From Homoserinibacter gongjuensis (lineage in GTDB: Bacteria; Actinomycetota; Actinomycetes; Actinomycetales; Microbacteriaceae), in the NCBI RefSeq assembly GCF_030161875.1, contig NZ_BSVA01000001.1:2604001-2668000 (forward strand): a DNA stretch of 64,000 bases, written 5' to 3'. Below are positions 1 to 64,000 of the stretch, in pieces (position 1 is the first letter of the stretch; each line of letters starts with the position of its first letter). Both the position numbers and the translations under genes were made by a program. A model generated the notes under the pieces. It was not told where the DNA came from and did no database searches. It saw nothing but the letters and a program-made list of their open reading frames with translations.

Positions 1-2018
1 CACCACCTCGTCGCCCGCCTTGAGGAGATCACCTCGAAGTCGGGACGGTTGGGGTAGCCACCTGGCGCCACTCGCTTCACGACGCCTTGCCGGGTGCCGA
101 GCGTGATCGGCTCCTCGGAGACCAGCGAGACGAGGCCCAGCACGCGCTCCTTCTTGTCGGCGATGCCGAGGTAGTCGCCGATGCGCGCGCCCGCGGCCAG
201 CTGCACCGAGTTGGCCGGCACCGAGGGCAGATCCACGGGGGTGAAGCGGATGAGTCGCCCACGCGAGGTGATCGCCCCGAGCTCGCCCCGCGTCGTGCCG
301 CGAACCGTCGAGAGGATCGCGTCGTGCTTGGATCGACGGCTGGACGCGACCGGTGTCTCTGCGCCCTCGGGCAGGTCGATGCGCACGGCGCGCCCGGTGG
401 TCGAGAGCACCACGAGCGTGGGGGTATCCGGGATCTCGAGCGAGACTCCCGACGCCGCCTTGCGCGACGACGCCGTCGCGGCGACGTTCGCGCCCGCCTC
501 GGTGAGCAACGTGCGACGGGGCGTGCCGAACCGCTCGGCGACCTCGTCGAGCTCCTCGCTCACCTTCGCGCGGATGCGAGCCGGGTCCGCCAGCAGCGCC
601 TCCAGTTCGGCGATCTCGGCGCGCAGCTTGTCGCGTTCGGTCTCGAGCTCGATCCGGCTGAACTTGGTGAGCCGGCGCAGCTGCAGTTCGAGGATGTACT
701 CGGCCTGCACCTGGGAGAGGTCGAACACCTCCATGAGCCGCGTGCGGGCCTGGGCCGTGTCGTCGCTCGTGCGAATGACCTGGATGACCTCGTCGATGTC
801 GAGGATCGCGATGAGCAGTCCCTCGACGAGGTGCAGGCGCTCCTGGCGTCGAGCGAGCCGGTACTGGGAACGCCGCGTCACGACCTGGATGCGGTGATCC
901 AGGTAGACCCGCAGCAGCTCACGCAGCCCGAGCGTCTGCGGACGCCCCTCGACGAGGGCGACGTTGTTGATCGAGAAACCGTCCTCGAGCGGCGTGAGCC
1001 GATAGAGCTGCTCGAGCACGGCCTCCGGCGAGAAACCGGTCTTGATGCCGATGACGAGCCGCAGGCCGTTCTTGCGATCCGTCAGGTCGGTGACATCCGA
1101 GATGCCGGTGATCTTCTTGCTGGTGACGCCGTCCTTGATCTTCTCGATGACCTTCTCGGGCCCCACGAGGTACGGAAGCTCGGTCACCACGAGTCCCGAG
1201 CGGCGCGCCGACAGCTGCTCGATCGACACCTTCGCGCGGGTCTTGAACGAGCCGCGCCCGGTCGCGTAGGCGTCGCGGATGCCGTCGAGCCCCACGATCG
1301 TGCCGCCCGTGGGCAGGTCGGGGCCCGGCACGTACGCCATGAGCTCCTCGAGCGTGGCATCGGGGTTCTCGAGCAGGTGGCGGGCGGCGCCGACGACCTC
1401 GATGAGGTTGTGGGGCGCCATGTTGGTGGCCATGCCGACCGCGATGCCGCTCGCGCCGTTCACGAGCAGGTTCGGATACGCCGCGGGCAGCACGGAGGGC
1501 TGGGTGAGTTGGTTGTCGTAGTTCGGGACGAAGTCGACGACGTCCTCGTCGAGCGACTCGACAAGCGCGAGGGCGGCGGCCTGCATGCGCGCCTCGGTGT
1601 AGCGGGGTGCCGCCGGCCCGTCGTCGAGGGAGCCGAAGTTGCCGTGTCCGTCCACGAGCGGCACGCGCATCGTGAAGTCCTGCGCCAAGCGCACGAGGGC
1701 GTCGTAGATCGCGGTGTCACCGTGCGGGTGCAGGCGACCCATGACGTCGCCCACGACACGCGCCGACTTGACGTGGCCGCGGTCGGGGCGCAGGCCCATC
1801 TCGTTCATCTGGTACAGGATGCGGCGCTGCACCGGCTTGAGTCCGTCGCGCGCATCGGGCAGCGCGCGCGAGTAGATCACCGAGTACGCGTACTCGAGGA
1901 ACGACCCCTGCATCTCGGTTGCGACATCGATGTCTTCGATGCGTTCGCCGGGGAAACTGGACGCGTTCGCGCCCGAGGTCGAGGTTCGGGAATCAGAGGG
2001 AGATGCGGGCGGAGTCAT
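1..2018 (-). CDS. parC: DNA topoisomerase IV subunit A (partial, 3' end outside window)
   Basis: This is the breakage-reunion subunit of a type IIA topoisomerase, which works with ParE to decatenate chromosomes. The N-terminus has the ParC-like run [20 protein letters not shown] (about residues 39-58) rather than the GyrA form, and the DNA-cleaving tyrosine is about residue 140 in [11 protein letters not shown]. The winged-helix and tower domains follow, then a coiled-coil region and the start of the beta-pinwheel tail. The ATG at 2018 gives a short polar leader before the conserved core. The gene runs off the left edge. At 24-25 the frame slips: one G appears to be missing and the family reading resumes if it is restored. 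GyrA is the alternative, but the motif favours ParC. Confidence 0.88.
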
Positions 2019-2030
2019 AGGATCGTCGCC

Positions 2031-3143
2031 ATGCTACCGGCGGCGAAAACGCATCAGCGGAGCCTCGCGGACGTCGTGCCGAATTGTCTCGACGCGATCG
2101 CCGGGCGAGCCGGGCGGATGGGGCTGCCACCGGTCGAGAAGGCTGTCGTGTTCGTGGTCGACGGCCTGGGGCACGGCCCGCTCACCACGCATGCGGGCCA
2201 TGCACGCACCCTGGCTCGGCGCCTGCCGCACGATCCCGCGATCGGCGCCGGCTTCCCGACCACGACCGTCGCCGCTCTCGCGACCCTGACGACGGGGAGC
2301 CCGCCGGACGGCACGGGCTCGTCGGCTATCGCGTCTACGATCCGGGCAACGATCGCGTCGTCAATCAGCTGAGCGGCTGGGAGGGGCTTGATCCCGCGGT
2401 TTGGCAGCGAATGCCGACGCTGTTCGAGCGCGCCGCGGCCGAGGGGTGCGCTCGGTGGCGATCGCACATCCGCGGTACGCCGAGTCGGAGTTCACACGCG
2501 CCGTTCTGCGCGGAGCCCGATTCGCGGGCGCAGCGGATGCCGACAGCCGCACCGCGGCGCTGCGGGGGCGTTCGAGGAGACGGGCCCCGCGCTCATCTAC
2601 TCCTACGTGCCGGATCTGGATGTCGCGGGCCACGCGAAGGGCATCGCGTCGAGCGAGTGGGTCGAGGCCCTCGAGGCTCTCGATGCAGAGATCGCGGGTG
2701 TCATCGCCTTGCTCGGCGCGAGGCACGGGCTCGTGCTGACGGCAGACCACGGCATGGTCGACGTGCCCGAGCACGCGCACCGCATCGTGGCGCCCGCCCT
2801 GCTCGACGGCGTGCGTCACATCGCGGGGGAGCCGCGCTGCCTGCAGCTGCACCTGGACCCCGGGGTCGCCGTCGACGCGGTGGCCGAGCGGTGGCGTGCG
2901 AGCGAGGGGAAGCGCGCGTGGATCGCGACGCGCGAGGAGGCGATCGCTGCCGGCTGGTTCGGCGACGTCGACGCCGAGGTGCTGCCCCGCATCGGCGAGG
3001 TGCTTGTCGCGGCGCGCGCAGATCACGCCTACTACACCGATCCCGACGATCGGGCGCGCGGCATGATCGGCCAGCACGGTTCGCTCACCGCCGCCGAGAC
3101 CGCGGTCCCCTTGCTGCGTTTCGGAGCCTTCGCCGCGGGATGA
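2031..3143 (+). CDS. Alkaline phosphatase superfamily phosphodiesterase/nucleotide pyrophosphatase (frame slips)
   Basis: This is an enzyme of the type I phosphodiesterase/nucleotide pyrophosphatase family. Visible motifs are the metal Asp in [10 protein letters not shown], the catalytic Thr in [15 protein letters not shown], the later metal site LTADHGMVD, and GQHGS near the C-terminus. The frame slips three times, at 2294-2297, 2443-2446 and 2564-2568, each explained by one missing G in a G run; corrected length is 371 residues. A TAGGAT -10 box at 2018-2023 lies 7 nt before the ATG, so the mRNA is probably leaderless. It diverges from parC with only 12 bases between the two start codons. 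Substrate is unknown; the family suggests a phosphodiester or pyrophosphate bond. Confidence 0.85.
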
Positions 3144-3155
3144 GCGGCGGATGAG

Positions 3156-4192
3156 CTACTCGTCGTCGCTGCGTGCGCCGAAGACGATCTCGTCCCAACT
3201 CGGCATCGAGGCACGACCGCGCCGTTTGCCGAGCGGACCGGTGGCGCCGGAGGATCCGGACGCCTTCGCGGTCGGGGCGGAGGTGAAGTTGGCAGGAACC
3301 GGCTCGTCGGGCACCCCATCGAGCGGCACGTCGACGAGCTTCACGACACCTGTCGAGGGATGCGACGCGAGCCCGGGATCCACATCGTCGAGCTCGAGCG
3401 GCTCGCGCTCGCCCCGTCGGCGCCGCAGCGCTTCGAGCAGATCGGCGGTGTGGTGCGTTCCGCTGGGCTCGTCCGTGGCGGGCGGACGGCCGCCGAACTC
3501 GAGCTGGGTGAACTCGACCGGGGTCACCGTGCTTCCGTCGCCCTCGGGTTCGACGGCGAAGGCGCCCGAATCGAAGCGGGCGTCCTCGCGCTCGTCGAGG
3601 GGCACGGCGCGCAGGCGCGGGATGAGGCTCGGGGAAGCTCGCCCTGTTGCGAGAGCTGCACGGCCTCCTGGTTGAGGGGCTGCAGCGACTGCTTCTTGGG
3701 CTCGAAGCCCCACCGGGCGTCGCGAGCGATCTCAGCGGCGGTGAAGGTGAGCTTGACGATCCAGCCGCCGCCCTGCTCCTTCCAGCTCGCCCAGCGCTCG
3801 CCCGTGGCGCCGGCCTCGGCAAGGCGTTCTCGGATCACGGAACCGAACGTGGCTCCCGACGCGAGCGGGTCGGTCTCGACGGCGATGTGCACGGGCACGT
3901 TGAGGGCCGACTCGACGACGTACTCGCGCTCGGCGAGCACGGGGCCCTCGAAGCGCTTGATGTACTCGAGCGAGGCGCCCGTCACGCGTGCCACGTCCTC
4001 GGCCGTCATCCCCGCCCGGATCTGAGCCTGGATCTCGCGCGGAGCGAGGCGGCGCAGGGGTCCCGGGTCGGGCATCGAGGCGCGCAGCCGGGACTGCACG
4101 GTCTCGTCGACCTCGACGCGGTACTGGGCACCGTCGTCCGAGGCGACCAGGAGCGAACCGTTCTCGACTCCGATGACCTTGAGCTCTTGCAT
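3156..4192 (-). CDS. sepH: SepH-like cell division protein (frame slip)
   Basis: This is an actinobacterial septation protein; SepH of Streptomyces and Mycobacterium binds FtsZ and promotes its assembly. The start MQELKVIGVENGSLL and the helix-turn-helix-like segment REIQAQIRAGMTAEDVARVTG (about residues 52-72) are typical of the DUF3071/SepH N-terminal domain. A long acidic, low-complexity linker follows, ending in a basic tail (GPLGKRRGRASMPSWDEIVF) like that of the family. The ATG at 4192 has GGAGGT 8 nt upstream. The frame slips at 3631-3634 (four G, five expected); the corrected protein has 345 residues. Neighbouring DUF4193/DUF3093/dut genes are the usual context. Confidence 0.88.
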
Positions 4193-4397
4193 GCGGAACG
4201 ACCTCCAGCCGTCATGATTCGAGGTCAGGATGCCACGGACAGCGCCCGGAACCCGGGAATAACGCGGGCGCGCCGCGAGTTGCACTGGCAGCGGTGATCA
4301 GGCTTCCTGAGAGCGGCCTGGGAGGGTTTGCGCTTGCGACCTCGATGATGCAGACTGACGCCGCTTCACACGCACACAGCGATGGAAATGGATGGGA

Positions 4398-4688
4398 ATG
4401 GCTACCGATTACGACGCCCCTCGGAAGACCGACGACGACACTGAGTCGATCCAGGCCCTCCAGGAGCGTGTGCCCGACAAGCTGTCGGGCGTGGTCGACG
4501 TGGATGACGCCGACAACCCGGGTTTCGAGCTCGCCGGCCAGGATCTGTCCGACCTCGACCTGGATGTGGTCGTGCTGCCTCCGCAGGAGGACGAGTTCAC
4601 CTGTGTGAGCTGCTTCCTCGTGAAGCATCAGTCGCAGTTCGACCACAAGACCGACCTCGGGCCGATCTGCATCGAGTGCGCGGCCTGA
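4398..4688 (+). CDS. DUF4193 zinc-ribbon-like protein
   Basis: A 96-residue acidic protein conserved across Actinobacteria. Two Cys pairs (C69/C72 in FTCVSCF and C91/C94 in ICIECAA) suggest one zinc-binding ribbon at the C-terminus. The start MATDYDAPRK is the family start; an in-frame ATG lies two codons upstream at 4392. The function is not known. The 205-base gap to sepH is the only room for the divergent promoters of both genes. It ends convergently with the DUF3093 gene across a short hairpin repeat. Confidence 0.88.
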   Translation: MATDYDAPRKTDDDTESIQALQERVPDKLSGVVDVDDADNPGFELAGQDLSDLDLDVVVLPPQEDEFTCVSCFLVKHQSQFDHKTDLGPICIECAA

Positions 4689-4701
4689 GGCTGATCCTCC
4701 G

Positions 4702-4737
4702 CTGATCGAGTAGCCCGCATAGCGGGCGTGGACATCA
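4702..4737. repeat. Short palindromic 3'-end element, copy 1
   Basis: A CTGATCGAGTAG start is followed by the hairpin GCCCGC-ATA-GCGGGC (4713-4727) and GTGGACATCAG. It lies between two convergent genes and could stop transcription from both sides. It overlaps the stop codon of the DUF3093 gene. It matches four other copies in the window (44324, 46951, 53941, 60542) with the general form GGTTGAGTAGCG-hairpin-CGTATCGAAACC. Confidence 0.6.
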
Positions 4738-5179
4738 GTCGGCCGCACCCGCGATCGCCGCGGCCAGCTCGTCTGCCCGCCGGCTGGAGATGATCCAGTA
4801 CGGCGTCGGATCCTGCGGATCGTCGAGCTCCACGCGCACGACGTCGGGGATCCAGCCGCGGATCAGCAGCCACGCGTCGGCGTGCAGCCGGACGCCGCGT
4901 TCCTGCACGGCATCCGCACCGTGCGCGGCACGCACACCCCCACGACCGCGAGCGGCAGTCGGGCGCGCCCGGCACGCAGCTCGCCGTCGGCGACCTCGAC
5001 GGTCGGGGTGGTCACGAGGAGCGTCGCGACGATGAGGCCGTACAGCACGACGGCCACGATCCACCCGGCGGTCGTCGAGATCGGCAGGAATACGAGCAGC
5101 GACGCGGGGATCACGAGCGCGGTCGCGAGAAAGATCCAGGGGCCGGCCACAGCCGTTCGCGGTAGGTCATCGGGTCCAT
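4735..5179 (-). CDS. DUF3093 membrane protein (two frame slips)
   Basis: A small membrane protein of the actinobacterial DUF3093 family. After the start MDPMTYRERLWPAP there are two adjacent hydrophobic helices (WIFLATALVIPASLLVFLP, then TTAGWIVAVVLYGLIVATLL), and the C-terminal soluble part ends with the family signature DPTPYWIISSRRADELAAAI. The frame slips at 5139-5142 and 4937-4941 (one base missing in each G/C run); corrected length is 148 residues. Start 5179 or the second ATG at 5170 are both possible. It diverges from dut, as in many actinobacteria. The function is unknown. Confidence 0.83.
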
Positions 5180-5203
5180 TCGACCATGGACTACCCTCGT
5201 GGA

Positions 5204-5656
5204 GTGACCGAGTCCGTCGAGGTACTGCTGCGCGCCGATGTGGCGCCCGCCTACGCGCACCCCGGCGACGCCGGTGCCGACCTCGTGTCGACCGACGACA
5301 TCGTGCTGGCTCCCGGCCAGCGCGCGACAGTCGGCACGGGCGTCGCGATCGCTCTGCCCGATGGATACGTCGCCTTCGTGGTGCCCCGCAGCGGCCTCGC
5401 CGCCAAACACGGCATCACGATCGTCAACAGCCCGGGCACCGTCGACGCGGGCTACCGCGGCGAGATACGAGTGACCCTGCTCAACACCGACGCCCGCGAG
5501 AGCTACAGCATCTCGGCGGGCGACCGCATCGCACAGCTCATCGTGATGCCGGTGAGCCGAGCCCGCTTCATCCCGGTCGAGCGCCTTCCCGGCTCCGACC
5601 GCGGCGAGGGCGGCTTCGGCTCCACCGGCTACTCGACCCGAGGAGGAACCCCATGA
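5204..5656 (+). CDS. dut: dUTP diphosphatase
   Basis: This enzyme hydrolyses dUTP to dUMP and diphosphate, keeping uracil out of DNA and feeding dTMP synthesis. All five trimeric dUTPase motifs are present in 150 residues: PGDAGADLVS, PRSGLAAKHG, NSPGTVDAGYRGE with catalytic Asp about 81, GDRIAQLIV, and RGEGGFGSTG at the end. I chose the GTG at 5204 because a TACCCT -10 box at 5192-5197 sits 6 nt before it (leaderless form); an in-frame ATG at 5186 is the alternative. Its stop overlaps the next start in an ATGA. Confidence 0.95.
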   Translation: MTESVEVLLRADVAPAYAHPGDAGADLVSTDDIVLAPGQRATVGTGVAIALPDGYVAFVVPRSGLAAKHGITIVNSPGTVDAGYRGEIRVTLLNTDARESYSISAGDRIAQLIVMPVSRARFIPVERLPGSDRGEGGFGSTGYSTRGGTP

Positions 5657-6264
5657 GCGACGCGCCTCACGACGACGCTCCCATCGATCACCCCAAGTCG
5701 GCCCCCGACGACCGCGAGACCAATGGTCCGCTCGACGTCGCCGAAGCCAACAGCGTGCGCCCGTACGTCGACCTCGGCGGAGTGAAGATCCTGCCGCGAC
5801 CCGACCTCGCACTCCGGCTGGAGATCGAGGAGGGCAGCAAGCGCGTCGTCGCCGTCGCCCTCGACTACGCGGAGTCGACCCTGCAGGTTCAGCCCTTCGC
5901 GGCGCCGCGCACGAGCGGCCTGTGGCACGAGATCCGTGAGCAGATCGTCGAGCAGATCTCCCGCCAGGGCGGGTCGACCCAGGCGGTCGACGGGCCGTTC
6001 GGGCCGGAATTGCGCGCCGAGATCCCGGCGCCCGCCGGCAACGCACCCGGCGTGCGGATCGCGCGCTTCATCGGCGTCGACGGCCCCCGTTGGTTCCTGC
6101 GCGGCGTCATCAGCGGAAAGGGCGCCGTCGACCCGGGCGCCGCGGCCCAGGTCGAGGACCTCTTCCGCAGCATCGTCGTGGTGCGCGGCACCACTCCGAT
6201 GCCGCCCCGCGACCTGATCCCGCTCACGGTTCCCGCGAACGTGCAGCCGGGCGCGCAGACCTGA
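5653..6264 (+). CDS. DUF3710 family protein
   Basis: A 203-residue soluble protein of the actinobacterial DUF3710 family. The conserved core starts at GPLDVAEANSVRPYVDLGGVK after an acidic leader and continues through WHEIREQIVEQI and GVDGPRWFLRGVISGKGA. A strong AGGAGG lies just before the ATG, and both ends overlap neighbours by a few bases (dut upstream, DUF3159 downstream), so it is translationally coupled in an operon. No catalytic motif is visible and the function is unknown. Confidence 0.9.
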   Translation: MSDAPHDDAPIDHPKSAPDDRETNGPLDVAEANSVRPYVDLGGVKILPRPDLALRLEIEEGSKRVVAVALDYAESTLQVQPFAAPRTSGLWHEIREQIVEQISRQGGSTQAVDGPFGPELRAEIPAPAGNAPGVRIARFIGVDGPRWFLRGVISGKGAVDPGAAAQVEDLFRSIVVVRGTTPMPPRDLIPLTVPANVQPGAQT

Positions 6265-7006
6265 TGGGTCGCGAGCCCGACGACCTCGAGCAGCCCATCG
6301 AGCCCGAGGAGACCGCGCCGTCGTTCTCGGATGCGGTCGCCGCGGCGGCCCGCCGATCGGGGCTCGGGCATGTGAAGCCGGGGAGGCGCCCTCCGCCGCG
6401 GCGCTGCTGGCGGCCGTGGGCGGCATCCGGGGCCTCGTGGAGTCGATCCTGCCCCCGCTGCTCTTCCTCGTGGTCTACACGATCACGCAGCAGCTCGTGC
6501 CCTCGGTGCTCGCACCGCTCGCGATCGCCGTCGTCTTCATCGTCGTGCGCATCGCCGCGCGACAGCCCGTCATGACGGCCGTCGTGGGCGCCCTCGGCGT
6601 GGGAGTGTCGGCCGGGCTCGCCCTGCTGAGCGGGCGGGCATCCGACAACTTCCTTCCCGGGCTCATCATCAACGTCGTGCTGCTCGTCGCGATGCTCGTG
6701 AGCCTTGCCGTGCGTCGACCGCTCATCGGCGTGATGGTGGGGCTGTTGACGGGAGACTCCGCGTGGCGCGCGGACCCGGCGAAGGTGCGCGTCGCCGTGA
6801 TCGCGACCATGCTCTGGGCGGCGCTCCCCGCGCTCCGCTTGGCCGTCGAGGTGCCGTTGTATCTCGCCGATGACGCGGCCGGCTTGGCCACCGTCAAGCT
6901 GCTTCTCGGCATCCCGCCCTACGCGATCGTGCTCTGGGTGACGTGGCTGCTCATCCGTAGCGCCTGGACCGGCGCGTCGGAGGCGGGGCCCGCGGAAACC
7001 GCGTAA
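6264..7006 (+). CDS. DUF3159 membrane protein (frame slip)
   Basis: A multi-pass membrane protein of the DUF3159 family, 247 residues after correction. A soluble acidic leader (about 50 residues) precedes six or so hydrophobic helices, with family-like GGIRGLVESILPPLLFLVVY and the loop TGDSAWRADPAKVR. The start codon overlaps the DUF3710 stop. The frame slips at 6380-6383, where GGGG should be GGGGG. It closes the dut-DUF3710-DUF3159 operon. Function unknown; transport is only a guess from topology. Confidence 0.87.
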
Positions 7007-7008
7007 GG

Positions 7009-7026
7009 TATCTTGATATCGAGATA
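7009..7026. promoter_or_regulatory. Palindromic operator candidate upstream of aconitase
   Basis: TATCTTGATATCGAGATA is an 18-bp dyad with 8 of 9 positions paired, 113 bases before the acnA start and just after the DUF3159 stop. Its shape is that of a dimeric repressor site. No binding protein can be named from the sequence. Confidence 0.5.
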
Positions 7027-7056
7027 AATCGACCGGCCCGCGCAGTCGCGACAGGC

Positions 7057-7070
7057 TTAGGCTTGCCTTG
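7057..7070. promoter_or_regulatory. Weak DtxR/IdeR-like half site before aconitase
   Basis: TTAGGCTTGCCTTG resembles one side of the actinobacterial iron-repressor box (TTAGG...CCTAA), with the right arm imperfect. Aconitase is an iron-sulfur enzyme, so iron control would make sense, but the match is poor. Confidence 0.2.
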
Positions 7071-7139
7071 CTGGAATGCGTCCGTGTCGGCCGTCAGGAT
7101 GCTGGAGACGCATCCGCATCAACGCCTGAGGAGACGATC

Positions 7140-9972
<2,833 letters not shown>

Positions 9973-10061
9973 GAGCACGACAGAAGGCCGGCGTAGCGCA
10001 CGCGAGCGGGCACCGCAGATCGGAACCTGGAGTTCAGGATGTGCGGCGTAGGGTCGTGGGT

Positions 10062-12001
10062 ATGACGTTGCTCGAGTCGATTCACGGTCCGCGCGACCTC
10101 GATCGGCTGAGTCGTGACGAGCTGGCGCAGCTCGCGGGGAGATCCGTGAGTTCCTGGTGCGCGAGGTCTCCAAGACCGGCGGGCACCTCGGGCCGAACCT
10201 GGGCGTCGTCGAGTTGTCGATCGCGCTGCACCGCGTCTTCGACTCGCCGCGTGACGCGATCGTGTTCGACACCGGTCACCAGAGCTACGTGCACAAGCTG
10301 CTCACCGGCCGACAGGACTTCTCGGCCCTGCGTTCGCGGGGCGGGCTCGCCGGTTACCCCCAGCGTGCGGAGTCGGAGCACGACATCGTCGAGAGCTCGC
10401 ACGCCTCGAGTTCGCTCAGTTGGGCCGACGGCATCTCGCGCGCCTTCGCGATGACGGGACAAGAGGACCGCCACGTCGTGGCGGTGGTCGGTGACGGCGC
10501 GCTCACGGGCGGCATGACGTGGGAGGCGCTCAACAACATCTCCGACGACAACTCGCGTCGTCTCGTGCTCATTGTCAACGACAACGGACGCTCCTACGCG
10601 CCCACGATCGGCGGCATGGCGCGCTTCCTCAACACGGTGCGCACGCGGCGGGCCTACCGCTCGCTCTACTTCTCGAGTCGTCGCTTCTTCGACCGGCTGG
10701 GTTCGCCCGGGCGAGCCTTCTATCGAGGGATGCGCGGCGCCATCCACGGGTTCCTCTCGCGGTTCACCAACAACCAGGGGCTGTACTCCAACCTCGATAT
10801 CAAGTACCTCGGCCCCGTCGACGGGCACGACCTGCGCTCGCTCGAGGAGGCGCTGCGGCAGGCGAAGGACTACGACGCGCCCGTGATCGTGCACGTCATC
10901 ACGCAGAAGGGGCGCGGCTATGAGCCGGCCCTCGCCGATGTCGCCGACCAGTTCCACGCCGTCGGGCAGATCGACCCCGAGACCGGCGAAGCGCTCGATC
11001 ACCCGAGCAAGCCGTCCTGGACCGCGGTGTTCGCCGACGAGATGCTCGAGCTCGCGACGCACAATCCGCGGCTCGTCGGCATCACGGCGGCGATGTTGCG
11101 ACCGACGGGTCTGCATCGCTTCGCCGAGCGCTTCCCCGAGCGGGTGTTCGACGTGGGTATCGCCGAGCAGCACGCGGTCACAAGTGCCGCCGGGCTGGCG
11201 TTCGGCGGTCTGCATCCGGTGGTGGCGATGTACGCGACCTTTGTCAACCGCGCCTTCGACCAGGTGCTCATGGACGTCGCCCTGCACCGCGCGGGTGTGA
11301 CCTTCGTGCTCGATCGTGCCGGGGTCACCGGCCCCGACGGGCCGAGTCATCACGGCATGTGGGATCTGTCGATCCTGCAGGTCGTGCCGGGCATCCGCAT
11401 CGCGGCCCCGCGTGACGCGACACGCTTGCGCGAAGAGCTCGGCGAAGCGGTCGCGGTCGATGACGGGCCCACCGTGGTGCGCTTCTCGAAGGGCAGCGTC
11501 GGCAACGAGTTCGATGCGGTCCGCCGCACCGACGACGGCGTCGACGTGCTGCGGGAGGCCGCCCACCGCGACGTGCTGCTGGTCGCCGTGGGGCCGATGG
11601 CGGCCGTCGCCATGCGCGTCGCCGAGCGACTCGCAGCGCAGGGAATCGGAGCGACGGTCGTGGACCCGCGCTGGGTGATCCCGGTTCCGACGAGCATCAT
11701 CGAGCTCGCACGCGAGCACCGCCTGCTCGTCTCGATCGAGGACGGCGTGCGGGTCGGCGGCGTCGGCACCCGCATCCGTCAAGACCTGCGCGCCGCGGGC
11801 GTCGACACCGCGGTCGAGGAGCTCGGCCTCGCCGACGAGTTCATCGACCACGCCACGCGCGACGAGATCCTCGAGGATGCGGGTCTCACCGACCAGCGGA
11901 TCGCGCGCGACATCGTTTCCCAGGTGCTCGGCACCCGCATTCCGGTGGCACGACCACTTCCCGAGGACGCACGGGAATACGACATCGAGCGGGGTCGTTA
12001 G
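10062..12001 (+). CDS. dxs: 1-deoxy-D-xylulose-5-phosphate synthase (frame slip)
   Basis: Condenses pyruvate and glyceraldehyde 3-phosphate, the first step of the MEP isoprenoid pathway, using thiamine diphosphate. Visible are the cofactor motif [16 protein letters not shown], the DXS signature [21 protein letters not shown], and the transketolase part [12 protein letters not shown]. Corrected length is 646 residues. The frame slips at 10136-10139, just before the conserved EIREFLV segment, where GGGG should be GGGGG. A TAGGGT box at 10049-10054 lies 7 nt before the ATG, so the transcript is probably leaderless and independent of acnA. Confidence 0.96.
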
Positions 12002-12050
12002 CGTTACTCGCCGGTGCGGCGATGTCAGTCGCTTCCGCTAATGTTGACGC

Positions 12051-12068
12051 TGTCCACATGACTGGACA
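12051..12068. promoter_or_regulatory. Operator candidate for the MFS exporter
   Basis: TGTCCA-N6-TGGACA is a perfect 6-bp dyad lying 40 bases before the MFS start and just downstream of a TAATGT -10-like box (12039-12044). This is where a TetR- or MarR-type repressor would sit. No such regulator is encoded next to it. Confidence 0.5.
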
Positions 12069-12108
12069 TCGGGCTCATCCGCCCACCACCACCCCCAACG
12101 GAGGAAAC

Positions 12109-13605
12109 GTGACGAATCACGCCGTCGAGACGCCGCCCACGAGCGCACACCTCGACCCCACGATCGCACGACGCAACCGCGTCGCGATCGTGCTCCTGCT
12201 CGCCGCTGTGTTCGTGGTCTTCCTGAACGAGACCACCATGAACGTCGCGATCCCCGAGATCATGGGGGACCTGCGCATCACCCCGAGTCAGGGGCAGTGG
12301 CTGACCACCGCCTTCGCGCTGACGATGGCGGTCGTCATCCCGATCACAGGCTTCCTGCTCGAGCGCCTCAACACCCGCCCGGTGTTCATCACCGCGATGT
12401 CGCTCTTCACGCTCGGCACCTTGATCGCGGCGACCGCGCCCGTGTTCGGAGTGCTCATCCTGGGGCGCGTCGTGCAGGCGACCGGTACCGCGATCATGAT
12501 GCCGCTGCTTATGACCACGGTGCTGACGCTCGTGCCGCTCTCGGATCGCGGGCGGATCATGGGGCGCATCTCGATCGTGATGTCCGTGGCGCCGGCGATC
12601 GGGCCCGCCGTATCGGGTCTCATCCTGGAACTCGCGCCCTGGCGCGGTCTCTTCTGGGTGATGCTGCCGATCTCGGCGCTCATGCTGCTCATCGGAATCG
12701 CCCGGGTGCCCAACGTCTCGGAGCCGCGCAAGGTGCCGCTGGATGTCGCCTCCGTCATCCTGTCGGCGTTCGGGTTCAGCGGCGTCGTCTTCGGCCTCAG
12801 CAACCTCGGCCTCTCGGCCGAGGGCAAGGCGATGCTGCCGTCGTGGATCCCGCTCGTGATCGGCGGAATCGCGCTCGCGCTGTTCATCTGGCGTCAGCTC
12901 GTGCTGCAGCGCCGTAACCAGGCTCTGCTCGACCTGCGCACGTTCCGCGCGCGCAGCTTCACGGTGTCGATCCTGTTCCTGGTGATCCTCATGGCGGTGC
13001 TCTTCGGCGTCGTCATCCTGCTGCCGATCTACCTCGAACAGGGGCTCGGCATCAACACCCTGACGATCGGGCTCACACTGCTGCCGGGTGGTCTGCTCAT
13101 GGGACTGCTCGGGCCGATCGTCGGGCGCGTGTACGACCGCTTCGGCCCGGCGCCGCTCGTGATCCCCGGCTCGTTCATCATGAGCGCCGCGATCTGGGCG
13201 ATGACGCTGTTCACCTCGAACACCGAGCTCTGGTACGTGCTGACGACGCACGTCGTGCTGAGCCTCGGGCTCGGATTGCTCTTCACGCCCGTCTTCACGA
13301 CGGCGACGAACGCGCTGCCGCGGCACCTGTACTCGCATGGGTCGGCGACGATCGGAACGATCCAGCAGGTCGCGGGAGCGGCCGGCACCGCGGCGTTCAT
13401 CGCGTTGCTCGCCGTCGGCACCGCGGCATCCGGGGCCACGAACGCCGAGGTGGCCACGCCGGACCAGCTGATCGGCGGCCTGCACCTCGCGTTCCTCGGC
13501 GGAGCATTCCTCTCGCTGCTGGCCGTGGTCGCGGCGTTCTTCGTGCGGCGGCCGGTGGCTCCCGAGATCAGCGACGAGGAGCTCGAGGCTCCGTCGATGC
13601 ATTGA
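12109..13605 (+). CDS. MFS transporter, DHA2 (14-helix) drug exporter type
   Basis: A 498-residue multi-pass transporter using the proton gradient. The N-terminal helix ends in FLNETTMNVAIPEIMGDL, the DHA2-type motif in which the usual Asp is Glu, followed by QWLTTAFALTMAVVIPITGF. Motif A-like LLERLNTRPVFITAM and motif C-like VAPAIGPAVSG are visible, with about 14 hydrophobic segments. I chose the GTG at 12109 because GGAGGA lies 5 nt upstream; an ATG at 12022 is in frame but has no site. A dyad sits upstream. The 3' end overlaps the convergent regulator gene by 38 bases. Substrate unknown. Confidence 0.9.
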   Translation: MTNHAVETPPTSAHLDPTIARRNRVAIVLLLAAVFVVFLNETTMNVAIPEIMGDLRITPSQGQWLTTAFALTMAVVIPITGFLLERLNTRPVFITAMSLFTLGTLIAATAPVFGVLILGRVVQATGTAIMMPLLMTTVLTLVPLSDRGRIMGRISIVMSVAPAIGPAVSGLILELAPWRGLFWVMLPISALMLLIGIARVPNVSEPRKVPLDVASVILSAFGFSGVVFGLSNLGLSAEGKAMLPSWIPLVIGGIALALFIWRQLVLQRRNQALLDLRTFRARSFTVSILFLVILMAVLFGVVILLPIYLEQGLGINTLTIGLTLLPGGLLMGLLGPIVGRVYDRFGPAPLVIPGSFIMSAAIWAMTLFTSNTELWYVLTTHVVLSLGLGLLFTPVFTTATNALPRHLYSHGSATIGTIQQVAGAAGTAAFIALLAVGTAASGATNAEVATPDQLIGGLHLAFLGGAFLSLLAVVAAFFVRRPVAPEISDEELEAPSMH

Positions 13606-16457
13606 GCACGTGGCGTGCGGCCTCCGTCCGGGAGGCCGCACCCAGCTTGCGCAGCACCGCGGACACGTGCACCGAGACCGTCTTGCGGCTGATGTAGAGC
13701 TGCTCGGCGATCTGTCCGTTGCTGAGGCCCTCGGCGATGAGATCGAGCACCTGCTGCTCGCGTGGTGTGAGTTCCACCTCGGATCGCGCATGAGCGCTGC
13801 GGGGCGCGAGTCCCGCATCCGCTTCGAGTGCATCGCACCAGGCCACGATGAGCTGGGCTCCGATGCCCGCCGCGTCGCCACGCAGTCGTTCGAGAGTCTC
13901 TGCGGCGCCGACGCGGTCACCGGTGCGCACCTGCGCGCGCGCGAGCCCGTGGCGGAGCTGGAGGCGCATGAGCGCCATCCCCGCGGGCGATTCGGCCGCC
14001 TCGATCGCCCGCCGCCACAACTCCACGTCGTCGCCGGCACCGCTCGGCCCGCCGACCTCTGCCGCGGTGAAGGCCGTCCACATCTCCCGTGTCGGCCACG
14101 CATCGCGCTCGATGATGCCGGCGAGTCGTTCGAGATGTTCCGCACCGAGGCCCGGATCCGCTGCTCGTTCGCGACACCGGGCCACGATGCGCGCCACGAC
14201 AGGTGCGATGGGAAGCTCCCAGGGCGCCGAGGCGAGCCGCTCACGCTCGAGCAGCTGCCCGGCCCACGCCCAGGCGGTGTCGAGGTCGTCGAGCGCAAGG
14301 AAGAGCTCGGCGGCGTCGAGGGCGAGACCGGCCGCGACCTGGTCCTCGAAGTCGGCGATCTGCCGCATGGATCCCTGCCAGCGTTCGAAGAGAGCGCGCG
14401 CGCCCGCGGGGTCGCCGCGCCAGAGCACCGAGCGCATGCGGGCCCGGCGCAGATAGACACGGAAGACGACGGGCGGATCCAGCTCCAGCGAGTCCTCGAT
14501 GAGGGCGTCGGCCCTGTCCCACTCGCCGAGTGCGAAGAGCGGGTCGACCGTGTTGAGCGCGAGGATCGCACCCGAGGTGCGCGCGACTCCCGACGCCTCG
14601 GCGATCCGGATGCCATCCAGGGCCACCTGCATCGACTCGGCATGCCGCCCCAGCAGGTGCAGCGAGTCGGAGTAGTTCACGTGATACCGCAGCAGGGGAT
14701 CGCGATCGTCGCCGGCTTCGCGCAGGGCGAGCGCATAGTCGACCATGCCTTCGTCGATGCGGCCGAGGTGCACGAGGGTTCCCGCCCGGATGTTCGCGGC
14801 GATCGATCGGGTGCGCGATGCATCCGGGGGAGCCAGGCGGATCGCCTCGGTGGCCGCCTCGATCGCCTGATCCGACATGCCGGAGACCATGAACTTGCTC
14901 GCGGCTTCGGCGAGGAGCCCGGCGCGCAGGGCCGGCTCTTCCCCTCGGGCAGCAGCGCGAGCGCCTCCTCGAGCACGGCGAGTGCGTCGGCGTGACCGTC
15001 GAAGGCGAGCATGAGCCCCTTGTTGCGCAGCAACCGCGCTCGGCGGATGGGATCGTCGGGGTCGGCTTCGGCGAGGGCTTGGTCAATCGTCGCGAGGGCA
15101 CGCCCCATCTCGCCGGCTCCCCGCCAGGACCGCGCCACGCTGTCGAGCAACTCCACGTGCGGCATCCCGGCGGTGGCGTCGGGATCTCTGACGCGATGCC
15201 AGAGGCCGAGCGCACGTTCGCCGAGTTGCGCCGCGCTCGCGTAGGCGAACGCCGAGCGGCTGAGTCGCATGCCCTCGACCGAGGTGCGGAAGGCCTGCTC
15301 GAGGTCGTGCGCCTCGAGCCAGTGCGCAGACACCAGCACCGATCGCGCGGCGAGTCCGCTCGGGTCGGTCGGTCGGCGCTCCAGGGCCTGGGCGTAGCGT
15401 GCGTGCACCTCGGCGCTCTCGCCGGGGAGCAGCTCATCTGCGACGGCCTCTCGCACGAGGGCGTGACGGAAGTCGTAGCCGCGACCGGCGACGACGATGA
15501 CGCCGGCGTCGATGCCTTCCCGGAGTGCGGCATCGAGGTCGTCCGTCGGCTGGACGACCTCGGCGAGGATCGCGTGATCCACACGGCCGCCTCCCGCCGC
15601 GAGGGCGCGCACGATGCGTTGCGTCTCGCGGCTGAGGTCTTCGTAGCGCGCGAGCAGCAGTTCCCGCAGGGTCGCGGGCACCGTGCGCTCATCGCTCCAG
15701 TCGGCGAGCTCTTCGACGAAGAACGGCACCCCCTCGCTGCGTTCGAACACCGCGCGCGAGCGCTCGGCACTTGCTTCCACGCCGATGAGGCCCGTGAGCT
15801 GCGTGCGTACCTGGACGGGATCGAGCCTGTCCAGCAGGACCCGCGAGACCCGCCGATTGCGTTCGAGTTCGGCGAGTACGCCCCGGAGCGGGTGGCCACG
15901 CCCGACGTCGTCGCTGCGATAGCTGATGACCACCAGGAGGCGTCCGGTGCGCAGCATCCGGGCGAGGAAGCGCACGACGTCGAGCGTCGCCGGATCTGCC
16001 CAGTGCAGATCCTCGACGACGACGACGATGTCGCGGTGCGCCGAGAGGCTCTCCAGGATCGTCGTCACCACCTCGTCCAGCCGCTCGACGCCGAGACGCT
16101 CGTCGCGCTCCGCGGGTGTGCGGGCCTCCACGAGTCCGCGCAGGGTGGCCGCGCCCCTGCGGCGGCCGCGAACACGGCCTCGGTGCCCACGGCATCCACG
16201 AGATCACGCAACACGCCGATGAGGGGCGCATAGGGCACGCCGACCGTGCCGAATTCCACGCACTGGCCGCGTGCCACGACAGTGGATGCGTCGAGGCCGG
16301 CGCACAGTTCGTCGATCAGTCGGGACTTGCCGATACCCGCCTCGCCGCCGACGACCATGACCCGGGGCACCCCCGATGAGGCCTCGGTTGCGGCTGCGGT
16401 GAGCTCGCGCAGCTCCGCCTCCCGGCCCACCATCGGTGAGGTCGTCTGGATGCGCAC
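13568..16457 (-). CDS. Large ATPase LuxR-family regulator (LAL type, two frame slips)
   Basis: A 963-residue regulator with an N-terminal AAA-type ATPase (Walker A GGEAGIGKS about residues 37-45; Walker B-like VVVVEDLHWADP), a long helical tetratricopeptide-like middle, and a C-terminal LuxR helix-turn-helix (LTPREQQVLDLIAEGLSNGQ, then ISRKTVSVHVSAVLRKLG). Such proteins bind DNA as ATP-dependent activators, often answering to small molecules. The start is GTG at 16457. The frame slips at 16154-16157 and 14941-14944, each a C run one base short. Its target is not clear; the convergent MFS gene is the nearest neighbour. Confidence 0.88.
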
Positions 16458-16510
16458 GATCCCATCGTGCCACCCGCGACCGACGGGGCGCGTCGGAGGG
16501 GCGAGTTCAC

Positions 16511-16714
16511 TCAGCGGGTCACCGGTTGTGCGCCCAGCGCGCGGCGATGCCGCAGGCGGGACAGGAGGTTCCCGCCCGCGACATCGCCGCGCGCTGGGCT
16601 GTCATTCTCGAGCGTCCGACGTTCACGGGCCATGCGTGCGCGCTCGGCAGCACGGGCGAACTCGGCCTCTCGGTCATCGGCGATCCAGCTGCGGTAGCTG
16701 CTTCCCAGTTCCAT
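16511..16714 (-). CDS. Small orphan protein, 67 residues
   Basis: An unrecognised charged protein beginning MELGSSYRSWIADDREAEFA, followed by an Ala/Arg/Glu-rich helix (ARAAERARMARERR). GGAG lies about 5 nt before the ATG. Codon use is GC-rich at third positions like the neighbours. The last half is encoded by one arm and loop of a very strong hairpin (16532-16599), so the functional protein may be only the first 35-40 residues plus whatever the repeat adds. It sits upstream of, and in the same direction as, the LAL regulator, 53 bases away. The function is unknown. Confidence 0.5.
   Translation of the reverse strand: MELGSSYRSWIADDREAEFARAAERARMARERRTLENDSPARGDVAGGNLLSRLRHRRALGAQPVTR
16532..16599. 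repeat. Near-perfect 30-bp inverted repeat (hairpin)
   Basis: The arms 16532-16561 and 16570-16599 pair at 28 of 30 positions, the first 18 perfectly (GCCCAGCGCGCGGCGATG), around an 8-base loop CAGGAGGT. It has no T tract. It lies inside the 3' half of a small minus-strand reading frame, upstream of the LAL regulator. Confidence 0.85.
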
Positions 16715-16738
16715 GTCTCCAGCGTCGTGAATGAGGTA

Positions 16739-16778
16739 GGCCGTCCGGATCGGGAGATCTCCCTATTTCCGGACGGCC
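16739..16778 (-). terminator. Hairpin after fadB
   Basis: Perfect arms GGCCGTCCGGA (16739-16749) and TCCGGACGGCC (16768-16778) flank an inner palindrome GGGAGATCTCCC. It lies 22 bases past the fadB stop, where a terminator of the fadA-fadB operon is expected. Confidence 0.65.
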
Positions 16779-16800
16779 CATGCCTCAGACGCGGAGACGG

Positions 16801-18957
16801 CTACCTCACCCCGCGGATGGGCGGGTGGTGAAAGGTGTCGCCGAAAGCCTTCTCGCTCGCTCCGACGCGGTCGAGGTAGGGCGTCGCGCCACCCATCTGG
16901 AAGGGCCAGCCGGCACCGAGGATCATGCAGAGATCGATATCCTCGGGGCCCGCCACGACGCCGTCCTCGAGCATCCGATGGATCTCGTCGGCGAGGCCCA
17001 CCTGGAGCCGCTCGCGCAACTGCTCCGGGGTGAGCGCCACGGCATCCGCGGGGCGGTGCCTCTTCACGATCTCGATGGCCTTCTTGTCATAGCCCTTGAT
17101 CTTGCCCTTGGCGTCCTTCTCGAAGATCGCGCCATGCTCGGCGAGTTCGTGCAACGCCGGGCTGTCGAAGAAGCGATCGGGGAACGCCGTGTGGTGGGTA
17201 TCGAGCACGTGCGCGCCCACCTTGAGCCCCACGAGATCGAGCAGCATGAACGGATCCATCGGCAGCCCGAACGGGCGGGCTGCCTCCACCACATCTTCGA
17301 ACGAGGCTCCCTGCTCGACGGCGTGCATCGCCTCGCCGAGCACCTTGGCGAGCACGCGATTGACGACGAAGCCAGGCGTGTCGGTTGTGATGACGGCGTT
17401 CTTACGCAGCTTCGCGGCCGTGACCATGGCGGTCGACAGGGCCACGTCCGTGGTCTGCGGCGTCTTCACGACCTCGATGAGCGGCATGACCGCGACGGGG
17501 TTGAAGAAGTGGAAACCGACGAGTCGCTCGGGGTTCTTCAGTTTCGCGCCGATCTGCTCGACCGAGAGCGAGGAGGTGTTGGTGGCGAGGATCGCCTCCG
17601 GCGGGATGTGCTGCTCGACCTCGGCGAACACCGCCTGCTTGACGCCGAGCTCCTCGAAGACCGCCTCGATGACCCAGTCGCAGTCGGCGAAGTCGGCCTT
17701 GTCGGTGGTTCCGGTCACGAGCGCCTTGAGGCGATTCGCCTCGTCGGAGACGATGCGGCCCTTGGTGAGCAGCTCATCGATCTCGCCGTGAATGGTCGCA
17801 ACGCCCTTGTCGACACGCGCCTGGTCGAGGTCGGTGATGACGACGGGCACCTGCAGGCGACGCACGAACAACAGCGCGAACTGGGTGGCCATGAGGCCCG
17901 CCCCGATTACGCCGACCTTGGTGACCTTCTGCGCGAGCTCCTTGTCAGGGGCACCCGCGGGCTTCTTCGCGCGCTTCTGCACGAGGTTGAAGGCGTAGAT
18001 GGATGCGCGGAACTGGTCGCCCGAGATGAGCTCGGCAAGGGCCTGGTCCTCGGCGAGGAACCCCGACTTCTTGTCGGTGTTCTTGGCCGCCTTCAGCAGC
18101 TCGAGTGCCTTGTACGGGCTCTTCGCGACCTCGCCGATACGGCTCTTGAGCGTCTTCTCGGCGATCCCGATCGCGACGTCCCACTTGGCGAGCCGCTCGA
18201 GTTTCCCCGGCTCGTGGGGACGCTTGACGTTGACCTTGCCGGTGAGCACGCCGTCGGCCCAGCGGAGCGAGTCCTCGAGGAAGTTCGCGGGCCCGAACAT
18301 GGCGTCCGCGATGCCGAGATCGAAGGCCTGCGGGCCCTTGAGCATCCGGTTGTTCTTGAGCGGGTTCGAGATCACGACCTCGAGTGCGTTCTCGATGCCG
18401 ATGAGGTTCGGCAGCAGCCACGCACCGCCCCAGCCGGGGATGATGCCGAGGAACACCTCGGGAAGCGCGAGCGCGGGCACCGAGGAGTCGATCGTGCGGT
18501 AGTCGGCGTTGAGAGCGATCTCGACGCCGCCGCCGAGAGCGAGCCCGTTGATGAACACGAAGCTCGGAACCCCGAGCTCGCCGAGCTTGCCGAGCGTCCG
18601 GTGGCCGAGTTGGGCCATGAGCACACCGGTCTCGTGGTCCTCGATCTCGCCGACCTTCGACAGATCCGCGCCGGCGGCCAGGATGAACTGCTTGCCGGTG
18701 ACGGCGACGCCGTCGATCTCGCCCGCCTTGCCGCGGGCGGCGAGCTCGTCGAGTCGCTCGCCCAGTTCGAGCAGTGTGGCGGGGCCGAGCGTGTTGGGGC
18801 GGGTGTGGTCGCGACCGTTGTCGAGCGTGATGAGCGCGAGCGTCTTGCCGCTCGGGAGGCGCACGTCGCGTACGTAGGAGTGCGTCACGACCTCGTCGGG
18901 GTCGAGCGCGACGAGCTTGCCGAAATCGGACGCGCTGTAGTCGGGCAGCTTGCTCAT
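16801..18957 (-). CDS. fadB: Fatty-acid oxidation complex: enoyl-CoA hydratase/3-hydroxyacyl-CoA dehydrogenase
   Basis: A 718-residue bifunctional beta-oxidation enzyme. The N-terminal crotonase domain shows the oxyanion-hole pattern KQFILAAGADLSKV and FINGLALGGGVEIALNADYR, and the dehydrogenase half starts with a Rossmann motif VGVIGAGLMATQFALLF (about residues 350-366), with catalytic HFFNP later. It hydrates enoyl-CoA and oxidises the hydroxyacyl-CoA with NAD. It starts 3 bases after the fadA stop, so the two form the usual alpha/beta pair. The frame is intact throughout. Confidence 0.95.
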   Translation of the reverse strand: MSKLPDYSASDFGKLVALDPDEVVTHSYVRDVRLPSGKTLALITLDNGRDHTRPNTLGPATLLELGERLDELAARGKAGEIDGVAVTGKQFILAAGADLSKVGEIEDHETGVLMAQLGHRTLGKLGELGVPSFVFINGLALGGGVEIALNADYRTIDSSVPALALPEVFLGIIPGWGGAWLLPNLIGIENALEVVISNPLKNNRMLKGPQAFDLGIADAMFGPANFLEDSLRWADGVLTGKVNVKRPHEPGKLERLAKWDVAIGIAEKTLKSRIGEVAKSPYKALELLKAAKNTDKKSGFLAEDQALAELISGDQFRASIYAFNLVQKRAKKPAGAPDKELAQKVTKVGVIGAGLMATQFALLFVRRLQVPVVITDLDQARVDKGVATIHGEIDELLTKGRIVSDEANRLKALVTGTTDKADFADCDWVIEAVFEELGVKQAVFAEVEQHIPPEAILATNTSSLSVEQIGAKLKNPERLVGFHFFNPVAVMPLIEVVKTPQTTDVALSTAMVTAAKLRKNAVITTDTPGFVVNRVLAKVLGEAMHAVEQGASFEDVVEAARPFGLPMDPFMLLDLVGLKVGAHVLDTHHTAFPDRFFDSPALHELAEHGAIFEKDAKGKIKGYDKKAIEIVKRHRPADAVALTPEQLRERLQVGLADEIHRMLEDGVVAGPEDIDLCMILGAGWPFQMGGATPYLDRVGASEKAFGDTFHHPPIRGVR

Positions 18958-18960
18958 GCC

Positions 18961-20169
18961 TTACTTCCCTCCCCGGTAGTGCGGGTTCTCCCAGATGACG
19001 CTGCCGCCCTGGCCGAGACCGACGCACATCGCGGTGAGTCCGTAGCGCACCTCCGGGTGCTCCTCGAACTGGCGTGCGAGTTGGATCATGAGGCGCACGC
19101 CCGAGGATGCGAGCGGGTGGCCGATCGCGATCGCGCCGCCCCACATGTTCACGCGCGGGTCGTCGTCGTCGATGCCGAAGTGGTCGAGGAACGACAGCAC
19201 CTGCACGGCGAAGGCCTCGTTGAGCTCGAAGAGGCCGATGTCGTCGATCGAGAGGCCGGCCTTGCGCAGCGCCTTCTCGGTGGAGGGGATCGGGCCGATG
19301 CCCATGACCTCCGGCTCGACGCCGGCGAACGCGAACGACACCATCCGCATCTTGACGGGCAGTCCGAACTCGCGTGCGGCATCCGCACTCGCGATGAGCG
19401 ACACCGTGGCGCCGTCGGTGAGCGGCGAGGCGTTGCCCGCTGTCACGCGACCGTGGGGCCGGAACGGGGTCTTGAGCCCCGCGAGCACCTCCATCGTCGT
19501 GCCGGGGCGCATGCCCTCGTCTTCGGTTGCGAGGCCCCACCCGGCCTCCGACTTGATCGCCACCGGAACGAGGTCGGGCTGGATCTTGCCCGCCTCGTAG
19601 GCGGCTGCCACCTTCTGCTGGCTGCGCATCGCGAAGCGGTCGCTGCGCTCCTTGGTGAGCTGCGGGAAGCGGTCGTGCAGGCGCTCCGCCGTATTGCCCA
19701 TGTTGAGCGAGTCGGGCGAGACGAGCTTCTCGGCGAGGAACCGCGGGTTCGGGTCGGCGTTGAAGCCCATGGGGTGACGCCCCATGTGCTCGACGCCTCC
19801 CGCGATGCCGATGTCGTAGGCGCCGAAGGCGATCGCTCCCGCGATCGTCGTGACGCTCGTCATGGCGCCCGCGCACATCCGATCGATCGCGTAGCCGGGC
19901 ACCGAGAGCGGCAGGCCCGCGAGGATCGCCGAGGTGCGGCCGAGCGTGAGCCCCTGGTCGCCCTGCTGCGTCGTCGCTGCGATGGCGACATCGTCGATGC
20001 GGTCCTTGGGCAGGTCGGGGTTGCGCTCGAGCAGACCGATCATCGCCTTCACGATGAGGTCGTCAGCGCGGGTGTTCCAGTACTGGCCCTTCTCGCCGGC
20101 GCGTCCGAACGGGGTGCGAACCCCGTCCACGAACACGACGTCGGAGTGAGCTGCGGGCGTTTGGGCCAC
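18961..20169 (-). CDS. fadA: Acetyl-CoA C-acyltransferase (3-ketoacyl-CoA thiolase)
   Basis: Thiolase that cleaves 3-ketoacyl-CoA to acetyl-CoA and a shortened acyl-CoA, the last beta-oxidation step. The nucleophilic Cys is in AIDRMCAGAMTSV, followed by GGVEHMGRHPMGF, NEAFAVQVLSF and GGAIAIGHPLASSGVR; the second catalytic Cys is in TAMCVGLGQGGS. The GTG at 20169 has GGAGG 4 bases upstream; a longer in-frame start at 20217 lacks a ribosome site. 402 residues. It is first in the fadA-fadB operon. Confidence 0.95.
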   Translation of the reverse strand: MAQTPAAHSDVVFVDGVRTPFGRAGEKGQYWNTRADDLIVKAMIGLLERNPDLPKDRIDDVAIAATTQQGDQGLTLGRTSAILAGLPLSVPGYAIDRMCAGAMTSVTTIAGAIAFGAYDIGIAGGVEHMGRHPMGFNADPNPRFLAEKLVSPDSLNMGNTAERLHDRFPQLTKERSDRFAMRSQQKVAAAYEAGKIQPDLVPVAIKSEAGWGLATEDEGMRPGTTMEVLAGLKTPFRPHGRVTAGNASPLTDGATVSLIASADAAREFGLPVKMRMVSFAFAGVEPEVMGIGPIPSTEKALRKAGLSIDDIGLFELNEAFAVQVLSFLDHFGIDDDDPRVNMWGGAIAIGHPLASSGVRLMIQLARQFEEHPEVRYGLTAMCVGLGQGGSVIWENPHYRGGK

Positions 20170-20280
20170 GATGCCTCCACATATCCGGGGGACGGATGCG
20201 GGCGCGTTCGCGCACATCCGGTGTCTGTCTCGATCCTAGGCAGGGGGTGCCGGGGCGCTCGAATCGTTCGACGGAAGCTA

Positions 20281-21513
20281 CTACGCCTCGGCGGAGTCGC
20301 CCGTGGGCGCTTGGCGCGCCTCCACAAACGCCTCGGCGATGAGGTCCGCGAGCTCCTCGATCTGCCAGGGCCGTGCGCCGAGCTCGGCGATGGCGGCGCC
20401 GATGGTCGCGGCGTTCACTTCGGCGGGCGGTGCCCAGGCGACGCGACGCAGGGTGTCGGGGGTCAGCACGTTCTCCAGGGGGATGGCGAGTTGCTCGGCG
20501 CGAGCGGTGACGGCCGCGCGGGCACGCTTGAGCCGACGGTCGGCCTCGGGGTTCTTGTCGGCCCACAGTCGAGGTGCCGGCACGCCATCCCCCGTTCCCC
20601 GCATGTTGGGCGGCTCGGTGTCGGCGAGGCCCGCTTCGACGGCCGCCCACCAGCGATCGAGCTCGCGGCGACTCGCGCGTCCCGTGAAATCCTTGAGCGC
20701 GGCGAGCTCGCGCTTGCTCGCCGGCTGCGCTTTGGCTGCGGCGACGAGCGAGAGATCGGGCACGAGCCGGCCCGGCGCGACGTCGAGCTCCTGCGCGAGT
20801 TGGTCGCGCGCCGTCCACAGCGCACGCGCGATCGCGAGCTGCCGCGGCGATCGCAGAGCGTGCATGCCCGAGAGTCGGCGCCACGGCTCGTGGCGCACCG
20901 CGGTCTCGCGATCGAGCACGGCGGCGAACTCCTGCCGGGCGATGTCGGCTTTGCCGCCGGCCTCGAGCAGCTCGGAGATCCTGTCGCGCAGATCCGGAAG
21001 GAGTTCGACGTCGAGAGCGGCGTAGACGAGCCAGCCCTGGGGGAGTGGACGCGTCGACCAGTCGGCCGCAGAGTGCGCCTTGGCGAGGTGGATGCCGAGC
21101 AGCTCCTCGACGACCGTTGCGAGCCCGACGCGCGGCAACCCCGCGAGCCGGGCGCCGAGCTCGGTGTCGAAGATGCGTGCCGGATCGAGGCCGACCTCGC
21201 GCAGACACGCGAGGTCCTGGCTCGCGGCGTGCAGAATCCACTCCTCGTCTGCCATCACTTCGGCGAGCTCGTGGAAGTCGCCGATCGCGGGAGGGTCGAA
21301 CAGGAACGCCCCTGATCCGCGCCGGAACACCTGGATGAGGTAGGCGCGCTGCGAGTACCGGAATCCGGAGGCGCGTTCGGCATCGACGGCGAACGGCCCC
21401 TCCCCGCGGGAGAGCGCCTGGACCGCCTCGAGGTACTCCGCGCGCGTGTCGATGACGCGCACCTCCGGGTGCTCCGCATCCGCTGTCGCGATCGGTGGTG
21501 TCGCTTCAGTCAC
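20281..21513 (-). CDS. rnd: Ribonuclease D
   Basis: A 3'-5' exoribonuclease of the DEDD family that trims structured RNA such as tRNA precursors. Catalytic acids are D44 and E46 (FAVDAERASGF), with FDTELGARLAGLPRVGL and the later YAALDVELLPDLRDRI; an HRDC domain follows (about residues 215-300) and a C-terminal extension typical of actinobacteria. The GTG at 21513 overlaps the DUF3000 stop in GTGACTGA, so the two are coupled. 410 residues, frame intact. Confidence 0.93.
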   Translation of the reverse strand: MTEATPPIATADAEHPEVRVIDTRAEYLEAVQALSRGEGPFAVDAERASGFRYSQRAYLIQVFRRGSGAFLFDPPAIGDFHELAEVMADEEWILHAASQDLACLREVGLDPARIFDTELGARLAGLPRVGLATVVEELLGIHLAKAHSAADWSTRPLPQGWLVYAALDVELLPDLRDRISELLEAGGKADIARQEFAAVLDRETAVRHEPWRRLSGMHALRSPRQLAIARALWTARDQLAQELDVAPGRLVPDLSLVAAAKAQPASKRELAALKDFTGRASRRELDRWWAAVEAGLADTEPPNMRGTGDGVPAPRLWADKNPEADRRLKRARAAVTARAEQLAIPLENVLTPDTLRRVAWAPPAEVNAATIGAAIAELGARPWQIEELADLIAEAFVEARQAPTGDSAEA

Positions 21514-22095
21514 GCGTGGCCCGTCGGTGAGAGAGCGAGACGGCGTCGGATGACGGCGGCAGTCCCGCAAGCATGCAGAGGAGGTCGCACCAGGCTTCGA
21601 CCTGCGCCCCGACATCCGGCCCGGCGGGCGACCAGGACGCACGCAACTCGAGTTGCGCGGAGTCGCCCTGCCCGGCGAGTTCGCCGAATCCGGTGGAGAG
21701 CACCTTGGTTGCGGTGCCGGAGGGGCGGAGTACTGCGCTCCGCGGGCGTCGAGGGCGTCGATGAGCCATGACCAGGTGACCTCGGCGATGAACGGGTCCA
21801 CGCCGATCTCGGCCTCGAGCGGTGCCTGGGCGAAAGCGACCACGCGGAAGGGGCCGTCCCAGGCATCGGGCTCCTCCGGGTCGTAGAGCAGCACGAAACG
21901 CCCGGTGCCGAGCACCGAATCGATACCGTGCTCCGTCGGCCGCACATCCGCCGCAAGCGCGATCGCGTAGGGCGCGAGGCCCGTGGGAGCGGCGATCTCC
22001 ACGACCTCCATCTCCGACCGCGGTCGCGCAGCCCGCACCGCGGCAACGGCGCGCGCGAACGGCGCAGGAGCGGGATCGGACTCGGGGGTGGTCAC
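21506..22095 (-). CDS. DUF3000 family protein (frame slip)
   Basis: A soluble protein of 196 residues, of the actinobacterial DUF3000 family. Conserved parts include GLAPYAIALAADVRPTEHGI, GTGRFVLLYDPEEPDAWDGP and, after correction, a segment ending AWCDLLCMLAGLPPSSDAVS. The frame slips at 21722-21725 (four G, five expected on the plus strand); uncorrected it reads falsely into RNase D as one fused protein. A TAGGCT box lies 6 nt before the GTG (22102-22107 on the other strand), so the transcript is probably leaderless. It is regularly found upstream of RNase D. Function unknown. Confidence 0.87.
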
Positions 22096-22131
22096 GAGTG
22101 AAGCCTAGGATTCTCGCGGAGGGCCGCGGCG

Positions 22132-23381
22132 GTGCCACGCCGTCGCCGGAACGGAGGTCGTCGTGTCGCGTCGCGAAACCCGGAGGCGTTCACCACTCGC
22201 GTCCCTGCTGTGGGGCTCGCCGGCGCGGGAGCCGTCGTGGGCATCGGCCTCGCGGCGATCAGTGCCGTGGTCGCTCGCACGGTCGTGATCCCGCCCTCGC
22301 GGCGGGAGGACGACATCCGGATCCTGCGGTACGACGCGCACGCGCGCACCGTGACCCTCGCGGCGACGCCTGACTCCACCCTGCCGGGCGACTACAGCTT
22401 CTGGTTCTCGGGCGACAGCGGGCATGCGCGCATCGGGGAGATTATCGAGGCGGATCGCGTCGGTGTCACGCGCGAGGTGCTCGCTGTGGACTTCGGCGAC
22501 CTGGAACGCGCGCGACGCGGGCGCTTCAGCGGTTGGTTCTGGCTCACGCCGCGTGACCTCGGGGTGCCGTACGAGAACGTCGCGATCACGACGCCATTGG
22601 GGGCCGCGCCGGCGTGGTTCGTACCGGCCGAGGCCGACGCCGACCGTTGGGTGATCCAGGTGCACGGCCGCGCCGTGCGTCGCGCCGAGACCCTGCGCGG
22701 CGTGGCCCCGTTCCGGGCCGCGGGCTACCACTCGCTGCTGATCTCGTACCGCAACGACGGCGAGGCCCCGCGCAGCGCCGACTACCGATATGCCCTCGGT
22801 GATCGCGAATGGGTCGACGTGGATGCGGCGATGGCCTACGCGATCGCGCGGGGCGCGCGCGAGATCGTGCTCATGGGGTGGTCGATGGGCGGTGCGACTG
22901 TGCTGCAGGCCCTCACCCGCTCGCCGCGGGCCGCGCTCGTGACGGGCGTCGTACTCGATTCGCCCGTCGTGGACTGGATCGTGACTCTCGACTTCCAGGC
23001 CCGGATGCGGCGTCTGCCGGGCATCGTGCGCTGGGGGTCTACGCCCTGATCCGATCGCGGTGGGGTCGCATCGTGACGGGGCTCGCCGAGCCCCTCGATC
23101 TCGAGCGGATGGATTTCGTCTCACGGGCGGCGGAGCTCGACCGCCCCATCCTGTTGCTGCACAGCGTCGACGACGGCTTCGTGCCGGCCACCGCGTCGAT
23201 CGCCCTCGCGGATGCGCGCCCCGACATCGTGACCTTCGAGGAGTTCACCGTGGCGCGCCACACCAAGCTGTGGAACTACGACCGCACGCGCTGGGAGGAT
23301 GCGATCCGCAACTGGCTTGCCGCGATCGAGACCGCTCCGCGTGTGCCTCAGGAGTCGGCGGGCAGCAGCCAGCGGGCGTAG
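22132..23381 (+). CDS. Membrane-anchored alpha/beta hydrolase (frame slip)
   Basis: A 416-residue hydrolase with one N-terminal membrane helix (AVGLAGAGAVVGIGLAAISA). The nucleophile Ser is in VLMGWSMGGATVLQ; HGRAVRRAETLRG precedes it and a catalytic Asp is likely in HSVDDGFVPATAS, with the catalytic His in VARHTKLWNYD. The enzyme domain would face outside the cell if the helix is an anchor. The frame slips at 23033-23037 (GGGGG for GGGGGG) right after the RLPGIVRWG segment. It overlaps the convergent reductase gene by 34 bases. Substrate unknown. Confidence 0.85.
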
Positions 23382-24076
23382 AGTCCGCCCGCATCGTCGA
23401 TGAGCAGCCCGGCGAGTTCGGCGGGTACCGCCGGATGCGGCGCGTCACCGAGCACCGGGAGCCCTCCGCCCGTCAGGCGGGGACTCGTGGACAGGCACAA
23501 CTCGCCGACGAGTCGCTCGGCGATGAGCGCGGCCGCGAGCGAGGGGCCGCCCTCGGCCACGATGCGGGGCGCGCCGTGCTCGGCGAGGGCGGCGACGGCG
23601 TCGGCGAGGCCGGCGCGTCCCTCGGCGTCGGCGGTCAGCGGGATGAACCGATGCGGTGCGCCGAGCGTGCTCGCCACCCGGTCACGCGCGGCGGCGGGGC
23701 CGAGCACGAGGATCTTGTCGGCATCCGTCACCTCGCCGAGTTCGGTAGAACCCAGCTCGCCGCTCGCCGTGAGCACGGCCAGCCGGGCGGTGCGCGGCAC
23801 GAGGTAGCCCTCGCGGCGCAGGGTTGCGGCACCGATCAGCACGACGTCGCTTTCGGCCCGGATCGCCCCGAGCACGGCTCGATCGGCCCGGCTGGAGAGG
23901 GATTCGGAGGTGCCGTCGTCGCCGCGGGCGCTTCCGTCGATACTCGCCACCAGGTTGAGACGGATGCCGGCGGCGGCCGGGTCGCGCCGGTACAGCTCGC
24001 GCAGGCGTTCGCGCGTGCCCGGCTCGCCGACGACGATCGGCGTGCCCGGCTCGGGGTGCACCGGGCGCAGGATCAC
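23348..24076 (-). CDS. RibD C-terminal-type pyrimidine reductase (dihydrofolate reductase fold)
   Basis: A 242-residue NADPH-dependent reductase of the RibD C-terminal/dihydrofolate reductase family. Typical parts are RLNLVASIDGSARGDDGTSE, SDVVLIGAATLRREGY and IVAEGGPSLAAALI. A stand-alone RibD reductase domain can act in riboflavin synthesis, but many homologues have unknown substrates. The GTG start overlaps the sufE stop by four bases (GTGA), so it is translated with the sulfur genes upstream. It converges with the hydrolase gene. Confidence 0.85.
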   Translation of the reverse strand: MILRPVHPEPGTPIVVGEPGTRERLRELYRRDPAAAGIRLNLVASIDGSARGDDGTSESLSSRADRAVLGAIRAESDVVLIGAATLRREGYLVPRTARLAVLTASGELGSTELGEVTDADKILVLGPAAARDRVASTLGAPHRFIPLTADAEGRAGLADAVAALAEHGAPRIVAEGGPSLAAALIAERLVGELCLSTSPRLTGGGLPVLGDAPHPAVPAELAGLLIDDAGGLYARWLLPADS

Positions 24077-24510
24077 GCGGCCGACTTCTCGCGTACCTGG
24101 CGCTGCGTACGGCCGAGCAACCCCGACATCCCGCGGATGCGTAGCGGGCTGACGGCCTCCGTGAGCCCGATCGTGAGGGGGTAGTCGCTCGGTACTGCGA
24201 GCACCTGCTCGACGGTCAACCCGGCAAGCCCCTGCACGAGGATCGAGGCGAACCCGCGTGTCGTGGGAGCCTCAGGAGGCGCCGTGGCATGCAGGTGCAC
24301 GATGCCCGCGTCGTCGATCTCCACGAAGATGTACACCGGCGACTGGCATTCCTCGACGCGTTCGAGCAGGTCGGGGTGGTCGGCGTAGCGGGCGGGCAGC
24401 TCGGGCAGTTCGCGCGAGAACTCGAGCAGGAGCTGCAGGCGGTCCTGTTGCTCCAGCGCGAGGAAGTCGTCGCGGATCTCGGCGAGCTTCTCCGGAAGTG
24501 CGGTGCTCAC
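24073..24510 (-). CDS. sufE: SufE-like sulfur acceptor protein
   Basis: A 145-residue protein that takes persulfide sulfur from a SufS-type cysteine desulfurase and passes it on for iron-sulfur cluster assembly. The active Cys is in ERVEECQSPVYIFVEI, and APTTRGFASILVQGLAGLT is the family pattern. GTG start with GGAGGTGAC upstream. It lies between a rhodanese and a reductase in a minus-strand operon, so a sulfur-transfer theme is shared with the rhodanese. Confidence 0.92.
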   Translation of the reverse strand: MSTALPEKLAEIRDDFLALEQQDRLQLLLEFSRELPELPARYADHPDLLERVEECQSPVYIFVEIDDAGIVHLHATAPPEAPTTRGFASILVQGLAGLTVEQVLAVPSDYPLTIGLTEAVSPLRIRGMSGLLGRTQRQVREKSAA

Positions 24511-24537
24511 GCCGTCACCTCCTGCGACGGCCGTCGC

Positions 24538-25436
24538 TCAGCGGGCCGGAACGGCGCCCGGCTCCGCGCCCTTGACGATGGGAACGCGCACGGCGCTGCC
24601 CCACTCGGTCCAGGACCCGTCATAGTTCCGCACTCCCTCGAAGCCGAGAAGATGGGTGAGCACGAACCAGGTGTGGCTCGAGCGCTCGCCGATCCGGCAA
24701 TAGGCGATCACGTTATCACCGTCGTTCAGGCCGGCGCCGTCGCGGTAGATGGCGTCGAGCTCGGCCTTCGACTTGAAGGAGCCGTCCTCGGCGACGGCCT
24801 TGCCCCACGGCACGTTCCGGGCGCTCGGGATGTGGCCCGCGCGCAGCGTTCCTCCTCGGGATACGCGGGTGCGGTGGTGCGGTCGCCCACATACTCCTCG
24901 GGCGAGCGCACGTCGACGAGAGGGTTGCCGAAGTGGGCCAGCACGTCCTCCTTGAAGGCGCGCACCGCCGCGTCGTCACGCTCGACGACGGGATACTCGA
25001 CGGGCTCCCGCACGGGAACCTCGGTCGTGTACGGGCGACCCTCGGCCTCCCACTTGGCGCGGCCGCCGTCGAGCAGCCGTACATCCTCGTGGCCGAAGAG
25101 CGTGAAGACCCAGAGGGCGTACGCGGCCCACCAGTTGTTCTTGTCGCCGTAGATGACGATCGTGTCGTCGCGAGAGATGCCACGGCCGCCGAGCAGCTTC
25201 GCGAAGCCCTCGCCGTCGAGGTAGTCGCGCTCGACCGGGTCGTTGAGGTCGGTGTGCCAATCGATCTTGACGGCGCCCTCGATGTGACCCGTCTCGTACA
25301 GCAGCACGTCCTCGTCGGACTCGACCACCACGAGACCCGGCTGCCCGAGGTGTTCCGCGAGCCATTCCGTGCTCACCAGTCGCTCGGGGTGAGCGAAGGC
25401 GGAGAAAGCGGGATTCGGGTCGGGCGCGACGGCCAT
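24538..25436 (-). CDS. Thiosulfate/3-mercaptopyruvate sulfurtransferase (frame slip)
   Basis: A 299-residue enzyme with two rhodanese domains. The first is inactive-type ([20 protein letters not shown]), the second carries the catalytic Cys about 247 in [14 protein letters not shown], a CRIGERS loop typical of actinobacterial SseA/CysA-type enzymes. The frame slips at 24851-24852: restoring one C (GGG instead of GG on the coding strand) gives the expected [25 protein letters not shown] precedes the ATG. It is first in the operon with sufE and the reductase, and diverges from zapE. Confidence 0.92.
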
Positions 25437-25585
25437 GGGGTTGTCTCCTTGCGGGTAGGATTTCTGTTATCCAGGGTAGGCACTCGCCACCCGGGCCGCA
25501 GGCACGTCGTAAGAGTTCGACACAGACCTCCGAGTACTGCAGCGGCCGTATTCCCGCCCGCCGCAGGCAGCCCCGGAAGGCCTTC

Positions 25586-26594
25586 ATGTCGCAGCAGTCC
25601 GCCGCGTCGCTCCTCGACCGTGCACCGCAGATGTCGGGCGCCGAGATGGCGGCCTCGCTCGAGCCGCCGCGGCAGTTCGCCGAGGCCAGTCTCGAGAGCT
25701 ACCGGCCCGATCCGGACTTCCTCGCAGGCGGAGGCGGTCGAGAAGGTACGGGCATTCGCGGATGCCATGCGCGGCGGCGGAGGCGGAGGTCGGGGCCTGT
25801 TCGGTCGCCGCAAGGCGCCCGAGGCGAAGCCCGGCATCTATCTCGACGGCGGCTTCGGCGTCGGCAAGACCCATCTCCTCGCGGCCCTGTGGCACGTGGC
25901 CCCCGGTCGCAAGTACTTCGGCACCTTCATCGAGTACACCGCACTCGTCGGCGCCCTCGGTTACGCGCAGGCGACCCAACTGCTGCGCGGGGCCTCCTCG
26001 TGGCGATCGACGAGTTCGAGCTCGACGACCCCGGCGACACGATGATGATGAGCCGTCTGCTGGGCGAGCTCGCCGCGGGGGTACCCGCATCGCCGCGACC
26101 TCGAACACGCCACCCAACGCCCTCGGCGAGGGCGCTTCGCGGCCGCCGATTTCCTGCGCGAGATCCAGGCTCTTGCCGATCGTTTCGACATCGTGCGGAT
26201 CGACGGACTCGACTATCGCCGGCGCGAGATCGAGGGTCACGCGATCACGACGGACGAGGAGCGGTTGCCCGAGGCCCTCTCGACACTCGCGGGCACGACG
26301 ACCCTCGACGACTTCGACGCGCTTCTGGCGCACCTCGGGCGCGTGCATCCCTCGCGGTACGTGCGGATGGTGGAGGGGCTCGCGGGCGTCGGCCTGCGGG
26401 GCGTGCACACTCTCGTCGACCAGACGGACGCGTTGCGTCTCGTGGCCTTCGTCGACCGGCTGTACGACGAGCAGGTGCGCGTTCTCGCCTCCGGAACACC
26501 GCTCGACGAGGTGTTCGGAGCGGAGATGATGGCGGGCGGCTATCGCAAGAAGTATCAGCGGGCCGTGTCGCGCCTCATCGCGCTGACGAACTGA
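25586..26594 (+). CDS. zapE: ZapE/AFG1-like ATPase (four frame slips)
   Basis: An AAA-type ATPase of the ZapE family, which in E. coli acts on the division ring under stress. Walker A is GGFGVGKTH, Walker B-like is LLVAIDEFELDDPGDT, and sensor-like TRIAATSNTPPNALGEGRF follows. The frame slips at 25720-25721 (net two bases short, PDPDF then SQAEAVEK), 25989-25992, 26076-26080 and 26130-26132; corrected length is 337 residues. This is the most damaged gene here. The last 20 bases overlap nhaA. Real decay cannot be fully excluded, but every slip is at a G/C run. Confidence 0.88.
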
Positions 26595-27724
26595 GGCGCG
26601 CCCTCCGCGCCACGAGGCCGGTGGTGACGCCGCCGAGCACGAGAGCCACGAGGGAACCGCCGAGCACGCCGAGGGTCGCGGATGCCACGAGTTCGGCATT
26701 CCCGCGGAACGCGAGTTCGGCCATGAGGAGCGAAATCGTGAAGCCCACGCCGCCCAGGGTGGCGACGACGAGCACTTCGCGCAGCGGCAGGGACGCCGCT
26801 CGTTCGCTTGCGGGCATCATCCCCCGCGCGAGGGTCGCCCCGAGCGTGATCCCCACGAGCTTGCCGACGGGAAGGGCGACCAGCACGCCCCACAGCACGG
26901 GTGAGATGCCGCCCTCCTTGATGTGCGGGACGACGACCATCGACGCGCTGAGCGCGAAGAGCGGCAGTACCGCTCCGTTGACCCAGGGCTCGAGGGCGTG
27001 GCGCACCCTGCCGGCGGGCCGCGAGGCATAGACGAGGCCGAGGGCGACGCCCGCGATGGTCGCGTGCACGCCGGAACTCAGCACGAGCACCCAGACCGTG
27101 ACGCCCAGCAGCACGAGGAGCACGCCCCGCGTCGCGGCATTCGGGCGCCGGCGCGCGCTGAGCCACCCGAAGGCGGCGATGAGGGGCACCGCGATGAGCA
27201 GCGGCACCGGCTGCAGCTCGCGCGTGAAGAACGCCGCGATGATCGCGATCGCGATGAGGTCGTCGAGCACGGCGAGTGCGAGCAGGAACGCCCGGACCCG
27301 CCGGGGAGTCCGCGGCCGAGCAGCGCGAGCACACCGAGCGCGAAGGCGATGTCGGTGGCGGTCGGGATGGGCCAACCGACGTTCTCGGCCGGGTCATGCA
27401 CGATCGCGAGATAGACGAGCGCGGGCACGACCACGCCGCCGGTCGCGGCGACGGCGGGGGCGAGGGCCTTGCGAGCGGTGTCGAGCTCCCCGTGGGTCAG
27501 TTCGTGTCGCAATTCGATCGCAGCGACGAGGAAGAACAGCGCGAGCAGCCCATCCGCGATCCAGTGCCCGGGGAGAGGTCGAACACCGGGACACCCGTAT
27601 CGCCGTGCCCATCACGGAATGCGATGACCGCCGCTCCGATGGGCGAATTGGCGATGACGAGGCCCGCAGCGGCGGCCCCCGCCAAGAGGATCGCGGCGAC
27701 ACGTTCGGAGCGGAGGAACTGCAC
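26575..27724 (-). CDS. nhaA: Na+/H+ antiporter NhaA (two frame slips)
   Basis: A membrane antiporter that exports sodium in exchange for protons and guards pH. The paired ion-binding Asp region is present (PTATDIAFALGVLALLGRGL and LALAVLDDLIAIAIIAAFF), as is the unwound-helix region VGFTISLLMAELAF. The GTG at 27724 gives the family start QFLRSERVAAILLAGAAAAG. The frame slips at 27570-27573 and 27297-27299, each one base short; corrected length is 383 residues. It converges with zapE and overlaps it by 20 bases; it diverges from amt across a GlnR-like site. Confidence 0.9.
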
Positions 27725-27811
27725 CCGTCCACTCTTCCATGCGAGGGCGCAGGCGATTGGCGGTGAAGCGCCAGCCCGCGGAAACGTGATGTTTACCTGT
27801 ACGGCCCCGCC

Positions 27812-27849
27812 GTAACAATCGCGAAACCTGAGGCGTGCGGGCACGAAAC
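27812..27849 (+). promoter_or_regulatory. GlnR-type nitrogen box before amt
   Basis: GTAAC (27812-27816), six bases, GAAAC (27823-27827), and a second GAAAC exactly 22 bases later (27845-27849). This is the actinobacterial GlnR pattern gTnAC-N6-GaAAC with the usual 22-base repeat; the second gTnAC half is poor. It lies 105 to 82 bases before the amt start, as expected for activation under low nitrogen. Confidence 0.6.
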
Positions 27850-27931
27850 GTGCCCCTTCCAAACTTGCCGCGTACCCGAGGACCGGGCGGTGCCCCATCC
27901 GGCGGTCCGATGCAACGAGAGAGGTAGCACC

Positions 27932-29167
27932 ATGGATAGCGGCAACTTCGCGTGGGCGATCGCGGCGACAGCACTCGTGCTGTTCATGACGCCCGGCGTC
28001 GCCTTCTTCTACGGCGGTCTGGTCAAGGCCAAGAGCGTCGTGAGCATGATGATGATGAGCTTCGGCGCCCTCGGGCTCGTGAGCGTGCTGTGGATTCTCT
28101 ACGGCTTCAACATGTCGGCCATCGGCGACGGCAGCCCGTTCTTGGCGGGCAACCCGTTCTCCGACTTCGGCCTGCAGTCGCTGTCGACCTCCGAGGGCGG
28201 CAGTGCGGCGCTCGTCGGAGCGACCTTCGGAGCGACCTTCGCGATCATCACCGTCGCGCTCATCTCGGGCGCCATCGCGGATCGCGCCAAGTTCGGCTCG
28301 TGGCTCATCTTCGCGGGTCTCTTCGCGACCCTCGTGTACTTCCCGGTCTCGGCCTGGGTGTGGGGTGGCGGATGGATCATGCAGCTCGGTGAGTGGTGGG
28401 GTACACCCGGCGTGATCGACTACGCGGGTGGCACGGCCGTGCACATCAACGCGGGCGCCGCGGCCCTCGCTCTCGCGCTCGTGCTGGGCAAGCGGGTCGG
28501 CTTCGCCAAGGGCATCCAGAAGCCGCACAACGTGCCGCTCACGCTGCTCGGCGCCTCGATCCTGTGGTTCGGCTGGTTCGGCTTCAACGCGGGCGCGGAG
28601 GGCACCTTCGGACTCCTCGGCCCCGAGAACACCTCGGCCGGCCTCATCGTCGTGAACACGCTCGGGGCGACCGCCGCGGCCATCATCGGCTGGCTCGTGG
28701 TCGAGAAGTTCAAGGACGGCAAGCCGACCTCGGTCGGTGCCGCCTCCGGCGCCGTCGCGGGTCTCGTCGCGATCACCCCCTCGTGCGCGAACCTCAGCCC
28801 GCTGTGGGCGCTCGTGCTCGGCCTCGTCGCCGGTGCGGTCTGCGCGATCTCGGTCGAGCTCAAGTTCAAGCTCGGCTTCGACGACTCCCTCGACGTCGTC
28901 GGCATCCACCTCGTCGGCGGCCTCATCGGCACGATCTACCTCGGCTTCTTCGCCACCGGCACCGGTCTCTTCACCGGCGGTGACGCGGGGCAGCTGCTCG
29001 TGCAGGTCGTCGCGGCGCTCGGGGTGCTCGTCTACTCCTTCGTCGTCGCGTACGTCATCGGGTTCGTGATCGAGAAGACGATCGGCTTCCGCATCAAGAA
29101 CGAGGACGAGCTCGCCGGCGTCGACACCGTCGTGCACGGCGAGGAAGGCTACGTGCTCGCCGACTGA
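27932..29167 (+). CDS. amt: Ammonium transporter
   Basis: An 11-helix channel-like transporter for ammonium. The pore twin histidines are H171 (GGTAVHINAGAA) and H326 (VVGIHLVGGLIG); the signature DYAGGTAVHINAG and FFYGGLVKAKSV are present. 411 residues. GAGAGG lies before the ATG. A GlnR-type box is upstream and a hairpin terminator follows at 29190-29221. Unusually no glnB or glnD follows; instead a degenerate relative of this protein does. Confidence 0.96.
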   Translation: MDSGNFAWAIAATALVLFMTPGVAFFYGGLVKAKSVVSMMMMSFGALGLVSVLWILYGFNMSAIGDGSPFLAGNPFSDFGLQSLSTSEGGSAALVGATFGATFAIITVALISGAIADRAKFGSWLIFAGLFATLVYFPVSAWVWGGGWIMQLGEWWGTPGVIDYAGGTAVHINAGAAALALALVLGKRVGFAKGIQKPHNVPLTLLGASILWFGWFGFNAGAEGTFGLLGPENTSAGLIVVNTLGATAAAIIGWLVVEKFKDGKPTSVGAASGAVAGLVAITPSCANLSPLWALVLGLVAGAVCAISVELKFKLGFDDSLDVVGIHLVGGLIGTIYLGFFATGTGLFTGGDAGQLLVQVVAALGVLVYSFVVAYVIGFVIEKTIGFRIKNEDELAGVDTVVHGEEGYVLAD

Positions 29168-29189
29168 CGCACGTGACCGCCTGACGCAC

Positions 29190-29221
29190 GGGGCGCCGTC
29201 TCCTCACGGGGGCGGCGCCCC
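29190..29221 (+). terminator. Hairpin after amt
   Basis: Perfect arms GGGGCGCCG (29190-29198) and CGGCGCCCC (29213-29221), 23 bases past the amt stop, with no long T tract. Confidence 0.65.
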
Positions 29222-29275
29222 TATCGTTGTGCTGTCGGGCCGATTCGGCTCGCGAGGTCGCCACCCGGAGGCGTC

Positions 29276-30280
29276 ATGCCCGAACTGCTGCTGTTCGCCG
29301 CGCTCTGTTGCGCAGTGATGACGGCTGCGCTCATGTGGATGCTGCGGCCGCCAGGACCCGCGGAGGCGATCATCCGCGCGTGCGCGGCCGCGGCGGGTGC
29401 GGCCTCCGTGTCGGTCGCGATCGGGGTCGCGACGGACGCGGACACCGCGGCGTTCTTCCTCGCCTCGGCCTTCGCTGCCGCTCCCGTGAGCGTGCTGCTT
29501 GGGGCTGCGGCCCAAGAGGCCCGCCCGGGGCGCCGCGGGGTCGCGTGGGCGCTCGTGCTCACCTGGAGCCTCGTGGTGTTCCCGGTGTGCGCCGTCGTGC
29601 CGCCCCTCATCTTCGGCATGTGCGCGGAGAGCGAATGCCGCGTGGAGGACTTCGGAGGGGGACTGGCGCTGCTGGTGTCGTCTGCCGCATCCGTCTTGCT
29701 CGCCTGGCGGGCGCCGGGCGGTGTGGCCCGTGAGAGTTGGACCCGGTTCGCGCTGCCCGTGCTCCTCGTGTGGATCGCGGGTGCCCTCTGGCTCGCGAGC
29801 CTCGAGGGTGTGATCGATGCCTACACCTGGCGGATCCTGCTGGCCGCGTTGGCAGCGCCGCTTGCCGGTGCGGTCGCCTGGACGCTCGTCGACGTGCTGC
29901 GGCGATCCGATCGGCATCCGCTGCGCTCGGCCGCGGACGGGCTGCTCGCCGGTCTCGTGGCGATCGTGCCGGGAGCAGCGGGCATCTCGTTCCCGTGGAC
30001 GCTCGTCGTCGGCGCGCTCGCCGGCGCGGCGGCGGCCCTTGTCTACGGACTGCGACGACTGGCCACCGCGGGTCGTGCGGGGCACTGGGCTCTCGTGGTG
30101 CTCACGTCGACCGCGGTCGGGTACCTCGCGCCCGCCGTTGCCGGCGACTCGATCGGGTTTGTGTTCTCGGGACGTATCGCTGCCCTGGCGCCGCCGGTGC
30201 TGGCCTTCCTCGCTGTCGGTGCGCTGGGCGTGCTCGCGAGCGTGCCCAGCTGGGTGATCGGCGCGCGGCGAGGCTCATAG
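29276..30280 (+). CDS. Degenerate Amt-like membrane protein
   Basis: A 334-residue protein with about 9-10 hydrophobic helices and no close family I can name. Read beside the amt product, it follows the same plan with shorter loops: LVVFPVCAVVPP matches LVYFPVSAWVWG, RVEDFGGGLALLVSSAA matches VIDYAGGTAVHINAGAA, and DGLLAGLVAIVPGAAGISFP matches SGAVAGLVAITPSCANLSPL. Both pore histidines are replaced (Leu at the H171 position, about residue 133; no His at the second site). It therefore probably no longer conducts ammonium in the usual way and may sense or modulate. This homology is my own reading by eye. Confidence 0.7.
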   Translation: MPELLLFAALCCAVMTAALMWMLRPPGPAEAIIRACAAAAGAASVSVAIGVATDADTAAFFLASAFAAAPVSVLLGAAAQEARPGRRGVAWALVLTWSLVVFPVCAVVPPLIFGMCAESECRVEDFGGGLALLVSSAASVLLAWRAPGGVARESWTRFALPVLLVWIAGALWLASLEGVIDAYTWRILLAALAAPLAGAVAWTLVDVLRRSDRHPLRSAADGLLAGLVAIVPGAAGISFPWTLVVGALAGAAAALVYGLRRLATAGRAGHWALVVLTSTAVGYLAPAVAGDSIGFVFSGRIAALAPPVLAFLAVGALGVLASVPSWVIGARRGS

Positions 30281-30389
30281 TTGCCGGCGCACCGAGGCCC
30301 TCAACGAGGCACTCGGAGTACGGCACCCGCTCGCGTGATATCGACAGTCGGCTCTGGGGTAGGACGGCCGACACGGCAACGCGCGAGTG

Positions 30390-30428
30390 CGACGAGGCAC
30401 CCCATCCGCTCGATGGGGTGCCTCGTCG
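30390..30428. terminator. Strong bidirectional hairpin terminator
   Basis: A perfect 15-bp stem, CGACGAGGCACCCCA (30390-30404) with TGGGGTGCCTCGTCG (30414-30428), around a 9-base loop. It lies between the convergent Amt-like and GPP34 genes and can serve both. Confidence 0.85.
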
Positions 30429-30447
30429 GACTCGATGCTGGTTGCAT

Positions 30448-31179
30448 CTAGCGCGATCGTGAGGGGCCGTTCGCGTAGATGACGCTGTTGATGATCGTCA
30501 CGGTGAGCGTCCGGGCCACCGCGTGCCCTGCGGCCGCCGCACCCCACTCGCCCGCGGTGAGCTCCTCAGCGCGCGTGATCACGCGGGAGGACCACGGGAT
30601 CACCGGATCGAACTGCGGGAGGGTGCCGCTGGCGTAGAGGAGGGCGGCAAGTGAGGCCACGCGAGGCGACGCCTCGACGCCGTCGACGAGGACGGCGCGC
30701 ACCTCGGCCAGGAGCTCGTCGCGCCGACCTCTCGCGCCCTCGACGAGCGACGAGGTGGGAATCATGCCGAGCAGCTTGCGGCGCACTCGGCGGATGTCTC
30801 CGCGCGCGATGAGGCGTTCGAGCACTGGCTCCCGCAGCGTCGGCCCGACCGCCGCGAGGACGCTCTGCAGACCTCGCGGCTTGCCGTCGACGTAGTCCCA
30901 GGCCCGGCGAAGGAGCGCGTCGTTCGGGCGTGTGCCCTCGCGCGCCTCGACGATTGGCGCGCCGATCATCGACCTCGCGGTACTCACGAGATCCTCCAGA
31001 CCGAGTTCCGCGAGCACGGCGCCCGCGAGCACGTAGTAGAGCGTGCCCTCCCCGGCGATGCTGCCGCTCTCGGGCTGGAAGAGGAGGAGCATGAGATCCT
31101 CGGCGACGATCGGCTCGCCGGTGATGGGGTCGTCCGCGGCCTGGCCTGAATGGCGCGGCCCGCCCGTGGCGTCGTTCAT
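30448..31179 (-). CDS. GPP34 family protein (Golgi phosphoprotein 3-like)
   Basis: A 243-residue protein with the GPP34 fold, related to eukaryotic GOLPH3, which binds phosphatidylinositol 4-phosphate. Typical elements are AEDLMLLLFQPESGS at the start, YYVLAGAVLAELGLEDLV, and the late WSSRVITRAEELTAGEWG. Bacterial members are common in actinobacteria and mostly uncharacterised; peripheral membrane binding is a reasonable inference. Its ATG overlaps the stop of the membrane protein gene upstream (ATGA), so the two are made together. Confidence 0.88.
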   Translation of the reverse strand: MNDATGGPRHSGQAADDPITGEPIVAEDLMLLLFQPESGSIAGEGTLYYVLAGAVLAELGLEDLVSTARSMIGAPIVEAREGTRPNDALLRRAWDYVDGKPRGLQSVLAAVGPTLREPVLERLIARGDIRRVRRKLLGMIPTSSLVEGARGRRDELLAEVRAVLVDGVEASPRVASLAALLYASGTLPQFDPVIPWSSRVITRAEELTAGEWGAAAAGHAVARTLTVTIINSVIYANGPSRSR

Positions 31180-31760
31180 ACTGCGAAGACGAGCATGAGC
31201 GCGAGCCACGCCGAGACCGTGGCGACGGTCGTCCAGGCGAGGATAGAGATCGCGTGCCACAGCAGCACCCAGGTGCGGGGCGAACCGCCCGCGACGAGGA
31301 TCGCCGACGTGACCTGGCTCGGCAGTGCCAGGGGACCCAGGAGGCTCGCTCCAGGGACTCCGTAGCGCACGAACCACTTCTTGAAGCGCTGGCGTCCTTT
31401 GGAGACGGGCTTGGCTGAGGTGGCCGCGTCGAAGGCCGCAGCGCGTTCTTCATCCTCGAAGGCTCCCCGTCCAGCGGCGCCCACTGCCACGACAGCCCGA
31501 TTTCTGGAGCGATTGACCACGGCGGTGCGTGCCCGCGACGTGAGCACGACAACGAGGAAGACGGAGAGGAAGTTCCCCGCAGCTCCTGCGACGGCGGCGA
31601 CCATCGGGTTGATGCCGCTGATGATACCGATCACGGCGGCGACATCTCCTTCGACGGTCGGGATGGCGCCGGCGAGAGCGAGGATGAGGGGCTGGATGAA
31701 ATCGGGCACCTGGGCGACGAGTTCTTGGAGACCGTTGATGAGGTCCTGGACGAGATTCAT
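31176..31760 (-). CDS. Small multidrug export family membrane protein (Sm_multidrug_ex)
   Basis: A 194-residue membrane protein. The N-terminal half has FIQPLILALAGAIPTVEGDVAAVIGI and FLSVFLVVVLTSRA, a cytoplasmic basic loop follows, then RYGVPGASLLGPLALPSQVTSAIL and two terminal helices. These match the Sm_multidrug_ex family, whose transport role is assumed from its name rather than shown. AGGAAG precedes the ATG. A MerR-style promoter lies 60 to 90 bases upstream. Coupled to the GPP34 gene downstream. Confidence 0.82.
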   Translation of the reverse strand: MNLVQDLINGLQELVAQVPDFIQPLILALAGAIPTVEGDVAAVIGIISGINPMVAAVAGAAGNFLSVFLVVVLTSRARTAVVNRSRNRAVVAVGAAGRGAFEDEERAAAFDAATSAKPVSKGRQRFKKWFVRYGVPGASLLGPLALPSQVTSAILVAGGSPRTWVLLWHAISILAWTTVATVSAWLALMLVFAV

Positions 31761-31819
31761 GATGTGGTGCTTCCTTTCGTGTGGTGCTGCGCCCTCGAGC
31801 CGTTCTCGTGGGCGACGCC

Positions 31820-31850
31820 AGTAGAGACCGTGTTCTCGGAACAGGGTCAA
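31820..31850 (-). promoter_or_regulatory. MerR-type promoter with palindromic operator
   Basis: On the minus strand: -35 TTGACC (31845-31850), a 19-base spacer, and -10 TCTACT (31820-31825). The over-long spacer with a dyad inside (TGTTC-CGA-GAACA at 31831-31843) is the hallmark of MerR-activated promoters. The same 13-bp palindrome recurs before the hydrolase gene at 33616-33628. Confidence 0.7.
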
Positions 31851-32629
31851 GTCGATGACGTCTCCGTCGTCTCGGACGGAGGGCCACCCGGCCGGGGCGT
31901 CGTGTGAGCGATGTCCTGCGCGAGGACAGCGGCGCGCGCCAGCACGTCGAGCTGGGCGGGGGTGTAGAACTCGACCATCGCCTCGACGAAGGTGCGTCGG
32001 GTCATCCCGACGCCACCCGCGAGATGCGCAGCGGGGTCGACGAGCCAGGGATACTCGATGAGGTTCCGCGCCAGGGTGGGGGACAGACGTTCGGCGAGTC
32101 GGCGGCGGGCGTTCTCGTCGGCATCGGGCGGCAGCTCGGCGAGCTCCGTCCCGAGCGCGTCGGCCTCGGCGTCCGCCTCGACCATGCGCCGGAGGTCTCT
32201 CAGTGCGCTCGCGTCGTAGAGGCGCGCGGAGAGGTGGATGAGCGCGCTGTCGGGCTCGGAGAGGTGAGCGGCGACCGACGCGAAGCCTGCTGGAGCGTCG
32301 GCGGGAGCGTTGTCATGGAGCAGTTCCGCGATGTCGGCTCGGGCCCGCGTGAGTTGTGCGATCCGGGCGGTGAGGTCGGCATCGAGGTTCCGCAGCGCTT
32401 CAGTCGTTCCGTCAGCGCCTGCGCTCACCTTCGAAACGGTGGCAAGCGGCATGCCGAGTTCGACGAGGCGTCGGATGCGCAGCAGCCGCACCAGGTGCCG
32501 CACCTCGTACTCCTTGTAACCATTGGTGCGGCGCTGGGGCTGGTCGAGGAGCCCGAGTCGGTGGTAGTGACGGATTGTGTTGACTGTGGTGCCGGCCAGG
32601 GCGGCGAGTGCCCGCGTGCTCCAGCTCAT
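31847..32629 (-). CDS. MerR family transcriptional regulator
   Basis: A 260-residue regulator. The N-terminal winged helix-turn-helix reads RALAALAGTTVNTIRHYHRL and GLLDQPQRRTNGYKEYEVRH, followed by the MerR arm LLRIRRLVELGMPLATVSKV. The long C-terminal part is helical, acidic and has no Cys pair, which argues for an organic ligand rather than a metal. It starts 9 bases after the hydrolase stop, so they share a transcript. Its stop codon overlaps the -35 box of the promoter that drives the membrane protein and GPP34 genes. Confidence 0.88.
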   Translation of the reverse strand: MSWSTRALAALAGTTVNTIRHYHRLGLLDQPQRRTNGYKEYEVRHLVRLLRIRRLVELGMPLATVSKVSAGADGTTEALRNLDADLTARIAQLTRARADIAELLHDNAPADAPAGFASVAAHLSEPDSALIHLSARLYDASALRDLRRMVEADAEADALGTELAELPPDADENARRRLAERLSPTLARNLIEYPWLVDPAAHLAGGVGMTRRTFVEAMVEFYTPAQLDVLARAAVLAQDIAHTTPRPGGPPSETTETSST

Positions 32630-32638
32630 GGGACCCGC

Positions 32639-36467
<3,829 letters not shown>

Positions 36468-36496
36468 CGTACGCCGCGAGCGGGGGCGGTGGATGG

Positions 36497-36569
36497 TGGG
36501 CGATACCAGACTCGAACTGATGACCTCTTCCGTGTGAAGGAAGCGCGCTACCAACTGCGCCAATCGCCC
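36497..36569 (-). tRNA. tRNA-Val (CAC)
   Basis: Minus-strand cloverleaf: acceptor GGGCGAT pairs with ATCGCCC, the D arm includes TTGGCGCAGTTGGTAGCGC, the anticodon arm CTTCCTTCACACGGAAG has anticodon CAC, and the T arm is CAGTTCGAGTCTG. CCA is not encoded. Confidence 0.95.
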
Positions 36570-36705
36570 GCGACGACCATCCTGCCACACTCGCGGGGCT
36601 GTTCCCGCACGTCGAAAATCGGATGTCACACAGCTGTGTTTCGGTTTTGTGCTCGCGCCCGGATCGGCTACAGTCGAACACGCGCCGCCGAACGGTGGAG
36701 CAAAT

Positions 36706-36777
36706 GCGGATGTGGCGCAGTGGTAGCGCATCACCTTGCCAAGGTGAGGGTCGCGAGTTCGAATCTCGTCATCCGCT
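36706..36777 (+). tRNA. tRNA-Gly (GCC)
   Basis: Acceptor GCGGATG pairs with CATCCGC. The anticodon arm CACCTTGCCAAGGTG gives GCC, and the T arm is GCGAGTTCGAATCTCGT. Standard 72-base gene with discriminator T. Confidence 0.96.
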
Positions 36778-36832
36778 CGAGTTAGGAGTCTCACGGTCCG
36801 CTGTACTAACCAAGTGCAGTGACCGCACACCT

Positions 36833-36903
36833 GGTGGCGTGGCCGAGAGGCGAGGCAGCGGCCTGCAAAGCCGTCCACACGGGTTCGAATCCCGTCGCCA
36901 CCT
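36833..36903 (+). tRNA. tRNA-Cys (GCA)
   Basis: Acceptor GGTGGCG pairs with CGCCACC. The anticodon arm GGCCTGCAAAGCC gives GCA, and the T arm is ACGGGTTCGAATCCCGT. Discriminator T, as usual for tRNA-Cys. Confidence 0.96.
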
Positions 36904-36932
36904 CACTCGGCAAACTGAATAGCCTCACGTAG

Positions 36933-37004
36933 GCGCGATTGGCGCAGCGGTAGCGCGCTTCCCTGACACGGAAGAGGTCACTGGTTCGATCCCAGTATCG
37001 CGCA
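36933..37004 (+). tRNA. tRNA-Val (GAC)
   Basis: Acceptor GCGCGAT pairs with ATCGCGC. The anticodon arm CTTCCCTGACACGGAAG gives GAC, and the T arm is CTGGTTCGATCCCAG. Very similar to the minus-strand tRNA-Val (CAC) 430 bases away. Confidence 0.96.
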
Positions 37005-37026
37005 CAGCATCATCCCAACCACGAAA

Positions 37027-37045
37027 GCCCCCGCCTGACGGGGGC
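37027..37045 (+). terminator. Rho-independent terminator after the tRNA cluster
   Basis: Stem GCCCCCG (37027-37033) and CGGGGGC (37039-37045) with loop CCTGA, followed by ATTTCTTT. Confidence 0.85.
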
Positions 37046-37097
37046 ATTTCTTTGCCCTGAAACCGTCGCATCCGGGGCGTGCCCTACGCTCGGAGCC

Positions 37098-37778
37098 ATG
37101 ACCGACCCCTCGAGTCCCATGGTGCCGGCCGGCTGGTATCCCGATCACGATGTTCCCGGCGGACAGCGCTGGTGGAGCGGCATCGAGTGGACGGAATACC
37201 GCACGCCTCCCGCGGCTGCCCCGCAGTACGTCGCTCCGCAATACGCCTACGCGCCGGCTGCGACTCAGATCGCGTTGCCTCCGGATGCGTGGCCCTACGT
37301 CGGGCAGGCGGCGCCCGTCGGCACCGCGGTGCCGTTGTGGGCTCCGCTCTACGGAGCCACGATGAGGCAGGCGTGGACGCGGTTCTGGCGCAAGTACGCC
37401 GACTTCTCCGGGCGTGCCTCGCGGTCGGAGTTCTGGCTGGCCTACCTGTGGTTCGTCATCATGATCTTCGGTTCGTACTTCGCCTTCGCCCTGCTGTTCG
37501 CCGTGCTGGGCGGTATCGGCTCGGCGATCGACGGCTCCAACGGGAGCAGCGCTGCCCTCGGCATCGGCGCGGGCGTCTTCGGCTTGCTCTGGCTCGGCGC
37601 CTACATCGCGGCCGTGATCCCGATGATCTCGGTGACGGTGAGACGGCTGCATGACGCCGGCTACGCGGGCTACTACTTCTTCATGGGCTTCATCCCTCTC
37701 GTCGGCGGGATCCTGCTGCTCGTGTACCTCGTGACGGAGTCGCGACCGCAGGGTGCCGTGTACGACCTGCCCCGCTGA
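37098..37778 (+). CDS. DUF2510-DUF805 membrane protein
   Basis: A 226-residue protein with two known domains of unknown function. The N-terminal DUF2510 motif is PAGWYPDHDVPGGQRWWSG with WTEY; a Pro/Ala-rich linker follows, then DUF805 (from WTRFWRKYADFSGRASRSEF to the end) with three to four membrane helices and the typical VTVRRLHDAGYAGYYFFMGF. A TACGCT box at 37085-37090 lies 7 nt before the ATG, so the transcript is probably leaderless. DUF2510 may bind peptides or lipids at the membrane face; this is inference. Confidence 0.9.
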   Translation: MTDPSSPMVPAGWYPDHDVPGGQRWWSGIEWTEYRTPPAAAPQYVAPQYAYAPAATQIALPPDAWPYVGQAAPVGTAVPLWAPLYGATMRQAWTRFWRKYADFSGRASRSEFWLAYLWFVIMIFGSYFAFALLFAVLGGIGSAIDGSNGSSAALGIGAGVFGLLWLGAYIAAVIPMISVTVRRLHDAGYAGYYFFMGFIPLVGGILLLVYLVTESRPQGAVYDLPR

Positions 37779-37844
37779 CTTCCGATCGCCGGTCTCCGTC
37801 TTCCGGGGGAACCGTGACAGTTCGGATCGACGTAGCCTCGAGCG

Positions 37845-38132
37845 ATGAGTGCGAACGAGCCGCGACCTCCCGCGAACCGTCGTCCGGGCGGGGGTCTCAC
37901 CGCCTACCTGGCCATCGGCATCGGGGCCGGCGTCGCGATCGGGGTCGCCCTGGAGAACATCGGCCTCGGCATCGGGATCGGCATTGCGCTCGGCATCGCG
38001 CTCGGCAGCGCGGCCGAGGCATCGAACAGGCGGGCAAGCGGGGGTCGCGAGCTCAGCGATCACGGAAGCGCCGATGACCGAGGCGCCGATGACGGACGCA
38101 CCGGCGACGGAGAGCCCCTCGCCCGCCGCTAA
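37845..38132 (+). CDS. Small glycine-zipper membrane protein
   Basis: A 95-residue unrecognised protein. A Pro/Arg-rich start ([17 protein letters not shown]) leads into one or two hydrophobic helices packed with small residues ([20 protein letters not shown], then [17 protein letters not shown]). The spaced Gly residues suggest tight helix-helix packing. The tail is polar with short D/G/A repeats ([19 protein letters not shown]). A TAGCCT box at 37833-37838 lies 6 nt before the ATG (leaderless form). It ends 10 bases before thrS. Confidence 0.72.
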
Positions 38133-38142
38133 AGTAAGCAGA

Positions 38143-40097
38143 ATGAGCGCGCAGACCGGATTCGACCTGTTTCCCGACCGCGCCGTCATCGCGATTCGCG
38201 TGAACGGCCAGCTGATGGACAAGGCGGCGACGGTCACGGAGACCGACACGGTCGAGCCTGTCGATGTCGAGTCGCCCGACGGTCTGAACATCCTGCGCCA
38301 CTCCACGGCTCACGTGCTCGCCCAGGCCGTGCAGCGCATCAACCCCGAGGCGAAGCTCGGTATCGGGCCGCCGGTGCAGGACGGCTTCTACTACGACTTC
38401 GACATCGCCGAGCACTTCTCGCCCGACGACCTCGGCGCGATCTCCAAGGAGATGGATCGCATCATCCGTGCGGGCCAGCGTTTCGTACGCCGCGTCGTGA
38501 GCGACGACCAGGCACGTGCCGAACTCGCCGCCGAGCCGTACAAGCTCGAGCTCATCGGGCTCAAGGGCGGAGCGGAGTCGGGAACAGACGGAGAGAGCGT
38601 CGAGGTCGGGGCCGGCGAGCTCACGATCTACGACAACGTCGACCGCGACGGCAACGTCGTCTGGAAGGACCTCTGCCGTGGCCCGCACGTGCCCAACACG
38701 GGCGCACTCGGCCAGTTCAAGCTCATGCGCGTCGCCGCCGCCTACTGGCGGGGCTCGGAGAAGAACCCGCAGCTTCAGCGTATCTACGGCACGGCCTGGC
38801 CCAGCAAGGCGGAACTGCGCGCCTACCTCGAACGCCTCGGGGAGGCGGCCAAGCGCGACCACCGCAAGCTCGGCAAGGAGCTCGACCTGTTCTCCTTCCC
38901 CGACGAGATCGGCTCGGGGCTGTCGGTGTGGCATCCGCGTGGGGGAGTCGTGCGGATGGAGATGGAGCAGCACGCACGTCGTCGGCACGTCGAGGCGGGC
39001 TACACCTACGTGTACACGCCGCACATCGCGAAGGAGGATCTCTTCCTCCAGTCGAACCACCTCGTCACCTACAAGGAGGGCATGTTCCCGCCCATCGTGA
39101 TGGACGAGGAGCGTGACGAGAACGGCGAGATCACCAAGCAGGGCCACGACTACTACCTCAAGCCCATGAACTGCCCGATGCACATCCTGATCTACAAGGA
39201 GCGCGCGCGCAGTTACCGTGACCTGCCCATGCGACTCGCGGAGAACGGCACCGTGTACCGCAACGAGCTCTCCGGGGCGCTGCACGGCCTCACGCGGGTG
39301 CGCGGCTTCACCCAGGACGACTCGCATCTGTTCGTGACCCCCGAGCAGCTCGAGCCCGAGGCCACCAAGGTGCTCGAGTTCGTGATCTCGATGCTGCGCG
39401 ACTTCGGCCTCGATGACTTCGAGCTCGAGCTGTCGATGCGCGACGACGAGAAGTCGAAGTGGATCGGCTCCGACGAGTTCTGGGAGTACTCCACGAACGC
39501 CCTGCGCAACGTGGCGAAGGCCTCCGGCCTCAAGCTCACCGAGATGCCGGGCGAGGCGGCCTTCTACGGCCCCAAGATCGACCTGAAGACCCGGGATGCG
39601 ATCGGCCGCACCTGGCAGCTCTCGACCGTGCAGGTCGACCCCAACCTGCCCGAGCGTTTCGAGCTCGAGTACACCGACCGTGATGGGCAGAAGAAGCAGC
39701 CCATCATGATCCATCGCGCCCTCTTCGGTTCGATCGAGCGCTTCTTCGCGATCCTGCTCGAGCACTACGCCGGCGCCTTCCCGGCGTGGCTCTCGCCCGT
39801 GCAGGTGGTCGGCGTTCCCGTCGCCGAGGAGTTCGTCGACTACCTGGGCGGCATCATCGACCGGCTGCGCGCCGAGGGGTGCGCGCCGAGCTCGACGTGA
39901 GCGACGAGCGGATGCAGAAGAAGATCCGCACGCACACCCTCATGAAGGTGCCCTTCCAGCTGATCGCCGGCGCGCAGGATCGCGACGCCGGAACGGTGAG
40001 CTTCCGCTTCCGCGACGGGCGTCAAGACAACGGCATCCCGGTCGACGAGGCCGTGCGCCGCATCCGCGAGGCGATCGACACCCACGCTCAGGTGTAG
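38143..40097 (+). CDS. thrS: Threonyl-tRNA synthetase (frame slip)
   Basis: Charges tRNA-Thr. The short TGS domain ([20 protein letters not shown]) is followed by the editing domain ([12 protein letters not shown]) and the class II core: motif 2 region [20 protein letters not shown] and zinc-site Cys in KPMNCPMHI, motif 3 [20 protein letters not shown], then the anticodon-binding domain. Corrected length is about 651 residues. The frame slips near 39881 (GAGGGG for GAGGGGG), where RLRAEG continues as [19 protein letters not shown] box at 38130-38135 lies 7 nt before the ATG. Confidence 0.95.
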
Positions 40098-40283
40098 CGC
40101 AGCTTTCTTGCGTCGGCCCGCACGATCCTTGTGCGTGCCCCGCCTGATTCGCAGGAATTGCTGTAGCGCGCGCGTCTGCGGGGCGGCTACGTTACCGACC
40201 AGGCGTCGCATAGACCACTAGGTCTACCCGTGAACAGGGGGCGTGGCGCCGGATACCGCACCACCACTCGCGGAAGGGAAGCC

Positions 40284-43200
40284 ATGCGCTCTCGTCGATC
40301 TGTGCTCGTGTCCGCTGGCGCCGCTCTGGCGCTCGTCCTGGGGGCGATCGCAGCCCCGCGTACGCGGCCGACCCGCCACAGGACTTCACCGGGGGCGCCG
40401 TCAGTCCGGAAGGGCCCCCGCAGGAGGGTGCCCGCACCAAGACGGGGCAGCTCGCCGAGAGCGACGCCGCGCTGCTCGCGCGCGCCGACGGCGAGGTCGT
40501 GCCGGTGATGGTGAAGGTCGATGTCGATCCGGTCGCCTCGTACACCGGCGACGTCGACGGCTACCGCGCGACGAGCCCCGAGGTCACGGGCAAGAAGCTC
40601 TCGCTCTCCGACGCCGCCGTTACGAGGTACCTCGACTACGTGAAGGGCGTCATCGCCGAGACACAGGCGGCCATCACGGCAGCGGTCCCGTCGGCCCGGC
40701 CGATGGAGACCTACGCGGTCGCCTACGGAGGGCTCGCGATGACGGTGAAGGCACGGGATGCCAAGGCCGTTCTCGCGGTCGACGGCGTCGCCGCGGTGCA
40801 GGAGAACTCGCTGCGCCACCTGCCGGCGTCGGCGAGCGACGCGCTCACGGCGTCGGCATCCGCGGTCACCGCTCAGGGCGCAGCGCTCACCGGCGACGGC
40901 GGCGGCACGCTCGACAACGACGCGAGCACGTTCATCGGCGCGGATGCCGTGTGGCCCTCGCTCGGCGGCCGCGACAAGGCCGGCGCCGGGGTGATCGTCG
41001 GTGTCATCGACACCGGGATCTGGCCCGAGCACCCGATGCTCGCCGACAACGGCCTCGCGGCGCCGGCTGGCGGCCCGTGGGCGTGCGAGTTCGGTGAGGG
41101 CGGCGACGACGACTTCGCGTGCAACGACAAGCTCGTGGGGGCGTACGCCTTCCTCGACACCTACACGGCCCTCAACGCCGTCGGCGAGGAGGACTTCTGC
41201 TCTGCGTCCGGATGCTCGGCTCGTGACTCCGACGGGCACGGCACGCACACCGCGACGACCGCGGCGGGCGACTATGTGACCAACGCGCCGATCTTCGGCG
41301 TCGACCGAGGGCCGGTAAGCGGCATCGCCCCCGGGGCTTCGGTGATCGCCTACCGCGCGCTCGGCCCGCAGGGCGGCTACACCTCCGACCTGCTCGCAGC
41401 CGTGCAGCAGGCGATCGTCGACGGCGTCGACGTGATCAACTACTCCGTCAGTGGCTCGGCATCGGCCTACACCGACGCCGTCGAGCTCGCCTTCCTCGAC
41501 GCGTACGCCGCGGGAATCGCGGTCAACGCCTCCGCGGGCAACGACGGCCCGGGAGCGTCCACCGCCAACCACGCGGGCCCGTGGGTCACGACGGTGGCGG
41601 CGTCGACCTTCGATCGGCAGTTCGCATCCACCCTCACTCTCACGGCAGCGGATGGCGAGAGCTACTCCAAGGGCGGCGCGACGCTCACGCAGGGCGTCAC
41701 CGACGTGACCGTCGTGCTCGCGGCGTCGGTTCCCGGCTACACGGGTGGCGCACTCTGCCTCGAGCCCTTCCCGGCGGGATCGGTCGAAGGCCAGGTCGTG
41801 GTGTGCGCCCGCGGCGAGAACGGCCGTGTCGAGAAGGGCTACAACGCCCTGCAGGGTGGGGCAGCGGGCATGATCCTCTACAACCCCACGGCGAGCGACG
41901 TCGAGACCGACAACCACTTCCTCCCGGCGATCCACCTCGAGGGGCCGAACGACGAACTGCTCGCGTTCCTGACGGCGCATGCCGACGTCACCGCGAGCTG
42001 GGAGGCCGGCCAGTCCACGGCCGCCCAGCCGGATGTGATGGCCGGGTTCAGCTCGCGCGGCCCGATCGGGGAGTTCATCAAGCCCGACATCACCGCGCCC
42101 GGTGTGCAGATCCTCGCGGGGCACACGCCCGCGTCGACGGATCTCGCGACGGGGCCCCAGGGGAGCTCTTCCAGGCGATCGCGGGAACGTCGATGTCGTC
42201 GCCGCACGCGGCGGGCGTCTCCGCCCTCCTTGTGGCGGCGCATCCCGAGTGGACGCCGGGGCAGATCAAGTCGGCGCTCATGACCTCGTCGGTTCAGAGT
42301 GTCGTGAACCCGGACGGCACGCCGGCCGGTGTGTTCGATCGGGGTGCGGGCAGCATCCGCGCCGACCGGGCGGTCGCGCCGACCGTCACGATCAGCGAGA
42401 CGGCGGAGGACTTCGCCGCCGGCGCCGCCGACCCGCTCAGCCGGCTCGACCTCAACATCCCCAGCATCCTCGTGGATCCGCTCCCAGGGGCCGCGATCGT
42501 GAAGCGCACCATCACCAACGTGAGCGGCAAGACCCAGAGCTTCTCGGTGTCGTCGTCGTTCGCGGATGGCGTGCGGGCGTTCGTCACGCCCTCGCACTTC
42601 ACGCTTCCCGCGGGGAAGTCGAAGACGATCACGATCGTGCTGAGCGGGATCAGCGCGGAGAACGGCTGGCACGAGGGGCAGCTGACCATCAGCCCGACCC
42701 GCGGGAAGGCGCTGCCTGCGGTAGTCCCGGTCGCGGTCAACGTGGGTGAGGCGTCGATCGCTCTCGCGCAGTCGTGCGCACCGACCGAGATCAAGCGCGG
42801 GGCCACCTCGACATGCACCGTGACGGCCTCGAGTTCGCTGCCGGTCGACGTGCAGGCGACGATCGACGTCGTCGCGAGTCCGATCCTCAAGGTCACGAAG
42901 GTGACGGCACCCGCCACCAAGCGGGCGCTCGGCGCGAGCTGGAAGGGCACGCTCACGGCGGCGCTTCCGCCGACCGTCGACGCGGTGACCGGAGTGGACC
43001 CGTCTGAGGTCGTCAGCGGCTACCTGCCGCTCGCGGACTTCGGCATCGCGCCGGTCGCGGGCATGGGAGACGAGAGCATCGTCAACTTCACGGTGCCGGC
43101 CTTCACCTACGGCGGCGAGGTCTACGACCGCATCGGCGTGGTGTCGAACGGCTACGTCGTGGTCGGCGGCGGTGGCGCGGCCGATGTCGAGTACGAGCCG

Positions 43201-43688
43201 CCGGCATCCTTCCCCGACCCGGCGACGCCGAACAATGTGATCGCGCCGTTCTGGACCGACCTCAACCCGGCAGCGGGCGGGGAGATCCGGGTCGGTTCGC
43301 TCAGCGACGGCGTGAGCGACTACCTCGTGGTGGAGTGGACCGACGTGCCCTCGTGGAGCGGGGAGAGAACACCTTCCAGGTCTGGATCCAGCTCGGCGCC
43401 ACCGAGAACAACTGGATGACCTATGGCGGGGAGCTCACACCCGACGCGGCGGTCGGTTCGCTCGTCGGCGCGGAGAACCGCGACGGCACGAGCGGTGTCA
43501 CGGTGACCGATGTCGACACCGACCTGGCCTACGTCGTGCAGACGAGCCCGCCGACGGCGGGTGGCGCGGTGACCTTCGACTACACGATCAAGGGTCTGCT
43601 GCACGGCACGTGGTCGACCTCGGCGACGCTGAGGTCGGATGCGATCAACACGATCCCGATCGAGGTGACCAAGATCCGGGTTCGTTGA
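40284..43688 (+). CDS. Secreted subtilisin-like serine protease, S8 family (three frame slips)
   Basis: A large exported protease, about 1135 residues. A signal peptide (SVLVSAGAALALVLGAIAAP, ending AYA-AD) precedes an I9-like propeptide, then the catalytic domain with Asp about 243 (VGVIDTGIWPEH), His about 319 (DSDGHGTHTATT) and Ser about 637 (IAGTSMSSPHAAG). A PA domain is inserted before the Ser (CARGENGRVEKGYNALQGG). Fibronectin-like beta regions form the C-terminus. The frame slips at 40354-40357, 42160-42163 and 43360-43363. GGAAGG precedes the ATG. It separates thrS from the HIT gene and ends in a hairpin. Confidence 0.93.
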
Positions 43689-43698
43689 GGGCCGCAGT

Positions 43699-43732
43699 CA
43701 CGCGGGGCGCGTCGATCGGCGCGCCCCGCGTG
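43699..43732 (+). terminator. Hairpin after the protease gene
   Basis: A perfect 13-bp stem, CACGCGGGGCGCG (43699-43711) with CGCGCCCCGCGTG (43720-43732), 11 bases past the stop codon. Confidence 0.75.
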
Positions 43733-43755
43733 GCATGCGAGATAACCTGGCGGGG

Positions 43756-44319
43756 ATGACACGCGACTACGACGGCACCGAGTATCCCGACGCGGAGTCC
43801 TCGAGCGCGTTCGCGGGCGTACCAGACGGATTCGCCCGGCTCTGGACGCCCCACCGGATCGCCTACATCGAGCAGGGCGGCGCCGCCCCGGGCGACGCAT
43901 GCGTCTTCTGCACCGCCCCGACTCTCCCCGACGAACAGGCGCTCATCGTGCATCGCGGGGTGAAGGCCTACGCGCTGCTCAACCTGTTCCCTTACAACAG
44001 CGGTCACCTGCTGGTCGTGCCGTACCGGCACATCGCGCTCTACGACGAAGCGGATGCCGAGGAGGTCGCCGAGATCGGCGCGATCACGCAGACCGCGATG
44101 CGCGTCATCCGGCAGACCTCGCACGCGGATGGCTTCAACCTGGGCATGAACCAGGGTGCGATCGCGGGTGCGGGCATCGCCGCGCATCTGCACCAGCACG
44201 TCGTGCCTCGCTGGGCGACGGATGCGAACTTCTTCCCCATCGTCGCCCGCACCAAGGCGCTGCCGAAGCTCCTCGGCGAAGCCCGGCAGGAGATCGCCGA
44301 CGCCTGGCCGCGCCCCTAG
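43756..44319 (+). CDS. HIT family nucleotide hydrolase/phosphorylase
   Basis: A 187-residue histidine-triad protein; the actinobacterial relative Rv2613c is an AP4A phosphorylase. The triad is HLHQHVV (residues 144-148 hold the histidines), a Cys pair is at CVFCTAP (C49/C52), and NLFPYNSGHLLVVPYRH is typical. A TAACCT box at 43743-43748 is 7 nt from the ATG. In many actinobacteria it follows thrS directly and precedes pgsA; here the protease lies before it and pgsA is absent. Confidence 0.93.
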   Translation: MTRDYDGTEYPDAESSSAFAGVPDGFARLWTPHRIAYIEQGGAAPGDACVFCTAPTLPDEQALIVHRGVKAYALLNLFPYNSGHLLVVPYRHIALYDEADAEEVAEIGAITQTAMRVIRQTSHADGFNLGMNQGAIAGAGIAAHLHQHVVPRWATDANFFPIVARTKALPKLLGEARQEIADAWPRP

Positions 44320-44323
44320 GAGG

Positions 44324-44361
44324 CTGAGGAGCGGCGGCCGCAGGACGACGCGTCTCGAAGC
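44324..44361. repeat. Short palindromic 3'-end element, copy 2
   Basis: GGCTGAGGAGCGGCGGCCGC ... GACGCGTCTCGAAGCC, between the convergent HIT and pdxY genes. It matches the family form GGTTGAGTAGCG-hairpin-CGTATCGAAACC. Confidence 0.55.
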
Positions 44362-44365
44362 CCGG

Positions 44366-45228
44366 CTACCGCAGCTGCCGCACCGCGAACTGCATCCGGG
44401 GGTGCGCGTAGTACTCCTGCGACTCCACGAGCTGCAGTTCACGCGCCGCTGCCTCGTGCGTCGTGCGCAGCAGGTCCCACACGCTCGAGGTGGTACGCGC
44501 GAGCGCCTCGGCGGCGTTCCGCGTCGCGAGGTAGTGCGCGGTGAACAGGGCGGCCGTCACATCGCCCGAGCCGTTGGCCTTGAGGGGAGCAGCGGCGTCT
44601 GCACGATCCAGGCGCCCGCGGCGTCGACGACCATCATCTCGATGGTGTCCGGCTCGCGATCGGGGCGCTCGACGCTCGTCACGAGCACGGTGCCGGGTCC
44701 CATGGCGCGCGCGGCGTCGGCGGAGGCGAGCGTCGACTCGATCGTGTCGGGCTCGGTCTCGGTGAGGAAACCCAGCTCGAACTGGTTCGGGGTGATGAGG
44801 TCGGCCACCGGAACCACGCGCTCACGCAGCAGCACCGGGATCGCGGGCGCGACGAAGCATCCGGATTTCGCATTGCCCATGACGGGGTCGCATGCGTAGA
44901 CGGCGTGCGGGTTGGCGGCCTTCACGCGCGTCACGGCGTCGATGATGACGTCGCCGATACCCTCCGAGCCCTGATACCCCGAGAGCACCGCGTCGAGCTG
45001 GGGGAAGACGCCGCGCTCCTCGACGCCCGTGATGACCTCCCGAACGTCGTCGGGCGAGATGAGCGGCCCGCGCCAGGCGCCGTAGCCGGTGTGGTTGGAG
45101 AAGGTGACGGTGTACACCGGCAGCACCTCCACCCCGATGCGCTGGAGCGGGAAGACGGCGGCGGAGTTGCCGACGTGTCCGTAGGCGACGGCCGACTGGA
45201 TCGAGAGGATCTTCACCCGCTCGATCAT
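44366..45228 (-). CDS. pdxY: Pyridoxal kinase (frame slip)
   Basis: Phosphorylates pyridoxal (and possibly pyridoxine/pyridoxamine) in vitamin B6 salvage. Typical are [37 protein letters not shown], and the catalytic Asp in [14 protein letters not shown], which is readable only after correcting the slip at 44584-44587 (four G on the plus strand, five expected). 287 residues. It diverges from pdxS, so salvage and de novo synthesis of pyridoxal phosphate are side by side. ATG 45228 or GTG 45216 could be the start. Confidence 0.92.
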
Positions 45229-45303
45229 GCCACCGCCCGATGGGTGGCTCAGCCCGAAGGGTACGGCGGCCGGAGGCATGCGTCGCGGAATAGAATTCGG
45301 TGC

Positions 45304-46214
45304 ATGACCACCCCCGCAGCCGAATCCTCCGCCCCTGCCCTGGGCACCGACCGCGTCAAGCGCGGCCTCGCCGAGATGCTCAAGGGCGGGGTGATCATGG
45401 ATGTCGTCACCGCCGAGCAGGCGCGCATCGCGGAAGACGCGGGCGCCGTCGCCGTCATGGCGCTCGAGCGCGTTCCCGCCGACATCCGCGCGCAGGGCGG
45501 CGTGGCGCGCATGAGCGACCCCGACCTCATCGACGACATCATCTCCTCGGTCTCGATCCCCGTCATGGCGAAGGCGCGCATCGGGCACTTCGTCGAGGCT
45601 CAGGTGCTCCAGGCGCTCGGCGTCGACTACATCGACGAGTCGGAGGTGCTCTCGCCGGCCGATTATGTGAACCACATCGACAAGTGGCGTTTCACCACTC
45701 CCTTCGTCTGCGGCGCAACCAACCTTGGCGAGGCGCTGCGGCGGATCACCGAGGGCGCCGCGATGATCCGCTCGAAGGGCGAGGCGGGCACGGGCGACGT
45801 GTCGGAGGCGACCAAGCACATCCGCACCATCACCGGTGAGATCAACGCGCTGCGCTCCAAGACCAAGGACGAGCTCTACGTGGCCGCCAAGGAACTGCAG
45901 GCCCCGTACGAGCTCGTGGCCGAGATCGCCGAGACCGGCAAGCTGCCGGTGGTGCTGTTCACCGCGGGTGGCGTCGCGACGCCCGCGGATGCGGCGCTCA
46001 TGATGCAGCTCGGGGCGGACGGCGTGTTCGTCGGATCCGGCATCTTCAAGTCGGGGAGCCCGCGAAGCGCGCCGCCGCGATCGTGAAGGCCACGACGTTC
46101 TTCGACGACCCGGGCGTGATCGCGGATGCCTCGCGCGGGCTGGGCGAGGCCATGGTCGGCATCAACGTGTCCGACCTTGCGGCGCCGCACCGTCTCGCCG
46201 AGCGTGGCTGGTAA
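45304..46214 (+). CDS. pdxS: Pyridoxal 5'-phosphate synthase subunit PdxS (frame slip)
   Basis: The synthase subunit of the ribose 5-phosphate-dependent B6 pathway, working with PdxT ammonia. Visible are [40 protein letters not shown], the catalytic-Lys region [14 protein letters not shown], and [20 protein letters not shown]. The frame slips at 46053-46056 (GGGG for GGGGG) within [16 protein letters not shown]. Corrected length is 303 residues. TAGAAT at 45291-45296 lies 7 nt before the ATG, a leaderless promoter. Overlaps pdxT. Confidence 0.96.
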
Positions 46215-46802
46215 CGCGCCGAGGGTCGGCGTCCTCGCGCTGCAGGGCGACGTGCGCGAGCACCTCGCGGTGCTGCGTGAGCTGGGCGCGGATGCGGTGA
46301 CCGTGCGTCGTCCCGAGGAGCTCGAGACCGTTTCCGGGCTCGTGATCCCGGGCGGTGAGTCGAGCGTGATCGACAAGCTGAGCCGCACCTTCGGCGTCGC
46401 CGAGCCCCTGCGGAGCCGTATCGCGGGCGGCATGCCGGTGTACGGCACGTGCGCCGGGCTGATCCTGCTCGCCGACGTGGTGCTCGATGCCATCGAGGGG
46501 CAGCAGAGCTTGGGCGGGCTCGACGTCGCGGTGCGACGCAACGCCTTCGGCAACCAGAACGACTCGTTCGAGACCGATCTCGACATCCCGCAACTGGGGA
46601 GCCCGCGGTGCACGCGGTGTTCATCCGCGCGCCGATCGTCGAGTCGGTCGGGCCGGATGCGACCGTGCTGGCCGCGCTCGACGACGGCCGGGTCGTGGCC
46701 GTCGAGCAGGGCAACCTGATGGGCACGTCGTTCCACCCCGAGATGACGCGCGAGCACCGCTTCCACGAGCGCTTCCTCGACCGCGTGCGCGCCGCATCCT
46801 GA
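46204..46802 (+). CDS. pdxT: Pyridoxal 5'-phosphate synthase glutaminase PdxT (frame slip)
   Basis: Glutaminase that feeds ammonia to PdxS. The nucleophile Cys is in [44 protein letters not shown] and the His/Glu site [15 protein letters not shown] are present. GTG 46204 lies inside the last codons of pdxS. The frame slips at 46596-46599 (GGGG for GGGGG) at [15 protein letters not shown]. Corrected length is 199 residues. Confidence 0.95.
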
Positions 46803-46806
46803 CCCC

Positions 46807-46930
46807 TCTGTTGTGCAGGAGTTCTCTGTTGTGCAGGAGTTCTCGGCGCGCGGTCGCTCCTGACCCCTGTATTCACGGGCGTCCTGTCACGCATTCCTGC
46901 ACAACAGACCCGGAGTTCCTGCACAACAGC
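46807..46930. repeat. TTGTGCAGGA direct and inverted repeat array
   Basis: An 18-bp unit TCTGTTGTGCAGGAGTTC occurs twice in perfect tandem (46807-46824, 46825-46842). Two inverted copies of its core, TCCTGCACAACAG, follow at 46895-46907 and 46917-46929, 52 bases on. The four can pair as one long stem or a cruciform. It sits 4 bases past the pdxT stop. Confidence 0.85.
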
Positions 46931-46950
46931 ACACAGCGGCCACCCCTGCG

Positions 46951-46985
46951 GGGTTGGTAGCGCCCGAAGGGTGCGTGTCGAAACG
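46951..46985. repeat. Short palindromic 3'-end element, copy 3
   Basis: GGGTTGGTAGCGCCC-GAA-GGGTGCGTGTCGAAACG: hairpin arms CGCCC/GGGTG with conserved flanks. It lies just after the TTGTGCAGGA repeat and before the next gene. Confidence 0.6.
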
Positions 46986-47009
46986 GCGTCCGTGCGCCAT
47001 GCTCGATGC

Positions 47010-47620
47010 ATGAGCTGGTATGCCGATTTCGGGCCGCGTCGGGCGCGGCAGGTCGTCGCGGATGTTGTGGCGCTCGTGGTCGTGATCGCGGCGATCCTCA
47101 CGGGCGTGGTGGTGCGCAACACGATCGCAGCACTGGGGGCGTGTTCGTGAACCTGCAGGACGCGGGAGCGGGGTTCGAGGGCACGATGGGCGAGATCGGC
47201 GAGCGTCTCGGCGGCGTCCCCCTCATCGGCGATGGCATCCGGGGACCTTTCGATCAGGCGGCCGGTGCCGGCGTGGCGATCGCGGATGCCGGACGCACGG
47301 GTCAGGCGGTCGTGGAGACGATCGCGACGGTTGCCGGACTCGGCTTCGCCCTCGCGCCGATCGCCGTGGTGGTGCTCCTCTGGCTGTGGCCGCGCATCCG
47401 CTTCGCACGGCGTTCAGCCGAGACGCGCGCCCTGCTGCGCCTCGACGACGGTGTGCAGTTGCTGGCGTTGCGCGCACTCGACGACGCCCGTGCCGTGGAG
47501 CTCGCCCGGATCTCTCCGCGGGTGGTGACCGCCTGGCGCGCTGGCGATGCGGAGGTCACGCGGGCGCTGGCCGCGCTCGAGGCACGCGACTCGGGCGTGC
47601 GGCTGCCGAGGCTCGGCTGA
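47010..47620 (+). CDS. Two-helix membrane protein of unknown function (frame slip)
   Basis: A 203-residue protein I cannot assign. One membrane helix near the start ([18 protein letters not shown]), a Gly-rich extracytoplasmic segment with heptad-like order ([20 protein letters not shown]), a second helix ([20 protein letters not shown]) and a basic/acidic helical tail ([19 protein letters not shown]). The frame slips at 47135-47139 (GGGGG for GGGGGG); without correction it is a 45-residue stub. It reads into yebC 46 bases downstream. Confidence 0.72.
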
Positions 47621-47666
47621 GTTCGCCCCGCTAGACTTGCCCGCGGATTTCATTGAGAGGGGCACC

Positions 47667-48428
47667 GTGAGCGGGCATTCCAAGTGGGCCACGACGAAGC
47701 ACAAGAAGGCCGTCATCGACGCGCGTCGTGCGAAGTCGTTCGCCAAGCTCATCAAGAACATCGAGGTCGCGGCCAAGATCGGCGGCGCCGACCTGGCCGG
47801 AAACCCGACCCTGTACGACGCGGTGCAGAAGGCCAAGAAGACGTCGGTGCCCAACGACAACATCGACCGCGCGATCAAGCGCGGTGCGGGCATCTCGGGC
47901 GAGTCGGTCGAGTACCTGAGCATCACCTACGAGGCGTACGGCCCGAACGGCGTGGCGCTCATGGTGGAGTGCCTCACCGACAACAAGAACCGCGCCGCCG
48001 CCGAGGTGCGCACGGCGCTCAGCAGGAACGGGGCGACCCTCGCCGATCCCGGCTCGGTGGCCTATAACTTCAGCCGCAAGGGCGTCATCTCGATCACGAA
48101 GGCCGACGGTGTCACAGAGGACGCGATCCTCGAGGCCGTCATGGACGCCGGCGTCGAGGACGTCATCGACCAGGGCGGCGGCTTCGAGGTCATCACCGAC
48201 CCCTCGGAGCTGGTGGCCGCGCGCACGGCCCTGCAGGACGCCGGCCTCGACTACGACTCCGCCGAGGCCGAGTTCGTGCCGAATCTCAAGGTCGAGGTCG
48301 ACGCCGAGACCGCGAAGAAGGTCTTCCGCATCATCGACGCGCTCGAGGACAGCGACGATGTACAGAATGTCTTCAGCAACTTCGACATCCCGGCCGAGGT
48401 ACAGGCCGAGCTCGACGCCGAGGACTGA
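47667..48428 (+). CDS. YebC/PmpR family protein
   Basis: A 253-residue member of the YebC family, described as transcription regulators and, more recently, as factors easing ribosome stalling. The start [20 protein letters not shown] is diagnostic, followed by AIKRGAGI and [23 protein letters not shown] start; a TAGACT box lies at 47632-47637. In actinobacteria it regularly sits between pdxT and ruvC, as here. Frame intact. Confidence 0.95.
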
Positions 48429-48452
48429 CGCATCGCCGGCCAGGCCCTGCGC

Positions 48453-49013
48453 GTGCTCGGGATCGACCCCGGGCTGACGCGCTGCGGGGTCGGCATCGTC
48501 GACGTGCTTCCCGATCGGCGCGTGTCGCTCGTGCACGTCGGGGTCATCCGCACCGCGGCGGACGACGAGCTTCCCGCGCGGCTGCTCGCGGTGTCGGAGG
48601 GCATCGCAGCGGCCATCGCGGAGTTCCATCCGGATGCCGTGGCCGTCGAGCGGGTCTTCGCCCAGCAGAACCTGCGCACCGTGATGGGCACGGCGCAGGC
48701 GAGCGGCATCGCCGTGGCCAAGGCGGCGGAAGCCGGCCTGCCGGTGGCGCTGCATACGCCGAGCGAGGTCAAGGCGGCCATCACCGGCTACGGCGCGGCC
48801 GACAAGGCGCAGGTGGGAGCCATGGTCGCCCGCGTGCTCGGCCTGGCCGAGATCCCGCGCCCGGCCGATGCCGCCGACGCGCTCGCTCTCGCCATCTGCC
48901 ACGGCTGGCGCGGGGGAGCGACGGCACCGGATGCCGGAAGCACTGGCGGTCTGACTCCCGCGCAACGGGCGTGGCGCGCCGCCGAGAAGTCGTCGGCGAA
49001 ACGTAGACTCTAG
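48453..49013 (+). CDS. ruvC: Holliday junction endonuclease RuvC
   Basis: Cleaves Holliday junctions moved by RuvAB. The first catalytic Asp is in LGIDPGLTRCGVGIVD, the Glu in AVAVERVFAQQNLRTVMGTA, and the C-terminal Asp pair in PRPADAADALALAICH. 186 residues from the GTG at 48453; the codon before (CGC) and CTG further upstream match the family start (RVLGIDPG), so the true start may be one or two codons earlier at a rare codon. The next gene ruvA has its own promoter. Confidence 0.93.
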   Translation: MLGIDPGLTRCGVGIVDVLPDRRVSLVHVGVIRTAADDELPARLLAVSEGIAAAIAEFHPDAVAVERVFAQQNLRTVMGTAQASGIAVAKAAEAGLPVALHTPSEVKAAITGYGAADKAQVGAMVARVLGLAEIPRPADAADALALAICHGWRGGATAPDAGSTGGLTPAQRAWRAAEKSSAKRRL

Positions 49014-49016
49014 AAC

Positions 49017-49627
49017 ATGATTTCGAGTGTCCGCGGCACGGTGCTGCACGTCGCGGGCGGTGGAGCCGTCATCGAGGTGGGTGGCGTCGGCATGTGGGTC
49101 GCGCTCACGCCCGACCACGCCTTGGGTCTGCGGGTCGGCTCCGAGGCCTTCGTGCACACCGCTCTCATCGTGCGCGAAGACGACCTGAGCCTCTACGGCT
49201 TCGCCTCTCGCGAGCAGCTCGAGCTCTTCGACCTGCTGCGGAGCGTCTCCGGGGTCGGCCCGAAGTCGGCGCTGGGCGTGCTCGCGCAGCTCTCGCCCGA
49301 CGAGATCGCGCGGGCCGTCGCCGAGGAAGACGACGCCCCTTCCGGCGGGTGTCGGGCATCGGGCCCAAGACCGCGAAGCTCATCACGGTGTCGCTCGCCG
49401 GCAAGCTCGTCGCTCCCGCCGCCGTTCGCGCCGGGGCCGCTCTCGTCGCCCCCGATGCGGATGTCGTGGCAGCCCTTGTAGGTCTCGGCTGGCCCGAACG
49501 CGCCGCCTCGGCCGCCGTATCCGAGCTGCTCACGGAGCTCGGCGGTTCCGCGCCGACCGAGGTGCCCGCCCTGCTGCGGATGGCCCTCGGCCGCCTCGGA
49601 CCGCAACGAGCGGGCGTGCGCCCGTGA
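49017..49627 (+). CDS. ruvA: Holliday junction helicase subunit RuvA (frame slip)
   Basis: Binds the four-way junction and loads RuvB. The OB-fold start [20 protein letters not shown] and the helix-hairpin-helix segments [20 protein letters not shown] and [17 protein letters not shown] are present. The frame slips at 49336-49339 (CCCC for CCCCC) between the two hairpin motifs. Corrected length is 203 residues. TAGACT at 49004-49009 lies 7 nt from the ATG, so it may be made from a leaderless transcript as well as from ruvC. Its stop overlaps ruvB. Confidence 0.95.
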
Positions 49628-50662
49628 GCGATCCGATCACGACGCCCGACCCGGAGTCGGAGGCCGAGCTGGCCTTCGAGGGCGCGTTGCGGCCCCGCAG
49701 CCTCGCGGAGTTCGTCGGGCAGTCGAAGGCGCGCGGCCAGTTGCAACTGCTCCTGCGGGCAGCCGAGCTGCAGCAGCGCGCCCCCGACCACATCCTGCTC
49801 GCGGGCCCCCTGGGCTCGGCAAGACGACCCTCGCGATGATCGTCGCCCAGGAGGGTGCGCGGCCGTTGCGCATGTCGAGTGGTCCGGCGATCCAGCACGC
49901 CGGCGATCTCGCGGCGCTGCTGTCGAGTCTCGTACCCGGCGAGGTGCTGTTCATCGACGAGATCCATCGCATGGCGCGCAACGCCGAGGAGATGCTCTAC
50001 CTCGCGATGGAGGACTTCCGCATCGACATCATGGTCGGCAAGGGGGCGGGAGCCACCAGCATCCCGCTCGATCTCGCGCCGTTCACGCTCGTGGGCGCGA
50101 CCACGCGATCCGGCCTGCTGCCCAATCCGCTGCGCGACCGCTTCGGCTTCACCGCGCATCTCGAGTTCTACGACGACAGTGAACTCGACGAGGTGCTCGC
50201 CCGCGCCGCTCGCCTGCTCGGGCTCGATCTGGCGCCGGATGCGCGGGCCGAGATCGCATCCCGCAGCCGCGGGACACCGCGCATCGCGAACCGCCTGCTG
50301 CGCCGTGTGCGCGACTACGCGCTCGTGCACGGCCGGTCCGCCGACCATACCGCGGTGCACGAGGCCCTCGAGCTGTACGACGTCGATCCGCTCGGGCTCG
50401 ACCGGCTCGACCGCGCTGTGCTCGAGGCGATCCTCGCGCGCTTCGACGGCGGTCCGGTAGGGCTCTCGACGCTCGCGATGTCGGTGGGCGAGGAGCCGGA
50501 GACGATCGAGTCGGTCGTCGAGCCCTTCCTGCTGCGCATCGGCATGATCAGTCGCACGCCGCGCGGGCGGGTGGCCACCCCGCGCGCGTGGGAGCATCTC
50601 GGTGTGCGCCCCCGAGTGTGGGGCGGGCGGGCGCCCGGACGCTCTTCGACGATGACGTATGA
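49624..50662 (+). CDS. ruvB: Holliday junction helicase RuvB (two frame slips)
   Basis: AAA+ motor for branch migration. [20 protein letters not shown] leads to Walker [10 protein letters not shown], readable only after fixing the slip at 49806-49810 (five C, six expected). Walker B is LFIDEIHRM, and [20 protein letters not shown] is the sensor region. A second slip at 50607-50611 restores the normal end, RTLFDDDV. Corrected length is 346 residues. GTG start in a GTGA overlap with ruvA. Confidence 0.95.
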
Positions 50663-50737
50663 TTTTCGGGGACCGCGACGCCTCACTCCGTGGGCTGTGC
50701 GCAGTTTCCCCTCATCCCGGAAGGCTCTCCTCTCCTC

Positions 50738-51157
50738 ATGGACTTCACACTGATCCTGCTCGCCGGCCTGCTGGTGGTCATGATCTTCTTCACTTGGCGC
50801 AGCTCGCGGAAGCGCAAGGCGGATGCCGAAGAGATGCAGACCAAGCTGCAGCCCGGCGCCGAGATCATGACGCAGCACGGCATCTTCGGCACCCTCATCT
50901 CGCTCGACGACGAGAAGAACGAGGCGATCGTCGAGACGACCCCCGGCACGCGCCTGCGGGTGCACCGCCAGGTGATCGTGCGCGTGGTCGACCCGGAAGA
51001 GCTCGAGCACGCTGACGACGACGTCGTCGACGAGGCGGATGTCGAGACCTCTGTCGAGGCCGACGACGCCCCCGCCGACACCACGGAGCCGGAGTTCGGC
51101 GAGCGCACGGAGAAGCCCAAGCGCGCACCGCGCAAGAAGCCCACCGAGACCGAGTAG
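50738..51157 (+). CDS. yajC: Preprotein translocase accessory subunit YajC
   Basis: A single-pass membrane protein associated with SecDF. The helix [20 protein letters not shown] is followed by [20 protein letters not shown], the family core, and an acidic then basic tail ([14 protein letters not shown]). 139 residues. The ATG at 50738 is the family start; a GTG at 50690 is in frame but adds a non-conserved stretch. A TATGAT box at the ruvB stop (50657-50662) could drive yajC-secD-secF. secD begins 2 bases after its stop. Confidence 0.92.
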
Positions 51158-51159
51158 CG

Positions 51160-52919
51160 GTGGCGACGCGTAGCACGCCGGTCCGGAAGGCCTGGCGGTC
51201 TCTCGGCTGGCTCGCAGGCATCATCGTTCTGCTCGTCGGCCTCAACACGGCCGGTGCCATCTGGTGGGGCTGGGGGTGGGCCCCAAGCTCGCGCTCGACC
51301 TCGAGGGCGGCACCCAGATCATCCTCACGCCGAACCTCGAAGATGGCGAGTCGGTCACCGACGAGCAACTGCAGCAGGCGAAGGAGATCATCCGCAACCG
51401 CATCGACGCAGCGGGCGTCGTCGAGCCGGAGATCACCACCGAGGGTGGCGACAAGATCATCATCTCGATTCCGGGCAAGAACCCGGACGAGACGACCCTC
51501 CAGCGCATCAAGGCCTCGGCCAAGATGGAGTTCCGCGCCGTGCTGCTCGCCGGTGGACCGGCCAGCTCGAGCGTGTCGCCGACCGACGAGCCGAGTGACG
51601 GAGCATCCGACGAACCCGCCGACGGGGCGACCGAGACGCCGGCGCCGACGGCGACACCCACAGCGACGCCCACCGACGGATCGGACCTCGCCTGGGTGAC
51701 ACCCCAGCTGCAGGAGCAGTTCGACGCCTTCAGCTGTGACCAGGTCGAGGATGCGGGAACGAACGCGGCACCCTCGGATGTGCCGCTCATCACGTGCGAC
51801 CAGGACAGAACCGAGAAGTTCCTGCTCGGCCCCGTCGAGGTCGAGGGTGCCGACATCTCCGACGCCCAGGCGGGTCTCAAGACCACCTCCACGGGTGTGA
51901 CCACGGGTGAGTGGGTCGTCAACCTGAGCTTCAACGGCGCGGGCACCGAGGCCTTCTCGAAGGTCACGACACGTCTCGTTCCGCTCGAGACACCCCGCAA
52001 TCGGTTCGCGGTCGTGCTCGACGGTCAGGTGGTCATCGCGCCGAGCGCGAACGACCCGATCAACGATGGTCGCGCGCAGATCTCGGGCGGGTTCACGCAG
52101 GAGTCCGCGAAGATTCTCGCCGACCAGCTCAAGTTCGGTGCGCTCCCGGTGGGCTTCACCGTCGAGAGCATCGACTCGATCTCCGCCACGCTCGGCACGA
52201 CCCAGCTGCAGAGCGGCCTCATCGCCGGACTCATCGGTCTGCTGCTCGTGTTCGTGTACTCGCTGTTCCAGTACCGGCTGCTCGGCACCGTCACGATCGC
52301 GTCGCTCATCGTGGCGGGGGTGATCACCTACTTCGTGGTGAACATCATGTCGTGGCGCGAGGGGTATCGACTCTCGCTTGCGGGTGTCGCGGGTCTGATC
52401 GTGGCGATCGGATTCACGGCCGACTCGTTCATCGTCTACTTCGAGCGCATCCGTGATGAACTCCGTGACGGCCGCGGGCTCGTCGGGGCCGTCGAGGCGG
52501 GCTGGAAGCGCGCGCTGCGCACCGTGCTCGCCGCGAAGAGCGTCAACCTGCTCTCGGCAGTGATCCTGTTCGTGCTCGCCGTGGGCTCGGTGCGCGGCTT
52601 CGCCCTCACGCTCGGTGTCACGACGATCATCGACGTCATCATCGTGATCCTGTTCACGCACCCGACACTGCAATTGCTCGCGACCACGAGGTTCTTCTCG
52701 AGCGGTCACCCTGCGACGGGCCTCGATCCCACAGCCCTCGGAGCGGTCTATCGGGGGCGCGCGGAGTTCCGGATCTCGAAGGATGCCCGCAGGGCTGGCG
52801 CGAGCCGTGAGGCGGAGCGTCGTCAGACCATCGCCGAGCGCAAGGCGGCCGAGCTCGCGGCGGCGAACGCCGGCAAGAGCAGCTCGAAGCCCTCCACGGG
52901 GAAGAAGGAGGCACGCTGA
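51160..52919 (+). CDS. secD: Protein translocase subunit SecD (frame slip)
   Basis: Part of the SecDF complex, which uses the proton gradient to help pull proteins out of the Sec channel. After the first helix (SLGWLAGIIVLLVGLNTAGA) the family motif APKLALDLEGGTQIIL is regained by fixing the slip near 51281-51284 (CCCC for CCCCC). A large outer domain has a Ser/Thr/Pro/Asp-rich insert (about residues 130-175). The five-helix block with FSLFQYRLLG-like and VAIGFTADSFIVYFERIRDE motifs ends it. About 586 residues. Its stop overlaps the secF ATG. Confidence 0.94.
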
Positions 52920-53934
52920 TGGCCGGACCGTTCCAGCGTCTCGGTAACGACCTCTACACGGGGGCGCGCGGCATCAACTTCGTGGGCAACCGCCGCTGGT
53001 GGTTCCTGCTCGCCGGCATCCTCATGATCGCCTCGGTCGCCGTGCCGTTCGTGCGCGGCGGGGAGACTTCCTCTCCGGCTTCAACTTCGGCATCGAGTTC
53101 CGCGGGGGATCGCAGTTCCTCGTCTCGGAGATCCCCGCGTCGGATGACGGCATCGACACGAGCCTCGCGGAAGACGCCGTGCACGAGGTCGAGCCGAACG
53201 CGGTCGTGCGCGTCAGCACCGTCGGCGACGATGGCGTGCGCGTGCAGACCGACCAGCTCACCGACACCGCGACCCAGCAGGTGACGATCAACCTCCAGGA
53301 GGCGTACGACACCGAATCGGTGTCCGCGTCGTTCATCGGCGCCACCTGGGGCGCCGACATCACCGACAGCGCCCTGCGTGCCCTTGGCGTGTTCGTCGTG
53401 CTGGCCCTGGTGTTTATGGCGCTCTACTTCCGCACCTGGAAGATGTCGATCGCGGCGATCCTCAAGCTCCTGCACGACCTCATCCTGACCGTGGGAATCT
53501 ATGCCGCGACGGGCTGGGAGATCACGCCTGCCGCGGTCATCGGCTTCCTCACGATCTTGGGCTACTCGCTCTACGACACCGTCGTGGTGTTCGACAAGAT
53601 CCGCGAGAACACCGGCGAACTCGGCGACGACTCGACGCGCACCTTCGGCGAGGCGGTCAACCTGGCGGTCAACCAGACACTCGTCCGCTCGATCAACACC
53701 GGTGTCGTCGCGGCCCTCCCGGTTGCCGCGATCCTCGTGATCGGTGCGTTCGTGCTGGGGGCCGACACGCTGCGCGACATCTCGCTCGCGCTGCTCGTGG
53801 GCACCATCGCGGGCACCTACTCGACGCCGGCCTTCGGGGCGCCGTTGTACTCGGTGTTCCGCGAGGGGGAGGCGGAGATCTCCAAGCGCGACAAGCGGGT
53901 GCTGCAGCGCCGCGGAGAGCTCGTCTCGGCGTAG
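52919..53934 (+). CDS. secF: Protein translocase subunit SecF (frame slip)
   Basis: Partner of SecD. INFVGNRRWWFLLAGILMIA is the first helix and GFNFGIEFRGGSQFLV the family motif after it. The slip between them at 53060-53063 (GGGG for GGGGG) must be fixed to join them. The later GFLTILGYSLYDTVVVFDKI and NLAVNQTLVRSINTGVVAAL are conserved. 338 residues corrected. It ends with a short palindromic element, then the relA promoter. Confidence 0.95.
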
Positions 53935-53940
53935 GACGCA

Positions 53941-53985
53941 GGTGTCGAGATGCGTCGCCCGCGCGGGCGAACGCGCCTCGGAGCC
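53941..53985. repeat. Short palindromic 3'-end element, copy 4 (reverse orientation)
   Basis: GGTGTCGAGATGCGTCGCCC-GCGC-GGGCGAACGCGCCTCGGAGCC: central arms CGCCC/GGGCG with flanks that match the family read on the other strand. It lies directly after secF. Confidence 0.6.
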
Positions 53986-54000
53986 ACCGTCCGGTGAGCG

Positions 54001-54025
54001 CCTCGATTCCCTCCTAGAATCGAGG
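54001..54025. promoter_or_regulatory. Inverted repeat over the relA promoter
   Basis: CCTCGATTC (54001-54009) and GAATCGAGG (54017-54025) are perfect 9-bp arms around CCTCCTA. The right arm overlaps a TAGAAT -10 box (54015-54020), 25 bases before the relA ATG. It could be an operator or, if transcribed from secF, a hairpin terminator. Confidence 0.55.
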
Positions 54026-54045
54026 TTCGGGGAAGGACGCGCGCG

Positions 54046-56288
54046 ATGAGCACCGAGACGCAGAGCACGGCGTCGCGTCGCGCCCTGCTGCCGCGCCTGT
54101 TCTCGCGTTCGCAGCCGACCGGGGCCGTCGACCGGCTGCTGAAGACGGTGCGATCGCATCATCCGAAGTCCGACCTCGCCCTCGTCGAACGCGCCTACAG
54201 CGCTGCGGAGCGCGCCCACGACGGGCAGAAGCGTCGCAGTGGGGAGCCGTACATCACGCATCCCGTCGCGGTGGCGCAGATCCTCGCCGACCTCGGGATC
54301 GGGCCGAAGACGATCGCCGCGGCGCTGCTGCACGACACCGTCGAAGACACCGAGTACACGCTCGACATGCTGCGTTCGGACTTCGGCGACGAGATCGCCA
54401 TGCTCGTCGACGGCGTCACCAAGCTCGACAAGCTCAAGTACGGCGACTCCGCGCAGGCCGAGACGGTGCGCAAGATGGTCGTCGCGATGTCGAAAGACAT
54501 CCGAGTGCTCATCATCAAGCTCGCCGACCGTCTGCACAACGCCCGCACCTGGGGTTTCGTGCCGCAGGAGTCCGCTGCACGCAAGGCCCAGGAGACGCTC
54601 GAGATCTACGCGCCGCTCGCCCACCGCCTCGGCATTCAGACCATCAAGTGGGAGCTGGAAGACCTCAGCTTCGCGGTGCTGTACCCGAAGCTGTACGTCG
54701 AGATCGAGAGCCTCGTGCGGGATCGCACGCCGCAGCGCGAGGAGTTCGTGCAGCAGGTGATCGACGCCGTGAGCGAGGACCTGCGGGCATCCAGGATCAA
54801 GGGCCAGGTGGTCGGGCGGCCGAAGCAGTACTACTCGATCTACCAGAAGATGGTGCTGCGCGGCCGCGAGTTCGACGAGATCTACGACCTGGTCGGCATC
54901 CGGGTGCTGGTGGGCTCGATCCGCGACTGCTACGCCGTGCTGGGCGCGATCCACGCGCGGTGGAACCCGGTTCCCGGTCGGTTCAAGGACTACATCGCCA
55001 CCCCCAAGTTCAACCTGTACCAGTCGCTGCACACCACGGTGATCGGGCCGAAGGGGCGCGCGGTCGAGATCCAGATCCGCACCCACGAGATGCACGAGCG
55101 GGCCGAGTTCGGCGTCGCCGCCCACTGGGCCTACAAGGAGCGGATCGCGACGGGTCGCGCGGATGCCTCCGCGCAGGCCGGCGCCGAGATGGCGTGGCTC
55201 GCGCACATCAGCGACTGGCAGGCGGAGACCTCGGACCCGGGGAGTTCCTCGACAACCTCCGCTTCGAGATCGGCGCGAAGGAGGTCTACGTCTTCACCCC
55301 GCAGGGCAAGGTCATCGGACTTCCGGCAGGGGCGACACCAGTCGACTTCGCGTACGCCGTGCACACCGAGATCGGTCACCGCACGATGGGTGCGAAGGTC
55401 AATGGGCGCCTCGTGCCGCTGGAGTCGGTGCTCAACTCCGGCGACGTGGTCGAGATCTTCACCTCCAAGAACCCGGATGCCGGCCCCAGCCAGGACTGGC
55501 TGAACTTCGTCAAGTCCGCCCGCGCCCGCAACAAGATCCGCGGATGGTTCACCAAGGAACGCCGCGAGGAGGCGGTCGACCAGGGCAAGGATTCGATCGC
55601 GCGGGCGATGCGCAAGCAGAACCTGCCCCTGCAGAAGCTCATGAGCCAGGACGTCGTCAACGCCGTCGCGGCGCAGATGCGCTACGACGGTGTCGAAGCG
55701 CTCTACGCCGCCGTCGGTGAGGGCCATGTCTCGACGCAGTCGGTCATCGAGAAGGTGCTCGCCTCGCTGCAGACCGAGGCCGACGACGAGTCGCTGACCT
55801 TCACCCCGAAGTCCCGGGGCCGCGCGCTGCGCTCGAGCGACTCCGGCGTGCTCGTGCGGGGCGCCCCCGACATCCTCGTCAAGCTCGCGAAGTGCTGCAC
55901 GCCCGTCCCGGGCGATGAGATCGTCGGCTTCGTCACGCGCGGCTCGGGGGTGTCGGTGCACCGCTCCGACTGCGTCAACGTCAAGACGTTGTTGGCAGAG
56001 CCGGACCGCATGATCGACGTGCAGTGGGCTCCCAACTCCTCGAGCGTCTTCCTCGTGCAGATCCAGGTCGAGGCTCTCGACCGTGCGGGGCTGCTCTCCG
56101 ACATCACGCGCGTGCTCTCGGAGCACCACGTGAACATCCTCTCGGCGAGCGTCTCGACCTCGAGCGACCGCTTGGCGATCAGCCGCTACGTGTTCGAGAT
56201 GGGTGACACCGTGCACCTGGATCGACTGCTCAACGCCGTGCGCCGCATCGACGCGGTCTACGACGTGTATCGCGTCAACTCGGGCTGA
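54046..56288 (+). CDS. relA: Bifunctional (p)ppGpp synthetase/hydrolase, Rel (frame slip)
   Basis: Makes and degrades the alarmone (p)ppGpp. The HD hydrolase domain ([35 protein letters not shown]) and the synthetase domain ([31 protein letters not shown]) are complete, followed by TGS ([20 protein letters not shown]), helical, zinc-finger ([18 protein letters not shown]) and ACT domains. The frame slips at 55239-55242 (GGGG for GGGGG) just before the TGS domain. Corrected length is 747 residues. As in most actinobacteria it is a single Rel enzyme; intact HD motifs mean both activities are likely. Confidence 0.95.
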
Positions 56289-56847
56289 GCGCCGCACGGA
56301 GGCGCTCACCCGCCGCCCGTTTGCCCGCGAGGTTGCGCCCGCGGTTCATCGCGTGCAGGGCGGCGTCGACCTCGAAGCCGCCGATCTCGGCGAGCCGTCG
56401 CATGACCGCCGCCTCGTGCTCGCCGAAGTGGGTGCGGAATCGCGCGAGATCGACAGCCGTGCGCAGCGGACTCGTGACCGACGCCTCGCCCCACCGCACG
56501 ACGTCGCCGGAGCGCAGGCGGCTCTCGATCACGAGGGGACCGCCACCGAATGGCGGACGCCACCGCGCGGCGAGGTCCACGAGGAACTCGCCGCGCGCGG
56601 GCGGATGCGGCGTCGCACCCCAGATCCAGGCGGCCGTGCCGAGCGCCGCGACGAGGCGCGGCGTGCGCGTGCCCAGCGCCGCGACCGCCCGGGTAGCGGG
56701 CACGGGCGCGACGCCGATGGGCACGTAGCCCTCACCCAGCCGGTATGCCTCTCCGTCGAGGAGCACCGCCTGCAGCTCGACCTCGGGAAGGTCGTCAATC
56801 AGAGGGAAGGGCGCCACCGCACCAGCCTGCTGCACGACGCAGATCAT
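56275..56847 (-). CDS. AbiEi-like antitoxin family protein, orphan
   Basis: A 190-residue protein that resembles the C-terminal part of the type IV antitoxin AbiEi family: [20 protein letters not shown] and [12 protein letters not shown] are typical, with the end [17 protein letters not shown]. The N-terminal winged helix usual in the family is weak or absent. No AbiEii-type nucleotidyltransferase toxin is beside it. It overlaps the relA 3' end by 14 bases, converging. It is probably a housekeeping member of the family rather than an active toxin-antitoxin pair. Confidence 0.6.
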
Positions 56848-56905
56848 GCCGGGCGATGTATGCCGATCGGTGGAGAACCGAGGCTGTGGAGAACTGCGCG
56901 GGCGG

Positions 56906-58195
56906 TCAGCCGAGGGCCGAGAGCCAGGCTCGCTTGGCTGCGAGCTCCTCCTCGGCCTCGGTGATGCGCCGCGTGTCTCCCGCCTTCTTCGCCGCCGCGA
57001 GGTCGTCCTCGGCCTTGGCGATGGCCTGCTCGAGCTGAGCCGCGAAGCCGCTCGAGCGCGCCTCCTTCTCGGGGTCGGTGCGCTTCCAGTGGTCGTCTTC
57101 GAGCTTGCGCACCGCAGCCTCGATCTTGCGCAGTCGATCTTCGATCACGCGCACCTGGTCACGCGGCACCTTGCCGATCTCATCCCAGCGACGCTGGATG
57201 CCGGTGAGCGTGGTGCGCGCCGCGCCCCGATCGGTTGCCGTGAGCAGCGGCTCGGCCTCCTCGAGAAGGGCGAGCTTCTTCTCGAGGTTCTCGCCGAACT
57301 CCGCGCTCTCGACCGCGTCGGCCTCGGCCTTCGCGCCGTAGAGCACATCACCCGCGGCCTTGAAACGAGCCCACAGTGCGTCGTCGGCCTTCTTGCCGGC
57401 GCGACCCGCCGCCTTCCACTCGTCGAGCAGGCGTCGGTAGTCCGGAATCGCCGCGGCGCCCTTGCTCGCGAGGGCCTCGGCCCTCTCGACGAGACCCTGC
57501 TTGCGGGTGCGCGCATCGCGGTGCACGGTGTCGAGCTCGGCGAAGAACGACTTGCGCGCCGTCTCGATGGTCGAGCGCGCGGTGCGGAATCGCTTCCACA
57601 GCTCGTCGCCGTCCTTCTTCGGGATACGCGGACCGCTGTGCTGCGCGGTCTGCCAGCGGGCGAACAGCGCGTCGAGCTGCGCGGTCACCTGCTTCCACTG
57701 AGCCTTGGAGAGATCCTGTGCCGCGAGCGTTTCCGCTTCGGTGACGATGCTCTCGCGTTCGACCACGGCATCCGCGATGGCCTGCTGAGCCTCGGCGCTC
57801 TGCTTCTCGGCGGCCTCGCCGAGGGTCTCCTGCAGCTTGGCGAGCCGGTCGCTCAGGCTCTGCAGGTCGCCGACGGCGTTCGCCGCGGGGATGGTGGGGG
57901 CGAGCGCCGCGACGGCCTTGGCGACATCCTGAGCGGGAGCGCCGCCTCGCAGACGCTGCTCGAGCAGCGAGACCTGCCCCTCGAGCTCCGCGAACTTGCG
58001 CTCGTAGTAGGCGAGCGCCTCCTCGGGCGTCGCATCCGGATACTGGCCCACGGCGCGCTCGCCCGCCGCCTCGCGGACGTACACCGTGCCGTCGTCGTCG
58101 ACGCGACCCCACGGTGCCTGCTGGTCCGGTGCCTGCTGGTCGCTTGCCTGCTGGTCGGGTGCCTGCTGCTCGGGGGCCGACTGCTCGTCGCTCAC
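56906..58195 (-). CDS. DUF349 coiled-coil protein
   Basis: A 429-residue helical protein with several DUF349 repeats, each about 70 residues (for example WQTAQHSGPRIPKKDGDELW and KKADDALWARFKAAGDVLYG). The N-terminus carries short tandem units of QAPDQQ/QASDQQ (about residues 9-28), reflected in the DNA at 58100-58170. The start ATG has AGGAG upstream and a TAGGCT box lies at 58249-58254 on the other strand. The biochemical role is unknown; homologues are near stringent-response genes in many actinobacteria, as here. Confidence 0.88.
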   Translation of the reverse strand: MSDEQSAPEQQAPDQQASDQQAPDQQAPWGRVDDDGTVYVREAAGERAVGQYPDATPEEALAYYERKFAELEGQVSLLEQRLRGGAPAQDVAKAVAALAPTIPAANAVGDLQSLSDRLAKLQETLGEAAEKQSAEAQQAIADAVVERESIVTEAETLAAQDLSKAQWKQVTAQLDALFARWQTAQHSGPRIPKKDGDELWKRFRTARSTIETARKSFFAELDTVHRDARTRKQGLVERAEALASKGAAAIPDYRRLLDEWKAAGRAGKKADDALWARFKAAGDVLYGAKAEADAVESAEFGENLEKKLALLEEAEPLLTATDRGAARTTLTGIQRRWDEIGKVPRDQVRVIEDRLRKIEAAVRKLEDDHWKRTDPEKEARSSGFAAQLEQAIAKAEDDLAAAKKAGDTRRITEAEEELAAKRAWLSALG

Positions 58196-58252
58196 TGGTC
58201 TCCTGCTTTCGCATCGATCGTGGCCGGCTGCCTCTCGCCGACGCGTGCCAGC

Positions 58253-59050
58253 CTATTGCAGGGTCACCCGCGTGATGGTGGTGGGCACGAGCGGCTTGCC
58301 GGTTCCGTCCTGAGGGTTGACCGTCGCCGGGTCGATGCCCGCCGAGGTGATCTTCTCGATGAGCTGATCCAGTCCGCTCGTGACGGTTCCGACGACCGTG
58401 TAGCCGCCCGTCGTCGTCGGGAGCTTGGTCTCGCCCGTGATGATGAAGAACTGATGCCCGTTGCTGTAGACGCTGTCGCCGCGCGCCATCGCGATCGTGC
58501 CGGGCGCGTAGCTGCCGTCGGCCGGCGCGTTCTCGACCGGGCCGTAGGAGAACTCGGGGTCCGGCGCGCCCGTGCCGTCGATCGACCCGCACTGGATGAG
58601 CTGGAAGTTCTCGGCGTCGCCGAGTCGGTGGCACGTCTTGTCGACGTAGTAGCCGTCCTGCACGTCCTGCACCCACCCGGCGACGGCCTGCGGCGCGGCG
58701 GTGCCATCGAGCGAGATGCCGAGGGTGACGTCGTCGTTGAACACGAGTTCGCCCGTCCACACCCGATCCTCGGCGAGCGAGGCGTCGGGGGCACCGACGT
58801 TCTGGTCGGCCGCCGCGCTCGGACTCGGGGATGCCGAGGGCGCCGGGGCGGGAGCGCCCGGTCCCTGGGTGAAATACAGCACCTGGGTCGTGATCGCCAG
58901 CGCGGCCACGACGATCCCGCCGACGATGCCGACGACGTTGTCGCGGCGGCGACGACGTTCGCGAACCTCGTGCACCTCCTGGCGGGCCTGGTAGGCGCGA
59001 AGGCGCTCGCGCGCCTCTCGCTGTTCACGCTGCTGGCGACTCGATGCCAC
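58253..59050 (-). CDS. Membrane-anchored peptidyl-prolyl isomerase (cyclophilin)
   Basis: A 265-residue protein. A basic coiled N-terminal part (RQQREQREARERLRAYQARQ) precedes one membrane helix (VVGIVGGIVVAALAITTQVL), a Pro/Ala/Ser linker, and a cyclophilin domain outside the cell: YYVDKTCHRLGDAENFQLIQ, GTIAMARGDSVYSNGHQFFI, and GGYTVVGTVTSGLDQLIEKI. The GTG at 59050 has GGAGAGG upstream. Likely helps fold exported proteins. It diverges from rarA. Confidence 0.9.
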   Translation of the reverse strand: MASSRQQREQREARERLRAYQARQEVHEVRERRRRRDNVVGIVGGIVVAALAITTQVLYFTQGPGAPAPAPSASPSPSAAADQNVGAPDASLAEDRVWTGELVFNDDVTLGISLDGTAAPQAVAGWVQDVQDGYYVDKTCHRLGDAENFQLIQCGSIDGTGAPDPEFSYGPVENAPADGSYAPGTIAMARGDSVYSNGHQFFIITGETKLPTTTGGYTVVGTVTSGLDQLIEKITSAGIDPATVNPQDGTGKPLVPTTITRVTLQ

Positions 59051-59173
59051 TCGCGGTCCTCTCCGACGACGGGTAGAACCGCGCATGACGGCCCAGCATG
59101 ACTTTAGCCAGGGCGGTGAGGGGCTCCAAACCGAGCGACGGCGCGCGTCGCACGCCGCGGTTAGCATGAGCGC

Positions 59174-60550
59174 ATGACCGGGCAGCAGGGGCTTCGCACG
59201 GGGGCGACGCCGCTCGCCGTGCGCATGCGGCCCAGCTCGCTCGATGAGGTGGCCGGTCAACGGCACCTGCTCGGCGCGGGTTCACCGCTCGTCAATCTCG
59301 CCCAGGACGCCTCGGGCGAGACCGGCTCGGTGTCGGTCATCCTGTGGGGCCCGCCGGGCACCGGCAAGACGACCATCGCGCAGGCCATCGCACGCAGTTC
59401 CGGCCGCCGTTTCGTCGAGCTCTCCGCTGTCACCGCCGGGGTCAAGGATGTGCGCCAGGTGATGGACGAGGCCCGATCCACTCGTGATCTCTACGGACTC
59501 TCGACGGTGCTCTTCCTCGACGAGATCCACCGGTTCAGCAAAGCGCAGCAGGATGCGTTGCTTCCCGGGGTCGAGAACGGCTGGGTCATCCTCGTCGCGG
59601 CGACGACCGAGAACCCATCGTTCTCGGTGATCGCGCCGCTGTTGTCACGGTCGCTGCTGCTGACTCTCGAGCCGCTGTCGGAGGATGACCTCGGGGTTCT
59701 CGTCGACCGGGCCGTGTCGGACCCGCGCGGACTCGCGGATGCCGTGACGCTCGCCGACGACGCGCGTGCCGCGATCATCCGTCTCGCATCCGGCGATGCG
59801 CGCCGAGCTCTCACGGCGCTCGAGGCCGCCGCGACGGTCGCGGCCGCACCGGGCGCGGTTGCCGAGGGTGAGACGCCGGTCGTCACCGCCGAGATCGTCG
59901 CCGCAGCGGTGGACCGGGCGCTGCTGCGCTACGACCGGCAGGGCGACGAGCACTACGACGTCATCAGCGCCTTCATCAAGTCGGTGCGCGGTTCCGATGT
60001 CGACGCATCGCTCCACTACCTCGCGCGCATGATCGAGGCGGGGGAGGATCCCCGCTTCATCGCGCGACGCATCATGATCTCGGCTGCCGAAGACATCGGC
60101 ATGGCCGATCCCCATGCGCTCAGCGTCGCGGTGTCGGCCGCGCAGGGCGTGCAGTTGATCGGCATGCCCGAGGGCCGCATCCTGCTCGCCGAGGCGGTCG
60201 TCTACCTCGCGACAGCGCCCAAGTCCAATGCCTCGTACAAGGCGCTCGACGCAGCGATCGCAGATGTGCGCGCCGGGCGGATCGGACGCGTTCCCACGCC
60301 CCTGCGCGACGCTCACTACCCGGGAGCCAAGCGACTGGGCCACGGCAAGGGCTACAAATACGCGCACGACGCCGCGTACGGTGTGGCCGAGCAGCAGTAC
60401 CTGCCCGACGAGTTGCGGGGCACGCGCTACTACGAACCGACGACGAACGGCTACGAGCGCGAGGTCGGTCCGCGGCTCGATCGCCTGCGCGCCCTGCTGA
60501 CCGGCAAGCCGATGCCGAAGCGCGAGCCCGACACGCCGGCCGCTGATTGA
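59174..60550 (+). CDS. rarA: Replication-associated recombination protein RarA
   Basis: An AAA+ ATPase (MgsA/WRNIP1 family) that acts at stalled replication forks. Walker A is GPPGTGKTT (about residues 59-67), Walker [21 protein letters not shown], sensor [17 protein letters not shown], and the C-terminal tetramer domain has [20 protein letters not shown] and [17 protein letters not shown]. 458 residues, frame intact. TAGCAT at 59162-59167 lies 6 nt before the ATG (leaderless form). Confidence 0.95.
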
Positions 60551-60577
60551 GGAGCAGCGCAGCCGCGTATCGAGATC
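60542..60577. repeat. Short palindromic 3'-end element, copy 5
   Basis: GCTGATTGAGGAGCAGCGCA-GCCGCGTATCGAGATCC, overlapping the rarA stop codon. It has the best match to the family flanks TTGAGGAG and CGTATCGA. Confidence 0.6.
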
Positions 60578-60594
60578 CCCGCCTCCGCCTCTGG

Positions 60595-60731
60595 TAGGCT
60601 GTTCCGGTTCGAGTCCGAACACATCCCACCTTCAGATCCGCCGGTCGCGTCGACGTGCGCCCGGGCCACCGGATGGCGGGATGCACGTCTGTGAGCCGTG
60701 AAAGTCTCGGCCACGTGTTGGAAGGACATCC
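60595..60731 (+). promoter_or_regulatory. rpsD promoter and structured leader
   Basis: A TAGGCT -10 box (60595-60600) would start an RNA of about 125 bases before rpsD, unusual in a window where many genes are leaderless. It contains the small hairpin GTTCG-AGTC-CGAAC (60607-60620) and a G/C-rich middle. S4 controls its own translation through leader structures in other bacteria, so an autoregulatory leader is possible; no known motif is recognised. Confidence 0.4.
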
Positions 60732-61364
60732 ATGCCCGCCTCCAAGGCACAGGACCGCCGCAAGGTCCGCCTCTCTCGCGCCCTCGGCATCCCGCTGACG
60801 CCCAAGGCCGCCCGCTACCTCGAGAAGCGCCCCTACGCGCCCGGCGAGCACGGCCGCACCAAGCGCAAGGCCGACAGCGACTACGCCGTGCGTCTGCGTG
60901 AGAAGCAGCGTCTGCGCGAGCAGTACGGCATCCGCGAGAAGCAGCTGCGCATCGTCTTCAACGAGGCCCGTCGTCAGCCCGGCCTGACCGGTGAGAACCT
61001 CGTCGAGCTGCTCGAGATGCGTCTCGACGCCCTCGTGCTGCGCGCGGGCTTCGCCCGCACCACGGCGCAGGCCCGACAGTTCGTCGTGCACCGTCACATC
61101 CTCGTCGACGGCAAGATCGTCGACCGCCCCTCCTTCCGCGTGAAGCCGGGCCAGCTCATCCACGTCAAGGAGCGCTCGGAGTCGACCGAGCCGTTCCAGG
61201 TCGCCGCCGCCGGTGGCCACGTGGACGTGCTGCCCAAGACCCCGGGCTACCTCGAGGTCGAACTCGACAAGCTCCACGCGCGCCTCGTGCGTCGCCCCAA
61301 GCGCGCCGAGGTCCCCGTGACCTGTGAAGTGCAGCTGGTCGTCGAGTACTACGCAGCCCGCTAA
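60732..61364 (+). CDS. rpsD: 30S ribosomal protein S4
   Basis: A primary 16S rRNA-binding protein. KDRRKVRLSRALG-like start (AQDRRKVRLSRALGIPLTPK), REKQRLREQYGIREKQLRIV, and the S4 RNA-binding domain ARQFVVHRHILVDGKIVDRP are present. 210 residues. It lacks the Cys zinc knuckle, so it is the zinc-independent form. GGAAGG precedes the ATG. It is alone, away from the alpha operon, which is usual in this lineage. A strong terminator follows. Confidence 0.96.
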   Translation: MPASKAQDRRKVRLSRALGIPLTPKAARYLEKRPYAPGEHGRTKRKADSDYAVRLREKQRLREQYGIREKQLRIVFNEARRQPGLTGENLVELLEMRLDALVLRAGFARTTAQARQFVVHRHILVDGKIVDRPSFRVKPGQLIHVKERSESTEPFQVAAAGGHVDVLPKTPGYLEVELDKLHARLVRRPKRAEVPVTCEVQLVVEYYAAR

Positions 61365-61374
61365 GCGAATGATG

Positions 61375-61398
61375 AAGGCCCCGCTCCGGCGGGGCCTT
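61375..61398 (+). terminator. Terminator after rpsD
   Basis: Perfect arms AAGGCCCCGC (61375-61384) and GCGGGGCCTT (61389-61398) around TCCG. The pairing extends with one mismatch outwards to AATGATG/CGTCATT. Confidence 0.9.
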
Positions 61399-61481
61399 CG
61401 TCATTCGTGGAATCGGCATAGGCTAGAACAGTTGAGCGGTACCCGCCGCCGACGCCGGACACACGAGAAGTGAGGAACACG

Positions 61482-61712
61482 ATGAAGGGTGCACTGCTTC
61501 TGATCGCCGGAGTCGCCATCGGCTTCGTGGTCGCCCACGAGGTGTCCAAGACGGATGCCGGCAAGAAGTTCTTCGACGATGTCGACAGCAAGACCCGCGA
61601 GTTCGGTGACGCTGTCGTGCAGGGCTATCGAGCCCGTGAGGCGGAGTTGAAGACCGCTGTCGCGAACGCGCAGGACGCGATCGACGACCTCGCCAAGCGC
61701 GCCACGTCCTGA
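61482..61712 (+). CDS. Small YtxH-like membrane protein
   Basis: A 76-residue protein: MKGALLLIAGVAIGFVVAHE is one membrane helix at the extreme N-terminus, followed by an amphipathic acidic helix region (GKKFFDDVDSKTREFGDAVV and ALKTAV-like repeats). This layout is like YtxH-type proteins, of unknown role. GAGGAA lies about 7 bases before the ATG; the ATG at 61470 is less likely. It lies between rpsD and alaS and reads in the same direction. Confidence 0.78.
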   Translation: MKGALLLIAGVAIGFVVAHEVSKTDAGKKFFDDVDSKTREFGDAVVQGYRAREAELKTAVANAQDAIDDLAKRATS

Positions 61713-61777
61713 ACCACCCCCGCCGTCGGGCCGGCGGCCCACGCCACGTCCCGATGGGACACCTATACGGAGAACCT

Positions 61778-64000
61778 GTGCAGACCGCTGAGATCCAACG
61801 TCGCTGGCTGACCTTCTTCGGCGACCGCGGCCATACCGTTGTGCCGTCGGCGTCGCTCGTGAGCGACGACCCCGCACTGCTGTTCACGGTCGCGGGCATG
61901 GTGCCGTTCATCCCGTACTTCACCGGGGTGGTGCCTGCACCGTTCCCGCGCGCCACGAGCGTGCAGAAGTGCATCCGCACCCTCGACATCGAGGAGGTCG
62001 GCAAGACCACGCGGCACGGCACGTTCTTCCAGATGAACGGCAACTTCTCCTTCGGCGACTACTTCAAGGAGCAGGCGATCGCCTACGCGTGGGAACTGCT
62101 CACCATGTCGGAGGCCGACGGCGGCCTCGGGTTCGCCGAGAAGGACCTCTGGGTCACCGTCTACGAAGACGACGAGGAGGCGATCGGCTTCTGGAAGAAG
62201 GTCGCCGGGCTGCCCGACGAGCGGATCCAGCGCCTCGGACGCGCCGACAACTACTGGTCGACGGGGCTTCCGGGCCCGGCAGGTCCGTGTTCGGAGATCT
62301 ACTTCGATCGCGGCCCGCAGTACGGCCCGGATGGCGGACCCGCGGTCGATGACACGCGCTACATCGAGATCTGGAACCTCGTGTTCATGCAGTATCTGAT
62401 CACGAACGTGCGCTCGAAGATCGACTTCGACATCGTCGGCGAGCTGCCGAAGAAGAACATCGACACGGGCATGGGGATGGAGCGCGTCGCGTTCCTCAAG
62501 CAGGGCGTCGACAACATGTACGAGATCGACCAGGTGCGCCCCGTGCTCGATCTCGCCGCCCGGATGTCGGGCCGTCGCTACGGTGCCGTGCACGACGACG
62601 ACGTGCGGATGCGGGTCATCGCCGATCACGTACGGTCGAGCCTCATGCTCATGACCGACGGCGTGTCGCCGTCGAACGAGGGTCGCGGCTACATCCTGCG
62701 TCGACTGATGCGCCGTGTCGTGCGCGCGATGCGCCTGCTGGGCGTCGACGCGCCGAGCTTCGCCGAGCTCTTCGACGCATCGCGTGTGGCGATGCGCGAG
62801 GCGTACCCGGAGGTCGAGGCCGAGTACGAGCGCACCTCCCGCCTGGCGATGGCGGAGGAGGAGGTGTTCCTGCGCACGCTCGCGAGCGGCACGACGATCC
62901 TGGACCTCGCGGTGGCCGACACGAAGAAGGCGGGCGCACAGTCGCTCTCGGGCGACACCGCCTTCCTCCTGCACGACACCTTCGGCTTCCCGATCGATCT
63001 CACGCTCGAGATCGCCGACGAGGCGGGCCTCGCGGTCGACCGTGCAAGCTTCGACACGCTCATGGCCGAGCAGCGCGCCCGGGCGAAGGCGGATGCGAAG
63101 TCCAAGAAGGCGGGACTGGCCGACCTCTCGGTGTACTCCGACTTCCGGGCGCTCGGCGAGACGGTCTTCACCGGCTACGACTACCTCGAGACGGAATCCC
63201 GCATCCTGGGCCTCATCGCCGAGGGCGCCTCGGTGCAGAGCGCCCACGCGGGCGAGGTGGTCGAGGTGATCCTCGCCGAGACCGCGCTCTACGCCGAGTC
63301 GGGCGGTCAGGCCGCCGACAAGGGCTCGATCGTGGGCGACGGCTTCGATCTCGAGGTGCTCGACGTGCAGCGACCCGTCAAGGGGCTCGTGAGCCACACG
63401 GCGCGCGTCCGCAGCGGTGTCGTGTCGGTGGGCGCGACGGCGAACACCGTCGTCGACCGCGAGTACCGCCACTCGGCGGCTCAGGCGCACTCGGCGACGC
63501 ACCTCGTGCACGCAGCGCTGCGCGACACCCTCGGGCAGCAGGCGCACCAGTCGGGTTCGTTCAACAAGGCCGGCTACATGCGTCTCGACTTCTCGTGGAA
63601 CCAGGCCCTCACCCCCGAGACCCGCAGCGAGATCGAGGAGATCGCCAACAACGCGGTGCGCGACAACCTCGAGGTCGTCACCCGGATCCTGCCGCTCGAC
63701 GAGGCGCGCAAGGCGGGCGCCATGGCGCTCTTCGGCGAGAAGTACGGCAAGACGGTGCGCATGGTCGACATCGGCGGCCCGTGGTCGCGTGAGCTGTGCG
63801 CAGGCACCCATGTGCGCACCTCGGCCGAGGTGGGCCTCGTGAACCTCGTGTCGGAGTCGAGCGTCGGCTCGACCAACCGCCGCGTCGAGGCGCTCGTCGG
63901 CCTCGAGGCCTTCCGTGACCTCGCGGCCGAGCGCGCGATCGTGCACCAGTTGACTTCGGCGCTCAAGACGCCGCGCGATCAGTTGCCCGATCGGATCACC
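61778..64000 (+). CDS. alaS: Alanyl-tRNA synthetase (partial, 3' end outside window)
   Basis: Charges tRNA-Ala. The catalytic core shows RRWLTFFGDRGHTVVPSASL, SVQKCIRTLDIEEVGKTTRH, MNGNFSFGDYFKEQAIAYAW and NIDTGMGMERVAFLKQGVDN. The editing domain with its zinc ligands is present (SAAQAHSATHLVHAAL, then ELCAGTHVRTSAEVGL). About 741 residues are in the window with no frame slip; the C-terminal oligomerisation region is missing. GTG start with GGAG 6 bases upstream. Confidence 0.96.
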   Translation, partial: MQTAEIQRRWLTFFGDRGHTVVPSASLVSDDPALLFTVAGMVPFIPYFTGVVPAPFPRATSVQKCIRTLDIEEVGKTTRHGTFFQMNGNFSFGDYFKEQAIAYAWELLTMSEADGGLGFAEKDLWVTVYEDDEEAIGFWKKVAGLPDERIQRLGRADNYWSTGLPGPAGPCSEIYFDRGPQYGPDGGPAVDDTRYIEIWNLVFMQYLITNVRSKIDFDIVGELPKKNIDTGMGMERVAFLKQGVDNMYEIDQVRPVLDLAARMSGRRYGAVHDDDVRMRVIADHVRSSLMLMTDGVSPSNEGRGYILRRLMRRVVRAMRLLGVDAPSFAELFDASRVAMREAYPEVEAEYERTSRLAMAEEEVFLRTLASGTTILDLAVADTKKAGAQSLSGDTAFLLHDTFGFPIDLTLEIADEAGLAVDRASFDTLMAEQRARAKADAKSKKAGLADLSVYSDFRALGETVFTGYDYLETESRILGLIAEGASVQSAHAGEVVEVILAETALYAESGGQAADKGSIVGDGFDLEVLDVQRPVKGLVSHTARVRSGVVSVGATANTVVDREYRHSAAQAHSATHLVHAALRDTLGQQAHQSGSFNKAGYMRLDFSWNQALTPETRSEIEEIANNAVRDNLEVVTRILPLDEARKAGAMALFGEKYGKTVRMVDIGGPWSRELCAGTHVRTSAEVGLVNLVSESSVGSTNRRVEALVGLEAFRDLAAERAIVHQLTSALKTPRDQLPDRIT

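Follow-up and report, generated by a model that had tools for sequence, protein, structure and literature searches.

Directly after amt in the window (the whole stretch of DNA analysed here, 64,000 nt from Homoserinibacter gongjuensis) lies a gene whose product is, by descent, a member of the Amt/Mep/Rh superfamily, and which stands outside the functional family of Amt ammonium transporters, since it is without the twin histidines, the Phe215 gate residue and the C-terminal tail. Our preferred reading, to which we give a probability of roughly 0.4, is that this paralogue acts as a non-conducting subunit or close partner of Amt, in a bacterial family where GlnK is rare. With Amt/AmtB (PF00909, TIGR00836) it has in common the predicted fold, the 11 helices, the N-out/C-in topology, the Asp160 equivalent and the glycines of helices 8-10, but it is 334 rather than 411 residues long. 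The protein belongs to a larger subfamily; among the titles and abstract openings of open-licence papers we found none on such a bacterial paralogue. The features of the locus are collected in Table 1.

Table 1. Features of the amt-paralogue locus, in positions of the window
Feature	Position	Strand	Remarks
amt, canonical ammonium transporter, 411 aa	27932..29167	+	TIGR00836 386.8 bits (cut-off 343.3), PF00909 371 bits
GC-rich hairpin, 14 pairs, no U-tract, in the amt-paralogue gap	29190..29221	+	
Amt paralogue without pore histidines, 334 aa, 11 predicted helices	29276..30280	+	ATG start
Codons of outer Cys pair, C116-x4-C121, loop preceding helix 5	29621..29638	+	window-subclade feature
Codon of Asp125, equivalent to AmtB Asp160	29648..29650	+	Asp in 56/56 paralogues
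Codon of Leu133, at AmtB His168 place	29672..29674	+	
Codon of Trp172, at Phe-gate Phe215 place	29789..29791	+	
Codon of Val275, at AmtB His318 place	30098..30100	+	

Descent and predicted fold

The window paralogue matches PF00909 with 26.8 bits (E 2.7e-6), above the curated cut-off of 23.2, and this is the only domain detected in it at E <=10, with no fused kinase or other domain. TIGR00836 gives 30.6 bits (E 1.6e-7), far under its cut-off of 343.3, and BLASTP of the window Amt against the paralogue gives E 3e-7 across 75 residues; the two neighbours are 25% identical in alignment. An earlier note, made from the letters alone, had taken the protein for an Amt relative on the strength of its helix plan and a few local matches, and profile-profile comparison bears this out: hhalign of the paralogue against an Amt profile returns a probability of 97.3 (E 2.6e-11, 248 columns), against 0.6 (E 0.097) for a control with a segment of a different membrane protein encoded in the window. 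When paralogues and Amts are aligned, the quoted segments do lie opposite each other: VVFPVCAVV and VYFPVSAWV with one single-residue gap, EDFGGGLALL and DYAGGTAVHI with a shift of one residue, and GLLAGLVAIVP and GAVAGLVAITP. Searched alone against the PDB with phmmer, the paralogue sequence found no Amt, and its one match (E 0.12) is unrelated. Across the family, PF00909 matches 46 of 56 paralogues at E <=1, and intermediate members reach E 7e-60.

Two structure models were built. The first, from the window paralogue and four orthologues in an alignment without any Amt, is weak, with a mean pLDDT of 48; in Foldseek the top 34 PDB matches are all Amt/Mep/Rh chains at probability 0.97-1.00, with the next match dropping to 0.21, and its best E is 1.2e-3, so that none reaches 0.001. 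The second, for which five Amts were added to the alignment, has pLDDT 72 and pTM 0.75 and superposes on 305 residues of E. coli AmtB (Z 27.4, rmsd 3.7 A), and it is not independent evidence, because of those Amts; the first unrelated structure entry reaches only Z 12.3. The receptor Amts 8qj3, 8qj4 and 6eu6 are among the structural matches, as all Amts are. With 11 Lys/Arg in the inner loops and 2 in the outer loops, the charge distribution fits the N-out/C-in topology of Amt. Both models support the helix plan suggested earlier, and on their account the protein is predicted to have the eleven-helix Amt fold. Most Amt residues are retained in helices 5, 7, 8 and 9; helix 3 is uncertain, its alignment being shifted between alignments. 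The trimer interface of Amt is made by helices 1, 6 and 7-9.

Pore, gate and tail residues

Residues were counted in 56 paralogues and in 51 full-length Amts from the same loci, with AmtB numbers assigned by homology; the Amt counts omit the 4 of 55 segments that are not full length (L063, L081, L108, L118), and the residue counts omit the five loci L134-L138. The window Amt carries the twin histidines H171/H326, the Phe gate F103/F218 and the conserved C-terminal tail, and its F103, H171 and H326 have identical numbers in Ks-Amt5 (in the part of PMC5764959 consulted). For the paralogue, four differently made family alignments agree in setting Asp125, Leu133, Trp172, Leu176 and Val275 at D160, H168, F215, S219 and H318 of AmtB. 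That Leu occupies the place of the pore His171, and that no His stands at the second site, had been noticed before and holds in these four alignments and in a 10-row alignment as well, Val275 lying opposite His326. The window paralogue has only two histidines, 214 and 270, neither in a pore column, and Pro at the W148 place (family alignment and 10-row alignment). At the F107 place the four family alignments put Ala68, with Phe in 0-1 of 56 paralogues, but the 10-row alignment and hhalign put Phe66 there.

In the family as a whole the changes are uneven. The Asp160 equivalent is present in 56/56 paralogues and 51/51 Amts, and the Glu after S219 (Glu177 of the paralogue) in 55/56 and 47/51. Phe215 is found in 0/56 paralogues, in all four alignments, vs 51/51 Amts, and the C-terminal motif HG[EQ]..Y near the end likewise in 0/56 vs 51/51; this tail has a role in subunit communication and in GlnK binding. 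For the histidines the picture is mixed, with H168 in 6/56 paralogues vs 49/51 Amts (Glu in the other two) and H318 in 19/56 vs 51/51. To the question whether the key pore residues are always missing the answer is thus divided: 37/56 paralogues have neither pore His, but 13/56 keep the second only and 6/56 keep both, the same in four alignments. Pore residues vary among the paralogue subclades, with no common new set, and on a 69-row tree (36 of the 56 paralogues, and one Glu-bearing Amt among the rows) there is one change of Phe215 against five in each His column, counts that carry no direction.

One feature is peculiar to the window's subclade (genera g1, g10, g54, g58, g63, g70 and g87). 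A pair of cysteines directly before the Asp160 equivalent is present in 20 of its 21 members (the exception is G079), in 0/35 other paralogues and in 0/51 Amts. The pair is a derived gain of this subclade at the outer mouth, where C116 and C121 likely form a disulfide.

From these residues it would follow that the paralogue no longer carries ammonium as Amt does. Loss of His alone is no proof of lost conduction, since AmtB without one His can conduct NH4+ in a channel-like manner. In the same source (PMC7447429, as far as its text was available), yeast on low ammonium does not grow with the double-His variant of AmtB, and no current was recorded for the triple variant S219A/H168A/H318A; the window paralogue is altered at all three of these places. 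The available text also argues that Asp160 acts in transport and not in structure alone, and a constrained family that is mostly without both His and wholly without Phe215, that has Asp160 in 56/56 members and that includes intermediates, would be a natural experiment on this debate. As the sole natural variation of the twin-His it names a Glu that stands at the first His site of certain fungal Meps. L116 (G296, genus g80) and L115 (G147, genus g68) each have two tandem Amts, of which one aligns a Glu with the first pore His (L116 reads DFAGGTAVEIN), the change that PMC7447429, in the text available, reports only for fungal Meps.

Distribution, gene neighbourhood and origin

Among 398 Microbacteriaceae genomes we count 61 paralogue loci in 20 of 85 genera, a lower bound, because the search profile A2 holds intermediates and cannot separate paralogue from Amt. 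All 9 sampled genomes of the window's genus have the paralogue, among them Protaetiibacter mangrovi, Homoserinibacter sp. GY 40078 and the metagenome-assembled Micrococcales bacterium 72-143 and Microbacteriaceae bacterium BP8.4. Conservation of the pair, proposed as a check by the earlier note, is evident: in 47 of 56 aligned loci the paralogue shares the strand of amt and follows it at 53-349 nt. L074 has another gene between the two, at a distance of 1409 nt (a putative secreted protein of 360 aa, L074 2217-3299); in L084 the end of amt lies upstream of the paralogue at the contig start; and the remaining seven, all from genus g103, lack a neighbouring amt but have one elsewhere in the genome. 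Five further loci (L134-L138) have the paralogue directly after amt, which brings the number so placed to 53 of 61, with one more having an intervening gene. An amt is in the same genome for all 61 (48 in the sequence around the paralogue, L084 with an amt end upstream, 7 elsewhere and L134-L138 adjoining).

In the three g103 loci inspected, the paralogue is preceded by what we take to be the gene of a ZapE/AFG1-type ATPase, adjoined by a rhodanese-like gene. Both genes also neighbour amt in L109 and in the window, and since the pair is common to g103, the window and L109, the locus itself is old. On the 3' side of the paralogue we sought a conserved gene and found none in all lineages, the largest clusters looking like shadow frames. 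In 297 genomes of the order, searched with profile A2 at E <=1e-62, a threshold that weaker paralogues could escape, a single place outside the family was found (G611); it was rejected as a paralogue, being an ordinary Amt 57% identical to that of the window. Elsewhere in the phylum, G680, G798 (family f29) and G835 have weak best PF00909 matches (E 1.8e-11, 8.7e-4 and 7.4e-14) and are possibly other unusual Amt relatives or fragments.

The window paralogue begins 108 nt past the amt stop codon. A stem of at least 9 pairs is found in 45 of the 47 amt-paralogue gaps, and in several long gaps shuffled sequence gives an equal stem length. Several amt genes without a paralogue also have a strong stem on their 3' side, and for this reason the window hairpin probably marks the end of the amt transcript in this family. 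With a terminator-like hairpin between the genes in most pairs, joint transcription is doubtful; a promoter and terminator scan run on the co-transcription question found nothing, and co-transcription, weakened by the hairpin, was given up as an argument for partnership. Upstream of amt, at 24538-27512, rhodanese-like, ATPase and NhaA-like genes each appear to be in two frames, perhaps through indel errors of the assembly; unlike these, amt and the paralogue have intact reading frames. In L063 (G067) and L108 (G017) the amt beside the paralogue is split over two frames, by assembly error or by a real frameshift.

GlnK, a PII protein, is the usual regulator of Amt. The earlier note aptly remarked that the paralogue occupies a place often taken by PII genes: in a sample of relatives, PF00543 was found in 17 of 23 genomes from other families of the order, adjoining amt by coordinates in 17/17, vs 1 of 37 family genomes, and within the window's genus it was found in 0 of 9. 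Position next to amt is what the two share; GlnK is unrelated to the Amt paralogue as a protein. PF00543 matches are present in 50 of the 398 family genomes, 15 of them at >=86 bits. Fifteen PII places were inspected: nine weaker ones are without a canonical T-loop by eye and have no amt within 3.5-4.5 kb, and six stronger ones have the T-loop and lie beside an Amt 36-52% identical to that of the window. These six (L128-L133, in genera g94, g91, g21, g15 and g106) have a canonical glnK next to amt in what looks like an acquired pair. GlnK is rare in Microbacteriaceae. PII at >=86 bits is found in 0/61 paralogue genomes vs 15/337 other sampled genomes, too few for an association, and mutual exclusion was dropped as a statistical argument; weaker PII matches are present in 7/61 (G086, G096, G106, G114, G174, G395 and G416), all seven among the nine without a T-loop. 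Hypothetically, the paralogue replaces GlnK. It is not a required substitute, since most sampled family genomes show no strong PII match and no identified paralogue either.

The old duplication suggested earlier is supported by both trees. In FastTree, 56/56 paralogues form one clade (support 0.998), and in IQ-TREE (mixture model, quick method; 33 of the 56 paralogues and 26 of the 51 Amts) 33/33 do so, with SH-aLRT 100. The clade sits inside the family's Amts, its exact position there being unsure because of long branches flagged in the IQ-TREE tree. By the NG86 method, dN/dS is 0.06-0.30 in 14 paralogue pairs vs 0.02-0.33 in 10 amt pairs; in the 10 shared pairs, protein identity of the paralogue is below that of amt in 10/10 and dN/dS is above it in 7/10. 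By these comparisons the paralogue is kept by purifying selection and evolves faster than amt. The paralogue of L034 (G001) adjoins an Amt of a different branch from that of its congeners, as though the amt gene had been exchanged on the spot, and the paralogue keeps its branch in both trees. A partnership, if there is one, would therefore tolerate exchange of the Amt.

A partner for Amt, and other readings

Since selection maintains a copy whose transport machinery is dismantled, the paralogue probably has a new job beside the transporter. We envisage that a tandem amt duplication in an ancestor within the family would have set a second Amt-family protein beside the transporter. In this copy the fold of 11 helices and its topology would have been preserved, together with a structural core that comprises the Asp160 equivalent and, in helices 5, 7, 8, 9 and 10, glycines, Trp and small residues. 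Phe215 would have gone on the stem of the clade and the pore histidines afterwards, repeatedly; the C-terminal tail is absent too. The resulting protein may join the Amt trimer or sit against Amt and determine how active or abundant the transporter is, or where it lies, much as RhAG is accompanied by non-conducting Rh proteins. RhCE and RhD are not known to carry the pore His. These human proteins are paralogues of a conducting Amt/Mep/Rh protein and enter mixed trimers with RhAG (PMC10769835, in the part consulted); the window paralogue differs in being prokaryotic, of separate origin and equipped with its own Cys-pair loop, and a mixed trimer is for it only proposed.

The pairing and constant company of amt speak for such a partner, as do the loss of pore residues and tail from a retained fold and the cross-talk of active and inactive subunits known in the superfamily: inactive Mep1 inhibits Mep2 and Mep3 (the available part of PMC10433425), and in plant Amts nonfunctional monomers cross-inhibit when co-expressed (according to the portion of PMC6338640 consulted). 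Against it stand the terminator-like hairpin separating the genes in most pairs, the seven g103 loci without adjacent amt, the exchanged Amt of G001 beside an unexchanged paralogue, and the majority of sampled family genomes with neither identified paralogue nor strong PII. The fuller picture, in which a GlnK-poor lineage would regulate Amt by a dismantled copy in mixed Amt trimers, as an independent counterpart of the Rh blood-group proteins, we regard as rather unlikely. A true partner would mean a bacterial mixed-subunit ammonium transporter, and another control of ammonium uptake where PII is missing.

Second to a partner of Amt we rank a remodelled channel, somewhat improbable in our judgement, in which the paralogue would form its own homotrimer and conduct, through a pore now hydrophobic, some other small neutral solute or a gas, with Leu, Val and Trp in place of His, His and Phe and with the Cys pair shaping the outer mouth. 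The dN/dS constraint, the retention of the whole fold and of the Asp160 equivalent in 56/56, the new conserved Cys pair and the persistence of the paralogue without adjacent amt in g103 speak for such a channel, but the subclades differ in their pore residues without a shared new set, and 53 of 61 loci lie directly after amt, with one more behind an intervening gene.

An ammonium sensor, third in our ranking and distinctly unlikely, would bind NH4+ at the outer site close to the Asp160 equivalent and pass a signal on to a partner, as receptor Amts in Kuenenia and Shewanella do. These (Ks-Amt5, Sd-Amt1) use the Amt fold for a role other than uptake and are fold matches of the paralogue, as all Amts are, and the near-constant Asp160 equivalent (56/56) and Glu177 (55/56) agree with a binding site. 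But residues of the S1 site are altered (W148 to Pro, S219 to Leu176), whereas Ks-Amt5 retains S1, Phe gate and twin-His (PMC5764959 and PMC10433425, in the parts available). Ks-Amt5 combines its pore residues with a histidine kinase (PMC5764959, same part) and the window paralogue has neither; its C-terminus is short, it has no fused kinase or other domain, and no gene family common to all lineages follows it.

A decaying duplicate, a remnant that is being lost, seems to us very improbable. Identity under that of amt in 10/10 pairs, dN/dS above it in 7/10 and identification in only 20/85 genera (a lower bound) would suit such a gene, but dN/dS of 0.06-0.30 speaks against a pseudogene, which was rejected as a candidate; no stop lies within the match in 9/9 genus members, single stops counted in some matches lie where the match extends beyond the gene end (checked for G005), and W, D, G and Cys positions are fixed over large distances. 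Membership in another transporter family, for which one could cite the 25% identity to the neighbouring Amt, the single-sequence PDB search and the Foldseek E of only 1.2e-3 for the Amt-free model, is dismissed by the PF00909 score over cut-off, the hhalign probability of 97.3, the Amt matches of both models and the intermediate members at E 7e-60; in the VIA list, urea transporters and RnfD/NqrB also occur, at Z 11-12, far under the 27 of Amt.
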